DNA of 64,000 bases, taken from the NCBI RefSeq assembly GCF_019021925.1, contig NZ_CP058990.1, positions 3,560,001-3,624,000 of the forward strand, in the 5' to 3' direction. Every line of letters starts with the position of its first letter. The first letter of the stretch is position 1. The notes under the pieces are model-generated. The model saw only the letters and a list, made by a program, of their open reading frames with translations. It was not told where the DNA came from and did no database searches. This document shows positions 1 to 64,000 of this stretch, one piece after another. This DNA is from Cellulophaga sp. HaHaR_3_176. Lineage in GTDB: Bacteria; Bacteroidota; Bacteroidia; Flavobacteriales; Flavobacteriaceae. The position numbers were made by a program, and so were the translations under genes.

Positions 1-2333
1 TGTTTGATTTGATTTTTCTTAAGCTTTTTACATTCAATTATAATTTTAGGGTCTTCGGTATTGCCATATTTAATAGCATTAGAAATTATATTATTGAAAA
101 GCTGCTCCATCTGAAATGGTATTGCTACAACATTAGGAAGATCATCAACTATAATTGAAACATTAGATTCTTTTATTCGAGCTTCTAAATCTTCTTGTAC
201 TTTATGTATGATGTCTCCTAAATTTAAATTGACAAAATCATTAGATGTTTTATTGATACGAGAGTACGATAGTAGATATTTAATAAGCATTCTCATGCGT
301 TCTGATGAGGTAATTATTTTTTCGAAGTATGATTTACTTCTTTCGGATAATTGATCGAAGTCAGCATCTTCTATTCGCGAAATAAACATTTGAATTTTTC
401 GAATAGGTTCTTGTAAATCATGACTAGCGACTCTATTAAAAGATTCTAGTTCTGCATTAGAACGTTTTAATTCTTCGTTTTTTTCTTTTAGCTTTTGTTC
501 GTTTTTAATAATTGCAGTTACATCTTGTACAACACCCAATAATATATTATCTGTAATATGCCCTGAGGTTTGAAAATGTCTTACTTTCTTTTTAGAAGTA
601 ATTACTCGGTACAGAAAATTAAAATCTTTTTTTGTTCTTTCTGAAATTTCTAATTCAAATTCGTAGTTTTCAAGATCAACTGGGTGAATGAATTTTTTAT
701 AAGACTCGTGGGTGATATCAAGCGTATTTGTTTCGAGGCCTAGTAGATGATAAAAATTTTCTGAAATAGTAGATTTCTCTTTCGAGCTACCTAGCCTAAA
801 ACTCCCAATTTGAGCCATTTTTTCAGCATCTTTTAAAATAGAGTTCTGAATCTTTAAATTCTCATTTAAAGAAGTCATTTGCTTTTCTGCTTGTCTTTCT
901 ATTGTGTTTTCTCTAGAGGTTAAGGTAACACCATTATTTACTTTGGTGGCTGTACTTAAAAATACTTTTTGTACGCCCATTAAGTCGTAATCTCTTTCAA
1001 TTTTAAGCGTTTTGCCCGTTGTTATGGTTTCTACCATAGTATCAAAAACGCCATTTTTCATTAAATAAGGATAAACTTCACTTACTTTTTTTCCTTTTAT
1101 TTCATCAGGTATATCGCCTGTAGCATCTTTTATAACTTCATTAGTAAAAGCAATTGAAAAATCTATTATTGTTCCGTTTTTATCCTTAATAGGTAAGTAG
1201 TGCGCGATTACATTATTGGTAGAGGTGAAAATAGATTGCAAAAAGCTTTCAGTGTCTTGTAGCTCTTTAAACTGATCTTGTAGTTTTAAATTTAAATCAT
1301 TTAACCTGGCAACCGACTCTTTTTCAAAAGTTGTGTTTTTTGCAACAACTAATATTCCGTTAGACAGAGGACGAACGATAGATTCTAGCCAGATTTTATT
1401 ATCCTCTAAAGCTACTTGTCTGTTTAACTTAACAACCTTTTTTTCATTAAACGACTCAGCTAATTTATCGTATTCACCATTAAGTTTTGTAAATGGTAAT
1501 ACTTCGCTAATAAGTTTGCCCATTATTTTTTCTGGGTCTAAATTAAAGTCAATTCTATTACGCTCGTTAGCATACACTAATTTAAAATCTATAATCTCGT
1601 TGTTATCATTAAAAATAGGTTCGTAGTAATTTATAATATTTTCGGTATTTGCCATAACACTCGCTAAAAATGCTTCGGCTTTTGTTCTGTTTTCTCTTTC
1701 ACTATTTATTTTTATAAAAGCTACTATAAAGATAAATAAAGCGAACACCCCCAATATTAAAATCATATAGGGAGTTAGCAATGCTTGAGATTGATAGTTG
1801 GCCCTTCTTTCTTTTAAGAGCATCTCTTCTTTTTCAATCATCAAATTTTTTCGTTCAGTAAGCTTGTCCATGATAGTTGCAACCTCATCGAGCTTATTTT
1901 TTTCTTTTAATGAGAATTTTAATCGTGTTTGTGGACTTTTAGATATTTTGTTTAAAGCATTAACTAAATCTACTTGTAGTTCAGTAATTCGCTTAATGTG
2001 TGTTTGTTGTACGGGGTTGTCATTAACGAGTAATTTTAAATTAATTAGCGAAGAATCGGCAGATTTAATAAACTTGTTAAATGTTGTAGAATATGAAAGG
2101 GTATCTTTTCTAAGCAAGTTTTTAAGCTCAGAAGACTCCATTCTTGAGTGTATAAAAAACAAGTTGTTTATTTCTTTTTCTACTTCTAAGGTATGGGCAA
2201 TTGAATCGGCAGAATCTCTTAATTCTATAATTTGTCTGAAGCTGATACTACCTATAAACATTAATAGTGCAGCAGCTATAATTAACAAAATTACATAGAA
2301 TTTAGTAGGTGTTGCTTTTCTTTTAAGGTTCAT
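1..2333 (-). CDS. Multi-PAS sensor histidine kinase, 3' end cut off
   Basis: Membrane sensor kinase; the gene starts at an ATG at 2333 and runs off the left edge after about 777 codons. Seen in the translation: a membrane segment near residues 10-32, a helical extracytoplasmic stretch of about 150 residues resembling CHASE3, a second membrane segment near 181-205, three PAS-like segments starting near 224, 361 and 498, then a HisKA domain with the H box SHDLQEPIRK (His about residue 638) and an N box FNNIISNAIKYG near residue 744. The G boxes lie outside the window. It is the last gene of an operon, 3 nt behind the response regulator. By family it autophosphorylates on His and passes phosphate to an Asp receiver, most simply the neighbour. 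The stimulus is unknown. Confidence 0.9.
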   Translation of the reverse strand, partial: MNLKRKATPTKFYVILLIIAAALLMFIGSISFRQIIELRDSADSIAHTLEVEKEINNLFFIHSRMESSELKNLLRKDTLSYSTTFNKFIKSADSSLINLKLLVNDNPVQQTHIKRITELQVDLVNALNKISKSPQTRLKFSLKEKNKLDEVATIMDKLTERKNLMIEKEEMLLKERRANYQSQALLTPYMILILGVFALFIFIVAFIKINSERENRTKAEAFLASVMANTENIINYYEPIFNDNNEIIDFKLVYANERNRIDFNLDPEKIMGKLISEVLPFTKLNGEYDKLAESFNEKKVVKLNRQVALEDNKIWLESIVRPLSNGILVVAKNTTFEKESVARLNDLNLKLQDQFKELQDTESFLQSIFTSTNNVIAHYLPIKDKNGTIIDFSIAFTNEVIKDATGDIPDEIKGKKVSEVYPYLMKNGVFDTMVETITTGKTLKIERDYDLMGVQKVFLSTATKVNNGVTLTSRENTIERQAEKQMTSLNENLKIQNSILKDAEKMAQIGSFRLGSSKEKSTISENFYHLLGLETNTLDITHESYKKFIHPVDLENYEFELEISERTKKDFNFLYRVITSKKKVRHFQTSGHITDNILLGVVQDVTAIIKNEQKLKEKNEELKRSNAELESFNRVASHDLQEPIRKIQMFISRIEDADFDQLSERSKSYFEKIITSSERMRMLIKYLLSYSRINKTSNDFVNLNLGDIIHKVQEDLEARIKESNVSIIVDDLPNVVAIPFQMEQLFNNIISNAIKYGNTEDPKIIIECKKLKKNQIK

Positions 2334-2336
2334 GTT

Positions 2337-2783
2337 TTAAATTCTTAATAAAAAATTATCTCTGTTAAGTGCAGATGTTTGGTATTGCCAGTTAAGCTGT
2401 AAAACCTTTTCGATAGCTTTTTTTAAAGCACCAAAATTGGTAGGTTTATTTATGTAAACGTTTGCACCATTTATAAACGTTTCTTCAATATCATTTTCAG
2501 AAGATGATGTAGAATATATGGCGACAGATAACCCATTTAATTTCGGGTTTTCTCTAATTTCTTTCAAACATTGCATTCCATTTTTAATGGGCATATTTAA
2601 ATCTAGAAAAATTATTTCAGGAAGAATTACATTAGGTAATGTAAGATAATCCATCAATTCTTTACCATCATTAAAAAGCGAAAGTTTAGTTTTAATTTTG
2701 ATCTCATCAATAGCATCTTTAAATAAAAATCTATCATCTTCATCATCGTCCGCAAGGGCAACGTTTAAAGTTTGTAAAGCCAT
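2337..2783 (-). CDS. Single-domain response regulator (CheY-like)
   Basis: 148-residue stand-alone receiver domain with no output domain. The acidic pocket ADDDEDD is at residues 11-17, the phospho-acceptor is Asp61 in FLDLNMP, the conserved Ser/Thr is in IYSTSSS (about 91) and the conserved Lys is in INKP (113). The family relays phosphate or acts by protein contact. It lies 4 nt after the AraC-type regulator and 3 nt before the kinase, so the three are probably co-transcribed and the kinase is its likely donor. The Rcp1-type receivers found next to PAS kinases in Bacteroidota look like this. Confidence 0.9.
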   Translation of the reverse strand: MALQTLNVALADDDEDDRFLFKDAIDEIKIKTKLSLFNDGKELMDYLTLPNVILPEIIFLDLNMPIKNGMQCLKEIRENPKLNGLSVAIYSTSSSENDIEETFINGANVYINKPTNFGALKKAIEKVLQLNWQYQTSALNRDNFLLRI

Positions 2784-2787
2784 ATAA

Positions 2788-3351
2788 TTAGTCTTGAGCA
2801 GTACTTCTTTCTTTTCTTTTTTTAATTATTTTTTGAAAAGTAGAAGGGGTTAAACCTGTTGTTTTTTTAAATTGACCCGATAAATGAGCAACGCTACTGT
2901 AGTTAAGTTTATACGCAATCTCAGTTAGCGTTAAATCATTTTCAATGATTAAACTTTTTGCAACATCTATTTTTTTTAAAATCACAAAATTTTCGATTGA
3001 TGTATGTGTTATTTCAGAAAAAAGATTGGATAAGTAAGCGTATGAGTAATCTAATTTTTCAGCTAAATATGCTGATACATTATATTTTTGAGCTTCCTCA
3101 TCACCATTAACTAAAAGCGTAATGGCATCTTTAATACGCTGTATTATTGCAGTCTGCTGATCGCTAATAATTTCCACACCATAATCTGCAAAACTATCTG
3201 CTATAATTTGCATTTGAACGCTACTAGGTGTCTGCTTTAATTCAATTTCGCTAACACCGTGTAAAACGTAGTCAACATCCATGCGTTCTAGCTGTTCACA
3301 AACAACTTTTTTGCAAATTGTATTAAAATCGAATTTGACATTAATTCTCAT
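2788..3351 (-). CDS. Small AraC-type regulator with alpha/beta N-terminal domain
   Basis: 187 residues. The C-terminal half (about 90-180) is an AraC/XylS double helix-turn-helix: the AYLAEKLDYSYAYLSNLFSE segment is the first helix pair and LTEIAYKLNYSSVAHLSGQF the second, more conserved one. The N-terminal 65 residues are not a cupin. They read as a short beta-alpha-beta-beta-alpha-beta plait, as in HMA/ferredoxin-like folds, with Cys residues near 13 and 18 (ICKKVVC) but no classical CxxC. First gene of the regulator/receiver/kinase operon. The DNA target is unknown. DNA binding is secure from the family; metal sensing is only a guess from the fold. Confidence 0.85.
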   Translation of the reverse strand: MRINVKFDFNTICKKVVCEQLERMDVDYVLHGVSEIELKQTPSSVQMQIIADSFADYGVEIISDQQTAIIQRIKDAITLLVNGDEEAQKYNVSAYLAEKLDYSYAYLSNLFSEITHTSIENFVILKKIDVAKSLIIENDLTLTEIAYKLNYSSVAHLSGQFKKTTGLTPSTFQKIIKKRKERSTAQD

Positions 3352-3412
3352 AAATAACTACAAGTGATAAAATGGGGTGAAATTTAAATTGAATATAAAC
3401 TAATATTTTATG

Positions 3413-3730
3413 TTATTCACTTTCTTTATAATTTTCTTTAGGAATATATGCAAAAAACTCTGCGGTCTCTGTTTCACTAGAAGGGCTGTAATTAGCTAAC
3501 ACCGTTCCTTTGTTATTATCTTTTGACTCAATAATATATAAAATAGACATATCATCAGGGTTACTCATTCCTTCAAATCTATACTCTTTAATTATATAAA
3601 TATCTTCAGGCTTATATTCTTTTTTAGTTTCTGTATCAACCAATTTACTGTCTTTAATTAAATAGTTTGATGTATATCCTAATTTTTGATACTTATCTAT
3701 ATACTCTTTTTCACTTTTTGCGTATTCCAT
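3413..3730 (-). CDS. Small conserved Bacteroidota protein of unknown function
   Basis: 105 residues from the ATG at 3730. A longer reading from a TTG at 3769 is rejected because its extra residues are encoded inside a terminator hairpin. The central YRFEGMSNPDDMSILYIIESKD resembles a short Bacteroidota family that databases often label phosphoribosylpyrophosphate synthetase. The protein is far too short for that enzyme and has no PRPP-binding loop, so the label should not be transferred. No signal peptide or membrane segment. It sits downstream of the small lipoprotein gene in the stress/envelope cluster, which gives weak functional context. Confidence 0.75.
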   Translation of the reverse strand: MEYAKSEKEYIDKYQKLGYTSNYLIKDSKLVDTETKKEYKPEDIYIIKEYRFEGMSNPDDMSILYIIESKDNNKGTVLANYSPSSETETAEFFAYIPKENYKESE

Positions 3731-3753
3731 AATTTTTTGATTTAAATTAAGAA

Positions 3754-3785
3754 ACGGACAATTTCTCAATTAAGAAATTGTCCGT
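3754..3785 (-). terminator. Hairpin terminator after the small lipoprotein gene
   Basis: Perfect 13-bp inverted repeat (ACGGACAATTTCT at 3754-3766 and its complement at 3773-3785) with a 6-nt loop, followed on the minus strand by a T-rich run. It lies just after the lipoprotein gene at 3820-4005 and before the start of the next minus-strand gene, so it probably separates their transcripts. Confidence 0.6.
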
Positions 3786-3819
3786 CAAATTGAAAGTTCT
3801 AAATTAATATTGACGGTTT

Positions 3820-4005
3820 TTATTCGTCAACAGCATCTTCGATTTCATCTCCTGCATCTTCTAAACCATCTTCAATATCGTCTCCCATATCTTCAACTGA
3901 ATCTTCAACTTTTTCAGAAGTGGTTTGCTCTCTACAACTCGTAAAAGTTAAGGTAGATAAGCTAATGAATAATGCGAAAAATGTAAATATTAATGTCTTT
4001 TTCAT
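3820..4005 (-). CDS. Small acidic lipoprotein
   Basis: 61 residues. An N-terminal hydrophobic signal ends in a lipobox-like TFTSC with the lipidated Cys near residue 24. The mature part is extremely acidic and quasi-repetitive (VEDSVEDMGDDIEDGLEDAGDEIEDAVDE, split by about 7-residue steps), suggesting an amphipathic helix at the membrane surface. Start is the ATG at 4005. Upstream lies the DUF1328 membrane peptide gene and downstream a strong hairpin. Function is not known. Small lipoproteins of this sort occur with envelope-stress genes, which fits its neighbours. Confidence 0.8.
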   Translation of the reverse strand: MKKTLIFTFFALFISLSTLTFTSCREQTTSEKVEDSVEDMGDDIEDGLEDAGDEIEDAVDE

Positions 4006-4072
4006 CTTTTTTGTTTTTAGGGTTAATGTGTTATTTATATGTGTGTTACAATAATTTACATGCTGTAATTAA

Positions 4073-4234
4073 CTATATTTTTTTTCTTCCTGTAATTAAT
4101 GATATTACAAATAATATCAAAAAGATAAAAAATAAGATTTTTGCTATACTTGCTGCTCCAGCGGCTATACCACCAAAACCAAATACTGCTGCGATTATTG
4201 CTAATACTATAAAAGTGACTGTCCAACGTAACAT
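4073..4234 (-). CDS. DUF1328-type small membrane protein
   Basis: 53-residue protein I translated from the minus strand (ATG at 4234, TAG at 4073-4075). It begins [20 protein letters not shown] and continues with a Gly/Ala-rich turn (GGIAAGAA), a second hydrophobic helix ([15 protein letters not shown]) and a basic tail GRKKI. This is the pattern of DUF1328 (YtjA-like) two-helix inner-membrane peptides. In other bacteria such genes often belong to general-stress regulons. Here it sits between the PA2169-family gene and the acidic lipoprotein gene, all on the same strand. Confidence 0.8.
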
Positions 4235-4303
4235 AATGTTTGTGTTTTTAGGTTATTGAAATTTTAGCACCTTGCTAAATTTCTATACTCAAAGATCCAC
4301 ATA

Positions 4304-4349
4304 TTATGCCGTTCCGATTAACTGAATCGGTAAATTTGTTGCCGCATAA
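4304..4349 (-). promoter_or_regulatory. Structured leader upstream of the DUF1328 gene
   Basis: Two nested inverted repeats: CCGATT (4314-4319) with AATCGG (4325-4330) inside TTATGC (4304-4309) with GCATAA (4344-4349). It lies 70-115 nt upstream of the DUF1328 start on the minus strand. It could be an operator or a folded 5' leader; the sequence alone does not decide. Confidence 0.3.
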
Positions 4350-4375
4350 AGAGTTGAAAATTATACATATAAAAA

Positions 4376-4402
4376 AGGGGAACACACATAATGTATTCCC
4401 CT
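4376..4402 (-). terminator. Terminator after the PA2169-family gene
   Basis: On the minus strand GGGGAA and TTCCCC form the stem and are followed by six T residues, 25 nt after the stop of the gene at 4427-4876. Classical intrinsic terminator layout. Confidence 0.65.
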
Positions 4403-4426
4403 CTTAAAATCAAATTAAATATAATT

Positions 4427-4876
4427 TTAACTTATATTTTCCATTACCTTTTCTTTAGATAAATCGAGTTCGATTTGATTCATCTGTTGTAAAAGAATAG
4501 TTTGAGTGCTACTCGGCAAATCTGTTTCCGTAAGTACATCTTTATATTCTTCTATTGATGCTTTTTCGCCTCTAATTGCTTCTTCTAACATAGATTGTTC
4601 GTCGTTAGTTGTGAAGAAAGATTTGAAATCCATCCAAGTCCTATGTGCTGCTCCAGCTGCGGTTCCGCCTTTTTCAATTGTTTGACCGAAACTTGATATT
4701 TCGTTTTTTAATTCATGACCGAAATCATAACGTTGCTTTGTTTTTCTTGTAAAAAAAGATTTTAAAACTGCATTGTCTATATTTTCTGCCGCTTTTTTAT
4801 ATCCTTGCTCAGCATCGTATGTTTTTTGTAATAAACTATTTAATTTATTTCCTACGTTTTCTGTATATGTACTCAT
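4427..4876 (-). CDS. PA2169-type four-helix bundle protein (DUF2383)
   Basis: 149-residue, almost wholly helical, soluble protein. It matches the DUF2383/PA2169 ferritin-like family in its opening (NKLNSLLQKTYDAEQGYKKA), the middle DFGHELKNEI and the AIRGEKASIEEYKDVL segment. Members lack a proven enzyme activity and are usually stress induced; some bundles of this shape bind metal through Glu/His residues. Start is the ATG at 4876 and a terminator follows at 4376-4402. Its neighbours (MscS channel, DUF1328 and YtxH proteins) support an osmotic or envelope-stress role, which is inference. Confidence 0.8.
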   Translation of the reverse strand: MSTYTENVGNKLNSLLQKTYDAEQGYKKAAENIDNAVLKSFFTRKTKQRYDFGHELKNEISSFGQTIEKGGTAAGAAHRTWMDFKSFFTTNDEQSMLEEAIRGEKASIEEYKDVLTETDLPSSTQTILLQQMNQIELDLSKEKVMENIS

Positions 4877-5022
4877 CGTATATAATATTTAAATTATGGA
4901 AGTAAATTTTTAATGCCTACTTCCTTAGCATTGTTACTTCAAATTTAAGACTTCAATTATAGTTTAATTGATGCTATAAATTTCATTATTGACGTAAATA
5001 GTATTAGAGTGTTAAACCTTAG

Positions 5023-5910
5023 TTAAGGCTTTTCTGTTGCCGTTGGTACACTAAAGTTTTTTGGAAACTCGAGAGTTCTGATTGGGAACGGAATATTAAT
5101 ATCGTTTGCATCAAAAGCTTTTTTTATACCTATCATAGCTTCTGTTTTTGCTTTTGCAACTTCTAGGGCAGATGTTGAATCGATCCAAAATCTCGTTTCG
5201 AAATTTATTGAACTATCTCCAAATTCTCTATATAGAAATATAACGTCCTCTTTATTTTCAACAGGTTCAAATTTTTCAACAATTGTTTTTTGTACCAAGT
5301 CTCTCACAAATTCTAAATCAGATGAATAACCAACGCCACAATGTAATATGACTCTTGATTGAGATGTAGAAGAAAAGTTTTTTATAGGATTTTCTAAAAC
5401 CAACTTATTAGGTAAGTATACTAAATTATTATCTGGTTGTCTTATCGTTACAGCTCTTAAGTCAATATCGACAACTTCACCTTCAAAATCATTGCTTTCT
5501 ATCCAATCTCCAAATTTTATTTGCTTAATATAAGATAGAACGATACCAGAAAAAGTATTAGCTAATGCACCTTGTAATGCTAAACCAACAGCCAAACCAG
5601 CAACACCAGCACCAGCTAATATTGTTTGTAGAGTTTTGTTTAAATCTAGAATACCAAGTACCAAAAACAAACCTGCCAATATTATTAAGACAGATATTAA
5701 CTTAGCAATCACATTTTTCATTGATTTTTGAAGATTACTTTTGCTAAGTAACTTTAATGTTAATCTGCTCAAATATTTTGATAATATAATTACAATAATA
5801 AAGACAACTACTGCGATTATTATATTCGGTAGGTTTATGATTAATTGATTTAACCAAGTTTCTAACCTGCTAGTCATTTTACCCCAAGCTCCTTTTACTT
5901 CAAAATCCAT
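5023..5910 (-). CDS. Small-conductance mechanosensitive channel (MscS family)
   Basis: 295 residues, about the length of E. coli MscS. Three hydrophobic segments lie near residues 28-50, 65-88 and 93-115. The third is the Gly/Ala-rich pore helix (AGVAGLAVGLALQGALANTFSG), followed by the beta domain (GDWIESNDFEGEVVDIDLRAVTIRQPDNN, PNK) and an alpha/beta C-terminal domain. The family opens under membrane tension to release solutes on hypo-osmotic shock. Single gene from an ATG at 5910. It lies among other envelope genes of the same strand, but is separated from the next one by a 278-nt gap with hairpins. Confidence 0.93.
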   Translation of the reverse strand: MDFEVKGAWGKMTSRLETWLNQLIINLPNIIIAVVVFIIVIILSKYLSRLTLKLLSKSNLQKSMKNVIAKLISVLIILAGLFLVLGILDLNKTLQTILAGAGVAGLAVGLALQGALANTFSGIVLSYIKQIKFGDWIESNDFEGEVVDIDLRAVTIRQPDNNLVYLPNKLVLENPIKNFSSTSQSRVILHCGVGYSSDLEFVRDLVQKTIVEKFEPVENKEDVIFLYREFGDSSINFETRFWIDSTSALEVAKAKTEAMIGIKKAFDANDINIPFPIRTLEFPKNFSVPTATEKP

Positions 5911-6001
5911 CAGTATTTTTTTATACGTTAATGTTGGTTTTAAATATCTATTTGTACAGGCGATGCTTTTTACAAAGAAGAATTGATATTTTTTAAAACA
6001 A

Positions 6002-6041
6002 AAAATGGCTTCAACTTTTTGTAGTATGTTGAAACCATTTT
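6002..6041. other. Imperfect hairpin upstream of the MscS gene
   Basis: AAAATGGCTTCAAC (6002-6015) pairs with GTTGAAACCATTTT (6028-6041) with one mismatch and a 12-nt loop. No long T run follows on either strand, so terminator activity is uncertain. The rest of 5911-6150 shows nothing else recognisable. Confidence 0.35.
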
Positions 6042-6150
6042 AAAAACAACCAACCAATATTTTATACTGTAAAATTAAAGATACTAAAGGTGTTTAGTGT
6101 GCTATTTTGAGTTTTTGCTTAACTGATTTGAACTAGCTTTAATACTTGAA

Positions 6151-6184
6151 AAAAAAGGCCAACTCATTTGAGTTAGCCTTTTTT
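6151..6184 (-). terminator. Terminator of the YtxH/holin-like operon
   Basis: A 16-nt inverted repeat with one mismatch (AAGGCcAACTCA / TGAGTTaGCCTT plus flanking A/T runs), beginning 5 nt after the last stop codon of the minus-strand operon and ending in a T run on that strand. Confidence 0.75.
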
Positions 6185-6188
6185 ATAT

Positions 6189-6395
6189 TTATTTGAAAAG
6201 TTTTTTAAGTAGCATTACCGTACTTAATTTACGTGCTATTTTAAAACCAGACTGTAACCAATTCGCTGGTTGCAGATCTTCTTGTATTTGGTGTTTTATA
6301 CCCTTTATTTCTTCAAGAGCTATTTTGCGTTCAAGGTTATATTGCATTAACTCTAGCTCTATTTCTTCGAATGATGTAAAGTTTGTATTTCTCAT
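6189..6395 (-). CDS. Small helical protein, third gene of the YtxH operon
   Basis: 68 residues. An N-terminal helical part rich in Glu and Leu (FEEIELELMQYNLERKIALEEI) is followed by a weakly hydrophobic, basic C-terminus. The start ATG overlaps the stop of the upstream gene (TAATG), so the two are translationally coupled. I do not recognise a functional family. The same three-gene order (YtxH protein, holin-like protein, short helical protein) is common in Flavobacteriaceae, so a role as partner of the membrane protein is plausible but unproven. Confidence 0.75.
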   Translation of the reverse strand: MRNTNFTSFEEIELELMQYNLERKIALEEIKGIKHQIQEDLQPANWLQSGFKIARKLSTVMLLKKLFK

Positions 6396-6742
6396 TAGTC
6401 AAAATATGTTTTTGAAAGCTTTTTAATAATATACTTATCTAAGTATTTTCTTAAAAGGAAAATAAGTACGATTGCTATAAATATTATAGAACCTACAATT
6501 AAATGACCTAAAGCTTTATTATCGTAATATTCGCCAAGCGCTATTGCTCCAGAAATTGCCATGAAAATTAAACCTAAGACAGAAAGGCTACCTAAAATTG
6601 CCGCTTTAACAATATATGAAGACATCAGAGTCAACATTTGAAAAGCTTTTAATTCAAAATACTTCTTTGTCGAATTCACATAATTTTCTCCTGACTGGGC
6701 AGCCTTAGTAGTTGACTCGTCTAAAGATTTAATTATACTCAT
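6395..6742 (-). CDS. Holin-superfamily-like two-helix membrane protein
   Basis: 115 residues with two membrane helices (about 38-62, IVKAAILGSLSVLGLIFMAI, and 72-97, LIVGSIIFIAIVLIFLL) after a polar N-terminal segment, ending in a basic tail. This is the shape of the DUF1469/phage-holin-3-like family found in many chromosomes without prophages. It lies between the YtxH gene (6 nt gap upstream) and the 68-residue gene (overlapping stop/start). No phage genes are near, so lysis is not its likely job; envelope stress is the better guess. Confidence 0.8.
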   Translation of the reverse strand: MSIIKSLDESTTKAAQSGENYVNSTKKYFELKAFQMLTLMSSYIVKAAILGSLSVLGLIFMAISGAIALGEYYDNKALGHLIVGSIIFIAIVLIFLLRKYLDKYIIKKLSKTYFD

Positions 6743-6748
6743 ATCAAT

Positions 6749-7078
6749 TTATGATTTTTGTAATTTTTTATTTTTATTTTTCAAATCAGCAAGTTTTTTC
6801 TCTAATGTAGTTATTACATCTTCAGTTTTATGACTTACGTCTGATACGATATATTCTATTTGAGAATCTAATGTTTCTCTCTTATTAGCCACAGTATCAG
6901 CCGCTCTATCTCTTAGCTCATAAGCAGTTTCTTTTAAAGAATCTTTTGTTGCTAATGCTTGATCAGCAATTTTTTGTCTTGTATTAACTCCTCTATCAGG
7001 TGCAAATAAAATACCTAAAGTTGCTCCAATTGCTGTACCTGCTAATATTCCTAGTAATGTGTTGCTATTATTATCCAT
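6749..7078 (-). CDS. YtxH-domain protein
   Basis: 109 residues from the ATG at 7078 (a TTG further upstream adds residues without family support). The Gly-rich membrane segment LLGILAGTAIGATLGILFAP at residues 8-27 ends in the FAPDRG motif typical of YtxH proteins and is followed by a long charged helix likely to form a coiled coil. Family members are membrane-anchored stress proteins of unknown mechanism. First gene of a three-gene operon. Confidence 0.88.
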   Translation of the reverse strand: MDNNSNTLLGILAGTAIGATLGILFAPDRGVNTRQKIADQALATKDSLKETAYELRDRAADTVANKRETLDSQIEYIVSDVSHKTEDVITTLEKKLADLKNKNKKLQKS

Positions 7079-7273
7079 AGTGTTGTTTTTAAAAATTAAT
7101 ATCAATTGATTGTCAATTGCTTACTTCAAAATTAACAAGAATGTACTGTAGTAATTAACTTTAAAAAGTTTAAGATTGACTGTAAAGAATTTATAGGTAA
7201 TGGATTAAAATTTTAATGAAATGAATTAATCAAGTCTTTTGATAATCAATAAATTGGAGCAAAATAAAAAATT

Positions 7274-7444
7274 ATGGATAACAAGGATAACGACCCAAGA
7301 GTAAAGTTTATTAAAGAATCAGATGAGGATACAAAACACTACATTTTACAAAAAAATAAGAAGACAAAAATTGGAGCAACTATAATTATAGGAATGTTAA
7401 TTGTAATAATCGGAGCGATTGTAATTTCAGGAATATTCTTATAG
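7274..7444 (+). CDS. Small single-pass membrane protein
   Basis: 56 residues read from ATG at 7274 to TAG at 7442-7444. A charged N-terminal half (MDNKDNDPRVKFIKE...) is followed by one hydrophobic helix (IGATIIIGMLIVIIGAIVIS). It is the only plus-strand gene in this stretch, diverges from the YtxH operon, and is closed by the strong terminator at 7455-7504. I do not recognise a family. The clean charge/membrane layout and the terminator argue that it is real. Confidence 0.6.
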   Translation: MDNKDNDPRVKFIKESDEDTKHYILQKNKKTKIGATIIIGMLIVIIGAIVISGIFL

Positions 7445-7454
7445 TATGTATTAA

Positions 7455-7504
7455 GTTACACGTATAAAAAAAGCCCTTAAAAGGGCTTTTTTTATACGTG
7501 TAAC
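7455..7504. terminator. Bidirectional terminator, 24-bp perfect stem
   Basis: Arms 7455-7478 and 7481-7504 are exact inverted repeats containing AAAAAAAGCCCTT / AAGGGCTTTTTTT. It serves both the plus-strand membrane peptide and the convergent minus-strand nitroreductase. Confidence 0.85.
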
Positions 7505-7514
7505 TTTTTTTATT

Positions 7515-8120
7515 CTAGAACTTCCATTCTCCTTTATAGGCAAAATCGGTTTGTCGTATACGTTTACGTTCATTTAACTCTTGCTTTTGTAGTTCTGTAG
7601 ATAATTGATCTAACTCGCCACCATAGTAACCAACAGCAATCGCGCTGTTAATATGATATCCTTCAGGAATGTTGAACACGTCTTGAGCTTCTTCCCAATC
7701 AATACCGGCCATATGGTGTAGTGCTATACCCATATATTGAGCTTGCATGGTCATACCACCTATAGATAAACCTAAATCATGTGGTGCGTGAAAATTTTTA
7801 TCACCATCTTCTGTTTCTTCTTTATAAGCAGTAAGCATTAATAAAGGAGCGTTAATTGCCCATTCTTTATTAAAATCACTTAAACAAGATAATATTTCGT
7901 TGTATGATTCTGTGTTTTTTTCGGCATATAAAAAACGCCAAGGTTGTATGTTGTTAGAACTAGCAGACCATCTAACGGCTTCAAAAAGCTGTTTTATGTG
8001 CTGTTCTTTTATTTTTTCTTTTTTAAATGTTCTTGGGCTATATCTTTGTTTTAAAAGCGCAAAGATCTCGTATTCGCCGTCTGCTATGTTCTCTAATTGA
8101 ACTTGTTCTGGTGCTATCAT
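7515..8120 (-). CDS. Nitroreductase-family FMN oxidoreductase
   Basis: 201 residues, the usual length. FMN-binding motifs are visible: RYSPRTF at about 26-32, WSASSNNIQPWRF at about 51-63, and the C-terminal IAVGYYG. The family forms FMN homodimers and uses NAD(P)H to reduce nitroaromatics, quinones or similar acceptors; the physiological substrate is unknown. Start is the ATG at 8120. It is followed directly by a bidirectional terminator, and no operon partner is evident. Confidence 0.9.
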   Translation of the reverse strand: MIAPEQVQLENIADGEYEIFALLKQRYSPRTFKKEKIKEQHIKQLFEAVRWSASSNNIQPWRFLYAEKNTESYNEILSCLSDFNKEWAINAPLLMLTAYKEETEDGDKNFHAPHDLGLSIGGMTMQAQYMGIALHHMAGIDWEEAQDVFNIPEGYHINSAIAVGYYGGELDQLSTELQKQELNERKRIRQTDFAYKGEWKF

Positions 8121-8230
8121 AACTTTTTCTTTTTTTTAGCTTCTTTTATTACTCAACAATGTTACGATGATTTGATAAGTTTAATTGATGCTAATCAATT
8201 TTTGATTGCTCCTTTTAAAATCAGAAAATT

Positions 8231-9259
8231 TTATAATTCCTCTTTATGATGAACTTCTTGACCATATTCTTCTTTATAAATTCGTAGTACAATTAAAAAT
8301 AAGCTAATTAAAAGGGGGCCAAAAATAAGTCCAATAAAGCCAAATAAAGGCACCCCTACAATTACCCCTAGTAATGTGATTAGTGGATGTACGCCATCTA
8401 ATTTTTTTAAAATAAATAAGCGAAGTAAATTATCAGTTGATCCCACAACTACTAACCCATAAATTAAAATACCCCAGGCTTTAAAATCGTCTCCTGCAGC
8501 TAGTGTAAGTATAAATACAGGTAGTGTACCTATAAATGTTCCGATAAAAGGAATCATAGAACCTACAAATACAACTACAGCCCAGAAAAAGGGTTGTTCT
8601 ATATTAAATATTAAAAACCCTATTAAAGCTACAACTCCTTGAGCCGCTGCAACTAGTGGAATGCCTAGTGCGTTTGATCGCACCATTGCCTGTACATCTT
8701 TTCCAATAATTTTTAAATTTGAATTTCCTATAGGTATATATTCATATAATGACTCTCTTAATTGCCTTCTGTTAGTAAGCATATAATAAAGCAAAAAATA
8801 CATAAGGCCAATAGCAATAAAAATATTAAAAGTGCCACCGGCAAAATTCTGTAAGCTTTCGGAAAGCCAAGTAGAAACGCCTTCGGCATCAATTTGTGAA
8901 GTTAAATCGTAACCAATTTTATCTTCCCATGTTTGTAATTGATCTTTTCCTGCTTTTATTACTTTTTCAGAATGTTTTACTGTGTTTTCTACTTTATTAG
9001 CTAACATCATAACAATACCAGCAACGGGTATTACAATACCTATAACAGATCCAAAAAGTAAAAGACTAACAGCAACATCGGGGTTCCAGCCTCTTTTTAC
9101 TAATTTACTCATAGGTTTACGTAACAAAACATATATGGTTATGGCTCCTAATACTCCTGATAAATAAGGAAGCATTTGTTTAAATATCATAGACCCCATT
9201 AGTAAAATAAGAAGTATGATAAATAATTGACGAATTATTTTAGGGTTTATAGTTTTCAT
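8231..9259 (-). CDS. AI-2E family membrane transporter (YdiK/PerM type)
   Basis: 342 residues with about eight hydrophobic segments. It shows the family pattern of paired N-terminal helices, a polar extracytoplasmic region around residues 80-145 and the conserved PLFGFIGLIFGPLL segment near the C-terminus. The family includes TqsA (autoinducer-2 exporter) and Na+/H+ antiporters, so AI-2 transport cannot be assumed. It lies 24 nt downstream of the YihY-type gene on the same strand, likely co-transcribed. Confidence 0.88.
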   Translation of the reverse strand: MKTINPKIIRQLFIILLILLMGSMIFKQMLPYLSGVLGAITIYVLLRKPMSKLVKRGWNPDVAVSLLLFGSVIGIVIPVAGIVMMLANKVENTVKHSEKVIKAGKDQLQTWEDKIGYDLTSQIDAEGVSTWLSESLQNFAGGTFNIFIAIGLMYFLLYYMLTNRRQLRESLYEYIPIGNSNLKIIGKDVQAMVRSNALGIPLVAAAQGVVALIGFLIFNIEQPFFWAVVVFVGSMIPFIGTFIGTLPVFILTLAAGDDFKAWGILIYGLVVVGSTDNLLRLFILKKLDGVHPLITLLGVIVGVPLFGFIGLIFGPLLISLFLIVLRIYKEEYGQEVHHKEEL

Positions 9260-9283
9260 TTTCAGTGGTTATTTATATTAATT

Positions 9284-10183
9284 TTAGTCGGTTCTTTTAG
9301 CTATTGATGTTGGTTCAATACCCATTCCGTACCTTTTTGCATATACATATGTAAATTGAGCTCCAAAAAACAGAATCAAGCAAGAGTAGGATACCCATAA
9401 AAGAATTAAAACAATAGTACCTGCAGCACCATAGGTTGAACCAGGATTAGCAGCTCCGAAATACAGACCTAATAATGATTTTCCGATAACAAAAAGAACT
9501 GCGGTAATTAAAGCGCCTTTCCAAACAGTTTTCCATTTAATTCGGGCATCGGGTAAATATCGAAACATAAGAGCAAAAAGTATGGTTATAATACCTACAG
9601 AAACGATAAAATCTAATAAATAGGCAATATATATTAAAACCTCAGGTAATACTTGTCTTATATATTCATTTAAAGCAGATACACCTGCAGTGATTATAAA
9701 GCTAACCAACAATAAAAAACCTATTACAAGTATAAAGGCAAAACTTCTGGCTCTATCAGTAATAACTTTCCAAAAATTAGCATTTGGGTCTGGCTTTATT
9801 TTCCAAATTTCGTTTAATGATATTTTTAGTTGATAAAAAACTCCAGTCGCACCAAACAGCAGTGTGCCTATACCGATAATTGTAGATATTAAATTGTCTT
9901 CTTTATTTTGAGTTTCAGATATTATTGTTTCGATAGATTCGGCGGCGTCTCTGCCCAAAGCCGATGAAATTTCATTTGTTAACTGTCCCTGTACAATATC
10001 AGGACCCCAAACAGAACCAATAATATTTATAATAATAATTAAAAGTGCGGGTAATGAGAGTATCGCGTAATAAGCGACAACCGCACTTAGCCTCCATGGG
10101 TTGGCTTCATCCCATGCCTTATAAGTTTCTTTTATAAGCGAAGGAAGATCTTTGTAATTAAATTTGGGTTTAGATGTATTCAA
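9284..10183 (-). CDS. YihY/BrkB-family inner-membrane protein
   Basis: 299 residues with six membrane helices and family motifs: the N-terminal NPWRLSAVVAYYAILSLPALL and the Gly-rich NPGSTYGAAGTIVLILLWVSY. The molecular function is unresolved; the family was once mislabelled as RNase BN. No ATG lies near the expected N-terminus, so a TTG at 10183 is the best start. It probably forms a two-gene operon with the downstream AI-2E-type gene. Confidence 0.88.
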   Translation of the reverse strand: MNTSKPKFNYKDLPSLIKETYKAWDEANPWRLSAVVAYYAILSLPALLIIIINIIGSVWGPDIVQGQLTNEISSALGRDAAESIETIISETQNKEDNLISTIIGIGTLLFGATGVFYQLKISLNEIWKIKPDPNANFWKVITDRARSFAFILVIGFLLLVSFIITAGVSALNEYIRQVLPEVLIYIAYLLDFIVSVGIITILFALMFRYLPDARIKWKTVWKGALITAVLFVIGKSLLGLYFGAANPGSTYGAAGTIVLILLWVSYSCLILFFGAQFTYVYAKRYGMGIEPTSIAKRTD

Positions 10184-10282
10184 ATCATTATGCTTTTAAA
10201 TAATAATGATCGAAAGTACTTAGGTTGAATTACATATATTAACCCTATCAAATAAAATACTTCTTCTAAAAGTATTTATTTT

Positions 10283-10384
10283 TCATGAGATAAAATTAAG
10301 TAACTTACTGGTAATAAGATATGTGAGTCCAAAAAAAGCAATAGCGATAACTAAGCTTATTAAAAAATATTTAAACTTTTCCAT
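10283..10384 (-). CDS. Possible 33-residue membrane peptide
   Basis: ATG at 10384 to TGA at 10283-10285. The sequence starts MEKFKYFLISLVIAIAFFGL and is one hydrophobic helix with basic ends. Tiny single-pass peptides are easily produced by chance in AT-rich DNA, so this is only a candidate. No family recognised. Confidence 0.35.
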   Translation of the reverse strand: MEKFKYFLISLVIAIAFFGLTYLITSKLLNFIS

Positions 10385-10834
10385 AAAATTAAGTTTTTAG
10401 ATATGTAAAACTTTTCGCTACGAAAGTATTTATTTCCTACAATATAATTTTCAAGTTTAGGTGAATGGCGGTATATAAAAGATAAACAGTAGGTAATGTA
10501 TAGATGGTTTTAGAAACACTGTTATGAAATGCAATTTTCATCGATTAAATAACTACGAGCACTTCTTAATATTTAATATTTTAAAGCATTTTTTAATAGT
10601 AATATAAATTTAACGTTAGGGTGTTTGTTTTTTTATTAATTTTCAATTTCAAAAGTAGTGTTAAGTATCTGTAAATTAGATTTTTAATCTTATTTTTTTA
10701 ATCTTATTTCATTAATTAGGTTTTATATCGTAAAAAAAAATAAAACACTTGTTTTTTCGTTTTTTTTGTTTTCATTTGCGCTCTCAAACCAGGATTAAAA
10801 AATAGGCTGGTATAAAAGCTTTTAGCTGAAAAAA

Positions 10835-11005
10835 ATGAATAGTATTTTTATGTTTGGTCCATCGGATAATAAGAAGGGGTATCCGCTTGAAGTCTGTAAA
10901 AAAGGCAACCGAATTTTTTTTACATCTTCCTTAGAATCTTCAATCGTTTGTAGTCAGCACGATTATTATTTTGTACCTACAACGCAACGTCAAATCATTA
11001 TCTAG
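10835..11005 (+). CDS. Possible 56-residue ORF upstream of arginine decarboxylase
   Basis: ATG at 10835 to TAG at 11003-11005, 80 nt before the decarboxylase start and on the same strand. The product begins MNSIFMFGPSDNKKGYPLEV and contains two Cys. The sequence is less AT-biased than its flanks. It has no clear ribosome site by Bacteroidota standards and no family I recognise. It could be a small protein, a leader peptide or chance. Confidence 0.3.
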   Translation: MNSIFMFGPSDNKKGYPLEVCKKGNRIFFTSSLESSIVCSQHDYYFVPTTQRQIII

Positions 11006-11084
11006 TGATTGTTTTAAATTTTTAATTGAAAGCGATAAGCTTTTCTTACTTATTTAGTAGTTTTAACAAATAACAATCATTTTA

Positions 11085-12485
11085 ATGAATACAAAATATA
11101 TTGATTTAATAGATCAGACATACTATTTTCCACAGGAAGAATTTACTTTAGATGGAGAAAATCTTAATTTTCATGGCATACCTTTAAAGAAGTTAGTTGA
11201 AGATTACGGTACACCGTTGAAGTTCACATACCTACCAAAAATTTCTCAAAATATTAATAGAGCGAAGGTTTGGTTTAAAAATGCAATGGAAAAAAATGAC
11301 TATAAAGGTAAATACCATTATTGTTATTGTACAAAAAGTTCGCATTTTCAGCCTGTACTAAACGAAGTTTTAAATAATGATGTGCATATTGAAACATCAT
11401 CGGCTTACGATATAAATATTGTAGAAAAACTTAAACAAAAAGGAAAAATTAAAGATGATACATATGTAATATGTAATGGCTTTAAAAGAGATGCGTATAT
11501 CGATAATATTGGTCGTTTAATAAACGAAGGACATCGTAACTGTATTCCTGTTATTGATAATTATGAAGAAATAGAATTATTATCAGACGTAATAAAAGAT
11601 ACTTTTAAAGTAGGTATCCGTATTGCTTCAGAAGAAGAACCTAAGTTTGAGTTTTATACCTCTAGATTAGGTATAGGCTATAAAAACATAGTTCCATTTT
11701 ACGAAAACCAGATAAAAGATAATGATAAGGTAGAGTTGAAAATGCTTCACTTTTTTATCAATACAGGTATTAGAGATAACGCCTATTATTGGAACGAATT
11801 AGTAAAATGCTTAAAAGTGTATGTTAGGTTAAAGAAAATGTGCCCATCGTTAGACAGTTTAAATATTGGTGGTGGTTTTCCAATAAAAAATTCTTTGGCT
11901 TTTGAGTATGATTACCAATATATGATTGATGAAATCATCAACCAAATAAATATTACTTGTCAAGAAGCAGATGTACCTGTACCACATATTTTTACAGAAT
12001 TTGGAAGTTTTACTGTAGGAGAGAGTGGTGGTGCTATTTATGAGATCTTATATCAAAAACAACAAAACGATAGAGAGAAGTGGAATATGATAGATTCTTC
12101 TTTTATTACAACATTGCCTGATACATGGGCAATTAATAAGCGTTTTGTAATGTTACCAATAAATAGGTGGGAAGATGAATATGAGAGAGTTTTATTGGGA
12201 GGTTTAACTTGTGATAGTGATGATTATTACAATAGTGAACAGAACATGAATGCTATTTATTTGCCCAAATATAGAAGAGATAAACCTTTATATATAGGTT
12301 TCTTTAATACAGGAGCATACCAAGAAACAATAGGTGGTTATGGAGGTTTACAGCACTGTTTAATTCCAGCACCAAAACATATCTTAATCGATAAGGATAA
12401 AGACGGAAATATATCAACTAAATTATTTAATGAACAACAAAAAGCAGAAGACCTGCTAAAAATTTTAGGCTATGACGACAACTAA
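11085..12485 (+). CDS. speA: Arginine decarboxylase, alanine-racemase fold
   Basis: Converts arginine to agmatine and CO2, first step of the agmatine route to putrescine. 466 residues, shorter than the E. coli enzyme (about 660) but usual for Bacteroidota. Fold-type III PLP decarboxylase: the PLP lysine lies in YCYCTKSSHFQPVL (near residue 85), the phosphate-binding Gly-rich segment is NIGGGFPIK and the C-terminal FNTGAYQE matches the family. The next gene, agmatinase, overlaps its end by 14 nt, which shows operon organisation and supports arginine rather than diaminopimelate as substrate. Confidence 0.85.
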   Translation: MNTKYIDLIDQTYYFPQEEFTLDGENLNFHGIPLKKLVEDYGTPLKFTYLPKISQNINRAKVWFKNAMEKNDYKGKYHYCYCTKSSHFQPVLNEVLNNDVHIETSSAYDINIVEKLKQKGKIKDDTYVICNGFKRDAYIDNIGRLINEGHRNCIPVIDNYEEIELLSDVIKDTFKVGIRIASEEEPKFEFYTSRLGIGYKNIVPFYENQIKDNDKVELKMLHFFINTGIRDNAYYWNELVKCLKVYVRLKKMCPSLDSLNIGGGFPIKNSLAFEYDYQYMIDEIINQINITCQEADVPVPHIFTEFGSFTVGESGGAIYEILYQKQQNDREKWNMIDSSFITTLPDTWAINKRFVMLPINRWEDEYERVLLGGLTCDSDDYYNSEQNMNAIYLPKYRRDKPLYIGFFNTGAYQETIGGYGGLQHCLIPAPKHILIDKDKDGNISTKLFNEQQKAEDLLKILGYDDN

Positions 12486-13416
12486 CAATTACGCGGGAAT
12501 CCCAGATAAATTTGCGCAATTGGAAACGGCAAAGGTGGTATTAATACCTGTGCCTTACGATGGAACAAGTACATGGGGTAAGGGAGCTGACAAAGGACCA
12601 GATGCATTTTTAAATGCCTCTGAAAATATGGAGCTTTACGACATTGAAACTGGTACAGAAGTGTATGAGCAAGGTGTTTATCTTGCTGATGCTGTTACAG
12701 AAAATAGTTCTCCAGAAGCAATGGTGAATTCAGTCCATGCTGCTACAAAAGATTACATAAAACGTAATAAGTTTGTAACGCTTTTTGGTGGTGAGCACTC
12801 TATCTCTATTGGTTCAATCAGAGCATTTAATGAATGTTTCGATAATTTGACTGTTTTACATATTGATGCTCATGCTGATTTAAGAGAGTCTTATGATGGT
12901 ACGAAATTCAACCATGCATGTGCGGTTCATGAGGCGAGCCAGACTACAAACCTAATTCAAGTAGGTATTCGTAGCATGGACGCAATTGAAAAAAGCTTTA
13001 TGGATGAGGAAAAAACATTTTTCGCTCATGATATGGTTAATGATGAATACTGGATGGATAAGGTAGTAGATTTAATGACCGAAAATGTTTTTATAACATT
13101 AGATTTAGATGCATTTGACCCTAGTATTATGCCATCGACAGGTACACCTGAGCCAGGTGGGTTATTATGGTATGAAACATTAGATTTTTTAAAGCAAGTT
13201 TTTAAAGAGAAAAATGTTGTAGGCTTTGATATTGTTGAACTTTGCCCGAATAAAAATGATAAATCGTCAGATTTTCTTGCGGCAAAATTGTATTATAAAA
13301 TGTTAAGCTATAAATTTATGGATGCAGCTGTTGAAGATTCGTACGATAACACATACGATGTAGATCAAATAGCAGGTGCCTCTAATAACTCAAAATTCGA
13401 AGATGACGAAGAATAA
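12472..13416 (+). CDS. speB: Agmatinase (ureohydrolase)
   Basis: Hydrolyses agmatine to putrescine and urea with a binuclear Mn centre. 314 residues. Metal ligands are in GGEHSIS, HIDAHADLRESYDG and LDLDAFDPS, all intact. Overlaps the decarboxylase upstream and the deoxyhypusine-synthase-like gene downstream by 14 nt each, so translation is probably coupled along the three genes. An acidic C-terminal tail (SKFEDDEE) follows the conserved core. Arginase is the alternative, but the upstream arginine decarboxylase favours agmatinase. Confidence 0.92.
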   Translation: MTTTNNYAGIPDKFAQLETAKVVLIPVPYDGTSTWGKGADKGPDAFLNASENMELYDIETGTEVYEQGVYLADAVTENSSPEAMVNSVHAATKDYIKRNKFVTLFGGEHSISIGSIRAFNECFDNLTVLHIDAHADLRESYDGTKFNHACAVHEASQTTNLIQVGIRSMDAIEKSFMDEEKTFFAHDMVNDEYWMDKVVDLMTENVFITLDLDAFDPSIMPSTGTPEPGGLLWYETLDFLKQVFKEKNVVGFDIVELCPNKNDKSSDFLAAKLYYKMLSYKFMDAAVEDSYDNTYDVDQIAGASNNSKFEDDEE

Positions 13417-14380
13417 AGGAGCTATCTCCAATTTTATTGAAAAATATTATTTACACTTCAATGCAGCAGCTTTAGTAGATGCAGCAAAAGGGTACGAAGA
13501 ACAATTGAATAATGGTGCTAAAATGTTAGTGTCATTAGCAGGTGCTATGAGTACTGCTGAACTAGGTAAAATTTTTGCTGAAGTTATCCGTCAAGATAAA
13601 GTTCAAATCATATCTTGTACAGGAGCAAACTTAGAAGAAGATATAATGAACTTAGTAGCTCACTCTCATTACAAGCGTGTGCCTAACTATCGTGATTTAA
13701 CTCCGCAAGATGAGTGGGATTTATTGGAAAAAGGATTAAACCGTGTAACTGATACTTGTATCCCAGAAGAAGAAGCTTTTAGAAGATTACAAGAGCATAT
13801 TTTTAAAATTTGGAAAGATGCAGAAGACGCTGGTGAGCGTTATTTACCGCATGAATATATGTATAAAATGTTGCTTTCTGGCGTTTTAGAAGAGCATTAC
13901 GAAATTGATCTTAAAGATTCATGGATGTATGCAGCTGCAGAAAAAAACCTTCCTATTATCTGTCCAGGTTGGGAAGATAGTACAATGGGTAACATTTTTG
14001 CTTCTTATGTGTTAAAAGGCGAGTTAAAAGCTAGTACCATGAAATCTGGTATTGAATACATGACATTTTTAGCAGATTGGTACACTGATAATTCTGAAAA
14101 CGGAATTGGTTTCTTCCAAATAGGTGGAGGTATAGCTGGTGATTTTCCTATCTGTGTAGTGCCTATGTTATATCAAGATATGGAAAGAACAGAAACTCCT
14201 TTTTGGAGCTATTTCTGTCAAATTAGTGATTCAACAACAAGTTATGGTTCTTATTCAGGTGCAGTGCCTAACGAGAAAATTACTTGGGGAAAACTTGATA
14301 TTAATACCCCTAAATTTATAATTGAAAGCGATGCAACTATAGTTGCGCCATTAGTTTTTGCTTACTTATTAGATATGTAA
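13403..14380 (+). CDS. Deoxyhypusine synthase-like NAD enzyme
   Basis: 325 residues from the ATG at 13403; an upstream in-frame start at 13376 would only add agmatinase-overlapping residues. Deoxyhypusine synthase fold: NAD-binding segments (SLAGAMSTAELGK, SCTGANLEED) and the catalytic lysine in ITWGKL (Lys297 here, equivalent to Lys329 of human DHS). Bacteria have no eIF5A, so the acceptor must be something else, such as putrescine (homospermidine formation) or agmatine, as reported for other bacterial members. Third gene of the polyamine operon, 14-nt overlap with agmatinase. Confidence 0.85.
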   Translation: MTKNKGAISNFIEKYYLHFNAAALVDAAKGYEEQLNNGAKMLVSLAGAMSTAELGKIFAEVIRQDKVQIISCTGANLEEDIMNLVAHSHYKRVPNYRDLTPQDEWDLLEKGLNRVTDTCIPEEEAFRRLQEHIFKIWKDAEDAGERYLPHEYMYKMLLSGVLEEHYEIDLKDSWMYAAAEKNLPIICPGWEDSTMGNIFASYVLKGELKASTMKSGIEYMTFLADWYTDNSENGIGFFQIGGGIAGDFPICVVPMLYQDMERTETPFWSYFCQISDSTTSYGSYSGAVPNEKITWGKLDINTPKFIIESDATIVAPLVFAYLLDM

Positions 14381-14382
14381 TT

Positions 14383-14697
14383 ATGGATAATTTAAAAAGA
14401 GTTATTGTAGATTTTAAAAAGCTTACACCTGAAGTATTAAAACTTTTGGTAGATAAATATCCTGATGGTTATGACGATTTAAATGTAATATCATTTAAAA
14501 ATGCTCAAGGCGAACGTATTGAGGCTGTTGAGGTTACTACGGAAGATACAAAGTATTTAGTGAAAATTAGTGCAAAGTTAGAAACAACTATGGCTAATTA
14601 CGACGAGGATGATTATGAAGATTTTGATGATGATGATGCATCAGCTGTTGTAGATCCAGATATTCTTCCTGAAGATGAAGAAGATTTAGACGATTAA
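14383..14697 (+). CDS. Small acidic protein of the polyamine operon
   Basis: 104 residues, starting 2 nt after the DHS-like stop codon. A compact N-terminal half (KRVIVDFKKLTPEVLKLLVD) is followed by a strongly acidic tail (DEDDYEDFDDDD... ending EDEEDLDD). No catalytic motif, membrane segment or signal. The position between a polyamine enzyme and a glutamate ligase is suggestive: acidic tails could bind polyamines or be a target of the ligase, but neither is shown. I do not recognise a named family. Confidence 0.8.
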   Translation: MDNLKRVIVDFKKLTPEVLKLLVDKYPDGYDDLNVISFKNAQGERIEAVEVTTEDTKYLVKISAKLETTMANYDEDDYEDFDDDDASAVVDPDILPEDEEDLDD

Positions 14698-14757
14698 ATA
14701 TTTTAATAGAAACAAGTACGATTACAAAACATAATTAATTTAAAACAAAAATTTACA

Positions 14758-16128
14758 TTGGAAGATTTGACAATTATTGGTAGTGAAGAGTGGTGTGTTT
14801 TTGATACTTTGGGTATTCCTGCAATTAAAGCAAGGGTAGATTCTGGTGCGAAAACATCATCTATACAAGCTGCAAATATTAAAACTTTTATTCGAGGAGC
14901 TCAAGAACTGGTTAGGTTCGAGGTAAATCCAATTCAAGATAATAGAAGTATTGTAATCGAATGTGAGGCAAAAATTGTAGATCGTAGAACAGTAAAAAGC
15001 TCTACAGGTATTTCAGAAGAACGTTTTGTAATTAAAACACCGTTGACTTTAGGCGAAAATACTTTTGATGTGGAGCTTACACTAGCAAATAGAGATACGA
15101 TGGAATTTCGTATGCTTTTGGGAAGAGAAGCACTTAGCAATAGATATATTGTTAACCCTGCAGACAGTTTTAATCTTCAAGATTTTAATTCAGGTGAAAT
15201 TTCACAAAAGTATTCTAACTATTTTAAAGAAAAAACAGGTCTTAAAATCGCGGTATTAGCAAGTAATCCTAATCTATATAGTAATAAGAGGCTAATGGAA
15301 GCTGGTGAAGCAAGAGGTCATGAAATGGTGTTTTTAAATGTAGAGCACTCATACATGAAATTAGATGCTAATTCTCCTGAAATTAGATACCGTGGTGGTA
15401 ATATTTTAAACGAATTTGATGCGATTATTCCTCGTATCAAACCTGCAGTTACATTTTATGGTTGTGCTTTAATTCGTCAGTTTGATAATTTAGGTGTGTA
15501 TTGTTTAAATTCAGCAGAAGCTATTACTCAATCTAGAGATAAACTGTTTGCTTCTCAACTGTTTTCTAAAAATGATATTCATATACCTATTACTGGTTTC
15601 GCTAAGTCTCCTATGGATACTAAAGATTTAATTAGAATGGTAAATGGTGCTCCGTTAATTATTAAATTATTAGAAAGCACGCAAGGTAAAGGTGTTGTTT
15701 TAGCAGAAACTAATAAAGCAGCAGAGAGTGTTATAAACGCTTTTAAGAGTGTGCAAGCAAACATACTAGTACAAGAATTTATCAAAGAAGCAAACGGGCA
15801 AGATATTCGTTGCTTTGTGGTAAATGGTAAAGTTATAGCATCAATGCAGCGCCAAGCAGAAAAAGGTGAGTTTAGAGCAAATATTCATCAAGGTGGTAAA
15901 GCTTCAATTGTAAAAATTACAGCTGAAGAGAAAAAACTAGCCATCAAAGCAGCTAAAGTTTTAAACTTAGCGGTAGCAGGTGTAGATATTATTCGCTCAA
16001 ATAAAGGGCCTTTATTGTTAGAAGTAAATTCTTCGCCAGGTCTTGAAGGTATCGAAAATGCAACAGGAAAGGATATTGCTAATGGTATGATTATGGCAAT
16101 TGAAAATAAATTGAAATTTGTACACTAA
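14758..16128 (+). CDS. RimB-like protease fused to RimK-like glutamate ligase
   Basis: 456 residues in two parts. Residues 1-150 resemble the retropepsin-like RimB/ATP-dependent Zn-protease family (pfam05618), with the active-site motif VDSGAKTSS (Asp28) and LLGREAL near 121. Residues 165-456 are a RimK-type ATP-grasp ligase, with [15 protein letters not shown], the hinge [15 protein letters not shown] and the metal-binding [13 protein letters not shown]. RimK adds glutamates to the C-terminus of ribosomal protein S6 in Proteobacteria and RimB trims them; here both activities may sit in one chain. No ATG is available upstream, so the start is the TTG at 14758. Closed by the terminator at 16133-16167. 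Confidence 0.85.
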
Positions 16129-16132
16129 AAAT

Positions 16133-16167
16133 AAAAAACCCTTTACAAAATTTGTAAAGGGTTTTTT
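16133..16167. terminator. Bidirectional terminator, 17-bp perfect stem
   Basis: AAAAAACCCTTTACAAA and its exact complement around a single A. It separates the convergent glutamate ligase (plus) and threonine dehydrogenase (minus) genes. Confidence 0.85.
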
Positions 16168-17109
16168 TTATGCTTTAAGGTTTTCTAACATTGTTTTTGT
16201 AGTCTTCTCTAAATCAAATTCTGGTTTCCATCCCCAATCTTTTTGTGCTTCGGCATCATTAATACTTTTAGGCCAAGAATCAGCAATACTTTGTCTAGAA
16301 TCTGGCTCGTAGCTTATTTCAAAATCAGAAATGTGATTTTTTATACTAATAGCTATTTCAGAAGGATCAAAGCTCATTGCAGATAAGTTGTATGATGATC
16401 TTATCTTAATATTTTCAGAATCATTTTCCATTATAGAAATTGTAGCTCTGATTGCATCATCCATAAACATCATAGGTAACGTTGTACCTTCTTCTAAAAA
16501 ACAGGTGTATTTTTTGTTGTTTAAAGCTTCATGATAAATTTCTACAGCATAATCTGTAGTTCCACCACCTGGTTGTGTTTTCCAGCTTATTAAGCCAGGG
16601 TATCTAATACTTCTAACATCAACCCCATATTTATTAAAGTAATACTCACACCAACGCTCGCCCGATTGTTTACTGATACCATAAACGGTACTAGGCTCCA
16701 TAATTGTGTTTTGTAATGTGTTTTCTTTTGGAGTGTTAGGACCAAATACAGCAATACTTGAAGGCCAAAATATTTTATTAATTTTTTTCTCTTTAGCTAA
16801 GTTAAGTACATTGAAAAGTGAATTCATATTCAAATTCCAAGCTCTCATCGGGAACTTTTCAGCGGTTGCGCTAAGCATAGCAGCCATTAAATACACTTCT
16901 TCAATTTCGTAGTGCATTACAACATCTTCAATAGCCTCGTAATTGGTAGCATCTAATAATTCAAATGGGCCAGAAGCCATCAAATCAGTATTACCTTCTC
17001 TAATATCACTAGCAATTACACTATCGGCACCATGTTTTTCGCGTAAAGCATATGTTAACTCTGTTCCTATTTGCCCACAAGCACCAATAATTAAAATAGA
17101 TTTCTGCAT
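16168..17109 (-). CDS. tdh: L-threonine 3-dehydrogenase, SDR/epimerase type
   Basis: Oxidises threonine to 2-amino-3-ketobutyrate with NAD+. 313 residues from the ATG at 17109; a TTG four codons upstream is less likely. Extended-SDR features: GACGQIGTEL for NAD binding, catalytic Ser/Tyr/Lys in WPSSIAVFG and YGISKQSGE, and the PGLISWKTQPGGGTTDYAVE segment that marks the threonine-dehydrogenase subgroup described from Flavobacterium. This is unlike the zinc-dependent E. coli Tdh. Single gene, convergent with the glutamate ligase. Confidence 0.9.
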   Translation of the reverse strand: MQKSILIIGACGQIGTELTYALREKHGADSVIASDIREGNTDLMASGPFELLDATNYEAIEDVVMHYEIEEVYLMAAMLSATAEKFPMRAWNLNMNSLFNVLNLAKEKKINKIFWPSSIAVFGPNTPKENTLQNTIMEPSTVYGISKQSGERWCEYYFNKYGVDVRSIRYPGLISWKTQPGGGTTDYAVEIYHEALNNKKYTCFLEEGTTLPMMFMDDAIRATISIMENDSENIKIRSSYNLSAMSFDPSEIAISIKNHISDFEISYEPDSRQSIADSWPKSINDAEAQKDWGWKPEFDLEKTTKTMLENLKA

Positions 17110-17382
17110 TTTTGAACTCAAATTAGTTTCTTAAAAATAAGGAAAATTTTGGTTGACAAAATTCGTTAGAAATTTTTAAAATTAGCCTAATAATATTATT
17201 ATATTTTTAATAAAATTACTTTTGTGTTAAGCTTTGTGTAAAATCAGGTCTTTTATAGGAGTTAATTTTGAGGTATTCTTATTTATTTAAATTTTTAATT
17301 TGTAGTTGAATATCCTGTTATTTTAAACTAACTTTTTAATAACATAAAAAAAATAGATTACTAAAATTTGTACTTTAGCTAT

Positions 17383-17877
17383 ATGAAAAAATTAATTGTT
17401 TTAGCTTTAATCTGCTTCGGCGCAATTTCGTGTGCTGAAAAAAAAGTTGAAGAAGAAAAAATAGATAAATCTAAAACCCTTGTGGCTTTAAAAAAATTAC
17501 CTAAAAGCAATGAGCCTAATGAAAAAGCATCATTAATATTACATGATTGGACAGAGTATAATGCTTTTCATTCTGCTTTTAGAAGTATTTATAATGTTGA
17601 TAATAGAGAAGATTTAACAATTGCGTTAGAAGGGTTAATTGAAAAACAAAAATTATTAGAAGCATCTACTTATCCAGAAGAATTTGATAGACCAGATATA
17701 AAAAGCAGACTAAGAACAGTTAGAACGTATGTTCTGAAGACAAAATTAGATATGGAGTTTGATATAAACCCTAGAGAGTCTGTTATACAAATGGTGACTG
17801 CTTATAATGCACTTAGTAATCAGTTTTCTATAGTTGTAAAGAGTACATTAGATCCTAAAGTTTTATTTGATGAATAA
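17383..17877 (+). CDS. Lipoprotein of unknown function
   Basis: 164 residues from the ATG at 17383. Signal peptide MKKLIVLALICFGAISC with a lipobox Cys at residue 17, then a helical domain. No catalytic motif seen and no family recognised. The stop codon overlaps the start of the next gene, so the pair is an operon. A TACTTTAG at 17371-17378 resembles a Bacteroidota -7 box but is so close to the start that the leader would be almost absent. Confidence 0.82.
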   Translation: MKKLIVLALICFGAISCAEKKVEEEKIDKSKTLVALKKLPKSNEPNEKASLILHDWTEYNAFHSAFRSIYNVDNREDLTIALEGLIEKQKLLEASTYPEEFDRPDIKSRLRTVRTYVLKTKLDMEFDINPRESVIQMVTAYNALSNQFSIVVKSTLDPKVLFDE

Positions 17878-18364
17878 ATTTATTTTAATAGCTGCTTTTA
17901 CAATTTCAAGCTTGACTTATGCTCAAGATAACTCTGCGAAATTAAAAATTGATGAAATTATAAATGAGTGGCATAAAGCAGCTGCAAATGCAAATTTTGA
18001 GGCTTACTTTGGGTTAATGACAGCTGATGGTGTATTTATTGGTACTGATGCTACTGAGAATTGGCAAAACGAAGCTTTTAAAGCTTTTTCAAAACCATAT
18101 TTTGATGCAGGTAAAGCTTGGAGTTTTACAGCAATACAACGTAATATTTATGTAGAAGATGAATTTGCCTGGTTTGATGAGTTGCTAGATACGCAAATGA
18201 AACTATGTAGAGGCTCAGGGGTTTTAAAAAAGATAGACGGTGAATGGAAAATTGCACATTATGTACTATCTATAGCAATACCTAACGAGAAGGTATCCGA
18301 GGTTACAGCCTTAAAAAAGAAAAAAGATAGCTTACTTACTCTAAAACTTAAAAGCATAGAATAA
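17870..18364 (+). CDS. Exported SnoaL/NTF2-like protein
   Basis: 164 residues from the ATG at 17870 (8-nt overlap with the lipoprotein gene). Signal peptide ending TYAQ near residue 18, then an NTF2-like cone-fold domain: the helix INEWHKAAANANFEAYFGLM, the characteristic ADGVFIGTDATENW, and WFDELLDTQMK/GSGVLKKIDGEWKIAHYVLS. Bacteroidota proteins of this SnoaL_3/DUF4440-like group are periplasmic and of unknown activity. Ends at a strong terminator. Confidence 0.85.
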   Translation: MNKFILIAAFTISSLTYAQDNSAKLKIDEIINEWHKAAANANFEAYFGLMTADGVFIGTDATENWQNEAFKAFSKPYFDAGKAWSFTAIQRNIYVEDEFAWFDELLDTQMKLCRGSGVLKKIDGEWKIAHYVLSIAIPNEKVSEVTALKKKKDSLLTLKLKSIE

Positions 18365-18392
18365 AAAAAGCGAGCATTTGCTCGCTTTTTTT
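18363..18392. terminator. Bidirectional terminator
   Basis: AAAAAAAGCGAGCA and TGCTCGCTTTTTTT (14-bp stem) between the convergent NTF2-like and TPR genes. Confidence 0.85.
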
Positions 18393-18401
18393 TATTTTGT
18401 A

Positions 18402-19106
18402 TTATTCCTGCTTCGAAGGTAGAGTAGGAGGGTTTTTTATGTTTTCTAAAGCTTGCTTACTTAAACTAGCTAAGTTAAAATTTGGATCAATTTGTATCGC
18501 TTCATTAAATAAAGCTAATGCAGCATCAATATTATTTTTATCAGTATTATAGATTACTAATCCCTTTAAATGCAAAAAAGCCGCTTTTAAAGAAACCTGA
18601 TAAGGTTGTTGTCTTTCATAAAAAGCATGTTTCATATCTTCTTTTGAATTTGCAATACCATATTCAATATTTTCAGAAGCATCTTTTATATTACCAACTT
18701 GAATTTTTAAATCAGCAAGTTCATATGCTAAATAAGGGCTCGGAGTTCTTTTATATAAAACTTCAAATTGCTCAATAGCACGTTTTGGTTGGTTTAAAGC
18801 TTTTAAAGAAATCGCTTTTACCTGAACAGCTAAGTCGGAATCAGAATCATTTTTTTCGACACCAATAGTATTTAGTGCTTGCATGTGCTGATTGTTATCA
18901 GCATATAAGTAAGCTAAGGTATCTTTACGCTCTAATGAGGGTGATATTACATTTAAATGAGTAATTGCATTGATGATGCCATTTACATCGCCTTGTAAGC
19001 GCATTTGTTTGTAAAATGACTCGTAGTGCTTTTGTAAATCAGTTTTAGTCTGTGCAGTACCAATAAAGCTAATGCTTAAAAAAAGCACAAATAATTTTTT
19101 TTTCAT
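18402..19106 (-). CDS. Exported TPR-repeat protein
   Basis: 234 residues. Signal peptide with cleavage near TAQ (residue 20), then helix pairs typical of tetratricopeptide repeats, clearest at the C-terminus (NNIDAALALFNEAIQIDPNF). Likely periplasmic protein-interaction scaffold. No partner gene is apparent; the neighbours on either side are convergent or independently terminated. Confidence 0.82.
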   Translation of the reverse strand: MKKKLFVLFLSISFIGTAQTKTDLQKHYESFYKQMRLQGDVNGIINAITHLNVISPSLERKDTLAYLYADNNQHMQALNTIGVEKNDSDSDLAVQVKAISLKALNQPKRAIEQFEVLYKRTPSPYLAYELADLKIQVGNIKDASENIEYGIANSKEDMKHAFYERQQPYQVSLKAAFLHLKGLVIYNTDKNNIDAALALFNEAIQIDPNFNLASLSKQALENIKNPPTLPSKQE

Positions 19107-19207
19107 TTTTAGTTCCCCTTAAAATTAGGCTCGCTAAACTATAAAAATTATTCGTAGTATCCTGTTAAGGAAATCGTTAAATACAGTAATGTATAGTGTA
19201 AGTGTAA

Positions 19208-19244
19208 AAAAGAGGCAAGATATATTAAGTGTCTTACCTCTTTT
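19208..19244 (-). terminator. Terminator after the 121-residue protein gene
   Basis: AAAAGAGGCAAGA pairs with TCTTACCTCTTTT with one mismatch, and a T run follows on the minus strand. Confidence 0.65.
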
Positions 19245-19247
19245 AGT

Positions 19248-19613
19248 TTATATAACAATAAAATTTTCTTTATAAGACTTTAAGAGACTTGCATAAAACC
19301 CTAAATTTTTACTGTCTTTATCAATAGATTCATTCAAAAAGTTTCGAAGATTACTGAATAATAAATTAGCATGTAATGTAGGCATGTACGAGTTTAGCTT
19401 TTTTGGATCATAAAAGCCATCATCTATAATGATATCCATTTCAACCCTATTTCTATGGTAGTCAATAGTTACACTAGATGCATTGTAGTATTTTTTTAAA
19501 ATAATTATATGTAGGTTTTGAAATTTTCGGGGGATTTTTCGACTTGGACAACTTTTAGATATAAGAGTTTCAATTTCTTTAAAAACTCTTGTTTTTACAA
19601 TAGAATTTTCCAT
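19248..19613 (-). CDS. Unknown cytoplasmic protein
   Basis: 121 residues, no signal peptide, membrane segment or recognisable motif. Basic N-terminal half (CPSRKIPRKFQNLHIIILKK), mixed alpha/beta composition. Independent transcription is likely because it has its own terminator and a 114-nt upstream gap holding repeated GTGAAACAA. I cannot assign a family. Confidence 0.65.
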   Translation of the reverse strand: MENSIVKTRVFKEIETLISKSCPSRKIPRKFQNLHIIILKKYYNASSVTIDYHRNRVEMDIIIDDGFYDPKKLNSYMPTLHANLLFSNLRNFLNESIDKDSKNLGFYASLLKSYKENFIVI

Positions 19614-19727
19614 GATAATCGATTTTTTTAGTATGATGCTAAATGTATACTATAAACTTTGATTTAGAAGAAACGAATTTGTGAAACAAGTGTTTTTTGT
19701 TGTGAAACAACTGATACTTGTTGTAGG

Positions 19728-20537
19728 TTAATTCCTGATGCTTGTAAGAAATTTGAATTTTTTATGATTTATTAAAAACTCAGATACAATAATTTTGCCT
19801 TTTTCAGAGCTATTTGGCTCATACTTAGGTGCTTTTAAGTTTCTTTTGATTGCTTCTTTTTTATAATAATCTTGTTTTTTCGGGTGGTAAGGGTAAACAC
19901 CATTGATGATTGTGTCCCACCAACAGTTCTTTATTACAGATTTTATAATGAGAGTACAATCATTTCTATGTATTAGGTTTATTGGCATATTACCATTAGA
20001 CAAATTATCTTTTTTCGATAGCATGGTTACAGGGTGTCTATCTTCACTTACTAAACCACCAAATCTTATAATAGAAACTTTTAAATCTGAGTCGTTTTTG
20101 AAAATGTTTTCTGAAACAATAAGTTGTTTCCCTGATTCGGTAGCGGGTTCAGGAATTGTTTTTTCAGTAACCTCGCCATCTATATCACCATAAACAGATG
20201 TACTGCTGATAAAAACAACATTTTTAATAGTAGTTCTTTTTATTTCGGAATGTAGCAAATGCATCTTTGATACATAATTTTCTTTGCTTACACCTCTTAA
20301 TCTCGGTGGAACATTAATAATAATTGTATCTACATTTTTTAAAAATTCATGAATGCTTCCTTCTATCTCACCTTCATTAAGTTTTATCAAGTAAGGCTCA
20401 ATGCCTTCTTTTTTTAAAAGATTGATTTTCTCTGGAGAAGTAGTAGATCCTTTTATTGTAAAATTTTCTTTTATAAATTCTTTAGCTAAAGGTAGTCCTA
20501 ACCAGCCACACCCTATAATTGCGATTGTATTACTCAA
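19728..20537 (-). CDS. NAD(P)-binding SDR-like protein (YeeZ-like)
   Basis: 269 residues with an N-terminal Rossmann motif IIGCGWLGLPLAKEF and an SDR-like core (VVFISSTSVYGDIDGEVTE, then IRFGGLVSEDRHP). It resembles YeeZ-type atypical SDR proteins; the usual YxxxK pair is not clear, so catalysis is uncertain. No ATG is available. The TTG at 20537 overlaps the stop codon of the upstream peptidase, indicating translational coupling. Confidence 0.78.
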   Translation of the reverse strand: MSNTIAIIGCGWLGLPLAKEFIKENFTIKGSTTSPEKINLLKKEGIEPYLIKLNEGEIEGSIHEFLKNVDTIIINVPPRLRGVSKENYVSKMHLLHSEIKRTTIKNVVFISSTSVYGDIDGEVTEKTIPEPATESGKQLIVSENIFKNDSDLKVSIIRFGGLVSEDRHPVTMLSKKDNLSNGNMPINLIHRNDCTLIIKSVIKNCWWDTIINGVYPYHPKKQDYYKKEAIKRNLKAPKYEPNSSEKGKIIVSEFLINHKKFKFLTSIRN

Positions 20538-22815
20538 ATGATATTGTTTTTGTTACTAAGATAGCGTCATTTAAAACAAATGGCATCGGAATATTATTTT
20601 TTGGTCTTTTCGGAATCGTAAATAATTTGTTTGTAAGTAAATCATTAGAAGCTTCATAAAAGGTTAACTCTAGTTTCTCTGTTGCTTTTAGTACTAATTC
20701 TAATTCAGTATATGCATTGTCTGTTATATAGTGTGTGATTAACTTACCCTTTCTCCTATCTGATAAAAATTTATCAGATAAAGCAATTGTATTAACACGT
20801 GCTTTTTTAATTTGTACATCGTTGGTGAAAATCTCTAATCGATTTATATACCTTTCAGGAGTGATGCAAATTTGTAAATGCCTTTCAGTACCAATTATAG
20901 TGTCTTTCGTTTTTTTAATTGTAGAAAAATTAAGGTCTTTTAAAGGCGCTTCGCTTATATATGTAAAACCAGTACCATATTTACTGCTAATTATTTTCTG
21001 ATTATGAGCAATTGCTTTCGTTTTATTATCATTTATAAATTGGGAAGTCCAATTAGAAACAACATTCTCATAGGTTGCCCATTTTGCGGTATTAGTGTCT
21101 TTGTCGTAAACATATAGTAAACTGGTCGGTTTTGCATTTTTTTCAGTGAAACCTGAATTAAAATGAGCTGATACCATACATCCTAAAAATAATAACAGGC
21201 AAACTAAAGCCAATTGTCCTTTGTGTTTATAAAAAGCAAAAATGGGTAAGAGTAATAAAAACAACAATGAACTTAGCATTGTTGATGCAACCATCATTTT
21301 TAAACCCAAACCAACAGGGAACATTTTTATAAAGGGTGTAAATATCCAAATGGCAGGCAATGCAAGAAAAACTAATAAAAAGCTATTAGGTTTTTGTTGA
21401 TTAATTGTGATTAAAAACGAAGCAAGTACAGCAATAACTGGTATTGTGAAAAAGTTTGCTCCTGGTAAATACATGCTAAGTCCCCCACAAATTAATAACC
21501 AAATAGTTATAGGGCCTATTAAAAGGTTTGGTGTCGTTATTTTATTGAATCTATGGTATACATAAAAGCAAACACCAATTGAGCTTAAAGTAAATGCTGC
21601 AATATATGTATATCCGTTATATGTAAATCCATGTAAAATATCTTGATAAGCAGGGTAGAGCAATTTTAACAATGACCAACTAAAATAGCCAATAAGGGTG
21701 TTTATTAAAATAACAAGTAAAGCGGGTACAAAACTTTTTAATGCAGTAATTGGTGTGATAATCTTTTTGTTTAAGCCATAAATTAAAAAAATAATAAAGC
21801 CCAAAACAGCTATGCCAAAAATATACCACGCCCAACTAAAAGGATATGAGACTAGCTTGAAATACGGAACATTAAAATAGTTGTAATCACTATCGCTTTT
21901 TATTTTAGACAAATCGGCATTACTAAAATGTAATAATAAAGGCATTAAATAGCTGCCTTGGTGCGCTAATGTTTTTTTGTCTAATCTTTCGTATGTGTCT
22001 TTTTCAGTGTGATAGTCATAATGGTCATCAATAAAAGCAAAATTCATTCCATCAATATTCCCTTTTTCTCTAAAAACAGTTAAGTCAGTATCATTAGGCA
22101 ACATTTTATAAATACTATATACTAATGAGTTTGCAACAGGAAAATCAGGATTTGCCTTTGTAAACTCTTTAATAATATTTCCATTTCCGGTATTGGTTTC
22201 GATAAGCATATAAGAAGGTCCTCCGCTACCACGGGCTTCAAAATTTAAAACCATACCTGCATTTCTAGCCCAAGGATGTTTATTTACAAATAGATCTGCG
22301 CCATTTAAACCTAGCTCTTCAGCATCAGAAATTAAAATTATAATATCATTTTTTGGTGTTTTATTTTTTGCCAAATATGCTCTTATGCCTTCTAAAATAG
22401 TTGCAACACCGCTGCCTGCATCACTAGCTCCTAATGATGAATGCGGGTTGCTGTCATAATGAGATAATAAAATTAGAGACTTGCCATTGCCAGAGCCTTT
22501 TATACGAGCTATGATATTCGTTGCTTGACTTAAATTAGCCCAATCGCCAGCAGTATATCCTTTTTGAGTACTCGTTTCCAAACCTATTTTCTCTAGTTGG
22601 TCTATAATATATGCTCTAACTTCAGCATGGGCTGGGAAGCCGACAGCATGTGGCTTTTCTCCAATTTTTTTTACATGAGCTAATGCTTTGTCTGTAGAAA
22701 ATGAATACTCGGATAAATCTTTGTCAACTTTATAAATTGGCATCGATGATTTAAAACCCCAATATGTTGCTAATAAAAGAAGTAGTATGGTAATGATTGA
22801 GGTGGTTTTTTTCAT
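20530..22815 (-). CDS. Membrane-anchored M28 family metallopeptidase
   Basis: 761 residues. An N-terminal anchor (4-22) is followed by an M28 catalytic domain (about 50-300) with the zinc ligands visible: His in LLSHYDS, Asp in GASDAGSG, Glu pair in DAEELGL, Asp/Glu in NFEARG and His in DDHYDYHTEKD. The second half has about nine hydrophobic segments and a C-terminal beta-rich extracytoplasmic part. This is the layout of ER-type/vacuolar M28 membrane aminopeptidases found in Bacteroidota. Likely removes N-terminal residues from peptides in the periplasm. Confidence 0.88.
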   Translation of the reverse strand: MKKTTSIITILLLLLATYWGFKSSMPIYKVDKDLSEYSFSTDKALAHVKKIGEKPHAVGFPAHAEVRAYIIDQLEKIGLETSTQKGYTAGDWANLSQATNIIARIKGSGNGKSLILLSHYDSNPHSSLGASDAGSGVATILEGIRAYLAKNKTPKNDIIILISDAEELGLNGADLFVNKHPWARNAGMVLNFEARGSGGPSYMLIETNTGNGNIIKEFTKANPDFPVANSLVYSIYKMLPNDTDLTVFREKGNIDGMNFAFIDDHYDYHTEKDTYERLDKKTLAHQGSYLMPLLLHFSNADLSKIKSDSDYNYFNVPYFKLVSYPFSWAWYIFGIAVLGFIIFLIYGLNKKIITPITALKSFVPALLVILINTLIGYFSWSLLKLLYPAYQDILHGFTYNGYTYIAAFTLSSIGVCFYVYHRFNKITTPNLLIGPITIWLLICGGLSMYLPGANFFTIPVIAVLASFLITINQQKPNSFLLVFLALPAIWIFTPFIKMFPVGLGLKMMVASTMLSSLLFLLLLPIFAFYKHKGQLALVCLLLFLGCMVSAHFNSGFTEKNAKPTSLLYVYDKDTNTAKWATYENVVSNWTSQFINDNKTKAIAHNQKIISSKYGTGFTYISEAPLKDLNFSTIKKTKDTIIGTERHLQICITPERYINRLEIFTNDVQIKKARVNTIALSDKFLSDRRKGKLITHYITDNAYTELELVLKATEKLELTFYEASNDLLTNKLFTIPKRPKNNIPMPFVLNDAILVTKTISFE

Positions 22816-23054
22816 GGCGTATGGCGAGTAACGTTGGTTTTAAGCTTGATCTGTTGTTTTAGGACGAATGTAAGTTTTATATAAAAATATAAAATTATAA
22901 GCGGAATCAGTTTTTACAATCAAAAGAATTGGTTTGATGAAATATTTTCGATTAAAATGTTAAAAATATAGGTATTTTGTAGATATTAAATTAATTTATT
23001 GCGTTATTTCAATTAATAATGATATATTTAAGATCAACCTAAAAATAAATATAA

Positions 23055-23516
23055 ATGGGAATCAAAAGTTTTCAAGGAGCTCGAAAAGTTGTCAAAAAAG
23101 AATTTGATGCTCCTATTTTAGTAGAAAATTATATGACTAGAAAGCTAGTTACGTTTTTGCCAGATCAATCTATATTAGAAGTTATGGAGCTTTTTACAAA
23201 GCATAATATTTCTGGTGGACCTGTCTTAGATGGTAATGGTTTTTTGGTCGGCATTATTTCAGAAGCAGATTGTATGAAGACCATTTCTGAAAGTAGATAT
23301 TTTAATCAACCAATACTTGATAAAAGGGTTGATAGTTACATGACAAAAAATGTAGAAACAATATCTAGTGACATTAGTATTTTTGACGCAGCTGGTATTT
23401 TTCATAAAAATAACAGACGTAGATTGCCTGTAATGAAAAACGATATTCTTGTTGGTCAAATAAGTAGAAAAGATGTAGTGATTGCGGCATTAAAATTAAG
23501 CGGGCAAAACTGGTAA
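23055..23516 (+). CDS. CBS-domain pair protein
   Basis: 153 residues made of two CBS motifs (about 25-80 and 92-147): YMTRKLVTFLPDQSILEVMELF...GFLVGIISEADC and YMTKNVETISSDISIFDAAGIF...DILVGQISRKDV. Such pairs bind adenosyl ligands (AMP, ATP, NAD) and regulate partner proteins. No enzyme domain is attached, and the partner is unknown. Single gene followed by a terminator. Confidence 0.9.
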   Translation: MGIKSFQGARKVVKKEFDAPILVENYMTRKLVTFLPDQSILEVMELFTKHNISGGPVLDGNGFLVGIISEADCMKTISESRYFNQPILDKRVDSYMTKNVETISSDISIFDAAGIFHKNNRRRLPVMKNDILVGQISRKDVVIAALKLSGQNW

Positions 23517-23544
23517 AATAAAATATTTACTTTAGTATAGATGT

Positions 23545-23579
23545 GCTTTCTAAATATAATTTTTAGGAAGCTTTTTTTA
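23545..23579 (+). terminator. Terminator of the CBS gene
   Basis: GCTTTCTAAA / TTTAGGAAGC (one G-U pair) followed by seven T. It touches the end of the convergent gene at 23577. Confidence 0.7.
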
Positions 23580-23927
23580 TTCTCTTTTGACAATCATATA
23601 CAAATTGTTCTCAAGCGGTAAATACCCTAAATCGTAAACAAAATAGTATATAGTACCTTTTTTAGTCGTGTAAATGCTTGTGAATATATCAAAATCGAAA
23701 CCTTTGTCTAAAAGTTTATTTCTGGTAGTTTTTGTTTTACCATCGTTTAGTGGAAAACTTTCTAAAATTCTGTGATTTTTTCTAAGTCGATTATTGATAT
23801 TTCGAATTAGATTTTTACTGTCTTTATTTATTTTATTGTTGTAAGAATTTCTACAATAATCAGAACAGAATTTTTTGTCAATACGACCTATTATTTTCTC
23901 TCCACATTCGGGGCAATTTTTCTCCAA
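23577..23927 (-). CDS. Small zinc-ribbon protein
   Basis: 116 residues. N-terminal Cys cluster CPECGEKIIGRIDKKFCSDYC gives a four-Cys zinc ribbon like DUF2116/FPG-type fingers, followed by a basic stretch (NNRLRKNHR) and a C-terminal beta part. Nucleic-acid binding is plausible. The only start is a TTG at 23927 placed 1 nt before the stop codon of the upstream gene, so translation is probably coupled. Confidence 0.72.
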   Translation of the reverse strand: MEKNCPECGEKIIGRIDKKFCSDYCRNSYNNKINKDSKNLIRNINNRLRKNHRILESFPLNDGKTKTTRNKLLDKGFDFDIFTSIYTTKKGTIYYFVYDLGYLPLENNLYMIVKRE

Positions 23928-23928
23928 A

Positions 23929-24414
23929 TTAATCTTTTTTAAATTTGAATGTCAATTCTTGTGTTGTTCCATTTTCTTTAATTCGAACATGAACAATAAG
24001 TTCTGAGTCATTTACTTTAGAGTAGGTTATACCGTTAAAATATAGTGTGTTAGATTCTTTTTTTACGAGTATATAGTCTTGAGTTTCATCTTTCTCTTCC
24101 CAGCCTTTTAAATCAGGTCCAAAGTGTTTCAACTGTAATTGAAGCGTGTTATCTTTTTCTATGATTTGACCTATTTCATAAAAATCAACCACTCCGTCAA
24201 TTACTAATCTAAACGAAAACATCATTGAGTTCCCTAAACCAGATGTCCATATTTCTTCAGCAAGACCTCCAAAAGCTTCTCCTTTCCAATGTCCTTCAAT
24301 AAATGCAGCATCTTGTATTGTTGCTTCAGGAGCAGCTTCATTTTCAGAAGAAGAAAGTATATTTTGAGCAGAACATAGTGTAGTGCATAATAAAAAAAAC
24401 AGAATTGCTTTCAT
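23929..24414 (-). CDS. Exported DUF6265-like protein
   Basis: 161 residues with a signal peptide (cleavage near CSAQ, residue 17). The core IEGHWKGEAFGGLAEEIWTS and LVIDGVVDFYEIGQI fits the lipocalin-like DUF6265 family, predicted periplasmic beta barrels of unknown ligand. Paired with the downstream zinc-ribbon gene. Confidence 0.8.
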   Translation of the reverse strand: MKAILFFLLCTTLCSAQNILSSSENEAAPEATIQDAAFIEGHWKGEAFGGLAEEIWTSGLGNSMMFSFRLVIDGVVDFYEIGQIIEKDNTLQLQLKHFGPDLKGWEEKDETQDYILVKKESNTLYFNGITYSKVNDSELIVHVRIKENGTTQELTFKFKKD

Positions 24415-24496
24415 GGTTATAATTTTGTTATGCTCTAATATACAATTTATTACAGATAATTAATTAAGGTTTAGGCAAATTTAAAAATTGTAATAT

Positions 24497-25069
24497 TTAT
24501 TTTATTTCTATTTGATATTTACTTAGCAGACCTAATAAATTGTCTTTTGAAAACTTAGCTTTTTGAATTTTGTTTTTCTCAGGATCAAATGAAATGTTAT
24601 AGGCAGTAGTAAAGTCGGCTTTCTCTAAATTAGTTGTTCCAAAAATAGAACCTTCTAAATCACATTCTTCAAAAATTGAAGCAGACATGTCTGCCTCTGT
24701 AAAATCTACTTGATGCATTTTACAGTGATTGAAAAGAGTGTTTTTTAATTTTAACTTATAGAAAGAAGATAAATCCAACATGCAATTTTCAAAAGAAAAG
24801 GAAAGTAAAAACGTGGTGCAATCATTAAAATTAACGCCTAATATTTTGCAATCTTTAAATTCAACTTCTTTAAAAGTAGTATGTTTTATATCAACATTAC
24901 TTAAATCACAATCAGTGAATTCACATTCAGAAAAGGTGCAATTTGTTAAATCTGCTTTTGAGAAAATACAATTTTCAAAAATACAATTTTCGTAGTCTGC
25001 TTTTGGCAATCGGGTTTTACTGTAGTTTTGGCCTTGGTAGGTCTGGTCAAAAATTAGTATACTGTTCAT
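24497..25069 (-). CDS. Pentapeptide-repeat protein
   Basis: 190 residues with repeats of the A(D/N)LxX kind between about residues 24 and 155 (for example FENCIFSKADLTNCTFSECE, FTDCDLSNVDIKHTTF). They form a right-handed quadrilateral beta helix. Many central positions are Cys. Qnr/MfpA proteins that protect DNA gyrase share the fold, but a role in quinolone resistance cannot be inferred: the length is near that of Qnr, yet the dimer interface and loops are not recognisable. Confidence 0.85.
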   Translation of the reverse strand: MNSILIFDQTYQGQNYSKTRLPKADYENCIFENCIFSKADLTNCTFSECEFTDCDLSNVDIKHTTFKEVEFKDCKILGVNFNDCTTFLLSFSFENCMLDLSSFYKLKLKNTLFNHCKMHQVDFTEADMSASIFEECDLEGSIFGTTNLEKADFTTAYNISFDPEKNKIQKAKFSKDNLLGLLSKYQIEIK

Positions 25070-25107
25070 AAATTTACTTTTTAAGGAGTAAGATTTCTTG
25101 GGGAATC

Positions 25108-26730
25108 TTAATTGTTTCTTGCAGCTTTAAATTCGCTGGTTGGGTACCATTTAGGAAAATAAGTTTCGTTAGAAAGTTGTAATCCAATTTCAAATAAAAG
25201 TTGAGCATCAAACTGAATACCACCTAAGGCTGTTACTCCAGCAATATATTCATCGGCAGGTTGATGATATTTGTTATTTGAATATTCCGTTTTCATTTTT
25301 TTTACAAACTCAATACCATGGTCAAAATCTTCATAACTGCCACTAGCATACAATGCAGGTATACCAATTTTGGCAAAGTTGAAATGATCTGATCTGAAAA
25401 AATATCCTTTTTCAGCATCGGGGTCAGGAATAATGTATCGACCTTGTTTTTCGGCAACTACTTTAGCATAATTATCCATTTCAGAGTGTCCGAAACCTGT
25501 AATGGTTAAATCTTTCATCGGGCCAGGGCTTTCAATCGCATCCATATTTATATTTGCAACCGTTTTTTTAGGGTTAAAAATTGGGTTTTCAGCATAGTAT
25601 GCAGAACCTAAAAGGCCTTGTTCTTCTGCTGTAACAGCTATAAAAACAATAGATCTTTTTTGAGGTTTTCCTTTTTTGAAAGCTTCAGCGATTGCTAATA
25701 GGCAAGCTGTTCCTGAAGCATTGTCAACTGCTCCGTTGTAAATTGAATCATTATTTACCGGATGGCCAACGCCTAAATGATCCCAGTGAGCAGAGTAAAT
25801 TATATATTCATCTTTTTGATCTGTGCCAGGCAATAAAGCAACGACATTTTTGGAAATATCTTTTTTAATGGTGTTTTTTATTTGCACAGATATTTTTAGG
25901 TTTAAAGGCGTTGCTTTAAAGTTTTTTTGTTTAGCAAGCTCATTGTAATTTTTAGTGTCGATACTAGATGTTTCAAATATTTTTTCAGCACTTTCTTTGC
26001 TAATCCAACCTTGTACATCTGTGGTAGGTAAATTACTTTCTAAATTCATGCGAGCACCACTCCAACTTGATTGTACTACATTCCAACCATAAGAAGCAGG
26101 TTCTGTTTCATGAATAATTAAAACTCCGGCAGCGCCCTGTCTTGCAGCTTCTTCAAACTTATAAGTCCATCTGCCATAGTATGTCATAGCGTTGCCTTTA
26201 AATAATGTAGAATCGTTGGATTTGAAACCGGGGTCATTTACTAAAACAACTGCAGTTTTTCCTTTCCAGTCAATACCTTCGTAATCGTTCCAGCCATATT
26301 CAGGAGCAACAATGCCATAGCCTGCAAATACAAGCTCAGATTCTTCTAAGTTTACTTCTGGTTTTATTTTTTGAGTAAGAGCTACAAAATCATCAAAATA
26401 CTTTAAATCTATAGGAATTTTACTCCCTGTAATAGTCATTTTGTCAGATGGTGCCCCTGTAATTTCGACCATCGGAACATCTTGAAAAAAACGATCACCA
26501 TTACCAGGTAAAAGACCAAGTTTTGAAAATTCTTCTTTTAAGTAATTTACAGTCTTAGTTTCTCCTTCCGTAAAGGGCATTCTGCCCAAAAAATCGTCAG
26601 AAGCTAATTTTTCAATATGTTTTCCAATAGTAGTTTCTTCTACATTTGGGATATCATTTTTTTCTTTAGTTTCTGTTTTACAACTAAATAGCAGTAGCGT
26701 AAAAGATAAAGTGAGTAAATGTATTTTCAT
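25108..26730 (-). CDS. M28 family aminopeptidase lipoprotein with PA domain
   Basis: 540 residues. Lipobox LLLFSC (Cys17). A PA-like insert lies around 120-260 (PEYGWNDYEGIDWKGKTAVV). The M28 zinc ligands are in YSAHWDHLG, GAVDNASG, TAEEQGLLG, NMDAIE and KYHQPADE. Expected to be an outer-membrane or periplasmic di-zinc exopeptidase. Separate transcription unit from the pentapeptide gene (38 nt downstream), although read-through is possible. Confidence 0.92.
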   Translation of the reverse strand: MKIHLLTLSFTLLLFSCKTETKEKNDIPNVEETTIGKHIEKLASDDFLGRMPFTEGETKTVNYLKEEFSKLGLLPGNGDRFFQDVPMVEITGAPSDKMTITGSKIPIDLKYFDDFVALTQKIKPEVNLEESELVFAGYGIVAPEYGWNDYEGIDWKGKTAVVLVNDPGFKSNDSTLFKGNAMTYYGRWTYKFEEAARQGAAGVLIIHETEPASYGWNVVQSSWSGARMNLESNLPTTDVQGWISKESAEKIFETSSIDTKNYNELAKQKNFKATPLNLKISVQIKNTIKKDISKNVVALLPGTDQKDEYIIYSAHWDHLGVGHPVNNDSIYNGAVDNASGTACLLAIAEAFKKGKPQKRSIVFIAVTAEEQGLLGSAYYAENPIFNPKKTVANINMDAIESPGPMKDLTITGFGHSEMDNYAKVVAEKQGRYIIPDPDAEKGYFFRSDHFNFAKIGIPALYASGSYEDFDHGIEFVKKMKTEYSNNKYHQPADEYIAGVTALGGIQFDAQLLFEIGLQLSNETYFPKWYPTSEFKAARNN

Positions 26731-26829
26731 TTTCGGTAAGTTATATTCTGTTTCCCGAGATTAAATATAAAAATTTCATGTTTAATAATGAAGTTATTAC
26801 AAGCTTTTGTAAGAATGTGAGAAAAAAGA

Positions 26830-26857
26830 AAGTGCTAACTTGTTAAAGTTAGCACTT
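26830..26857 (-). terminator. Terminator of the luciferase-like gene
   Basis: Perfect 12-bp stem AAGTGCTAACTT / AAGTTAGCACTT with a 4-nt loop, followed on the minus strand by TTCTTTTTTC. Confidence 0.8.
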
Positions 26858-26891
26858 AAATAATGTAGTGAAAGTAAATAAAAGAAACTAT

Positions 26892-27908
26892 TTATGAGTT
26901 CTCTTCATTTAACTCTTTCATTATTTCCGAAAACAGTTTATATGATTTGATGCGATCTTGTGCGTCATAAATATTTGTAACAGCAATTAATTCGTCAATT
27001 TTAGTTTTGTCAATAAATTCAGAAATTTGCTTTTTCACTGTTTCTTTACTTCCAATGAAAGAATATTTAAGCATTTGATGTACCGAAGGGTGCTTTACCA
27101 TTTCTCTTAATTCGGGTGTCATTTCGGTAGGTTCTTGCATGTAATCTCTTTTGCCAGTAAGTAACCCAATAATTATTTTGTATAAAGAAGTTGAAATTTT
27201 TTCAGCCTCTTCATCAGTATCGGCTATAATTATATTTACACCAGCCATGGTATAGGGTTTTTGTAAATATTCAGAAGGTGTAAACTCTTCATGATATATT
27301 TTTAGAGCATCAAAAAGTTTTGCTGTAGCAAAATGACTAGCGAAAGCATAAGGAAGTCCCTTTTTGGAAGATAAATAAGCACTATCCGTACTAGATCCTA
27401 AAATATATAAAGGTACATCTACGCCTTCAGCAATTGTAGCTCGAACATTAGAACTCACATTGTTTAAAGAAAAATATTTTTGTATTTCTCCTACTTCTTC
27501 AGGAAAAGTAAAAGCAGCTTCTCTGTGGTCAGATCTTATAGCCTTTGCTGTTTCTTGATCAGTACCTGGCGCTCTACCTAAACCTAAATCAATTCTGTTT
27601 GGGTATAAACTGCCTAATGTTCCAAATTGCTCCGCAATAATAAGGGGTGAGTGGTTTGGTAACATAATACCACCAGAACCTACTCTAATAGTGCTCGTAC
27701 CTTCTGCAACGTAGCCAATTAATACAGATGTTGCTGAGCTAGCTATGTAGTCAGAATTATGGTGCTCTGCTAACCAAAAACGAGTATAGCCAAACTCTTC
27801 TGCTTTTTGAGCTAATTTTAATGTGTTTTTAAATGTTTCGGTTAAAGAATTGCCTTTAGATACTATGGCAAGGTCTAAAACGGAGTATAGTATATTTTTT
27901 GAAGACAT
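26892..27908 (-). CDS. LLM-class flavin-dependent oxidoreductase
   Basis: 338 residues, a bacterial luciferase-like TIM-barrel monooxygenase of the YhbW/MsnO8-like group. Diagnostic segments are [58 protein letters not shown] (split here by function: substrate/flavin pocket and the [11 protein letters not shown] signature) and the C-terminal [10 protein letters not shown]. Substrate unknown; such enzymes use FMNH2 and O2. Single gene. Confidence 0.88.
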
Positions 27909-28103
27909 ATGTTTTATGTTTTAATGTAAAGTTTATTTTAAAATAGATTTTCTAAGGTAATTTCTACATTTTTTTCGGTAAGTATTAGTCGTAAAGCTTC
28001 CGTAATTATTACAAATGATAAAACACATGTTTTTCTAATTAACGTATTTTCTAAAAAAGAAAAACTCTTATCTTTAAGCGTAATTAGAAAATATTTTAAA
28101 ATT

Positions 28104-30191
28104 ATGACAAAAGCGCTTTACGTTGCAGCTTTAGAATCTCATAGCGGAAAATCATTACTTGTATTAGGTTTGATGCAGCTCTTACTCGGTAAAATGGCAA
28201 AAGTAGGGTATTTTAGGCCTGTAATTGGAGATTTAAAAAAAGGAGAAGTTGATAATCATATTAATACAGTAATTTCTCATTTCGATTTAGATATAGCTGT
28301 TGAAGATGCCTACGCGCTTACTCAAAGTCAAGTCGTTGATATGTTCAACGATGGCAGAAAAGGTGATATTTTAGATAAAATTATATCTAAATACAAAAAG
28401 CTAGAAGAGCAGTTTGATTTTATTCTGGTTGAGGGTAGCGATTTCACGAGTGATGGTAGTGTTATAGAATTTGATTTAAATTTAGATATTGCAAAAAATT
28501 TAGGTATTCCTGTTATTTTAATTGATAATGCTAGAGGTAAAAGTTTAGAAGAATTTTTTGGTAATTTAGAATCTGCTGTTAATACTTATATCCAAAAAGG
28601 TATTGAACTTTTAGGGGTTGTAGCGAACAAGTTACGACCTGAAAACATGGATTTTGTCAATAAAAGACTTAAAAAAGAACTTAAAGATAAAACAGTAATT
28701 TTTACAGTACCTAGAGTTAAAAATCTTTCACACCCTACAATCAAAGAAATCGTAGAGCACCTTAATGGCGAAGTTCTTTTTGGTGGCGAAAGTTTAAATA
28801 ACCAGACGGGGAGTTTTGGTGTAGGTGCAATGCAACTGCATAATTATTTAAAACATCTGCGTGATAATAGTTTGGTAATTACACCTGGTGATCGTTCTGA
28901 TATTATTCTTGGTGCTTTACAAGCAAATTTATCTGATAATTACCCTACGATTTCGGGTATCGTATTAACAGGTGGCATTCTCCCAGAACCTTCTATTTTA
29001 AAATTGTTAGAAGGCTTTGAAACACATGTTCCAATAATATCTGTAAAACAAGGTACTTTTGATACTACCAATGCTGTTGGGAATATAAAATCTAAGATTT
29101 ATGCAGAAAGCAAACAGAAAATAGCAACCTCAATAGCACTTTTTAATACCCATATAGATGGTGAATTGCTACTCGAGCGTTTAGAAACTTTTGAACCAAA
29201 GAGTACTACACCAAGAATGTTTCAATATAATTTAGTGCAACGTGCTAAAACAGTTAAAAAACATATTGTACTACCTGAAGGTGAAGATGCTCGGATTATT
29301 GAGGCAGCTAGTGAGTTAAGTGAGTTGGGTATTGTTGATATTACTCTTTTAGGTAATCAAGAACAAATAGAGAAGAAGGCTATGCAATTAGGTTTCGATA
29401 TTTCTCATCTAAACATTCTAGACCCAGCTACTGCACCTAATTTTGAAAGATATGCTGCGACCTTTTGTGAACTAAGAAAACATAAGGGAGTTAATATGGA
29501 TGTTGCCAGAGATACAATGCTTGACGTTTCCTATTTCGGAACCATGATGGTGTATAAAGGAGATGCAGACGGGATGGTTTCAGGAGCAGTACATACAACC
29601 CAGCATACTATACGCCCAGCATTACAATTTGTAAAAACCAAACCAGGTATTGGTGTTGTGTCTTCTGTATTTTTTATGTGTTTAGAAAATCGTGTTTCGG
29701 TTTTTGGAGACTGTGCTATTAACCCGAACCCTACAGCGGAACAATTAGCCGAAATTGCCATTTCATCTGCAGCTTCAGCAGAAGCTTTTGGTATAAAAGC
29801 TAAAATAGCGATGTTGTCATACTCTTCAGGTAGTTCAGGTAAGGGTGATGATGTTGATAAGGTTAGAAAAGCAACTGAAATTGTAAAAAACACACACCCT
29901 CATTTGCAAATAGAAGGTCCTATTCAGTATGATGCAGCAGTGGACCCGTTAGTTGGTAAAAGTAAACTGCCAGACTCAGAAGTTGCAGGTCAAGCATCTG
30001 TTTTGATTTTTCCAGATTTAAATACAGGCAATAATACTTATAAGGCGGTGCAAAGAGAAACTGGAGCATTAGCAATTGGTCCAATGTTGCAAGGTTTAAA
30101 TAAGCCTGTGAATGATTTAAGTAGAGGTTGTACCGTTGAAGATGTTTTTAATACCGTAGTAGTAACAGCTATACAAGCACAAGAAAGTTAA
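28104..30191 (+). CDS. pta: Phosphate acetyltransferase
   Basis: Interconverts acetyl-CoA and acetyl phosphate. 695 residues, the long class II form: an N-terminal P-loop-like/DRTGG regulatory half (1-360; ALESHSGKSLLVLGLMQ) and the C-terminal catalytic PTA domain (about 375-695; RTKHIVLPEGED-type start, DGMVSGAVHTT, MLSYSSGSSGKG, GPIQYDAA). Acetate kinase follows 5 nt later, forming the standard overflow/acetate pathway operon. TATCTTTA at 28069-28076 is a possible -7 box. Confidence 0.95.
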   Translation: MTKALYVAALESHSGKSLLVLGLMQLLLGKMAKVGYFRPVIGDLKKGEVDNHINTVISHFDLDIAVEDAYALTQSQVVDMFNDGRKGDILDKIISKYKKLEEQFDFILVEGSDFTSDGSVIEFDLNLDIAKNLGIPVILIDNARGKSLEEFFGNLESAVNTYIQKGIELLGVVANKLRPENMDFVNKRLKKELKDKTVIFTVPRVKNLSHPTIKEIVEHLNGEVLFGGESLNNQTGSFGVGAMQLHNYLKHLRDNSLVITPGDRSDIILGALQANLSDNYPTISGIVLTGGILPEPSILKLLEGFETHVPIISVKQGTFDTTNAVGNIKSKIYAESKQKIATSIALFNTHIDGELLLERLETFEPKSTTPRMFQYNLVQRAKTVKKHIVLPEGEDARIIEAASELSELGIVDITLLGNQEQIEKKAMQLGFDISHLNILDPATAPNFERYAATFCELRKHKGVNMDVARDTMLDVSYFGTMMVYKGDADGMVSGAVHTTQHTIRPALQFVKTKPGIGVVSSVFFMCLENRVSVFGDCAINPNPTAEQLAEIAISSAASAEAFGIKAKIAMLSYSSGSSGKGDDVDKVRKATEIVKNTHPHLQIEGPIQYDAAVDPLVGKSKLPDSEVAGQASVLIFPDLNTGNNTYKAVQRETGALAIGPMLQGLNKPVNDLSRGCTVEDVFNTVVVTAIQAQES

Positions 30192-30196
30192 TAATT

Positions 30197-31375
30197 ATGC
30201 AGATTTTGATTATCAATTCAGGGAGTTCTTCTATCAAATTTCAGGTGATTAAAATGCCTTCTGAAGAAATTATATGTAAAGGTTTGGTGGAACGAATAGG
30301 TCTTTTAGATGGTCTTTTACATTATGAAGCTAAGGGGCAGTCTCATAGTCAGGTAATGAATCTAAAAGATCATAATCAAGGTTTATTGGCCATTACTGAT
30401 ATGTTATTGCATGATGATTTAGGTGTTTTAAAACATGCAGATGACATTAATATCGTAGCTCATCGTGTAGTACATGGTGGAAGTAAGTTTGATCAACCAA
30501 CTAAAATTAATGATTTCGTTTTAGCAGAAATTGAACGCTTATCATCATTAGCACCATTGCATAACCCTGCAAATGCAACAGGAATTAAAGTCGCAATTGA
30601 AATTTTTAAAAAAGCAGGTCAGGTTGCAATTTTTGATACTGCGTATCATCAAACAATTCCTGAAAAAGCATATCGTTATGCTATTCCTAAACAACTTTCA
30701 GATGAAAATAATATACGAGTATATGGTTTTCATGGTACGAGTCACAAATATGTATCTGAACAGGCTGCAAATTATGTAAACAAAACAGCGGATAAAATAA
30801 TAAGTATTCATTTAGGTAACGGGTGTAGTATTACTGCAATAAAAGAGGGTAAGAGTATAGATCATTCTCTTGGTTTTAGCCCAACAAACGGACTTATTAT
30901 GGGTACTCGAAGCGGAGATATTGATCATTCTATAGTCTTTTACTTAATGGATAGTTTAGGTATGTCATCTAGTGATGTAAATAAATTACTGCAAAAACAA
31001 AGTGGTCTTTTAGGACTTACAGGGTATTCGGATTTGCGAGAAATACAGAATGGAGCAAAAGAAGGAAATGAAGACTGTAAGTTGGCATTGGTTATGACAG
31101 CATATCGTATTAAAAAATTTATTGGTAGTTATATTGCTACACTTAATGGTGTAGATGTTATTTTATTTACGGGTGGTATTGGCGAAAATTCAAGTTTGTT
31201 AAGAGCTATGGTTTGTGAAAAGATGGAAGCCTTAGGTATTTATATTGATAGCAATAAAAATGCTAAAAGAAGTTCGGGTATTTTAGAAATTCAGAAAGAT
31301 GCTGCTGCCGTTAAAATACTTGTTGTGCCAACTAATGAAGAGCTAGAAATAGCTAAGCAAACTTATGCTTTGTGA
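30197..31375 (+). CDS. ackA: Acetate kinase
   Basis: Makes acetate and ATP from acetyl phosphate. 392 residues. Signatures present: INSGSSSIKFQ near the N-terminus, VAHRVVHGG, FDTAYHQTIP, SIHLGNGCSI, GLIMGTRSGDID and FTGGIGENS. Second gene of the pta-ackA operon. No obvious strong terminator directly follows; a 14-bp palindrome lies 16 nt downstream. Confidence 0.96.
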   Translation: MQILIINSGSSSIKFQVIKMPSEEIICKGLVERIGLLDGLLHYEAKGQSHSQVMNLKDHNQGLLAITDMLLHDDLGVLKHADDINIVAHRVVHGGSKFDQPTKINDFVLAEIERLSSLAPLHNPANATGIKVAIEIFKKAGQVAIFDTAYHQTIPEKAYRYAIPKQLSDENNIRVYGFHGTSHKYVSEQAANYVNKTADKIISIHLGNGCSITAIKEGKSIDHSLGFSPTNGLIMGTRSGDIDHSIVFYLMDSLGMSSSDVNKLLQKQSGLLGLTGYSDLREIQNGAKEGNEDCKLALVMTAYRIKKFIGSYIATLNGVDVILFTGGIGENSSLLRAMVCEKMEALGIYIDSNKNAKRSSGILEIQKDAAAVKILVVPTNEELEIAKQTYAL

Positions 31376-31390
31376 GCAATTACAAACGAC

Positions 31391-31404
31391 TACAAACGTT
31401 TGTA
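31391..31404. repeat. Perfect 14-bp palindrome between ackA and ssb
   Basis: TACAAACGTTTGTA, preceded by a direct repeat of TACAAACG at 31381-31388. It could be a protein-binding site in the ssb upstream region or part of a weak hairpin. A TAAGTTTG at 31451-31458 fits a -7 box for ssb. Confidence 0.4.
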
Positions 31405-31538
31405 AGCGAAAGTAACTATTTCCAAACCGAATATATTTTAGGTGTCGTTATAAGTTTGCAGTGTCGAAACAATAGTGTTCCGATAGTCTTAACTGTTTAA
31501 ACTTTCCTGAATAACATCAGGATACTAAAATTAAAATT

Positions 31539-31871
31539 ATGAACGCACTTAAAAATTCAGTACAGTTAATTGGTAACTTAGGTAATGACCCAGAAATTGT
31601 AAACTTAGAAAGCGGAATGAAACTCGCAAAATTCACAATCGCTACAAGTGATTCGTATAAAAATGCGAAAGGAGAAAAAGTAGAAGATACCCAGTGGCAT
31701 AATATAGTAGCTTGGGGTAAAACGGCAGAAATTGTAGAAAACTATTTAACAAAAGGAAAGCAAGTGGCTGTAGAAGGGAAACTTACACATCGATCTTATG
31801 AAAATAAAGAAGGTGAGAAACGTTATATTACAGAAATAAAATGCAATGAAGTTCTTATGTTAGGAAAGTAG
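31539..31871 (+). CDS. ssb: Short single-stranded DNA-binding protein
   Basis: 110 residues comprising one OB fold: LKNSVQLIGNLGNDPEIV, the middle DTQWHNIVAWGKTAEIVENY, and the KGKQVAVEGKLTHRSYENKEG strand. It ends right after the OB fold (NEVLMLGK) and lacks the disordered linker and acidic DDDIPF-type tip that recruits repair proteins in standard SSB. It may therefore be a second, specialised SSB. Single gene with a strong terminator. Confidence 0.9.
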   Translation: MNALKNSVQLIGNLGNDPEIVNLESGMKLAKFTIATSDSYKNAKGEKVEDTQWHNIVAWGKTAEIVENYLTKGKQVAVEGKLTHRSYENKEGEKRYITEIKCNEVLMLGK

Positions 31872-31895
31872 TTTTAAACGAAAGTTTTTAAAAAT

Positions 31896-31927
31896 AAAAA
31901 AGGGTAGACATTTGTCTACCCTTTTTT
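31896..31927. terminator. Bidirectional terminator between ssb and trxA
   Basis: AAAAAAGGGTAGACA and TGTCTACCCTTTTTT, 15-bp stem with a 2-nt centre. Confidence 0.85.
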
Positions 31928-31947
31928 ATATATAATATAAGTTTCAA

Positions 31948-32265
31948 TTACATTGCAGCGTCAATTGCATCTGTATAAACTTTCTTAGGAGAAACTCCTA
32001 CTTGTCTACTTACAATTTCACCACCTTTAAATACCAATACAGTAGGTATGTTACGTACACCGTATTTAGCAGCAAATTCTTGATTTGCATCAACATCTAC
32101 TTTACCAACTACTGCTTTACCATCGTATTCTGTACTTACTTCGTCAATGATTGGTCCAACCATTCTACATGGTCCACACCATGCTGCCCAAAAATCAACT
32201 ACTACTGGTTTATCACTTTTTAAGACTACTTCGTCAAAAGTTGCGTCTGTTATCTCTAATGCCAT
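31948..32265 (-). CDS. trxA: Thioredoxin
   Basis: 105 residues, standard thioredoxin. The redox site is DFWAAWCGPCRMVGP (Cys32/Cys35 region), with the cis-Pro in RNIPTVLVFKGG. Cytoplasmic dithiol reductant. Minus-strand TAAATTTG (complement of 32291-32298) is a good -7 box 26 nt before the start. It lies downstream of dnaE on the same strand, with a separate promoter likely. Confidence 0.95.
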   Translation of the reverse strand: MALEITDATFDEVVLKSDKPVVVDFWAAWCGPCRMVGPIIDEVSTEYDGKAVVGKVDVDANQEFAAKYGVRNIPTVLVFKGGEIVSRQVGVSPKKVYTDAIDAAM

Positions 32266-32367
32266 ATCGTTTTGTTTTAAAATAATTATACAAATTTAGT
32301 CAAATAATATACTTATTCCTTACTAACGTTTTATTCGTTTTGACTATTGCCCTATAAGTAAAATTTA

Positions 32368-35300
32368 TTAATTGAGCTTGAAAAGAACATTTTGCTCTTC
32401 AAGTTGTTTTAAAAGTTCACTGCTTATTTGCACTTTTTGCTTTCGACTTACTAAATTTACTTTTATAGATTCTTCCATTTCATAAACTACAAAATTCAGC
32501 GTATGGTCTCCAATATAAGAGCCTAAAGTGCTTTTGAGAGATATGATGTTTTCTTCTTTTAAAGTGTCAATATTTAAATTAATGGTTAGTTTTTTAGCAT
32601 AGGTTTCCATAACTTCTTGCAGAAGCATAAAGCTATTAAATTGCATTCTAGGATCTCCTTTTTTTCCTGTATCTCTATTTACCCAACCTTCTTTTACAAA
32701 TATTTTAACATAGGCAAAGCTATTGATCATTAAAAAGTGGCGGAATTTTAAATATTCTTCACCAAAAATTCGAAATTCGAAAGAGTCAGTGTAATCTTCC
32801 ATCGTAAACATAGCCCAGCCTTTTCCATTTTTAGAAATACGGTGCTGTACATCAGTTATTACGCCAGCAAAAGATAACTCTCTGTTTACAACACGTTCTA
32901 GATCATTTAAATCGGATAGGCTTGCGTTGCAAAATGATTTTATTTCTGCATTAAAATCATCTAATGGGTGACCAGAAATATAAATACCTACAACTTCTTT
33001 TTCACGACGTAGTTTTTCCATAGTTCCCCATTCTTCACAAGGAGGAACAACAGGTTCTGGTATTTGTACATCACTAGCATCACCAAATAAACTTACTTGG
33101 CTAGAGTTTTCGTTCTCTTGAAATTTAGATCCATATTTTACAGCTTTTTCTAAAAATGTAATACCATCTCCTTCGTCAACAAAATATTGTGCCCTGTGCG
33201 TATCTCCAAAAGAATCAAATCCGCCAGCAACAGCTAAGTTTTCAAACGCTTTTTTGTTGGCAGCTCTTAAATCAATTCGTTTTGATAAATCGAAAACAGA
33301 TTTAAAAGGACCTTTCTCTTTTCTATTCTCAACAATAGTTTCTACAGCACCACGTCCAACACCTTTTACGGCTCCCATACCAAAACGTACAGCTCCTGCA
33401 TCATTTACCGCAAATTTGTAGTACGATTCATTTACATCTGGCCCTAAAACATCTAACCCCATGCGTTTACATTCTTCCATAAAGAAGGTAACCTGCTTAA
33501 TATCGTTCATATTATTCGATAATACAGCAGCCATGTATTCGGCAGGGTAGTGTGCCTTACAATAGGCAGTTTGGTATGCAATCCAGGCATAACAAGTAGA
33601 GTGAGATTTGTTGAAGGCATATGCTGCGAAAGCTTCCCAATCTTTCCAAATTTTTTCTAATTTATCAACAGCATGCCCTTTTGCAGAAGCTTGCTCAATA
33701 AATTTAGGCTTCATTTTATCAAGAACATATTTCTGTTTTTTACCCATTGCTTTACGTAAAACATCGGCTTCACCTTTGGTGAAATCTGCTAGTTTTTGTG
33801 ATAGCAACATCACTTGCTCTTGGTATACTGTAATACCGTAGGTTTCTGCTAAGTATTCTTCATTAGCATCAAGGTCATAAATAATTTCTTCAGTACCGTG
33901 CTTACGAGCAATAAAACTTGGTATATATTCCATCGGGCCAGGTCGGTACAAGGCATTCATGGCAATTAAATCGGCGAAAACAGTAGGTTTTAAGGCTCTC
34001 ATGTGTTTTTGCATTCCAGGAGATTCATATTGGAAAACCCCTATTGTTTCACCACGTTGGAAAAGCTCATATGTTTTTACATCGTCTAGCGGGAAGTTTT
34101 CTGGATCTAACTCGACACCATGTTTTGCTTTTACAATTTTTACGGTATCCTTAATTAGGGTTAATGTTTTTAACCCCAAGAAATCCATTTTTAGTAAGCC
34201 TGCATCTTCCACGACCGAGTTGTCAAACTGGGTGCAATACATTTCAGAATCTTTTGCTAATGCAACGGGTACGAATTTTGTAATATCATCAGGTGTAATA
34301 ATTACCCCACAAGCGTGAATACCCGTATTACGAACTGAACCTTCTAGTATATAAGCCTGGTTTAAGGTTTCAGATTCGAGGTTATTGCCTTGAGAAATAG
34401 CAATAAGTTCGTTTATCTTAAGAAGCTCTTCGCTATTAAATTTACTTTTTAGCGTTTTTTCATCAATTCCGATTATTTTTTTTAATTTAGACATATTCGG
34501 AATCAACTTTGCCATTCTATCAGCATCACCTAATGGTAAGTCTAATGCACGAGCTGTATCTCTAATCGATGATTTTGCAGCCATGGTACCATAAGTGATA
34601 ATTTGAGCCACTTGGTTGGAGCCATATTTATCAATTACATAATCCATTACGCGACCACGCCCTTCATCATCAAAATCAATATCAATATCGGGCATACTTA
34701 CACGATCCGGATTTAGGAAACGCTCAAAAAGTAAATCGTACTTAATAGGGTCTAAATTGGTAATCCATAAACAATACGCAACAGCAGAACCTGCTGCTGA
34801 TCCACGGCCAGGACCAACCGATACATCCATCTTTCGAGCGGCACGGATAAAATCTTCAACAATTAAGAAGTAACCAGGATACCCTGTTTTTTCAATTACT
34901 TGTAGCTCAAAATCTAATCGTTCATCAATTGAAGGAGTAATTTCTCCGTATCTTATTTTAGCGCCTTCGTATGTAATATGTCGTAAAAACTTATTCTCAC
35001 CGCGTTTACCACCATCTAATTTGTCTTCAGCGAACTGAAATTCTTCGGGGATATCGAAGGCGGGTAATAATACATCACGCGCAAGTGTAAAGGTGTCTAC
35101 TTTATCGACAACTTCTTGAATGTTAATAATGGCATCAGGAATATCTTTAAAAAGCTCCTTCATTTCATCTGAAGATTTAAAGTAATATTCTTGATTAGGT
35201 AAACCATATCGGTATCCGCGACCACGACCAATTGGTGTAGCTTGCTTTTCACCATCTTTTACACACAATAGAATGTCGTGTGCATGCGCATTTTCTTTTT

Positions 35301-36804
35301 CTGCGTAATATGTATTATTGGTAGCTACCAATTTTACATCATGTTTTTTTGCAAACTGAATTAAAACTTGATTTACACGGTCTTCATCTTCTTGACCATG
35401 ACGCATAATTTCAATATACAAATCATCGCCAAAAGTTTCTTTCCACCACAACAATGCTTCTTCAGCTTGGTTTTCACCAACATTTAATACTTTACTAGGT
35501 ACTTCACCATAAAGGTTACCTGTAAGTACAATAATATCTTCTTTATATTGCTCTACTACTTTTTTGTCAATACGTGGCACATAATACTTACCACTAACAA
35601 AAGCGATAGATGACATTTTCGCTAAATTTAAATACCCTTGCTTGTTTTTGGCAAGCATTACAATTTGGTATCCGTTATCTTTTTGAGATTTATTGGTATG
35701 GTCTTCACAAACTTGAAACTCACAACCAATAATAGGTGTAATTTCTATTTCAGGTTCGGGTAATTCGTCTAAAGCTTCTTCGCCTTCGGCTAAAGTTCCA
35801 TTTTTCGTAGCTTCAAATCTTTTTAATTTTTCTTCATTTCTATCAACAACACCTTTGTTGTGATTTAGAACTCCATTTACGAAATGGAAAGCCCCCATCA
35901 TATTTGCATGATCCGTCATTGCAACTGCTGGCATTTTAGCTTTTGCAGCTGCGGCAATTAAATTAGGAACACTAATGGTAGATTGTAGAATGGAAAACTG
36001 AGTATGGTTATGTAAGTGAGAAAAACTAGCGGTTTCTAAAGTTGCTAAATTTTCTTTTATTTCTTCTTTTGATATTGCACCTGTATCTTTTTTCCATAGT
36101 GCATCTGCAATTTTTTTAGATGCCTTTTTTAAGTTGATGTGCTTTAAACCGATTAGTTTAATTTCTTGAGGGTTAACCTCGGAGAAATTTTTAAAATAAT
36201 CAGGTTGTACGTCTAACTTCTCAATAGTATATTGTTGCTTACGAATAAGCTCTAAAAAACAACGGGTAGTTGCTTCAACATCGGCAGTTGCGTTGTGTGC
36301 TTCACCAAAAGGCTCTCCGAATAAAAACTGATGTAACTCGGTAAGTGTAGGTAATTTAAATTTACCACCACGCCCACCAGGTATCTGGCAAAGTTGAGCA
36401 GTGTGTTCAGTACAGGTATCTAAAACCGGTAATTCTTGCAGTGGGTTTTTGACATTTTCTCTGTGATATTCTGCACCCATAATGTTGAGGTCAAAACCAA
36501 CATTTTGCCCAACAATAAATTTTGTTTTAGACATAGCAATGTTAAATTTCTCTAACACCTCAGCTAAAGGAACACCTTGTTGTTCTGCTAATTCAGTTGA
36601 TATGCCATGAATTTGTTCTGCATCATAAGGTATGTTAAAGCCTTCTGGTTTAACCAAATAATCTTGATGTTCTATAAGGTTTCCCATCTCGTCATGCAAT
36701 TGCCAAGCAATCTGTATACAACGAGGCCAGTTGTCCGTATCTGTATGTGGGGCATTCCAGCGTTTAGGTAATCCAGTAGTTTCTGTATCGAAAATTAGGT
36801 ACAT
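32368..36804 (-). CDS. dnaE: DNA polymerase III alpha subunit with fused proofreading exonuclease
   Basis: Replicative polymerase, 1478 residues. The first 200 residues are a DnaQ-type 3'-5' exonuclease (FDTETTGLP with Asp6/Glu8, and HNATADVEAT near 180), fused to DnaE: PHP domain (SHLHNHTQFSILQS from about 262), polymerase palm with the catalytic PDIDIDFDDEGRGRVMDYV, fingers and helix-hairpin-helix region, OB domain (LSFAGVITDVQHRISKNG) and C-terminal domain. The N-terminal exonuclease fusion is typical of Flavobacteriia. Minus-strand TAATTTTG (complement of 36846-36853) is a likely -7 box. Diverges from rpsP. Confidence 0.95.
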   Translation of the reverse strand: MYLIFDTETTGLPKRWNAPHTDTDNWPRCIQIAWQLHDEMGNLIEHQDYLVKPEGFNIPYDAEQIHGISTELAEQQGVPLAEVLEKFNIAMSKTKFIVGQNVGFDLNIMGAEYHRENVKNPLQELPVLDTCTEHTAQLCQIPGGRGGKFKLPTLTELHQFLFGEPFGEAHNATADVEATTRCFLELIRKQQYTIEKLDVQPDYFKNFSEVNPQEIKLIGLKHINLKKASKKIADALWKKDTGAISKEEIKENLATLETASFSHLHNHTQFSILQSTISVPNLIAAAAKAKMPAVAMTDHANMMGAFHFVNGVLNHNKGVVDRNEEKLKRFEATKNGTLAEGEEALDELPEPEIEITPIIGCEFQVCEDHTNKSQKDNGYQIVMLAKNKQGYLNLAKMSSIAFVSGKYYVPRIDKKVVEQYKEDIIVLTGNLYGEVPSKVLNVGENQAEEALLWWKETFGDDLYIEIMRHGQEDEDRVNQVLIQFAKKHDVKLVATNNTYYAEKENAHAHDILLCVKDGEKQATPIGRGRGYRYGLPNQEYYFKSSDEMKELFKDIPDAIINIQEVVDKVDTFTLARDVLLPAFDIPEEFQFAEDKLDGGKRGENKFLRHITYEGAKIRYGEITPSIDERLDFELQVIEKTGYPGYFLIVEDFIRAARKMDVSVGPGRGSAAGSAVAYCLWITNLDPIKYDLLFERFLNPDRVSMPDIDIDFDDEGRGRVMDYVIDKYGSNQVAQIITYGTMAAKSSIRDTARALDLPLGDADRMAKLIPNMSKLKKIIGIDEKTLKSKFNSEELLKINELIAISQGNNLESETLNQAYILEGSVRNTGIHACGVIITPDDITKFVPVALAKDSEMYCTQFDNSVVEDAGLLKMDFLGLKTLTLIKDTVKIVKAKHGVELDPENFPLDDVKTYELFQRGETIGVFQYESPGMQKHMRALKPTVFADLIAMNALYRPGPMEYIPSFIARKHGTEEIIYDLDANEEYLAETYGITVYQEQVMLLSQKLADFTKGEADVLRKAMGKKQKYVLDKMKPKFIEQASAKGHAVDKLEKIWKDWEAFAAYAFNKSHSTCYAWIAYQTAYCKAHYPAEYMAAVLSNNMNDIKQVTFFMEECKRMGLDVLGPDVNESYYKFAVNDAGAVRFGMGAVKGVGRGAVETIVENRKEKGPFKSVFDLSKRIDLRAANKKAFENLAVAGGFDSFGDTHRAQYFVDEGDGITFLEKAVKYGSKFQENENSSQVSLFGDASDVQIPEPVVPPCEEWGTMEKLRREKEVVGIYISGHPLDDFNAEIKSFCNASLSDLNDLERVVNRELSFAGVITDVQHRISKNGKGWAMFTMEDYTDSFEFRIFGEEYLKFRHFLMINSFAYVKIFVKEGWVNRDTGKKGDPRMQFNSFMLLQEVMETYAKKLTINLNIDTLKEENIISLKSTLGSYIGDHTLNFVVYEMEESIKVNLVSRKQKVQISSELLKQLEEQNVLFKLN

Positions 36805-36928
36805 AATGGGTGTTTTTCTATCAAAAAAAGTAGCTTATAAAAGTACAAAATTAGGGTGTTTTATTGGGTGTGATTTCTTAGTAGTTATTAACTTTAACTC
36901 TAATGCCTTAATTATCACATAAAATGTG

Positions 36929-36958
36929 TTGTATTTTTATTGAAAAGATATATATTTG
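36929..36958 (+). promoter_or_regulatory. rpsP-rimM promoter, Bacteroidota type
   Basis: TTG at 36929-36931, 19-nt spacer, TATATTTG at 36951-36958. This matches the -33/-7 consensus of the Bacteroidota primary sigma factor. It gives an rpsP leader of about 65 nt. Confidence 0.8.
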
Positions 36959-37029
36959 CACCCGCTTATACGTAAGCAAATAAAAAGAATTAATAATCAA
37001 GGGTCGGGCACCCTACAAATTAATGTGAT

Positions 37030-37578
37030 ATGCCAGTAAAAATTAGATTACAAAGACACGGTAAAAAAGGAAAACCATTTTATTGGATAGTTGCAGCAGA
37101 TGCAAGATCAAAAAGAGATGGTAAATTCTTAGAAAAATTAGGTATCTACAATCCTAATTCTAACCCTGCAATTATCGAATTAAAAATTGATAAAGCTGTT
37201 ACATGGTTACAGAATGGTGCACAACCAACTGAAACTGCTAAGCGTATTTTATCATATAAAGGTGTTTTATTAAAGCATCACTTATTAGGTGGTCTTCGTA
37301 AAGGAGCTTTAACTGAAGAGCAAGTAGAAGAAAAATTCAATGCTTGGTTAGAAGAAAAAGGAAAAATTGTTGGTACTAAATTAGAAGGTTTAGACAAAGT
37401 TAAAGCAGAAGCTAAAGCTAAAGCTTTAGATGCTGAAAAAGCTGTAAACGAAAAACGTGCTGCTGAAGCTGCTGCTGCTGCATTACCTGAAGAGGTAGTT
37501 GCCGAAGCTGAAGCTACAACAGAAGAAGCTGCGCCTGCTGAAGAGGCTCCAGCTGCTGATGCTGAAACAAAAGAATAA
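37030..37578 (+). CDS. rpsP: 30S ribosomal protein S16 with long Ala/Glu tail
   Basis: S16 of the small ribosomal subunit. The conserved core (residues 1-80, VKIRLQRHGKKGKPFYWIVA) is followed by about 100 extra residues, helical then Ala/Glu/Pro rich (ending EEAPAADAETKE). Standard S16 is 80-90 residues; the extension is usual for Flavobacteriaceae. Its function is not known. rimM follows 16 nt later. Confidence 0.96.
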   Translation: MPVKIRLQRHGKKGKPFYWIVAADARSKRDGKFLEKLGIYNPNSNPAIIELKIDKAVTWLQNGAQPTETAKRILSYKGVLLKHHLLGGLRKGALTEEQVEEKFNAWLEEKGKIVGTKLEGLDKVKAEAKAKALDAEKAVNEKRAAEAAAAALPEEVVAEAEATTEEAAPAEEAPAADAETKE

Positions 37579-37594
37579 TTATATTTAAAACGAT

Positions 37595-38122
37595 ATGCTA
37601 AAGTCAGATTGTTTCTACTTAGGTAAAATCGTTTCAAAATATAGCTTTAAGGGTGAAGTGCTAATTAAATTAGACACGGATGAACCCGGAGAATACGAAA
37701 ATTTGGAATCAGTATTTATTTCTTTAGGAAATAATCTGGTTCCATTTTTTATTAAAAAATCTCAACTTCATAAATCAACACTACTTCGTGTTCGTTTTGA
37801 AGAAATTGCAGATGAATCTGATGCCGATAGAGTTATGGGTTCAGAAATTTATTTGCCGTTAACAATGTTGCCTAAACTTTCAGGTGACAAGTTCTATTTT
37901 CACGAAATTATTGGGTTTACTCTTCTAGATAGTGTTCATGGTGATATTGGTGTTGTCGAAAGTGTAAACGATATGACTTCACAAGCGTTGTTTGAAGCTG
38001 TAAAGGATGATAAGCAGTTACTTATACCTATAAATGATGAAATCATTACAAAGGTAGATCGTGAAAACAAAACAATTCATGTAACTACACCAGTTGGTTT
38101 AGTTGACTTATATTTAGACTAA
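37595..38122 (+). CDS. rimM: Ribosome maturation factor RimM
   Basis: 175 residues: an N-terminal RimM beta barrel (FYLGKIVSKYSFKGEVLIKL) and a C-terminal PRC-barrel (KFYFHEIIGFTLLDSVHGDIG). It assists 30S head assembly and 16S processing. Operon with rpsP. The gene I would expect next in this family (the tRNA1(Val) methyltransferase) lies 6.3 kb away, beyond the heme module. Confidence 0.93.
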   Translation: MLKSDCFYLGKIVSKYSFKGEVLIKLDTDEPGEYENLESVFISLGNNLVPFFIKKSQLHKSTLLRVRFEEIADESDADRVMGSEIYLPLTMLPKLSGDKFYFHEIIGFTLLDSVHGDIGVVESVNDMTSQALFEAVKDDKQLLIPINDEIITKVDRENKTIHVTTPVGLVDLYLD

Positions 38123-38140
38123 TTTTTTTTTCTAAATAAA

Positions 38141-38164
38141 AACCACTCCTAAAAAGAAATGGTT
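38141..38164 (-). terminator. Terminator of the 124-residue protein gene
   Basis: On the minus strand AACCATTTCT pairs with AGGAGTGGTT through two G-U pairs around TTTT and is followed by TTTATTT. It lies 35 nt after the stop at 38199, convergent with rimM. Confidence 0.6.
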
Positions 38165-38198
38165 CTGCAAACAATTTTACATACCATAAGTGAGTAAC

Positions 38199-38573
38199 TT
38201 ATGGCATATCTTTAAAATTTATTGATTCGTTTTCTAACATTTTATCTAGCCCTAATTGAAATATTGTTCCTTCTATAAGGTTTAATGTTCTCTCTAGTTC
38301 AGTATACGTCATAGCAAATGTTATTTGTCCGAAAGGAGTTTCTACCAAATGCATTTTTTGACAATGTTCATATGTATGGCAATCGTCGCAAACTGAAGGA
38401 TTATCTAATGTTTTTTGTACATTATAAGAAAAGTGAATTAATTCCTTTTGTGTTACAAACAAGCCAGTATCTCTAAAAACTAACTGAATTCTTCTAAAAT
38501 CTTTACCCGCCGATCTTTTCCATTGAAAAGCGATTCCGAAATCATTATAATATATTGTGTTTATATCATCCAT
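38199..38573 (-). CDS. Unknown Cys/His-containing protein under a double operator
   Basis: 124 residues, cytoplasmic by appearance. A central CDDCHTYEHCQKMH segment (near residues 58-71) carries three Cys and two His in a CxxC-x5-C arrangement that could bind metal. The flanks are beta-rich (FGIAFQWKRSAGKDFRRIQL) and helical (YTELERTLNLIEGTIFQLGL). I do not recognise a named domain. The gene is monocistronic, and two palindromes of the iron-module type lie 11-61 nt upstream of its start, so it is probably controlled with the heme genes. Confidence 0.75.
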   Translation of the reverse strand: MDDINTIYYNDFGIAFQWKRSAGKDFRRIQLVFRDTGLFVTQKELIHFSYNVQKTLDNPSVCDDCHTYEHCQKMHLVETPFGQITFAMTYTELERTLNLIEGTIFQLGLDKMLENESINFKDMP

Positions 38574-38583
38574 GGAGTGTATT

Positions 38584-38634
38584 TTATTTATATCAATTCT
38601 AAATAACTAATTTATGTAGAATCATTCTAAATAA
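38584..38634. promoter_or_regulatory. Tandem 23-nt palindromic operators (sites A and B)
   Basis: Site A, 38584-38606: half-sites TTATTTATATC and ATTCTAAATAA around an A (8 of 11 positions symmetric). Site B, 38612-38634: TTATGTAGAAT and ATTCTAAATAA around a C (10 of 11). The centres are 28 bp apart. Same pattern as the sites at 43806-43873 and 52575-52597. Likely targets of one metal-responsive repressor (Fur or DtxR class); the identity is inference. Confidence 0.6.
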
Positions 38635-38670
38635 AAAATGAATTGCTAATTAATTTTAAAATAATAAAGA

Positions 38671-40857
38671 TTAGTAACAATCTGATTTTATTAAGTGTCT
38701 ATAAGACTCAAAATCAGCATTATTAGCTATGCAAATCTTTTTTAGTGCTTCTAAAGCTCCTTGGTACATTTTTAAAGATCCACAAATCATTACAATTCCA
38801 TTTAAGGATAAGGTCTCAAATATAAAATCGGCATCACGCATTAAAAGATTTTGAACATATACCTTTCCTTGTTCTTGAGAGAGCGCCAAATGAAGTTTCG
38901 TTAAATGCCCATTAGATAAACTAGCATTCAATTCGCTCTCATACAAAGTAAAAGATTGCTGGTTGCGCAAGCCACAATACAAATACGTTGGAATATTATT
39001 TGTATTCTGATGCAACATCCCTAGAAAAGGGAGTATTCCCGTACCATTACCAATCAATACAACGTGATTAGAATTTTCAGGAAAATGAAAATTCTTATTT
39101 TCTATAATTCGAGCAGAAAAAATAGCATTAGTGTTTAAAGCATTTAAATAGCCAGAACCTAAACCTTGTTCATGAAGCTTTATGCTCAAATGAATATTTC
39201 CGTTGAGCTTTCCAATAGAATATAAACGCTCTTGGTAGTTATTTTTAGGGTAGATAGCTAATAAGTCTCCCGATGTAAATTGCAATCGCTTATTAGGTTT
39301 TAAAACAAGTTTGAAAGTATCATCAGGATTATTTTTTGCAGTTGTGGTAGAAATAACTTTAAATTCTTTTAACTGCTTTGGTTTATCATCTAAACTACTT
39401 AAAGGCATGATAATATTAAGGCCAACTTTTTTGGACCACAGACTTACCCATTGTTCAAAACTGCTGAAAGATTTATCATTTATGGTAAATACGGGTAGCG
39501 TCTGATTTTTTTCTTGTTGCCGTAGCCCTGCATCAATATCGAAAGCAAATTTGCAGAATTCTGTGTAAGCTAAAGACCCAAAACCAAGTACAGAAAAACT
39601 GTAGTTTTTTTCTTGTGGAATAGTGTTTAGTAGCTTTAAAAATTTATTAGCATTTACAGGAGCTTCTCCTTCTCCATAAGTGGAAGTCATGACGATAATG
39701 TGTTCCACATTTTTATATGTTGAATAATCATTAAGTTCTGCTAAAAAAACGCTATTTCCAGAAGCAATAATCTGTTCTTTTAATGCATTGGCAAAAACCA
39801 AGGTGCTTCCGTTTTCAGAACCTACAAGAATTACATATGTACTAGAATTTTTAGTGAATTTATTTTTAATCTTTGATTGCCTTCTTTTAAATGTCATGGC
39901 AAACCCTGAATAGATGAAAAACAAAATATTAATAGTCGCAATCGCTAAAATTAAAGACCAAACTATACTGCCTTTTCCGGTATGTAATTGAATGCTCAGG
40001 TTTGAAAATATAGTGGTTAGTGGGTTCTGAATCTCACTTAATACTTCTCCAGTAAACTGATTTATTAAAAGCTCTCTGTCTTTTAATTTTAATGTATAAT
40101 AATCTTCTACATCGTCAGAAAAAGGAAATTCTACGGAACTAAGCTCAGAAAGCTTAATATCTTGGAATGCAGGAAAATTATTTACTGCTAAGATTGGTGT
40201 AGCGGCGATAGACTCATAGTCTACATCATGTGACGTTTTATCTTCTGGAAAAACATTAAATTTTTCTAAGGATAAATACACTCCTGTAATTGTAATGATG
40301 ATAATAGGAATTAAAGACCATCTCCCTAGCACTACGTGCCAATATTGAGAAAAGTTTTCATTAACAATTTTAGCGAAGAATTTTTTAAACCCACGTTGTC
40401 TTTGTAATACTAGAATAGCTCCAGAAATAGAAATTAAAAATAAAAGAAAAGAACAAAAACCTACCAAAAAACGTCCTGTGCTTTTTAAAAAAAGGGAACG
40501 ATGTAAATTGGTTACAAACTGAAAAAACTTTGAAGGTTCGGATTTTTCTCTTAGGAAAACCGCTGTTTTCGGATTAAAATACCCCGATAATGATTCGCCT
40601 TCCTCTGTAATAACGCTAGCTAATACAAACTCATTCGCATCTACTTCTAATTCTATAACTTCAGGGTATGTACCTTTAAATGCCGTAACGGTTTCGCAAA
40701 GAGAAACTTCATCAAGGTCTGCCATTTTATACGGCTGAGCTTGTTCCAAAATAGGTTCAAAAGCCAATATAATTCCGGTAACCGATGCTAATAAGATAAA
40801 AATAAAAGAAGATATAGCCAGGGTAAGGTGGCTATATCTCCAGATAGAAATTGTCAT
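38671..40857 (-). CDS. PepSY membrane protein fused to flavodoxin and FAD/NAD(P) reductase
   Basis: 728 residues. The N-terminal PepSY-TM half (1-330) has four membrane helices and conserved His residues (TNLHRSLFL, QYWHVVLGRWS, LHTGKGS). A flavodoxin domain follows (about 342-480, ILVGSENGSTLVFANAL, TSTYGEGEAP), then a CysJ/ferredoxin-reductase-like module (RLYSIGKLNGN, GNGTGILPFLGML, ICGSLKMYQGALEAL). The layout would carry electrons from NAD(P)H through FAD and FMN to membrane hemes and outward, as in a ferric or heme reductase. Last gene of the DUF6607-Ank-DUF2271 operon, 9 nt after DUF2271. Confidence 0.85.
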   Translation of the reverse strand: MTISIWRYSHLTLAISSFIFILLASVTGIILAFEPILEQAQPYKMADLDEVSLCETVTAFKGTYPEVIELEVDANEFVLASVITEEGESLSGYFNPKTAVFLREKSEPSKFFQFVTNLHRSLFLKSTGRFLVGFCSFLLFLISISGAILVLQRQRGFKKFFAKIVNENFSQYWHVVLGRWSLIPIIIITITGVYLSLEKFNVFPEDKTSHDVDYESIAATPILAVNNFPAFQDIKLSELSSVEFPFSDDVEDYYTLKLKDRELLINQFTGEVLSEIQNPLTTIFSNLSIQLHTGKGSIVWSLILAIATINILFFIYSGFAMTFKRRQSKIKNKFTKNSSTYVILVGSENGSTLVFANALKEQIIASGNSVFLAELNDYSTYKNVEHIIVMTSTYGEGEAPVNANKFLKLLNTIPQEKNYSFSVLGFGSLAYTEFCKFAFDIDAGLRQQEKNQTLPVFTINDKSFSSFEQWVSLWSKKVGLNIIMPLSSLDDKPKQLKEFKVISTTTAKNNPDDTFKLVLKPNKRLQFTSGDLLAIYPKNNYQERLYSIGKLNGNIHLSIKLHEQGLGSGYLNALNTNAIFSARIIENKNFHFPENSNHVVLIGNGTGILPFLGMLHQNTNNIPTYLYCGLRNQQSFTLYESELNASLSNGHLTKLHLALSQEQGKVYVQNLLMRDADFIFETLSLNGIVMICGSLKMYQGALEALKKICIANNADFESYRHLIKSDCY

Positions 40858-40866
40858 ATACTCTAT

Positions 40867-41361
40867 TTAATTAGGCAATAGACGTACGTAGCGTAAAAAC
40901 CCCGTGCCTTCTACTTTACTCTTTACAGATGCGTTTGTAAGCTCAAACTGCACATCTTTTGTGTAATACTCTTGATCTTCTACGGCAGTTTCAAAACGGA
41001 TGCTGTAACCACTATTTATTTTTGAATCATCAATTTCAATAACACTAATAATTCTTTCGCCACCCGCTATAGTTGCTCCTGTAATTCCATCTATGCCTGA
41101 GCGTTTTTTTCCGTAAAATTTCCACCATTCTGCTAAATCATGGTACCATTCACTATCATCTCCTTGCACATAAAGTGTTTTTTCGTAACCACCATTAGGG
41201 TTTATTAATGAGATGACGATATATGCGCCTTCTCCGGTGTAGTTTACCATCTGCATCATGCATTTATATTTTGAAGTAGCAGGTTGAGTATTAAAAGAAT
41301 ATATTGATAAGACAACAAGTAATATTAATACTGTTCCTATTATTTTAAATACGTTTTTCAT
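40867..41361 (-). CDS. DUF2271 periplasmic protein
   Basis: 164 residues with an N-terminal signal/anchor (6-24, IIGTVLILLVVLSIYSF). The mature domain shows the DUF2271 pattern: a beta sandwich with YIVISLINPNGGYEKTLYVQ, GIDGITGATIAGGERIISVI and a C-terminal VRLLPN. The family is repeatedly found beside PepSY proteins in iron and heme loci; its biochemical role is unknown. 1 nt separates it from the ankyrin gene upstream. Confidence 0.82.
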   Translation of the reverse strand: MKNVFKIIGTVLILLVVLSIYSFNTQPATSKYKCMMQMVNYTGEGAYIVISLINPNGGYEKTLYVQGDDSEWYHDLAEWWKFYGKKRSGIDGITGATIAGGERIISVIEIDDSKINSGYSIRFETAVEDQEYYTKDVQFELTNASVKSKVEGTGFLRYVRLLPN

Positions 41362-41362
41362 A

Positions 41363-42853
41363 TTACTTTAAAAATTCGATTGATATATTATTTTCTTTTA
41401 ACAATTCATTCTCAGAAGCTAAATCATAAACAGACTCTTCAAAATCTGTTACAGCTTCTTTTTTTGCGCCTATAGATATTAAATATTTTAAGGCCTTATC
41501 ATTTTTAGCTTTCATTGCTGCTATGTGAATAGGAGCGACACCTTCTTTGTTTTTAGTGTTTACATCTGCACCGAATTCATTTACTTGTTTTAATAAGGCA
41601 ATGTCATTATACTCTAATGCTAAATGGAAAAGCGTATTGCCATTTTCTTGAGTTTTTGTGATATCAAAACCTTCTGCTTTTAATAATTCCAATTTGGCAT
41701 TAAAATTTGGTTTTCTGTAAGATTTTAAAAGATAATAAGCTAAGTTGTTACCATCATTATCTATTGTTGCAATAGCCGCTTTGTTTTTAATAAAAAAAGA
41801 AATTATTTCAATTGAATTATTAGCAACAGCTAATGCTAAAGCTGATTCTCCTTTTTTATTTACAGAATTAATATCATTTATGTTAGGTAGTAGGTGGCTG
41901 AGAATCTCAGCTTTATTTCTACTTGCAGCATTTAAAAAGGCAGTATTTCCATCTTTATCTGCTAAGTTAACATCAACTCCTTTTTCAATAAAATAATCAA
42001 TTATTTCTGTGTTCTTGGTATAGGAAGTTAAGTTGTGCAAAGGAGTTTTTCCTTCTGAATCAATAACATTAGGGTTTAAATTTAATGATTCTAAAAATTT
42101 ATAAAAATCTAATTTTTTAGGTTTGACGTTGCGACCACCTTGAGTAGCAAAGATGAATGCATTATCGGTCCCTTTTATCCCTTTTTCATGTAGCTTTTTC
42201 AATTGCTCAATATTGCCAGTTTTAGCAACATAATTAAATACATCATTCCCATCACGATCTACACTGTTAATAGATAATCCTTTACTTGAAAAGTAATCCA
42301 TTAGTTTAAAATCACGATCGTTTGGTGATGAGAGTAAAAGTGCATTTGCACCATTAGGTTTTAGATCTTTTTTTAAATCGGCACCATTGGCAAGGCAAAT
42401 ATCATAGACTTTAGTATTTTGTTGGCCTGATGCTGCTGCAAAATTTAAAATACTACTTCCTTTATCATCCGTGATATCTGTTTTAGCTCCTTTTGATATC
42501 AAGTATTTCATTATTTCATCATTCCCTTTATAAGCTGCCCAAAAAATATACGTTCTACCATCATGAGTTAACTTATTTGCCTCATTACCTTCTTTTGATT
42601 GAATATATTTTATAACAGAGTTATCACTCTCTTGTAAAATAGCATATACAACAGGGTCAAAATTACTTGAAGTTTTAGCTGATATGTTATTACCTTCTTT
42701 AATTTTTGAATCAATAACTTCGATGGTAGGTTTTGTATCCCAAAAATCACGAGTTAAAAAAACGTTTTCTTCTGCTTTTTCAGGTCCATGACCTTGAGCA
42801 TTTATTTGAAAACCAGATATTAAAAAGACGAATACTATTATTATTTTTTTCAT
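41363..42853 (-). CDS. Exported ankyrin-repeat protein
   Basis: 496 residues with a signal peptide (cleavage near INAQ, residue 19). About a dozen ankyrin repeats run from about residue 85 to 480 (for example GRTYIFWAAYKGNDEIMKYL, GKTPLHNLTSYTKNTEIIDY, GVAPIHIAAMKAKNDKALKY). Likely periplasmic protein-protein scaffold. Between DUF6607 (4 nt upstream) and DUF2271 (1 nt downstream), so tightly co-transcribed with heme/iron genes; the binding partner is unknown. Confidence 0.88.
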   Translation of the reverse strand: MKKIIIVFVFLISGFQINAQGHGPEKAEENVFLTRDFWDTKPTIEVIDSKIKEGNNISAKTSSNFDPVVYAILQESDNSVIKYIQSKEGNEANKLTHDGRTYIFWAAYKGNDEIMKYLISKGAKTDITDDKGSSILNFAAASGQQNTKVYDICLANGADLKKDLKPNGANALLLSSPNDRDFKLMDYFSSKGLSINSVDRDGNDVFNYVAKTGNIEQLKKLHEKGIKGTDNAFIFATQGGRNVKPKKLDFYKFLESLNLNPNVIDSEGKTPLHNLTSYTKNTEIIDYFIEKGVDVNLADKDGNTAFLNAASRNKAEILSHLLPNINDINSVNKKGESALALAVANNSIEIISFFIKNKAAIATIDNDGNNLAYYLLKSYRKPNFNAKLELLKAEGFDITKTQENGNTLFHLALEYNDIALLKQVNEFGADVNTKNKEGVAPIHIAAMKAKNDKALKYLISIGAKKEAVTDFEESVYDLASENELLKENNISIEFLK

Positions 42854-42857
42854 AATT

Positions 42858-43763
42858 TTATTTTATAAATGATTCTATTACTGAATTTATTTGCTCGCTT
42901 GTATTGTAGTTTTCTTCATCAAATAGATATTTATATAGTACTTTGTTATCGACTTTTTCTTCTAATATTAAATCTTTATTTCTTGCAAAAACTTCATCCC
43001 ATTTTGCGCGAACTATTTTCCATTTACCTTCTTGTTTGTTCCAGTATTCTTGAGCAGCTTTACATTTACTATCGGCAACTTTAACATAAGCATTATGTCC
43101 TTTTTCTTGTGCTAATAAAATATCGTTTTTGCCATCTTCTCGGATAATTTTATTATTATCTTGATCATGTATCCATCCATTATTAACAACCTCTTGTCTA
43201 TTTGTTCTAATAGTTACATTATAATCACTTCGTGTAGTGTATTCTCTTCTTGGTAAAGGAGCGTCAGTTGTATTCTCCCAATAACTTTTACCATCTATAT
43301 GAATCCATGTTGCTGTTCCTTCGTAACGGGGGCTGTCATCTACTTGAAAAACTTTTTGAGACCATTGACCTTTTACTGTATTCTTTGGTAAGTTTACAAA
43401 CTTCCATTTGTTATCATGATCAAATTCATACAAGTTTGTGTTTTGATACTCCCAATCTTGTCTCCAGTGCTTAACGATGTATGGTGTTTCTGGCGAACCA
43501 ACTATTAATAAATGCTGTAACATTATTTTATCATCAGTATCTTCTACTAATTGAACCCACTCTAAACCTTTATCGTGTTTTGTTTTTGAAGGTATGTAGG
43601 TAGAGTCATTTGAATATTCAAAAGTCTCAGCAAAATTAAAAGCGACTTCATAGCAGCCACACATATTTTTAATAGCACTTTGATCTTGTTTTTTTTTGTT
43701 TTGAGCATTTGTAGTTATTGTAAATGCAAGACTTAATAATAGTGTAGTGATAAGTTGTTTCAT
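42858..43763 (-). CDS. DUF6607 family exported protein
   Basis: 301 residues with a signal peptide ending TTNAQ (residue 20). The mature protein is Trp/Tyr rich, with conserved-looking segments KNMCGCYEVAFNFAETF, IVKHWRQDWEYQNTNLYEF and RREYTTRSDYNV. DUF6607 proteins are known only from Bacteroidota heme/iron loci; the CGCYEV segment and many aromatic residues could contact a heme or metal, but this is inference. First gene of the operon, diverging from the TonB/HmuY remnant with operators between. Confidence 0.82.
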   Translation of the reverse strand: MKQLITTLLLSLAFTITTNAQNKKKQDQSAIKNMCGCYEVAFNFAETFEYSNDSTYIPSKTKHDKGLEWVQLVEDTDDKIMLQHLLIVGSPETPYIVKHWRQDWEYQNTNLYEFDHDNKWKFVNLPKNTVKGQWSQKVFQVDDSPRYEGTATWIHIDGKSYWENTTDAPLPRREYTTRSDYNVTIRTNRQEVVNNGWIHDQDNNKIIREDGKNDILLAQEKGHNAYVKVADSKCKAAQEYWNKQEGKWKIVRAKWDEVFARNKDLILEEKVDNKVLYKYLFDEENYNTSEQINSVIESFIK

Positions 43764-43805
43764 TAATCAATATTTTTTTATTGGTTACTTTGAAAAACAG
43801 TAATC

Positions 43806-43873
43806 TTATTTAGACTCAATTAAAATAAGATTTTATATTTGCAGCAAATCTAATCAAGAATGAGTCTAAATAA
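43806..43873. promoter_or_regulatory. Promoter flanked by two operator palindromes (sites C and D)
   Basis: Plus-strand -7 box TATATTTG at 43834-43841. Site C, 43806-43828: TTATTTAGACT and AATTAAAATAA around a C, also embedded in a longer repeat AATCTTATTT/AAATAAGATT (43802-43832). Site D, 43851-43873: TAATCAAGAAT and AGTCTAAATAA around a G. The outer half-sites of C and D (TTATTTAGACTCA and TGAGTCTAAATAA) are exact inverted copies, 42 nt apart. The arrangement would let one repressor block the -33 region and the start site together. Confidence 0.6.
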
Positions 43874-44331
43874 AAATTATTACAACCTTTTTTTACCCTA
43901 GTTTTGACCGGATTTCTTTTTTCTCAAACTACAGCGAATGAAACCACGCAAACACAAACCTTAAACGAGGTTGTTATTACAGGTCAGTATAATCCCACGA
44001 CGATAAATAAGTCTATCAATAATGTAATCGTTATTACTAAAACACAAATAGAAAATCAAGCAGCAAATAACCTTGCAGACGTTCTAAATTTTAACCTTAC
44101 AATTTTACGCTGACAGACATAAATCCCGCTAATTTTTTAAATGACCAACGTGGTATAGGTAGCACCTGGAGAAATGGTGGCGGACCAAGCACATTACCTT
44201 CTTTAAAAGAAGATGTATTTTTTGTTCTTAGAGATACGGATGACAATTACTATAAAATAAAATTTTTAGCCCTAACCAATGAAGCGGGCGAAAGAGGTAA
44301 TCCGGAATTTATTTATAGCCTACTTCAATAG
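43874..44331 (+). pseudogene. Deletion remnant joining a TonB receptor 5' end to an HmuY 3' end
   Basis: The first frame (43874-44113) has no start codon. It encodes a signal peptide (LVLTGFLFSQ) and the beginning of a TonB-receptor plug (TLNEVVITGQYNPTTINKS, then NNVIVITKTQIENQAANNLA). At about 44090-44113 it breaks and, in another frame, the sequence continues as the C-terminus of an HmuY-type heme-binding protein (FTLTDINPANFL, GIGSTWRNGGG, YYKIKFLALTNEAGERGNPE) to the TAG at 44329-44331. The receptor barrel and most of HmuY are missing. One internal deletion of a receptor-hmuY gene pair explains it. The promoter, operators and terminator are still present. Confidence 0.78.
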
Positions 44332-44372
44332 TAGTCGAGATGCCATAAAATTATTGTAATTTAATTTTAGAT

Positions 44373-44401
44373 CCCTTAGCGTAATTGTTAAGGGTTTTTT
44401 T
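44373..44401 (+). terminator. Terminator after the TonB/HmuY remnant
   Basis: CCCTTA pairs with TAAGGG and seven T follow. Probably the original hmuY terminator. Confidence 0.7.
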
Positions 44402-44420
44402 ATTCCAAATAAATAAGTGC

Positions 44421-44428
44421 TAATTTTG
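44421..44428 (+). promoter_or_regulatory. -7 box for the tRNA methyltransferase gene
   Basis: TAATTTTG, 16 nt before the ATG at 44445; matches TAnnTTTG. The -33 region is not distinct. Confidence 0.55.
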
Positions 44429-44444
44429 AATTTAAATAAAATAT

Positions 44445-45176
44445 ATGAAGCCTTTCAAATTCAAACAGTTTACAGTAAACCAAGATAAATGCGCTATGAA
44501 AATAGGCACCGATGGTGTGCTTTTAGGTGCTTGGGCTTCTATAACCAATATGGTATATTCCGTGTTAGATATTGGCACAGGAACAGGGGTAATAGCCTTA
44601 ATGATAGCACAACGTAGTGATGCTGAAAATATAGAAGCTATTGAGTTGGATGGCGATGCTTTTGAGCAATCTGTTGATAATTTTCAGACTTCACCTTGGG
44701 CAGATCGTTTGTTTTGCTTTCATGCAGGTTTTGATGAGTTTGTTGATGAATATACAGAAGAGGAACCAGAGGAATCAGAGTTGTACGATTTAATAGTTTC
44801 TAATCCGCCATTTTATTCAGAAGAAGTGAGTAGTGGAGATGAAGCTAGAGATAATGCTAGGCAAAATACTTCTTTACCTTTTAAAGATCTTGTAAGTGGT
44901 GTTGCTAAATTACTTTCTCCGAATGGGGTTTTCTCTACAATTATACCCTTTAAGGAAGAAGTTGATTTTTTGAAATTAGCAGAAAATTCAAACTTATACC
45001 CTAATCGTATTACAAGAGTAAAAGGCAATAAAGAAGCTGAAACAAAAAGGAGTTTATTAGAATTCAGTTTTCATAAAAAAGAGGTAGAAATTAATGAATT
45101 GATCATTGAAACAGAGCGTAATAAGTATACGGATGAATATATGGCTCTTACGAAAGATTTTTATTTAAAAATGTAA
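44445..45176 (+). CDS. trmN6: tRNA1(Val) A37 N6-methyltransferase
   Basis: Transfers methyl from S-adenosylmethionine to N6 of A37 in tRNA1(Val). 243 residues. The SAM motif I is LDIGTGTGVIALMIAQR, the acidic residue of motif II is in EAIELDGDAF and the adenine-N6 catalytic motif is NPPFY (VSNPPFYSEE). The N-terminal FKFKQFTVNQDKCAMKIGTDG is the YfiC signature. Has its own -7 box after the hmuY-remnant terminator. Confidence 0.9.
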   Translation: MKPFKFKQFTVNQDKCAMKIGTDGVLLGAWASITNMVYSVLDIGTGTGVIALMIAQRSDAENIEAIELDGDAFEQSVDNFQTSPWADRLFCFHAGFDEFVDEYTEEEPEESELYDLIVSNPPFYSEEVSSGDEARDNARQNTSLPFKDLVSGVAKLLSPNGVFSTIIPFKEEVDFLKLAENSNLYPNRITRVKGNKEAETKRSLLEFSFHKKEVEINELIIETERNKYTDEYMALTKDFYLKM

Positions 45177-45186
45177 CATTATGTGA

Positions 45187-45217
45187 TTGTAATGTTATAA
45201 ATCTTTATATATCTTTG
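45187..45217 (+). promoter_or_regulatory. Promoter of the acyl-CoA dehydrogenase gene
   Basis: TTG at 45187-45189, 20-nt spacer, TATCTTTG at 45210-45217; 16 nt before the ATG. Confidence 0.65.
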
Positions 45218-45233
45218 GTAAAAACAGATATAT

Positions 45234-46412
45234 ATGCGACCAGATTTATTTGAAGCTCCAGATTATTATAATATTGATGATCTTTTATCAGAAGAACATA
45301 AACTGGTACGCGATGCTGCCCGCCAATGGGTTAAGCGATCTGTTTCTCCTATTATAGAAGAGTACGCTCAAAAAGCAGAATTTCCTAAAGAAATTATTGG
45401 AGGCCTTGCAGAAGTAGGAGCTTTTGGTCCGTATATACCTCAAGAATATGGCGGAGCTGGTTTAGACCAAATTAGTTATGGTTTAATTATGCAAGAAATT
45501 GAACGTGGTGATAGCGGAGTTCGGTCTACAGCCTCTGTACAATCATCGTTAGTAATGTACCCTATTTACACGTATGGTAATGAGGAGCAGCGTAAAAAGT
45601 ACTTGCCAAAACTAGCTTCTGGAGAATTTATGGGTTGCTTTGGTTTAACAGAACCTAACCATGGATCTAACCCAAGTGGTATGGAAACGAAATATAAAGA
45701 TATGGGAGATCATTATTTATTAAATGGCGCTAAACTTTGGATTTCAAATTCCCCTTTTGCAGATATAGCTGTAGTTTGGGCAAAAAATGAAGAAGGTAGA
45801 ATTCACGGATTAATTGTAGAGCGTGGTATGGAAGGTTTTACGACTCCAGAAACACATAATAAATGGTCGCTTAGAGCGTCGGCAACTGGTGAGCTTATTT
45901 TTGATAACGTAAAAGTACCTAAAGAGAATATACTACTAGGAAAAACAGGGCTTGGAGCACCGCTCGGGTGTTTAGATTCTGCTCGTTACGGTATTGCTTG
46001 GGGAGCAATTGGAGCAGCTATGGATTGTTATGATACTGCTCTGCGTTATGCTAAAGAACGTATTCAATTCGGAAAACCAATTGCAGCAACACAATTGCAA
46101 CAAAAGAAATTAGCTGAAATGATTACTGAAATTACAAAAGCACAATTAATGGCTTTGCGTTTAGGTCAGCTTAAAAATGAAGGTAAAGCTACTACAGCTC
46201 AAATATCAATGGCAAAGCGTAATAATGTAGAAATGGCTATAAAAATTGCTCGTGAAGCTAGACAGGTTTTAGGTGGAATGGGAATTACAGGCGAGTATAG
46301 TATTATGCGACATATGATGAACTTAGAGAGTGTAATTACATATGAAGGCACGCATGATATTCATCTTTTAATTACAGGTGCTGATATTACAGGTTTCCCA
46401 GCTTTTCAATAA
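45234..46412 (+). CDS. Acyl-CoA dehydrogenase, glutaryl-CoA dehydrogenase-like
   Basis: 392 residues, FAD enzyme of the acyl-CoA dehydrogenase fold. FGLTEPNHGSNPSGMETKY and LNGAKLWISNSPFADI mark the middle domain, RIQFGKPIAATQLQQKKLAEM the C-terminal helical domain, and the catalytic Glu lies in TYEGTHDIHLLITG. The sequence resembles GcdH, which oxidatively decarboxylates glutaryl-CoA in lysine/tryptophan breakdown, more than the straight-chain enzymes. Substrate assignment is probable rather than sure. Confidence 0.88.
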   Translation: MRPDLFEAPDYYNIDDLLSEEHKLVRDAARQWVKRSVSPIIEEYAQKAEFPKEIIGGLAEVGAFGPYIPQEYGGAGLDQISYGLIMQEIERGDSGVRSTASVQSSLVMYPIYTYGNEEQRKKYLPKLASGEFMGCFGLTEPNHGSNPSGMETKYKDMGDHYLLNGAKLWISNSPFADIAVVWAKNEEGRIHGLIVERGMEGFTTPETHNKWSLRASATGELIFDNVKVPKENILLGKTGLGAPLGCLDSARYGIAWGAIGAAMDCYDTALRYAKERIQFGKPIAATQLQQKKLAEMITEITKAQLMALRLGQLKNEGKATTAQISMAKRNNVEMAIKIAREARQVLGGMGITGEYSIMRHMMNLESVITYEGTHDIHLLITGADITGFPAFQ

Positions 46413-46526
46413 TCGTTTTCACATTCAAAAGCTATTAAATAGTTTAACAAATTCTTAGTATATCTTAAAAGTCAAGCCGCTAATCATCGTCGTATATTAG
46501 ATATACAAATTATAAAAAACGATATT

Positions 46527-47057
46527 ATGAAGAGGATAAAATATGTAAGTACTTTACTTATACTGTTTTTTGCAGTTGCAATAAACGCGCAGACAAGTAA
46601 AGAAAAAAAGATAATTAACGATGCCGACAATGCTAAAGAAGTTTTAATAAAAGCTGATGAAGGATTGCAAGGCTTTTTTGATGATTCAGCAGGTTATGTG
46701 CTTTTTCCGAATGTAGGTAAAGGTGGTTTTATTATCGGTGCATCATCAGGTAACGGAGTTGTATACGAAAATGGAATTAAAGTTGGAATGGCTGATCTTA
46801 AAAAATTGAACATTGGTTTTCAGGCAGGAGGTCAAGCTATTATTGAGGTAATTTTCTTTGAAACTAAAGCCGATTTAAGAGATTTTAAAGAAGGTAATTT
46901 TTCTTTTGCAGCCGAAGCTTCGGCAGTTGCAGTAAAATCAGGTTTAGCATTCAACGCAAAATATAAAGATGGTGTTGCTGTTTTTGCTTTGCCAAAAGCA
47001 GGTTTAATGGCAGATGCATCAGTGGGTGGTCAAAAATTTGGCTACGATCCATTTTAG
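46527..47057 (+). CDS. Exported SYLF (Ysc84-like) lipid-binding protein
   Basis: 176 residues with a signal peptide (cleavage near INAQ, residue 22). SYLF domain hallmarks: GYVLFPNVGKGGFIIGASSG, FQAGGQAIIEVIFF and the C-terminal AKYKDGVAVFALPKAGLMAD. The family binds acidic phospholipids. Location is periplasm or outer membrane. Monocistronic, with a strong terminator. Confidence 0.88.
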   Translation: MKRIKYVSTLLILFFAVAINAQTSKEKKIINDADNAKEVLIKADEGLQGFFDDSAGYVLFPNVGKGGFIIGASSGNGVVYENGIKVGMADLKKLNIGFQAGGQAIIEVIFFETKADLRDFKEGNFSFAAEASAVAVKSGLAFNAKYKDGVAVFALPKAGLMADASVGGQKFGYDPF

Positions 47058-47075
47058 TTTAAAAACAGATAATAT

Positions 47076-47109
47076 AAAAAAAGGGAAGCATATTTGCTTC
47101 CCTTTTTTT
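47076..47109. terminator. Bidirectional terminator
   Basis: AAAAAAAGGGAAGCA / TGCTTCCCTTTTTTT, 15-bp stem, between the SYLF gene and the convergent molybdopterin enzyme. Confidence 0.85.
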
Positions 47110-49408
47110 ATACTAATTTTTCAATAGTTACTTTAATAGATTTACTGATTGGTGTTTTACTTTTATCAGCAAAGTGGTTGTAAGGTACTAATACATTTGT
47201 TTCAGGAAAATAAGCTGCTAAATCTCCTTTCGGAATAGCATATGGAATGACTTTAAAATTATAAGCAGTTCGTAAAGTATCGTCGTAAAGACTACTTAAG
47301 TTAACTACATCTAACTTTTTCAATCCTCTTTGTTTCATATCCTCTTCATTCATGAAAATAATTCGTCGTTCATTATAAACTCCTCTATACCTATCATCTA
47401 AGCCATAAATAGTTGTGTTAAATTGATCATGTGACCTTATGGTCATCAACATATATTCATTCTTTTTTAAAGCGTGTTGAGGTAGCTTATTTATAGAAAA
47501 TTGAGCTTTGCCATTTGGTAGCATGCTAAAATCTAATTCACGTACATTGTTTGGCAAATAATACCCAACACCTATCGATTTTTCATTTGTTTTATCAAAA
47601 CCCTTTGCTACTTGATCAATTTTTTCTCGGATAAGGTTGTAATCAGCACCTAAACCAAGCCAATCTACAGAGTGGTTCCCTTTAAAATAGGTATCGGCTA
47701 ATTCTGCGATAATATCGGGCTCGCTCTTTATGTTTTCTGACGCAGGTTTTAATAAACCTTTTGATTGTCGTACGCGGCCCATACTATTTTCAACAGTAAT
47801 AAATCTAAGTCTACCGTCTTTCATATCTTTTTCAGATCTGCCGTAAGTTGGTAGCAGTAGAGCTGTTTTTCCAGTGATTAAATGAGTTCTGTTTAGTTTG
47901 GTACTTATTTGTACTGTTAAATTACAATTCTGAAGCGCTTTAGCAGTGTATTCAGTGTCAGATGCAGCCATTAAAAAGTTTCCGCCTAAACACATAAATA
48001 GTTTAGCATCTCCATCGTGCATAGCTTTCATGGCACCAACAACATCTAAACCTTTTTTATTGGGTGCTGTAAAACCTAAATGCTCTTTTATTCTAGCATT
48101 TAAAGCATCATCTACAAAGTGCATTATACCAACGCTTCTATCGCCTTGAACATTACTATGCCCACGAACAGGGCACGTACCAGCGTTTGGTTTGCCAATG
48201 GCCCCCTTTAGTAATAATAAGTTTACATATTCCTTTATGTTTTCTACACCATTTTTATGTTGGGTTAAACCCATTGCCCAGCATACAACAATTTTGGTTT
48301 TTTTAGCAATAAGCTGTACCGTTTCATTTATTTTTTCTTCAGATACTCCAGTTTGTGTAATAAGTTCTTCAATATTATAATTTTGAATGTCAGCCATTAA
48401 ATCATCATACCCGTCAGTGTATGTTTTGATAAAATCATGATCAAAAACAGAGTTATCTATTGTATCTAAATCAGCTAATTTTTTAAGAATAATTTTTACA
48501 AGCGGAATATCTTGATTGATTCTTACGGGTAAATGAATATCAGCGATGTCTACTGCTGGGCCAATCCAACCTTTTATATGTTGAGGGTTTTTAAAGTTTA
48601 CTAATCCAGATTCTTCTAATGGATTTATACTAATGATCTTTCCACCGTTTGCTTTGCATTTTTCAAGTGCAGACAACATTCTAGGGTGGTTCGTCCCCGG
48701 ATTTTGTCCAGCGATGATAACGACTTCTGACTCGTATAAATCTTCTAATTTAATTGATCCTTTTCCGATACCTAATGTTTCGCCTAAAGCAATACCACTA
48801 GATTCGTGGCACATATTAGAGCAATCAGGCATGTTGTTTGTGCCTAAAGCTCTAGCGAACATTCCGTATAAGAAAGCAGCTTCATTACTAGAACGGCCAG
48901 AGGTATAAAATATAGCCTCGTTTGCAGATGTTAAGCCACCTAATTCCTCTGAAATTATGTTATAAGCTTCTTTCCACGTTACAGGCTCATAATAAATACT
49001 ATTTGGTTTAAGTACTAAAGGTTCTATAACTCTTCCAAATTTATTTAATTCATAGTCGGTTAATTGAGATAATTCTTCAATAGAGTTTTTTGAGAAAAAA
49101 TCAGCTCCAATATGGCTTGTCGTAGCTTCATCAGCTAATGCTTTCGCGCCATTTTCGCAATATTCAGCAAATTTTGAAGATTTTTCAGGGTCTGGCCAAG
49201 CACAACTCGGACATTCAAACCCATCAACTTGATTCATTTGTAATAAAGCTTGCATAGACTTAATAACACCCATTTCTTTAAATGTATGCTTTAATGCTTC
49301 TTTTACACCGAGAGCACCAGCAGCAATAATTACAGGTTCTGTTATTTTTACATCTGTGAATTTTTGACTACCTCTAATAGAAACTTTACGTTGGAATCCT
49401 TCTTTCAT
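47108..49408 (-). CDS. FdhF/YdeP-type molybdopterin oxidoreductase
   Basis: 766 residues from the ATG at 49408; a TTG 22 codons upstream has no family support. Molybdopterin oxidoreductase fold of the formate-dehydrogenase-alpha-like YdeP group: an N-terminal CPSCAWPDP cluster segment, AIFYTSGRSSNEAAFLYGMF, DCSNMCHESSGIAL, the cofactor-binding GQNPGTNHPRML and a C-terminal dinucleotide-binding domain (NTTIYGLDDRYRGVYNERR). E. coli YdeP contributes to acid resistance and its substrate is unknown. No accessory subunits or cofactor genes are nearby. Confidence 0.88.
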   Translation of the reverse strand: MKEGFQRKVSIRGSQKFTDVKITEPVIIAAGALGVKEALKHTFKEMGVIKSMQALLQMNQVDGFECPSCAWPDPEKSSKFAEYCENGAKALADEATTSHIGADFFSKNSIEELSQLTDYELNKFGRVIEPLVLKPNSIYYEPVTWKEAYNIISEELGGLTSANEAIFYTSGRSSNEAAFLYGMFARALGTNNMPDCSNMCHESSGIALGETLGIGKGSIKLEDLYESEVVIIAGQNPGTNHPRMLSALEKCKANGGKIISINPLEESGLVNFKNPQHIKGWIGPAVDIADIHLPVRINQDIPLVKIILKKLADLDTIDNSVFDHDFIKTYTDGYDDLMADIQNYNIEELITQTGVSEEKINETVQLIAKKTKIVVCWAMGLTQHKNGVENIKEYVNLLLLKGAIGKPNAGTCPVRGHSNVQGDRSVGIMHFVDDALNARIKEHLGFTAPNKKGLDVVGAMKAMHDGDAKLFMCLGGNFLMAASDTEYTAKALQNCNLTVQISTKLNRTHLITGKTALLLPTYGRSEKDMKDGRLRFITVENSMGRVRQSKGLLKPASENIKSEPDIIAELADTYFKGNHSVDWLGLGADYNLIREKIDQVAKGFDKTNEKSIGVGYYLPNNVRELDFSMLPNGKAQFSINKLPQHALKKNEYMLMTIRSHDQFNTTIYGLDDRYRGVYNERRIIFMNEEDMKQRGLKKLDVVNLSSLYDDTLRTAYNFKVIPYAIPKGDLAAYFPETNVLVPYNHFADKSKTPISKSIKVTIEKLV

Positions 49409-49512
49409 CTTACATCTATTCTTATCACATAAAGTTAAAATATAAAGACTGTTTTTGTTCAAAAAACATAGCAAATATTGAAAATTCTATCATTTACAAC
49501 ATAAATCAAGAG

Positions 49513-49558
49513 CTACACATCAAAAGTTATATAAAAGCTTATCATATAAATATCTTTG
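49513..49558 (+). promoter_or_regulatory. Promoter of small RNA copy 1
   Basis: Conserved upstream block CTACACATCAAAAGTTAT (49513-49530), exactly 20 nt, then the -7 box TATCTTTG (49551-49558). Copy 2 has the same block and the same 20-nt spacing. Confidence 0.6.
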
Positions 49559-49561
49559 AGA

Positions 49562-49651
49562 TGAGTTAGTTAATTAGTTATAAATTTTTTTCATTTTCAT
49601 ATAGTGTTCTCGTAAAAGAGCCCAGTCTTAATTGATTTGGGCTCTTTTTTA
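49562..49651 (+). ncRNA. Putative small RNA, copy 1
   Basis: About 90 nt from just after a TATCTTTG -7 box to the end of a terminator. The body has an AT-rich 5' part (TTAGTTAATTAGT at 49565-49577), a T-rich stretch, the core ATAGTGTTCTCGTAAAAGAG (49601-49620) and a hairpin AAAAGAGCCCA (49614-49624) / TGGGCTCTTTT (49638-49648) with a T tail. No usable open reading frame: ATG at 49561 is followed two codons later by TAG. Two further copies lie at 49804-49892 and 51412-51499. Confidence 0.65.
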
Positions 49652-49689
49652 TTTGTAAAGCATTAATGCTTAATAATTATTTTACCAGC

Positions 49690-49752
49690 AGCAAAACCTT
49701 AAATATATAAGTCCTTAAAACAAATATTTAAGGTTACACCACAAGTTTTGCT
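49690..49752. other. Long interrupted inverted repeat between small RNA copies 1 and 2
   Basis: AACCTTAAATAT (49695-49706) is inverted exactly at 49724-49735, and the adjoining AGCAAAAC (49690-49697) is inverted at 49745-49752 with a bulge. It is not followed by a T run. Its role is unknown. Confidence 0.45.
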
Positions 49753-49754
49753 AA

Positions 49755-49800
49755 CTACACATCAAAAGTTATTTATAACCTTAGTGTCTTTATATATTTG
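49755..49800 (+). promoter_or_regulatory. Promoter of small RNA copy 2
   Basis: CTACACATCAAAAGTTAT (49755-49772), 20 nt, TATATTTG (49793-49800). Identical upstream block and spacing to copy 1. Confidence 0.62.
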
Positions 49801-49803
49801 AGA

Positions 49804-49892
49804 AGAATTAGTTAATTAGTCAAAATTTTTTTCATTTTCATATAGTGTTCTCGTAAAAGAGCCCAGTTTTTAAAAACTGGGCTCTTTTTAAT
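49804..49892 (+). ncRNA. Putative small RNA, copy 2
   Basis: About 89 nt. Close to copy 1 throughout: TTAGTTAATTAGT (49808-49820), the T-rich stretch and the identical core ending at 49860. Its terminator is a perfect 17-bp stem (49855-49871 with 49872-49888). The terminator loop sequence differs from copy 1 while pairing is kept. It converges on the MBL-fold gene ending at 49908 and may terminate that gene as well. Confidence 0.67.
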
Positions 49893-49907
49893 TTAATATT
49901 ATTTATT

Positions 49908-51212
49908 TTAAAATATACTAGGAAAATCTTCTGCTAATATTGGGCCGTAAGACTCCCACCAATAACCTGCCGTTACTCTACGCATAGCATATAGATTTTT
50001 ACCATCGGTTCTAACATTTATCATTCCATTTAATTTTTTTTTAAACAGTCGAGCACCTTTTATATCTTCTTTGTTTAGTGAATGATTGGGAACAATTGTT
50101 TTTAAATCTACCTCACTAGCATCTGAAAAAGTACTAGCTATTTCGGTAGAAAATATTAGAGGTGATTTTGAACGAGAGGCTAAACCTACGGCTCCTATAA
50201 AATTAGCTCTCGGGTGCCCATGGTCAGGAGAGTCACCAGAAGATACTACTGATATTTGAGGGCGTATTGCTTCAAAAAACGAAGGATGAAATTCGTGACT
50301 ACCATGGTGTGGTGTTTTTAATATGTGAGCTCTTAATTGATGTTGTGTGTTTGGGTGTTCGAGCAAATAGTCACTGCCTTCAATATTAATATCTCCAGAG
50401 AAAAGTGTTTTTACATTGTTATATGTAATACTAAAAACCACCGAATGTCCATTGATAGTATGAGAATGATTTTTAAGCCATTTGAATTGTTTTTCACCTA
50501 ATATAGATTTCTCTACCACTGGAGCAATTATTTCCATTGTAATATCTGGGTCGCCAATTTCTATAATACCAGTTTTAGAACTAACAGCTTCATAAGGGAT
50601 ATTTAATTTTTCAACTAGTTTTATCCATTTAGAAAATATATTTCTAAGTTCCATAGTTCCTAAATCTAAAACGCTAGAGTGGTGGGTGATTAGGTATTTT
50701 CTATCAGCACTTAAATCCCCTGATTTTTGATCCATGTTTTTGAACATACCAATACCATTATGTATAATTTTTTTTATGACGATTCTATCGTGTTCAAGAA
50801 TATCAATAAGTCCTTTTAAATGATCTTGATCTGCATGACTTAAGACTAATAAGTCAATTTCTAATTTAGGAGTTGTTAAATCCGCTAATTGATATTTCCA
50901 TTGTAAAAAACCTTTAGCTTGTTTATTATAACCGCCATCAACTAGAATTTTCTTTCTATTAGGTGTAACTATTAAGGCAGCATCACCTTGCCCTACATCA
51001 ATAAAGTAAAGCTCTAATGACGCCTTTTTGTCTATTTGTTTTGTTGCAACATACCCAATATATTTATTTCTATATGTTGCTTTAATTCGTCCATCTATTG
51101 TTTTGCCACTAGTATATAATTCTTCTCCATAAATTAATATTTGCTCATACGCGCTACCAGAAGAGTTTGTGTATAAGCGTGCTGTTTTACTGATAATATA
51201 CCGTATTGCCAT
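49908..51212 (-). CDS. MBL-fold hydrolase with N-terminal SH3-like domain (ComEC/Rec2-like)
   Basis: 434 residues. Residues 1-60 read as a bacterial SH3-like segment (ARLYTNSSGSAYEQILIYGEELYT...KYIGYVATKQI). From residue 67 a metallo-beta-lactamase domain of the ComEC type follows: FIDVGQGDAALIV, the metal motif SHADQDH (His126, Asp128, Asp130, His131), LFSGDINIEGS and KTPHHGSHEF. No signal peptide or membrane segments, so it is a soluble hydrolase rather than the competence channel. Similar stand-alone proteins occur in accessory and defence regions, and the substrate is unknown. Flanked on both sides by the small-RNA repeats, with no operon partner. Confidence 0.82.
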   Translation of the reverse strand: MAIRYIISKTARLYTNSSGSAYEQILIYGEELYTSGKTIDGRIKATYRNKYIGYVATKQIDKKASLELYFIDVGQGDAALIVTPNRKKILVDGGYNKQAKGFLQWKYQLADLTTPKLEIDLLVLSHADQDHLKGLIDILEHDRIVIKKIIHNGIGMFKNMDQKSGDLSADRKYLITHHSSVLDLGTMELRNIFSKWIKLVEKLNIPYEAVSSKTGIIEIGDPDITMEIIAPVVEKSILGEKQFKWLKNHSHTINGHSVVFSITYNNVKTLFSGDINIEGSDYLLEHPNTQHQLRAHILKTPHHGSHEFHPSFFEAIRPQISVVSSGDSPDHGHPRANFIGAVGLASRSKSPLIFSTEIASTFSDASEVDLKTIVPNHSLNKEDIKGARLFKKKLNGMINVRTDGKNLYAMRRVTAGYWWESYGPILAEDFPSIF

Positions 51213-51364
51213 TTCAAAATTAATTTATAATTAAAGGTAGAGGTAGGGGAGTTACCTTAAAAGTAAGATTCTTTTAATGAAAAATTAAAGGCTACAAGAA
51301 TTTTTTCAGGTATTTAATAACTAAACAAACAAGAAAGTGGAGTTACACAACGTAATTTATATAG

Positions 51365-51409
51365 TACACATCAATTCTTTTAAAAAGCTTAAATAAGCTA
51401 TTACATTTA
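51365..51409 (+). promoter_or_regulatory. Promoter of small RNA copy 3
   Basis: Shares TACACATCAA (51365-51374) with the other copies, followed at the corresponding distance by TACATTTA (51402-51409), a weaker -7 box. Confidence 0.45.
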
Positions 51410-51411
51410 CA

Positions 51412-51499
51412 ATATAAATAAGAATAATAAATTTTTCATTTTCTCATATAGTGTTCTCGTAAAAGAGCTCGGTCTTGAATGACTCTGGGCTCTTTTTTA
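51412..51499 (+). ncRNA. Putative small RNA, copy 3 (diverged)
   Basis: About 88 nt. The 5' part has diverged, but the T-rich stretch, the core ATAGTGTTCTCGTAAAAGAG (51448-51467) and the terminator position are kept. In the terminator, copy 1's C-G pair is replaced by U-G (AAAAGAGCTC at 51461-51470 with GGGCTCTTTT at 51487-51496), so pairing survives sequence change. It lies between the MBL gene and the AraC gene, antisense in direction to both. Confidence 0.6.
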
Positions 51500-51512
51500 C
51501 TTTAATAATGTA

Positions 51513-52499
51513 TCAGTCTTTTTTTAAACTACTAGGTAAAAAGTTATAAACTTTTTTAAAAGCTACTGTAAAGTGTTGCGGATTCTTATATCCAATTTCA
51601 TAGGCAGCTTCTGCTATAGTAAAACCTTCATTAACGATTAAACTTTTAGCTTTTTCCATTCGTAGATCTGTTACGTAGGAAAAGATTGGTTTTCCGAAAA
51701 TTAATTTAAAATGCTTTTTTAATTTAAATTGATTTATTCCAGATACAATAGCAAGTTGAGCAATGGTAAACGGGTTTTTTATATGTTCTCTTAAGATTGT
51801 TTCGGCATGTATGATTTTCAGGTAGTCATCTTTACATATGCTTTCAGAATGTTGACTGTTTTTATTTTTTAATCGATTAAAAAAAATAGCAAGAATCTCT
51901 GTGATTTTAGATTCCAAATAGGCTTTTTTTAAACCGCCTGAAAAATCACACGTAATAACTTCATTAATGATACGATGAAGTTGTGGTGTAATTGGTTTAC
52001 TGTTTTCCCACATTACAAATGGAAGGTTATGCTCTAAGGCGATACCAAATTCCGAACAATCTTTTTTAAACGAAGTGCCAAATACACGTTTTAAATATTC
52101 TTTTGTAAATAAAATTTCTAAAGTTTTTCTATTAGGTTTATCATAGCGTAATGTCCCGTTTACTTCTGGTAAGAAAAAAAAATTATAATGACCTCCTGGA
52201 ATATTAACGACAACACTTTTATCATTTTTAGGAGTATAGATACTACTGCCTTCAATTTCAAAATGAATTTTTAAAAAAGGAAAATCATGCTCTACATCAA
52301 TTGTAAGCGGTGGAGTAATTTTTCCGCTGCGCATATTTACTTTAATACCATCAAGTAATATTTCACGTGTTTTACCTTCTATGAATGGATTTTCTGAAAC
52401 AAAAGTATTATCCTCAATCACCTTTTTTTTAAAACCATCAGTAAATATTTTCGTGGTCACTTTATGAGGGTGAATATGATTGCGATATACTGATTTCAT
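51513..52499 (-). CDS. AraC-family regulator of the siderophore module (PchR-like)
   Basis: 328 residues. An N-terminal ligand-binding domain (about 1-220) contains the PchR-like PFVMWENSKPITPQLHRIINE segment. The C-terminal AraC double helix-turn-helix (230-325) includes PFTIAQLAIVSGINQFKLKK and FTIAEAAYEIGYKNPQHFTV. PchR-type proteins sense ferric siderophores and activate the cognate receptor. It diverges from the TonB receptor at 52616, its probable target. Confidence 0.87.
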   Translation of the reverse strand: MKSVYRNHIHPHKVTTKIFTDGFKKKVIEDNTFVSENPFIEGKTREILLDGIKVNMRSGKITPPLTIDVEHDFPFLKIHFEIEGSSIYTPKNDKSVVVNIPGGHYNFFFLPEVNGTLRYDKPNRKTLEILFTKEYLKRVFGTSFKKDCSEFGIALEHNLPFVMWENSKPITPQLHRIINEVITCDFSGGLKKAYLESKITEILAIFFNRLKNKNSQHSESICKDDYLKIIHAETILREHIKNPFTIAQLAIVSGINQFKLKKHFKLIFGKPIFSYVTDLRMEKAKSLIVNEGFTIAEAAYEIGYKNPQHFTVAFKKVYNFLPSSLKKD

Positions 52500-52560
52500 A
52501 AAATACTTTTTACGGCTTTAATAATACTTTTCGCGTTACCCTATTAGTTAGACATTAGAA

Positions 52561-52597
52561 TACTTTTGTTATTATTATTTAAACTAAATATAAATAA
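52561..52597 (+). promoter_or_regulatory. TonB receptor promoter with operator palindrome (site E)
   Basis: -7 box TACTTTTG at 52561-52568, followed by a 23-nt palindrome at 52575-52597: TTATTTAAACT and AATATAAATAA around an A (9 of 11 positions symmetric). It covers the expected start of transcription, as a repressor site would. Same type as sites A-D. Confidence 0.6.
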
Positions 52598-52615
52598 CGA
52601 AAATACTAGATTATT

Positions 52616-54982
52616 ATGAAAATATCAAAACTATTAGGAGCAATCGTCCTATTGTTTTTTGTTGCTACTTTAAATGCCCAAAACCAGACCGCCACTATAT
52701 CAGGAAAAGTAATTACATCAGACAATGCTCCTGCTCCATATATCAATGTCATCATAAATGAGATTAACACAGGTACAATGACTGATGCGTCAGGTAATTA
52801 CGAATTAAGAAATATAGCTTATGGTTCTTACACCATCGAATATTCTCTTATCGGTATGGAGAAAAAAGCAATTGCAATTAATGTAAATTCCCCAAAAATC
52901 ACAGTACAAGATGTTCTGTTAAATGAAAGCAGTGAAAAGCTCAGTGAGGTTGTTGTAAGTGCACAAAGACTCAATCAGTTTGCGCATAAAGAATCTGAAT
53001 ATGTAGCACGTGTGCCTTTAAAAAATATTAATAACCCACAATCTTACTCTGTTGTAACCAATGCCCTATTAAAAGAGCAAATTACGACCGATTTACCTTC
53101 TGCATTTAAGAGTATTACAGGAGGAGGTTATGTAGAATCAAATGATGGAAATGTGAGTGTTTATTTAAGAGGGTTTAGGTCTGATGTTCATTTAAGAAAT
53201 GGAGGAATTGCATGGATAAAAGCCCCTTTGGACCCGCAAAATATAGAACGTTTAGAAATTGTAAAAGGTCCAGGTTCCTTATTATATGGTACAAATGTAA
53301 ATAATATTGCAAACTTTGGTGGTGTTGTAAATAAAGTTACTAAACAGGCTTACGATGGTAAAAAGCTAGATGTTGGATTTATTACTGGCCGTTGGGAACA
53401 AGAGCGAGCAACACTTGATTATAATACTGTTTTAAGTAAGGAGGATAAAGTGTATTTTAGATTAAATGCCGCTTATAATTCTGAAAACAGTTTTCAAGAC
53501 CAAGGCATTATTAGAGAATTTATGATAGCTCCTTCTGTAACTGTCGAATTATCAGATAAATTAAGTGTAAAGGCTAATTTGGAATACAACAAGAGTAAAC
53601 GTAACCTAAATTTTGCTAGAGGCTTAGCAGGAAGCCTTATTTCTGACGATGTTAATTCTTGGGACGATTTAGGTTGGGATTATGATACCAATTATGGTAC
53701 TAATGAAATGGCTGGTTACTTTTCTACTTTAGCTACTCAAATTGCTATAGATTATACATTATCTGATACTTGGTCTTCACAAACAAAATTCACAAAAGCA
53801 ACAACTTTTACTGATGCCAATTACCTTAGAGTTGTTATGTTAGATGAAACAACTGTTGGCAGATATTACCTTCAATTAGACCCTAGAGAAACGGGTAACA
53901 CTCACGTACAGCAAGATTTTTTAAATGTATTTGAAGGTGATAAAATTGAGAATAAATTTGTTGCAGGAATAAGTTACTTACATAATTTTGATGATACACA
54001 GCGTACAGGTGTTTGGAATGCTATAGATGCTGTTGACACTACTAATCCAATAATTACAGGGCTAACAAATGAGCAATTTGAAGCTAATTTAGCTGATGAA
54101 ACTAAAAATAAAACCATTACAAAGTTTCAAACCTTAGGTTTTTATGCTTTTGATGCCATCACGGTAAGCAAGCAATTAACCCTTACGGGTGGTTTACGTT
54201 TTGATCGTTTTATGGCAGATAATACTATTGAAAATGGTGTTGAAGGAACTAATGGGTATAATCAAAATAGCTTAAGTACAAAACTTGGCTTAGCGTACAA
54301 TCCTTTTGACGATAAAGCATCTGTATTTGTAAATTATATGGATGGGTTGAGTAATAACGCTCCTTCTGATAATGGCAACGGAGAAATTATCACTTGGGAT
54401 GCTGAAAGAGCAAAGCAATTTGAAGTTGGAACTAAACTTAACTTTTTTGATGGTAAGTTATTAAGTACTGTTAGTTACTATAACATTAACATTGATAACG
54501 ATATTATTGTAGATGAAAACGGAATAAGTTCTCAAACGGGCGAAACCTTAAGCAAAGGTTTTGAAATAGATTTAATTGCAAATCCTGCTCCTGGTTTAAA
54601 TATTGTTGCTGGATATACTAAGAACAATGCTACTTTTGAAAAAGTTGATTTTGGAAATGAAGCCATTTTAGGTAACAGCTTAACATACACTCCTGAAATC
54701 GTATGGAATTTTTGGATGAGCTACCAAGCATTAAAAGGTAAAGCGAAAGGCTTAGGTTTTGGTTTGGGAGCCAATCACATGAGTGAAATATATAATAGCA
54801 CTGCAAACAATTTTGGCTCAGAAGCATATACTACAGTTGATGCTACTGTTTTTTACAAAAAAAATAAGTATAAAATCAGCCTAAAAGCAGATAACGTTTT
54901 TGACCAAGAATATTACAACGGCTACGGAATACCACAAAAACCTTTTAATTTTAGAGTAGGGTTGTTTTATAGCATATTCTAA
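52616..54982 (+). CDS. TonB-dependent siderophore receptor
   Basis: 788-residue outer-membrane receptor. Signal peptide ends near LNAQ (residue 22). A carboxypeptidase-regulatory-like beta sandwich follows (about 25-110, TISGKVITSDNAPAPYINV), then the plug (about 115-245, with LKEQITTDLPSAFKSITGGG and RLEIVKGPGSLLYGTNVNN) and a 22-strand barrel ending in the aromatic FRVGLFYSIF. FhuA/FecA-like layout for ferric siderophore uptake driven by TonB. First gene of an apparent operon with esterase and PepSY genes; the shared operator suggests iron control. Confidence 0.92.
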   Translation: MKISKLLGAIVLLFFVATLNAQNQTATISGKVITSDNAPAPYINVIINEINTGTMTDASGNYELRNIAYGSYTIEYSLIGMEKKAIAINVNSPKITVQDVLLNESSEKLSEVVVSAQRLNQFAHKESEYVARVPLKNINNPQSYSVVTNALLKEQITTDLPSAFKSITGGGYVESNDGNVSVYLRGFRSDVHLRNGGIAWIKAPLDPQNIERLEIVKGPGSLLYGTNVNNIANFGGVVNKVTKQAYDGKKLDVGFITGRWEQERATLDYNTVLSKEDKVYFRLNAAYNSENSFQDQGIIREFMIAPSVTVELSDKLSVKANLEYNKSKRNLNFARGLAGSLISDDVNSWDDLGWDYDTNYGTNEMAGYFSTLATQIAIDYTLSDTWSSQTKFTKATTFTDANYLRVVMLDETTVGRYYLQLDPRETGNTHVQQDFLNVFEGDKIENKFVAGISYLHNFDDTQRTGVWNAIDAVDTTNPIITGLTNEQFEANLADETKNKTITKFQTLGFYAFDAITVSKQLTLTGGLRFDRFMADNTIENGVEGTNGYNQNSLSTKLGLAYNPFDDKASVFVNYMDGLSNNAPSDNGNGEIITWDAERAKQFEVGTKLNFFDGKLLSTVSYYNINIDNDIIVDENGISSQTGETLSKGFEIDLIANPAPGLNIVAGYTKNNATFEKVDFGNEAILGNSLTYTPEIVWNFWMSYQALKGKAKGLGFGLGANHMSEIYNSTANNFGSEAYTTVDATVFYKKNKYKISLKADNVFDQEYYNGYGIPQKPFNFRVGLFYSIF

Positions 54983-54998
54983 AAAAATAAATTTAAGA

Positions 54999-55026
54999 AA
55001 AGAGGGTGTTAAAAAGTATCCTCTTT
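54999..55026 (+). promoter_or_regulatory. Intercistronic hairpin after the TonB receptor
   Basis: AAAGAGG and CCTCTTT form a 7-bp stem with a 14-nt loop followed by a weak T-rich stretch (CTATTTC). It may act as a partial terminator or mRNA stabiliser, lowering esterase and PepSY expression relative to the receptor. Confidence 0.4.
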
Positions 55027-55050
55027 CTATTTCTTTAAATCATTATACTA

Positions 55051-56097
55051 ATGAAAATATTATTTTACATCTTTTGTCTCTTTACTGTTTTTTCAAATGC
55101 TCAAAAAATAGAAATTGGAACTATTGAAAAAATACAATCTACAATTTTAAACGAAGAGAGAGAATATTGGGTGTCCTTACCCGAAAACTATACAAATGAA
55201 AAATATGAGACTCAGAAATACCCAGTAGTTTATTTGTTAGACGGAGAAAAATATTTTCATACGGTAACAGGCATGGTTAAAAATCTATCTAATGGGTACT
55301 ATCCTCAAATTCCTGAATGCATTGTTATTGCCATTAAAAACACTAATAGATCTAGAGATTTAACCCCAACAACAGTTACAGATCTTTCTTATGCATCTGG
55401 AGGTGCCGATAAATTTGAAACTTTTATCACTGATGAGTTAATTCCCGAAGTAAATAAAAATTACAACACTTTAGATTATAAGATTTTAATAGGTCATTCT
55501 TTTGGAGGACTTTTTGCTTTTAACCTGGTACTAAAAACACCATCTCCCTTCAACTCTTATATCGTGATAGACCCTAGTTTGTGGTGGGATAACAATACCA
55601 CCGTACAAAAATTAGAGCGCACTTTAAAAACCAAAAATTTTAGAGGAACCACATTGTTTTTTGCAAATGCTAATTCTATAGGGAATCAAAAAGAGCCTAG
55701 CACACAACATTATGAGCATTTTGAAGCTAAAAAAAATAGCTTAAAATTAGTAGAAGATAGTGTTTCTGAAAACTTAAATTTTTATAGTAAATATTATAAA
55801 GAAGAAGATCACGGTAGTGTAGTATTACCTTCTTTAATTGATGGTTTAAGAACCATTTTTAAAGGCTTTAGAATTAATGTAAAAGAACTGATTAAAAACC
55901 CATCTATATTAGAACGAGATTATCAACTATTATCAGATAAAATAGGATTTGATTTTAAACCACAAAGTGCTTACCTAGACAGGGTGGTAGATTTAGCTTC
56001 AAAACAAGGTAAAAAGGAAAACGCTGAAATTTTACATGATTTAAACAAAAAATTATATCCTGACAACGTGTATTTAAAACACAAATTTGAACTCTAA
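55051..56097 (+). CDS. Exported alpha/beta-hydrolase esterase (Fes/IroE-like)
   Basis: 348 residues with a signal peptide (cleavage near SNAQ, residue 18). Esterase-D fold: YPVVYLLDGEKYFHTVTGMV, the nucleophile elbow GHSFGG (Ser near residue 151) and a late HG in EEDHGSVVLP as the catalytic His. Between a TonB siderophore receptor and a PepSY reductase, it most likely opens ester bonds of a ferric siderophore in the periplasm to help release iron. A generic carbohydrate esterase is the alternative. Confidence 0.85.
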   Translation: MKILFYIFCLFTVFSNAQKIEIGTIEKIQSTILNEEREYWVSLPENYTNEKYETQKYPVVYLLDGEKYFHTVTGMVKNLSNGYYPQIPECIVIAIKNTNRSRDLTPTTVTDLSYASGGADKFETFITDELIPEVNKNYNTLDYKILIGHSFGGLFAFNLVLKTPSPFNSYIVIDPSLWWDNNTTVQKLERTLKTKNFRGTTLFFANANSIGNQKEPSTQHYEHFEAKKNSLKLVEDSVSENLNFYSKYYKEEDHGSVVLPSLIDGLRTIFKGFRINVKELIKNPSILERDYQLLSDKIGFDFKPQSAYLDRVVDLASKQGKKENAEILHDLNKKLYPDNVYLKHKFEL

Positions 56098-56098
56098 A

Positions 56099-57247
56099 AT
56101 GAAGAGATACACCTTTAGAAAATTGATAAACGACATACACTTATGGCTAGGAATTATAAGTGGTATTGTCTTATTTATAGTTTGTCTAACTGGAACTATT
56201 TTAGCCTTTGAAACCGAGTTGATTTTACTTTTTGACAAGCAAGATTATTATTCTGAAAAAACAGGAGAACCACTTTCGTTTGAAGAAATTATATTAGCTC
56301 TTGAGGCAGATAATAATGTCGTTAAAGATTTTATTTATTTTAAAGATGAAAACCAAAACTTACAATTTACCCTGCTCACTAATGAAGAAGCAATTTCTGG
56401 TAAGCCAGCAAGAGGCAGATCTGTTCAAATAAACCCATTTACAGGAGAAGAGATTGAGTTAATAGGTAAAACAAAATCATTTATTCATACAGTTGAAGAG
56501 TTGCACCGTGTGTTACTTCTTGATCAAAAAATAGGGAGGCCGATTGTTGGCGTTTGCACCATTATTTTTATTATACTTTGCTTTTCTGGCTTACTACTTT
56601 GGATGCCCAAAAAAATAAAACAATTTATAAAGTGGAAGTTTTGGAAGCAAGGCTTTAGCTTAAAAATGAAAGCAAATTGGAAACGAGTAAATTATGACAT
56701 TCATAATACTTTTGGGTTTTATGCACTGGTTCCCATGTTATTAATGGGGTTAACAGGTTTACTATGGTCTTTTCAATGGTATTACGATGGACTTGAAATT
56801 GTGTTGGGAGATAAACTTGGCAAATCTAGATTTGATGTAAGCCTACCATTAAAAACAGATCACGATAAAATTCCAACAATAAATTACACAGCACTGCTGT
56901 ACAAAACAGATAGCATCTTACCTGGTGAAAATGTAGCTACTAGAGTAACACTACCCTTAAAGCCGAATGAAAGTGTTATGATTAGAAAAAAGAGGGATGG
57001 TTTTTTTACATATGATGCTGCAGATAAACTACAATTTGACCCGTATGCAAATGTTCTTATTTCAAAATCGCTTTTTAAAGATGAAAAGATTGGTGGAAAA
57101 ATAGCCAGTCTTATCAGAGGTATTCATGTGGGGTCTTTTGCAGGTATATTTATTAAAATTATATATTTCTTAAGCTGCCTTATTGCAACATCATTACCAA
57201 TAACAGGTACTATAATATGGTTTAATAAGATGAAAAAAAGTAATTAA
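56099..57247 (+). CDS. PepSY-associated membrane protein
   Basis: 382 residues from the ATG at 56099, one base after the esterase stop codon. Four membrane helices (about 15-38, 145-165, 205-228, 350-372). Conserved His residues in INDIHLWLGIISG, VEELHRVLLLD and YDIHNTFGFY could bind heme. PepSY-TM proteins in siderophore loci act as, or are thought to act as, inner-membrane ferric reductases. Third gene of the receptor-esterase-PepSY set. It lacks the flavodoxin/reductase extension present in the relative at 38671. Confidence 0.88.
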   Translation: MKRYTFRKLINDIHLWLGIISGIVLFIVCLTGTILAFETELILLFDKQDYYSEKTGEPLSFEEIILALEADNNVVKDFIYFKDENQNLQFTLLTNEEAISGKPARGRSVQINPFTGEEIELIGKTKSFIHTVEELHRVLLLDQKIGRPIVGVCTIIFIILCFSGLLLWMPKKIKQFIKWKFWKQGFSLKMKANWKRVNYDIHNTFGFYALVPMLLMGLTGLLWSFQWYYDGLEIVLGDKLGKSRFDVSLPLKTDHDKIPTINYTALLYKTDSILPGENVATRVTLPLKPNESVMIRKKRDGFFTYDAADKLQFDPYANVLISKSLFKDEKIGGKIASLIRGIHVGSFAGIFIKIIYFLSCLIATSLPITGTIIWFNKMKKSN

Positions 57248-57293
57248 TAGCCTTATTTTTCTGTGATAATAAATTAGTGATTTTTCAGAAGAC

Positions 57294-58433
57294 TTACCTC
57301 TCTAAGTATAAAAACCCTTGAATTTCAAAGTTGTCTTTCCCTGCTTTTATAAGATAGAAGTATACACCTTCAGGTAAGCCTTTATTTTTACGTATTGCAA
57401 ATATATTCACGCCTGTTTTACCATCAAATTCATCAGAATAATTTTTTTGTTCAAAAACCTTAAGCCCATTTCTGTCAAAAATTAATAAATGGTTACCATC
57501 AAAATCATCCAATTCTGGTATAAAGAGAAAATCATTAATACCATCTCCATTAGGAGTTATAATATAATTATAGCCTCTACGGGAAACAAGATTATTAGTT
57601 TTTAAAACCCCGAATGTTAAAGCATCATAATGGTTAGGGATAAATTCATTTGAAGAAATAAATCCTTCTTCAAGATTTCCTGCACGATCAGCTGCTCCCA
57701 AATTCACCCATTTGCTTAATTCTTTGTTGAAACCTACTACCGTTAAATTATTTTGATCAGTAGCTATGTTTTCAAGATCACTTCGTTGATTCCATGCTAT
57801 TGTAATCATTGTAGAGGTGTCACCTTCTAAAACCCAATATTCAGTTTTACTGATTGATGTTATTTCAGAGTTTTTTTCTAAAACATTTGAAAATGCTAAG
57901 TTGCTGTTTTCAAAAAAGTAAGCGCTTTTAAAAGATCCTGTAGTTTCTTCTGTATCGATACCCAAGGGTCTTAAATATGTTTCGTCACCAATAGGGAAAA
58001 GAAAATTTTGTACGCCAGAGATTGACATAAACCCATCAACTTTTGAAAAATCAGATTCTCCATTGTAAAATGAAGTGGAAATAAATTCGAAATAATTGGT
58101 ATTGTTTGTTTTAGAGGTTATGATATCTCCAAATATAAAATTGGTATTATTTCTTACTTTTAAAGGAGTTTGAAGAAAAATGCCTTCATCATTATTAATT
58201 TCGATATTATAAAAATAAGGAGAAATAGACCCTGAAATAGAACTTAAATAATCTCCATAAAACCCTGCTAGTCCAGATTTATTATCGAATATACCATCAT
58301 TTTCTAGCGAAGAATAGAATCCCATTTGACCATTGTCGTGAATTTCTAAATTGCCAAAATTTCGAAGAGTTTGTGCTTTAGCGAGCTGTAGCACAAGAAT
58401 ATTAAATCCGATAATGAGTATACATTTTCTCAT
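57294..58433 (-). CDS. T9SS type B secreted protein
   Basis: 379 residues. Signal peptide ends near AKAQ (residue 21). The middle is beta rich, with no catalytic motif. The C-terminal 90 residues are a gliding-motility-associated/type B sorting domain: YNYIITPNGDGINDFLFIPE, LLIFDRNGLKVFEQ, GVYFYLIKAG and a basic end FLYLER. This domain sends the protein through the type IX secretion system to the cell surface. Last gene of a four-gene minus-strand operon, 4 nt after the preceding gene. Confidence 0.9.
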   Translation of the reverse strand: MRKCILIIGFNILVLQLAKAQTLRNFGNLEIHDNGQMGFYSSLENDGIFDNKSGLAGFYGDYLSSISGSISPYFYNIEINNDEGIFLQTPLKVRNNTNFIFGDIITSKTNNTNYFEFISTSFYNGESDFSKVDGFMSISGVQNFLFPIGDETYLRPLGIDTEETTGSFKSAYFFENSNLAFSNVLEKNSEITSISKTEYWVLEGDTSTMITIAWNQRSDLENIATDQNNLTVVGFNKELSKWVNLGAADRAGNLEEGFISSNEFIPNHYDALTFGVLKTNNLVSRRGYNYIITPNGDGINDFLFIPELDDFDGNHLLIFDRNGLKVFEQKNYSDEFDGKTGVNIFAIRKNKGLPEGVYFYLIKAGKDNFEIQGFLYLER

Positions 58434-58437
58434 ACGA

Positions 58438-59562
58438 TTAAAAATCTAATACCGTAAAGTAACACGTTCTATCTACAAAAATATCACTGCCTAGAATTCC
58501 TCCTCCTTGATGTACAATTGATATGCTAAATGTCGTTGTTGTTTGAGCAGTAACATAAATTTTTATATTATTAGTGGCAGTCTCTAAAACACTTAATTGA
58601 ATAGGATAATTAGTTGTAGATCTAGCTGTTGCCATTGTGAAAATATATCGGCCTGTTCCTAATTTAGTAGCGTTAGTAAGTCCTCTTGAAAGAATGCTAC
58701 TTGTTGCAGGTATAAGTGTTCCGTATGCTTTAATTGGGCTATTGTAGTATGCCCCGCCATCAGTGCCTGCTGAAATATTGTTGTCAGTATTTGCACTTAT
58801 TAGATTTACAGATTGTGAAGTTCCATCTTCGCTATTGTGTGTTATTATACCTGAGGTGCTATTCTGTGAAATTGTTGTCTTTGTCTCAGTTATACTTCCT
58901 CCACTTTTATTTAAAGTAATTGTATTACCTGTTTTTGAGATGGTTTGTATCTCATTTAACGAGCTAGCATCGTCATCATTTACATTTAATGTTATTGAAT
59001 TGCCTGCACTAATCGAAATATTGCCAGCACTACCTGTAGTTGATAAGGTTTGATTGTTTGTTGCAAAGGCTGATAAATCAATTTCAACGACATCACCGTC
59101 TGCTTCAACTGCTAATATATTTGTTGCAGTTCCTGTAATAGTACCAGCACCATAATCAGATAGTCGAACTGTACCACCTTCTATATCTAGCTTAGCATCT
59201 GGTGTATTAGTTCCTAAACCTAAGCGCGAATTGGTGGTGTCCCAAAATAAATTACTATTGTCTTGAGTAGGATAATTATCTGGTCCTGTATAAAAAATAG
59301 AACCAGGTATGCCTGTATAGCCAAGATTTACCCATGTTGTGCCGTTCCAAATTTTTGGTTTGGTGTTTTCATTATCTGAAGTGTCAAACCAAACATCATT
59401 TAATATAGGATCTGTCGGTGCTATAATAGCTGTAGTATTTATATTATTATTAACCGTAACAACACTCCCTTTTTTATTGATAGCCTCAAATTTTTGTGAA
59501 AAGATTTGAATGCTCATCATCATTGCGCAAAAAAAGATTAAGCTCTTAAAATTAAAAAGCAT
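58438..59562 (-). CDS. Secreted tail-fibre-like beta protein
   Basis: 374 residues with a signal peptide (about 1-22, ending IFSQ). Low-complexity, Thr/Ser/Asn-rich beta repeats. LFWDTTNSRLGLGTNTPDAK is the motif seen in Bacteroidota tail-fibre-like and adhesin proteins, and NDVWFDTSDNENTKPKIWNGTTW is a short sugar/cell-wall-type repeat seen in the same proteins. No T9SS domain of its own. Probably assembles outside the cell with its operon neighbours. No enzyme function visible. Confidence 0.75.
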   Translation of the reverse strand: MLFNFKSLIFFCAMMMSIQIFSQKFEAINKKGSVVTVNNNINTTAIIAPTDPILNDVWFDTSDNENTKPKIWNGTTWVNLGYTGIPGSIFYTGPDNYPTQDNSNLFWDTTNSRLGLGTNTPDAKLDIEGGTVRLSDYGAGTITGTATNILAVEADGDVVEIDLSAFATNNQTLSTTGSAGNISISAGNSITLNVNDDDASSLNEIQTISKTGNTITLNKSGGSITETKTTISQNSTSGIITHNSEDGTSQSVNLISANTDNNISAGTDGGAYYNSPIKAYGTLIPATSSILSRGLTNATKLGTGRYIFTMATARSTTNYPIQLSVLETATNNIKIYVTAQTTTTFSISIVHQGGGILGSDIFVDRTCYFTVLDF

Positions 59563-59624
59563 AATGGAGCGTTGTTTTTCGATTAAGAATAATATAGTTG
59601 TGTTAATTTTAAATTTCTAGTTTA

Positions 59625-60347
59625 TTATTTAACATATTGTACTTCCACAATATCGCCTGCGTAAACAGAATAATCGTTTTCAACTAAAGTAACTGTCGAA
59701 GCTGTTACAGTATAATCAACATTAGCGATAAGTTTAGCTCCATTTCTATACACCCATACTTGACTAAATGAAGGTAAAACAGGTGTGCCTGTAAGTGCAT
59801 ATGCAGTTTGGTCAGCAATAGCTGTAAAAGCTTCTTGTCCACTTTGAATAAGTTCAGTTGCTAATAATTTTTTAGTAGCACCGGTTGCTTCATCTCTTAC
59901 AAGTATAGTGTACCCAGTTCCTGTTCCTGCATCAGATTCAGTTGTAGCATCGGTAGAAGCTAATTCTGTAGCTGAGTCAATTAACTCTAGTCCATTAAGA
60001 GTAAATAAATTTCCATCAACATCAATATACGTATCATTAGTTAAAACACCACCTAACTGCCATGTTGTAGTAGTTACATTGTCGGTAGTATTTGATAACA
60101 TAGTAATACCATTTTGAGTTTGAAGATACTTAATGGTTCCTTTGTTGTCAATAACACGTACTGCACCTGCGGTAGTTGTAGTTCCAGGATCGACATCAGT
60201 TTGTTTAGTGACATCACCAGTAGTTTGCTGTGCACTAGCAGCCAGACCTGTTAACATAAGAAGGCCAGAGGCGAAGATTTTCAAGTTTTTAAAAGGTTTT
60301 TTTGTTTGCATTTTATCAGAGTTTAAAGTGTTAAGTAATGTATTCAT
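59625..60347 (-). CDS. Secreted beta-rich protein with YRNG C-terminal module
   Basis: 240 residues. A late signal peptide (hydrophobic part at about 26-38, cleavage near ASAQ) suggests an N-terminal extension or an internal start at residue 13. The mature protein is Thr/Asp rich. The C-terminal 45 residues (VWVYRNGAKLIANVDYTVTA...GDIVEVQYVK) resemble the C-terminus of the next protein upstream (EIYRNGVRIDF...NDKIRIVQIL), so the two share a module. Third from the end of the operon. Extracellular structural role is inferred. Confidence 0.75.
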   Translation of the reverse strand: MNTLLNTLNSDKMQTKKPFKNLKIFASGLLMLTGLAASAQQTTGDVTKQTDVDPGTTTTAGAVRVIDNKGTIKYLQTQNGITMLSNTTDNVTTTTWQLGGVLTNDTYIDVDGNLFTLNGLELIDSATELASTDATTESDAGTGTGYTILVRDEATGATKKLLATELIQSGQEAFTAIADQTAYALTGTPVLPSFSQVWVYRNGAKLIANVDYTVTASTVTLVENDYSVYAGDIVEVQYVK

Positions 60348-60356
60348 GATTATTTA

Positions 60357-60971
60357 TTATAAAATTTGTACGATTCGTATTTTGTCATTCTGGTAGCATA
60401 TGACTTCGCTTTCTAATTGAATAGTATTTTCATTTACGGTTGTAAAATCAATCCTTACTCCGTTTCTGTAAATTTCAATTTTTCTACTGTCTGCTATGGG
60501 TAGTGGTGTATTAAATTGTATTTGTCCATTACTCGCTACTATTACTATTTGTTCTTGTTCTATAGTAGCGTTATCACCTGCAGGGCCTTGTTCTCCTTGC
60601 GGCCCTGTTAAATCACCTGATGTAAATGAGGATCCATCTGGAGCATCAATGGTGAATGAACCATCTTCATTATCTGTAATAGAAATAGGGTTAGATATAT
60701 TATCGCAAAGATTCATCCATTCATTCCCGTTAAATACATAAATACATTTCGAATCTGTGTTATAAACTAATGCTCCGTTTAGTGGTGAAATTTGTAGCAT
60801 TTGAGAATTAGAAACTCTAGTTACAACGAGAACTTTAGAAGTGCTTTCCAATTCTAAAAGAGAGGAATTGTTAATTGTACTAACATCATCTCCTATCTTC
60901 ACTTGCGCGTACGAACAAAAGGTGATAGATAAAATAAAAAAAATGAATAAATATGTTTTATTCGGTGCCAT
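60357..60971 (-). CDS. Secreted protein with short collagen-like segment
   Basis: 204 residues from the ATG at 60971. Signal peptide ends near CSYAQ (residue 21). After it comes the Bacteroidota surface-protein motif GALVYNTDSKCIYVFNGNEW, then a short Gly-X-Y run GPQGEQGPAGDNA near 130 and a YRNG module at the C-terminus. First gene of the four-gene operon (9 nt to the next). Likely surface or filament component. Collagen-like runs this short are common in tail-fibre-like proteins. Confidence 0.75.
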   Translation of the reverse strand: MAPNKTYLFIFFILSITFCSYAQVKIGDDVSTINNSSLLELESTSKVLVVTRVSNSQMLQISPLNGALVYNTDSKCIYVFNGNEWMNLCDNISNPISITDNEDGSFTIDAPDGSSFTSGDLTGPQGEQGPAGDNATIEQEQIVIVASNGQIQFNTPLPIADSRKIEIYRNGVRIDFTTVNENTIQLESEVICYQNDKIRIVQIL

Positions 60972-61092
60972 AGCCTTTCTTTGAATAAAGATCAAAGAAA
61001 ATTAAATAGCTTCTCTAATTAAATAAAATGTTGTAAAATGTACGAAAAAGACTACGTATGGTGTAAATAATGATGTGGGGCTAATTATTCCA

Positions 61093-61146
61093 TTCTATTA
61101 TACGATTAGTAACCTTTACAAAAAGGTTACTAATCGTATAATAGAA
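61093..61146. repeat. Perfect 25-bp inverted repeat with 4-nt loop
   Basis: Arms 61093-61117 and 61122-61146 match exactly (each holds CGATTAGTAACC or its complement) around ACAA. It lies between the start of the surface-protein operon and the end of the deacetylase gene. Neither strand carries a T run after the stem, so it is not a standard intrinsic terminator. Confidence 0.75.
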
Positions 61147-61191
61147 GTCATTAATCTATGTTTTTTGCGTTTAGGTTGGAAAAAAATTGAA

Positions 61192-62094
61192 TTAGAAATA
61201 AATTTTTTGGGCTAATCTAAAAGTATTAGCATGCGCCTCAATTATTGTTTTGATATCTGGTGAATAACCACCACCCATACTACATTGAACGGGTATTTTA
61301 TGATCAAAACAGGTTTGGAGTACAAATTCATCACGATTTTTGCAGGCATCTAAACTTAAAGCCAAAGTACCTAACTTATCACTTTCTAAAACATCAACAC
61401 CAGATAAGTAAAAAATAAAATCAGGTTGCACTTTTTTAATGAGCTCTGGTAAAGCTTTTTTTAAGGTTACTAAATATTCTTCACCCTTGGTACCTCTTTC
61501 GAATGCAATATCTAAATCGGATATTTCTTTTTTAAAAGGATAGTTACTCTTACCATGCATAGAAAAAGTAAAAACAGAAGTGTCATTTTTAAAAATTTCG
61601 GCTGTACCATTTCCTTGATGCACATCTAAGTCTATAATCAATATTTTAGCAGCTAATTTTTTTGCTTGTAAGTATCTTGCGCCAATGGCTTGATCGTTTA
61701 ACATGCAAAAAGCCTCGCCATGATCAGAATATGCATGGTGCGTGCCACCCGCTAAATTCATAGCAATACCATTCTCTATTGCATATTCACATGCTTTCAT
61801 GGTACCATCAGTAATAATTCGTTCTCGCTCAATTAAATCTTCAGAAAGAGGAAAACCTATTTTACGTGCTGCTTTAGGCTCTATTTTAATATTCAATAAA
61901 TCATAATAATATTCTGCATCATGCACTGCTAAAATATATTTGTCATTCGGAATTTCTGGTTCAAAGAAATTCTCTTTAATGCATGTGCCTTCATATATCA
62001 ATTGCTGCGGCAGCAAATCATATTTTGCCATGGGGAAGCGGTGTCCGTCTGGCAAGTGATGTTTGTATATAGGGTGGCAAGCAATTTTAAGCAT
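61192..62094 (-). CDS. AcuC/histone-deacetylase-family amidohydrolase
   Basis: 300 residues. Zinc-dependent deacetylase fold with active-site segments GGTHHAYSDHGEAFCMLND, LIIDLDVHQGNGTAEIF (Zn ligands Asp/His), YLSGVDVLESDKLG (Zn Asp) and QCSMGGGYSP. In bacteria such enzymes deacetylate acetyl-CoA synthetase (AcuC) or acetylated polyamines. The substrate is not decided by sequence. 6 nt after tex on the same strand. Confidence 0.9.
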   Translation of the reverse strand: MLKIACHPIYKHHLPDGHRFPMAKYDLLPQQLIYEGTCIKENFFEPEIPNDKYILAVHDAEYYYDLLNIKIEPKAARKIGFPLSEDLIERERIITDGTMKACEYAIENGIAMNLAGGTHHAYSDHGEAFCMLNDQAIGARYLQAKKLAAKILIIDLDVHQGNGTAEIFKNDTSVFTFSMHGKSNYPFKKEISDLDIAFERGTKGEEYLVTLKKALPELIKKVQPDFIFYLSGVDVLESDKLGTLALSLDACKNRDEFVLQTCFDHKIPVQCSMGGGYSPDIKTIIEAHANTFRLAQKIYF

Positions 62095-62100
62095 TTTGTT

Positions 62101-64000
62101 TTATTTATGCAGGGCTAATTGAATTCGTTTTCTAGGTACATCAACATCTAAAACTTTTACAATTATTTGTTGTTGCAACGTAACATGTTCATTTACATCT
62201 TTTACAAAAGAGTCTGATAGGTTAGATACATGAATAAGCCCACTTTCTTTAATACCAATATCGACAAAACAACCAAAGTTGGTAATGTTATTTACGATAC
62301 CAGGTAATAATTGCCCTTCGTGTAAATCTGAAATGGATTTTATATTTTGGTCAAAGGTGAAAACTTTAGCTTTTTCTCTAGTATCTAAACCTGGTTTTTC
62401 AAGTTCTTTTAAGATATCTTTTAGTGTTGGTAGCCCAATCTCATCTGTGCAATATTTATTTAAGTTGATACTTTGTAATTCTGTTTTATTACCAATTAAT
62501 TCTGATATAGATGAACCTTTATCTTCAGCCATTTTTTTTATGAGCGAATAACGTTCAGGGTGAACGGCAGAATCATCTAAAGGGTTTTTAGCATCTTTAA
62601 TTCTTAAAAATGCCGCACCTTGTTCAAAAGCTTTACCGCCTAAGCGTGGTACTTTTTTAATTTCGCTCCTGCTTGAAAAACTACCATTTTCATTACGGTA
62701 GCTTACAATGTTTTCAGCAAGTTTTGGACCAATACCAGATACATAACTTAATAATGGAACACTTGCCGTGTTGATATTTACACCAACAGAGTTTACGCAA
62801 CTTTCAACAACAGTATCTAATGATGTTTTTAATTTAGATTGGTCCACATCATGCTGGTATTGACCAACACCGATAGATTTTGGATCTATTTTCACGAGTT
62901 CGGCTAACGGATCAGCTAACCTTCTTCCGATAGAAACAGAACCACGAACCGTAACATCGTAATTCGGAAACTCATCACGGGCAATTTTTGATGCGGAATA
63001 GATAGATGCTCCTGCTTCACTTACCACAAAAACTTCTATTGGGTTTTTAAAAAATATGCGTTTTACTAAATCTTCTGTTTCTCTTGAAGCAGTACCATTA
63101 CCAATCGCAATTGCTTCTATTTTGTAAGCATCTATTAATGAGCTAATCTTTTTTATAGCGCCTGTGCTGTCGTTTTGTGGCGCGTGTGGGTAAATATTTT
63201 CATTATGCAGTAAGTCACCTTGTTCACTAAGGCAAACCACTTTACAGCCCGATTTAAAGCCAGGATCTATAGCGAGAATTCTTTTTTCACCTAAAGGTGC
63301 GCCTAATAGGAGTTGTTTTAGATTTTTTGAGAAAACTTGTATCGCATCTTCATCTGCTTTTTCTTTTGCAGCTTTTAAAGTTTCGTTAGATAGTGAGGGG
63401 AATAATAAGCGTTTAAAGGCATCTTGTATGGCAAGCTCAATATGTTTTGCACATGTATTTTTCGATTTTATAATTCGATCAGTAATTCTATCAATTGCTT
63501 TCTCATTATCAATTTCAACTTTAACACGAATGAATTTTTCATTTTCAGCACGTAAAATTGCTAAAAAGCGGTGAGAAGGACAGCGGCTTAATGATTCAGA
63601 CCAATCGAAATAATCACGAAATTTTTGAGCCTTTTCATCGTTTTTCTTAGTTCCTATTACTTTTGTTGTGATTTGAGCGAAACGGTTTAGCTGGTTTCTA
63701 ATTTGATTTCGAACATCGGTACGTTCATTTATCCACTCAGCAATTATATGTCGAGCACCTTCAAGGGCATCATCTTCATTAAGAATACTTTCGTTTAAAT
63801 ATTGAGAAGCGATATGGTCAATCTCTTCTGTGTTTTGTGACATTATTATTTTAGCTAAAGGCTCTAACCCATTTTTAATAGCCGTTTCAGCTTTGGTTTT
63901 ACGCTTTTTCTTAAATGGCAAGTATAAATCCTCTAAAGCAATTAAATCTTCAGCCTGTTCAAACTTTTTTTGAAGCTCTGGAGTTAATGAACCCTGTTCA
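62101..64000 (-). CDS. tex: Tex-family S1 RNA-binding transcription accessory protein, 5' end cut off
   Basis: About 632 C-terminal residues are inside the window; the frame stays open to the right edge (EQGSLTPELQKKFEQAEDLI...), so the true start is outside. Domains in order: helical Tex N-terminal part, YqgF/RNase-H-like (ILAIDPGFKSGCKVV), helix-hairpin-helix (NTASVPLLSYVSGIGPKLAE), a HHH repeat with FSSRSEIKKVPRLGGKAFEQ, and a C-terminal S1 domain (GQLLPGIVNNITNFGCFVDI). Binds nucleic acid and affects transcription in other bacteria. Followed by the deacetylase gene. Confidence 0.95.
   Translation of the reverse strand, partial: EQGSLTPELQKKFEQAEDLIALEDLYLPFKKKRKTKAETAIKNGLEPLAKIIMSQNTEEIDHIASQYLNESILNEDDALEGARHIIAEWINERTDVRNQIRNQLNRFAQITTKVIGTKKNDEKAQKFRDYFDWSESLSRCPSHRFLAILRAENEKFIRVKVEIDNEKAIDRITDRIIKSKNTCAKHIELAIQDAFKRLLFPSLSNETLKAAKEKADEDAIQVFSKNLKQLLLGAPLGEKRILAIDPGFKSGCKVVCLSEQGDLLHNENIYPHAPQNDSTGAIKKISSLIDAYKIEAIAIGNGTASRETEDLVKRIFFKNPIEVFVVSEAGASIYSASKIARDEFPNYDVTVRGSVSIGRRLADPLAELVKIDPKSIGVGQYQHDVDQSKLKTSLDTVVESCVNSVGVNINTASVPLLSYVSGIGPKLAENIVSYRNENGSFSSRSEIKKVPRLGGKAFEQGAAFLRIKDAKNPLDDSAVHPERYSLIKKMAEDKGSSISELIGNKTELQSINLNKYCTDEIGLPTLKDILKELEKPGLDTREKAKVFTFDQNIKSISDLHEGQLLPGIVNNITNFGCFVDIGIKESGLIHVSNLSDSFVKDVNEHVTLQQQIIVKVLDVDVPRKRIQLALHK

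Follow-up and report, generated by a model that had tools for sequence, protein, structure and literature searches.

The locus considered here raises the question of what three copies of a short repeated element are doing in a 64,000-nucleotide stretch of Cellulophaga DNA (the window, meaning the whole stretch that was analysed). The sequence-only reading had taken them for small-RNA genes, each with a conserved promoter, core and terminator. To our knowledge, few regulatory RNAs are understood in Bacteroidota, a phylum mostly without Hfq and Shine-Dalgarno sites. We asked whether the copies belong to a family, what might switch them on and which RNAs they might act upon.

The three copies were confirmed at the reported places on the plus strand (Table 1). 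Copies 1, 2 and 3 score 94.7, 87.6 and 78.8 bits against a covariance model from 82 aligned copies (E values of 3.3e-18 to 9.4e-15 in the window search), a model that includes the three copies themselves. The claimed shared core holds, as the 20-nt stretch ATAGTGTTCTCGTAAAAGAG is the same in every copy. So does the fixed spacing of the -7 box, which starts exactly 33 nt past the C of CATCA in the upstream block in 3/3 copies. The far-upstream block described earlier is present as well, but it is the downstream member of a pair of direct repeats phased by 21 bp; the upstream member, absent from the earlier account, reads ACAACA at 49496, ACCACA at 49738 and ACAACG at 51347. The available text of a study on Flavobacterium psychrophilum places the -7 box at -12 to -5 (PMC9723704). 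By this rule the putative +1 sites in Table 1 were assigned, and the predicted RNAs would be approximately 87, 85 and 84 nt long. Stretches starting one base after the putative +1 were folded, with z-scores of -4.4, -6.7 and -2.6; ahead of the terminator, the folds of copies 1 and 2 leave the core unpaired, and that of copy 3 pairs part of it.

Table 1. Features of the three window copies, and loci of a second RNA-like family under the same promoter
Feature	Sequence	Position	Strand	Remark
Copy 1, two 21-bp-phased direct repeats	TTTACAACATAAA; TACACATCAAAAGTTAT	49493..49530	+	predicted LytTR regulator site
Copy 1, -7 box	TATCTTTG	49551..49558	+	putative +1 ~49563
Copy 1, core	UUUUCAUUUUCAUAUAGUGUUCUCGUAAAAGAG	49588..49620	+	
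Copy 1, intrinsic terminator		49614..49649	+	covarying stem; 5' arm overlaps core
Copy 2, two 21-bp-phased direct repeats	TACACCACAAGTT; TACACATCAAAAGTTAT	49735..49772	+	
Copy 2, -7 box	TATATTTG	49793..49800	+	putative +1 ~49805
Copy 2, core		49829..49861	+	
Copy 2, terminator		49855..49889	+	
Copy 3, two 21-bp-phased direct repeats	TACACAACGTAAT; TACACATCAATTCTTTT	51344..51381	+	
Copy 3, -7 box	TACATTTA	51402..51409	+	putative +1 ~51414
Copy 3, core		51432..51467	+	2-nt insertion within U/C-rich stretch
Copy 3, terminator		51461..51497	+	
Second (CCCAAAT) RNA family, multicopy		L247 5160-5319; L253 9041-9221; L254; L240	- (L247, L253)	

The elements are members of a larger family. Public genomes searched with an exact 18-mer gave at least 120 loci, mostly labelled Flavobacteriaceae; the genera among the listed matches include Maribacter, Allomuricauda/Flagellimonas, Zobellia, Arenibacter, Eudoraea, Robiginitalea and Cellulophaga. 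A few listed loci are not RNA copies, such as L107, L158 and two antisense sites, L121 and L134. The match at L107 (position 1200, plus strand), on a contig labelled Actinomycetaceae, has the seed without the upstream core and looks like chance. Viral contigs gave four seed matches, none with the upstream core. Conservation was counted over 148 matches (142 unique) collected with the exact 18-mer and a regular expression. The core is approximately 33 nt long overall and nearly invariant, partly by construction because the copies were gathered with the exact 18-mer; the four T preceding CATTTTC were no requirement in this collection.

A search with two mismatches in the 18-mer (100/299 genomes) mixes real and chance matches, and a covariance model, R1, built from 82 of the 142 unique copies, was therefore used instead. 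Searched against Flavobacteriaceae, as had been proposed, R1 matches 88/299 genomes at E<=0.01. The match is strong (E<=1e-7) in 49/299; the 39 of the 88 with a weak best match (E 1.1e-5 to 0.01) were left out of this set. Twelve of the 49 had supplied model rows, and their matches are thus by construction. In an order-wide draw of 246 genomes, many from one genus, R1 at E<=1e-5 was found in six, all Flavobacteriaceae. Genomes carry several R1 copies. The Cellulophaga genome itself has five clear ones, three of them in the window; the fourth (C1:1534076) differs entirely in its terminator stem and has an unusual -7 box, TAGATTAG, and the fifth (C1:1533234) is diverged.

Pairing of the terminator stem despite sequence change, noticed earlier among the window copies, is stronger across the family. 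In the 82-copy alignment a standard pair is kept in 98.4% of stem cells, and 104 cells are changed on both sides, compared with a mean of 17.1 after shuffling (0/500 shuffles as high) and at most 33 when the structure was slid along the alignment. A switch had also been considered, in which CTC in the core would pair with GAG in the terminator. This idea found no support: both hardly vary across copies, and in the fourth copy the partner of the core CTC reads GAC.

No Rfam family matches the three window copies at threshold. Flavo-1, likewise a Flavobacteriaceae RNA motif and the family suggested for comparison, gave no match at gathering and was absent from the 29 matches up to E=10. The three copies score 30.7, 23 and 21 bits with PsrR1 (RF02701), below its gathering score of 42; this is a photosynthesis RNA by name, with a cyanobacterial host. 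No description of the family was found in the open-licence literature searched. According to the available part of its description, Rfp18 of F. psychrophilum is a conserved, strongly folded sRNA that is proposed to pair, through its third stem-loop, and its deletion lowers two metalloprotease mRNAs (PMC9723704). Both are conserved flavobacterial sRNAs proposed to act by pairing; by description the present family differs from Rfp18 in being single-stem and multicopy (PMC9723704).

The promoter is conserved beyond the window. Of 167 unique copies, 159 have the motif CANCAN5T together with six or more of the 12 flanking consensus letters, and in 127 of these 159 the -7 box lies exactly 33 nt beyond the motif. 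The other 32 promoters, including that of the fourth Cellulophaga copy (TAGATTAG), have no TAnnTTT(A/G) in the range searched. In a separate count, the -7 box was in range in 122/142 copies, compared with a mean of 7.9 and a maximum of 16 in shuffles. When the promoters are aligned on the motif, a second repeat, ACCACA, appears 21 bp upstream and a weak third another 21 bp up. The portions of the LytTR literature available to us describe sites of two 9-11-nt repeats with an 11-13-nt spacer and no common consensus (PMC4847170), one example being ACCACTTAC-12 bp-ACCACTTAC (PMC6193735). The geometry observed here, a 21-bp period upstream of the promoter, agrees with that definition: as in the LytTR promoters covered there, two ~9-nt direct repeats are separated by a ~12-nt spacer, and the half-sites are of the ACCAC type seen in several examples (PMC6193735, PMC4847170). 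Unlike the published promoters in these portions, those described here drive apparent non-coding RNAs and have a TAnnTTT(A/G) -7 box (PMC6193735, PMC4847170).

The genes next to some copies suggest a candidate regulator. At ten loci, the sRNA lies between a gene for a response regulator of ~233 residues and a kinase gene. One regulator was scanned and contains Response_reg and LytTR domains; one scanned kinase contains TPR and HisKA_2/HATPase_c. The Cellulophaga regulator (C1:1713217-1713924) is 88% identical, and 3' of its gene lie the same type of promoter, a diverged small RNA and then the kinase gene. Regulators at E<=1e-60 were found in 58/299 genomes. The 49 genomes with a regulator of at least 78% identity are exactly the 49 with a strong sRNA match, which does not amount to 49 independent events because these genomes are probably related; relatedness inflates the co-occurrence. 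The remaining nine regulator genomes (56-76% identity) are without a strong sRNA. In 29/49 genomes the regulator gene is followed on the same strand by an R1 match no more than 1.2 kb away, three of these matches being weak (G056, G080 and G289; E 7.5e-7 to 2.5e-5, the middle one 7.9e-6). No listed R1 match stands beside the regulator gene in 20/49, and in G000 the only neighbour of this kind is a diverged RNA.

The promoter pattern tracks the regulator. Immediately 3' of the regulator gene the picture is mixed: 21/30 sRNA-positive loci and 5/9 distant-regulator loci have two CANCA motifs spaced by exactly 21 bp, which is the commonest CANCA spacing in both sets. A strict promoter pattern, itself derived from the sRNA promoters, has 91 matches in the sRNA-positive genomes tested (16/16, out of the 49), compared with two for the reversed pattern; an R1 match follows directly after 38 of the 91 but not after the other 53. 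The repeats of window copy 3 escape this pattern because the upstream one has G for A. The pattern is also found in 9/9 genomes with a more distant regulator (30 matches) and, once each, in 6/71 genomes without a regulator match, and its reverse matched once across those 80 genomes. Thus, 25/25 regulator-bearing genomes tested have the pattern, as opposed to 6/71 without a regulator. These data argue strongly for LytTR control of the sRNA promoters, with binding at the repeats predicted from their geometry. By eye, similar repeats at the distant-regulator loci L293, L294, L295 and L296 are followed by small RNA-like units whose cores differ; such units are partly in tandem in the distant-regulator genomes, and several of the nine have a GGTCCCAAATG-like core.

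The same promoter precedes other genes. One set is a second RNA-like family, GTGTAATTAAGTGATAGTGTTGACCCCAAATC..., of ~120-180 nt that has a terminator and in which the motif CCCAAAT recurs (Table 1); by eye, CCCAA often lies in a hairpin loop. Some of its loci adjoin genes that we read as DUF3078-like and as hflX. Its 5' part, with up to three mismatches, was found in 17/49 sRNA-positive and 0/31 other genomes, and the Cellulophaga copies were found solely via the promoter. Rfam matches for five loci of this family are all sub-threshold. The promoter also directly precedes a gene for a mini-protein of ~33 residues, with a product like MEAQINQTPEEIQVYKNDFFSGIVMLTRKLFML (L249, L251, L216 and L225); the one scanned has no Pfam match. 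Between the Cellulophaga regulator and kinase genes, a diverged RNA-like unit (L260 3960-4110, minus strand) contains both a CCCAA motif and a CAUUUUCAU stretch and looks like a bridge between the two RNA families.

What might the core pair with? The core search also matched its own complement, just 3' of a short gene whose two neighbours we read as genes for an M48-like peptidase and an ankyrin protein. This short gene is DUF6747 (PF20532, 87.1 bits), and 5-22 nt past its stop codon lies a site to which 16-18 nt of the core are complementary. DUF6747 occurs in 57/299 genomes, including all 49 sRNA-positive ones and eight without a strong sRNA, and in 0/14 control genomes. A variant-site pattern that excludes the antisense of the sRNA itself, CTTTTACHNGAACACTA, has one match in each of 23/49 sRNA-positive genomes and none in 31 genomes without a strong sRNA, eight of which bear DUF6747; its reverse matched once. 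In three further sRNA-positive genomes, G106, G164 and G215, a full complement lies beside a DUF6747 match by coordinates. The patterns used found no site in 23/49. Among 27 sites inspected, 24 lie 5-22 nt past the stop codon of an ORF judged DUF6747-like by eye and one more, in G229, follows DUF6747 by coordinates; at two (L348 and L134) the script found no DUF6747-like ORF.

The site appears to be held in a hairpin loop. Its central part is wholly unpaired in 16/27 minimum-energy folds, and the flanking stems, which differ among genomes, have a mean pairing of 7.2, compared with maxima of 6.0 in shuffled and 6.4 in swapped sets (200 each). Predicted duplexes between site and core range from -23 to -39 kcal/mol. 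In 23/23 variant sites the central two bases are TT, CT or CA, of which at least one fails to pair with the core. At most 3'-UTR sites this central pair of bases is mismatched to the core, a point against the pairing model. Complementarity of the core to the DUF6747 5' UTR is weak (-6.4 to -10.6 kcal/mol in eight genes examined), and no 5'-UTR target for the core was found. The DUF6747 paralogues L301 and L307 have no site, in a check whose ORF filter missed 26/30 DUF6747 loci. Near-full antisense (34 nt, up to three mismatches) matched just three sRNA copies in the Cellulophaga genome and nothing elsewhere in it. Judging from its complementarity, the DUF6747 3'-UTR site is a likely pairing partner of the core.

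The most likely reading is that a LytTR system activates several RNA genes together and that the sRNA core pairs with partner RNAs, among them the DUF6747 mRNA. We consider it probable that these are multicopy regulatory RNAs of ~85 nt, activated by the LytTR regulator, whose core pairs with partners that include the DUF6747 3' UTR. The window copies would be three of at least five standalone copies in their own genome. A TPR/HisKA_2 sensor kinase and the LytTR response regulator would activate them via two direct repeats 21 bp apart, at a fixed distance from the TAnnTTT(G/A) -7 box, and the RNAs would end at the intrinsic terminator. The mostly single-stranded core, UAGUGUUCUCGUAAAAGA, would then base-pair with partner RNAs in the cell, one conserved partner being the hairpin-loop site in the 3' UTR of the mRNA for the DUF6747 small membrane protein. 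Pairing at this loop may alter the fate of the mRNA, or the mRNA may soak up the sRNA, either direction of effect being a prediction. The sequences themselves establish the family, its promoter and terminator, the co-occurrence with the regulator and the complementarity to the 3'-UTR site; transcription, binding by the LytTR regulator and pairing in cells are predictions from them. The outcome is a conserved family of multicopy RNAs for which a candidate regulator and a candidate RNA partner can both be named. It also gives a starting point for work on DUF6747 and on the second RNA family, which has no Rfam match at threshold at the loci searched.

The CiaR-controlled csRNAs, the LuxO-controlled Qrr RNAs and the GacA-controlled RsmX/Y/Z are sets of similar small RNAs under one two-component regulator with a conserved upstream site, and by description the present family is like them in these respects. 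It differs in its predicted LytTR-type regulator, its flavobacterial host and the conserved partner site in a 3'-UTR hairpin loop. We suggest more tentatively that a single LytTR system may drive a whole RNA regulon, consisting of the multicopy core sRNAs, the multicopy CCCAAAT RNAs and the mini-protein gene, wired to the DUF6747 mRNA by the 3'-UTR hairpin loop as target or sponge. This would be a flavobacterial counterpart of Gac/Rsm or Qrr logic.

The site in the DUF6747 3' UTR could instead serve as a sponge and so control the sRNA, with other mRNAs as the true targets. The presence of one variant site per genome in the 23 matched genomes, pairing at a 3' UTR and not at a start codon, and the highly conserved core are consistent with this; against it, no other conserved target was found among the near-full-length complements searched. 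We consider the sponge somewhat less likely than not. The main rival to pairing is that the sRNAs are decoys for an RNA-binding protein, as CsrB and RsmZ are known to be. The U-rich core would then be the protein site and the copies would raise the dose. The presence of several copies per genome fits such a role, as do the co-regulation of a second RNA family, in which CCCAAAT motifs recur, and the conservation of the core, which seems to exceed the need of a single target. However, the core occurs once per RNA with no repeats within it, and the antisense site in DUF6747 3' UTRs is explained without a protein. We consider the decoy unlikely.

The pairing model takes each element to be a standalone transcript, and the earlier proposal of selection on such a transcript is borne out by the conserved promoter, the covarying terminator, the lack of a long ORF and the orientation of downstream genes. 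By sequence, the element has its own promoter, an intrinsic terminator and no ORF, as expected of a trans-acting sRNA. The nearest downstream gene is on the opposite strand in 105/127 cases, as are both window neighbours (49908-51212 and 51513-52499, minus strand), which argues against a leader RNA. A role as 5' leaders or attenuators for the genes that follow is very improbable and largely refuted by gene orientation, even with a terminator at the 3' end and a co-oriented next gene in 22/127 cases, 12 of them in one sensor-kinase gene cluster. Nor is it at all credible that the core encodes a mini-peptide, GTG TTC TCG TAA: the frame exists, but wobble positions and out-of-frame neighbours are equally conserved (partly by construction) and no longer frame runs over the copies, an ORF of at least 90 aa being absent over 135/136, in line with the earlier statement that no reading frame is conserved.

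No sign of a transposon end, the other origin that had been raised, was seen, and many copies share a common orthologous site. The two main clusters of flanking genes have 52 and 49 members, and the commonest site is flanked by two genes that we read as serine hydrolase-like and menB-like. Elsewhere in the window, positions 6150-6219 (minus strand) give a weak R1 match of 30 bits that is probably just a U-rich terminator. Positions 36989-37024 (plus strand) match the S16-Flavobacteria ribosomal protein leader (RF03138), the sole Rfam gathering match in the window.
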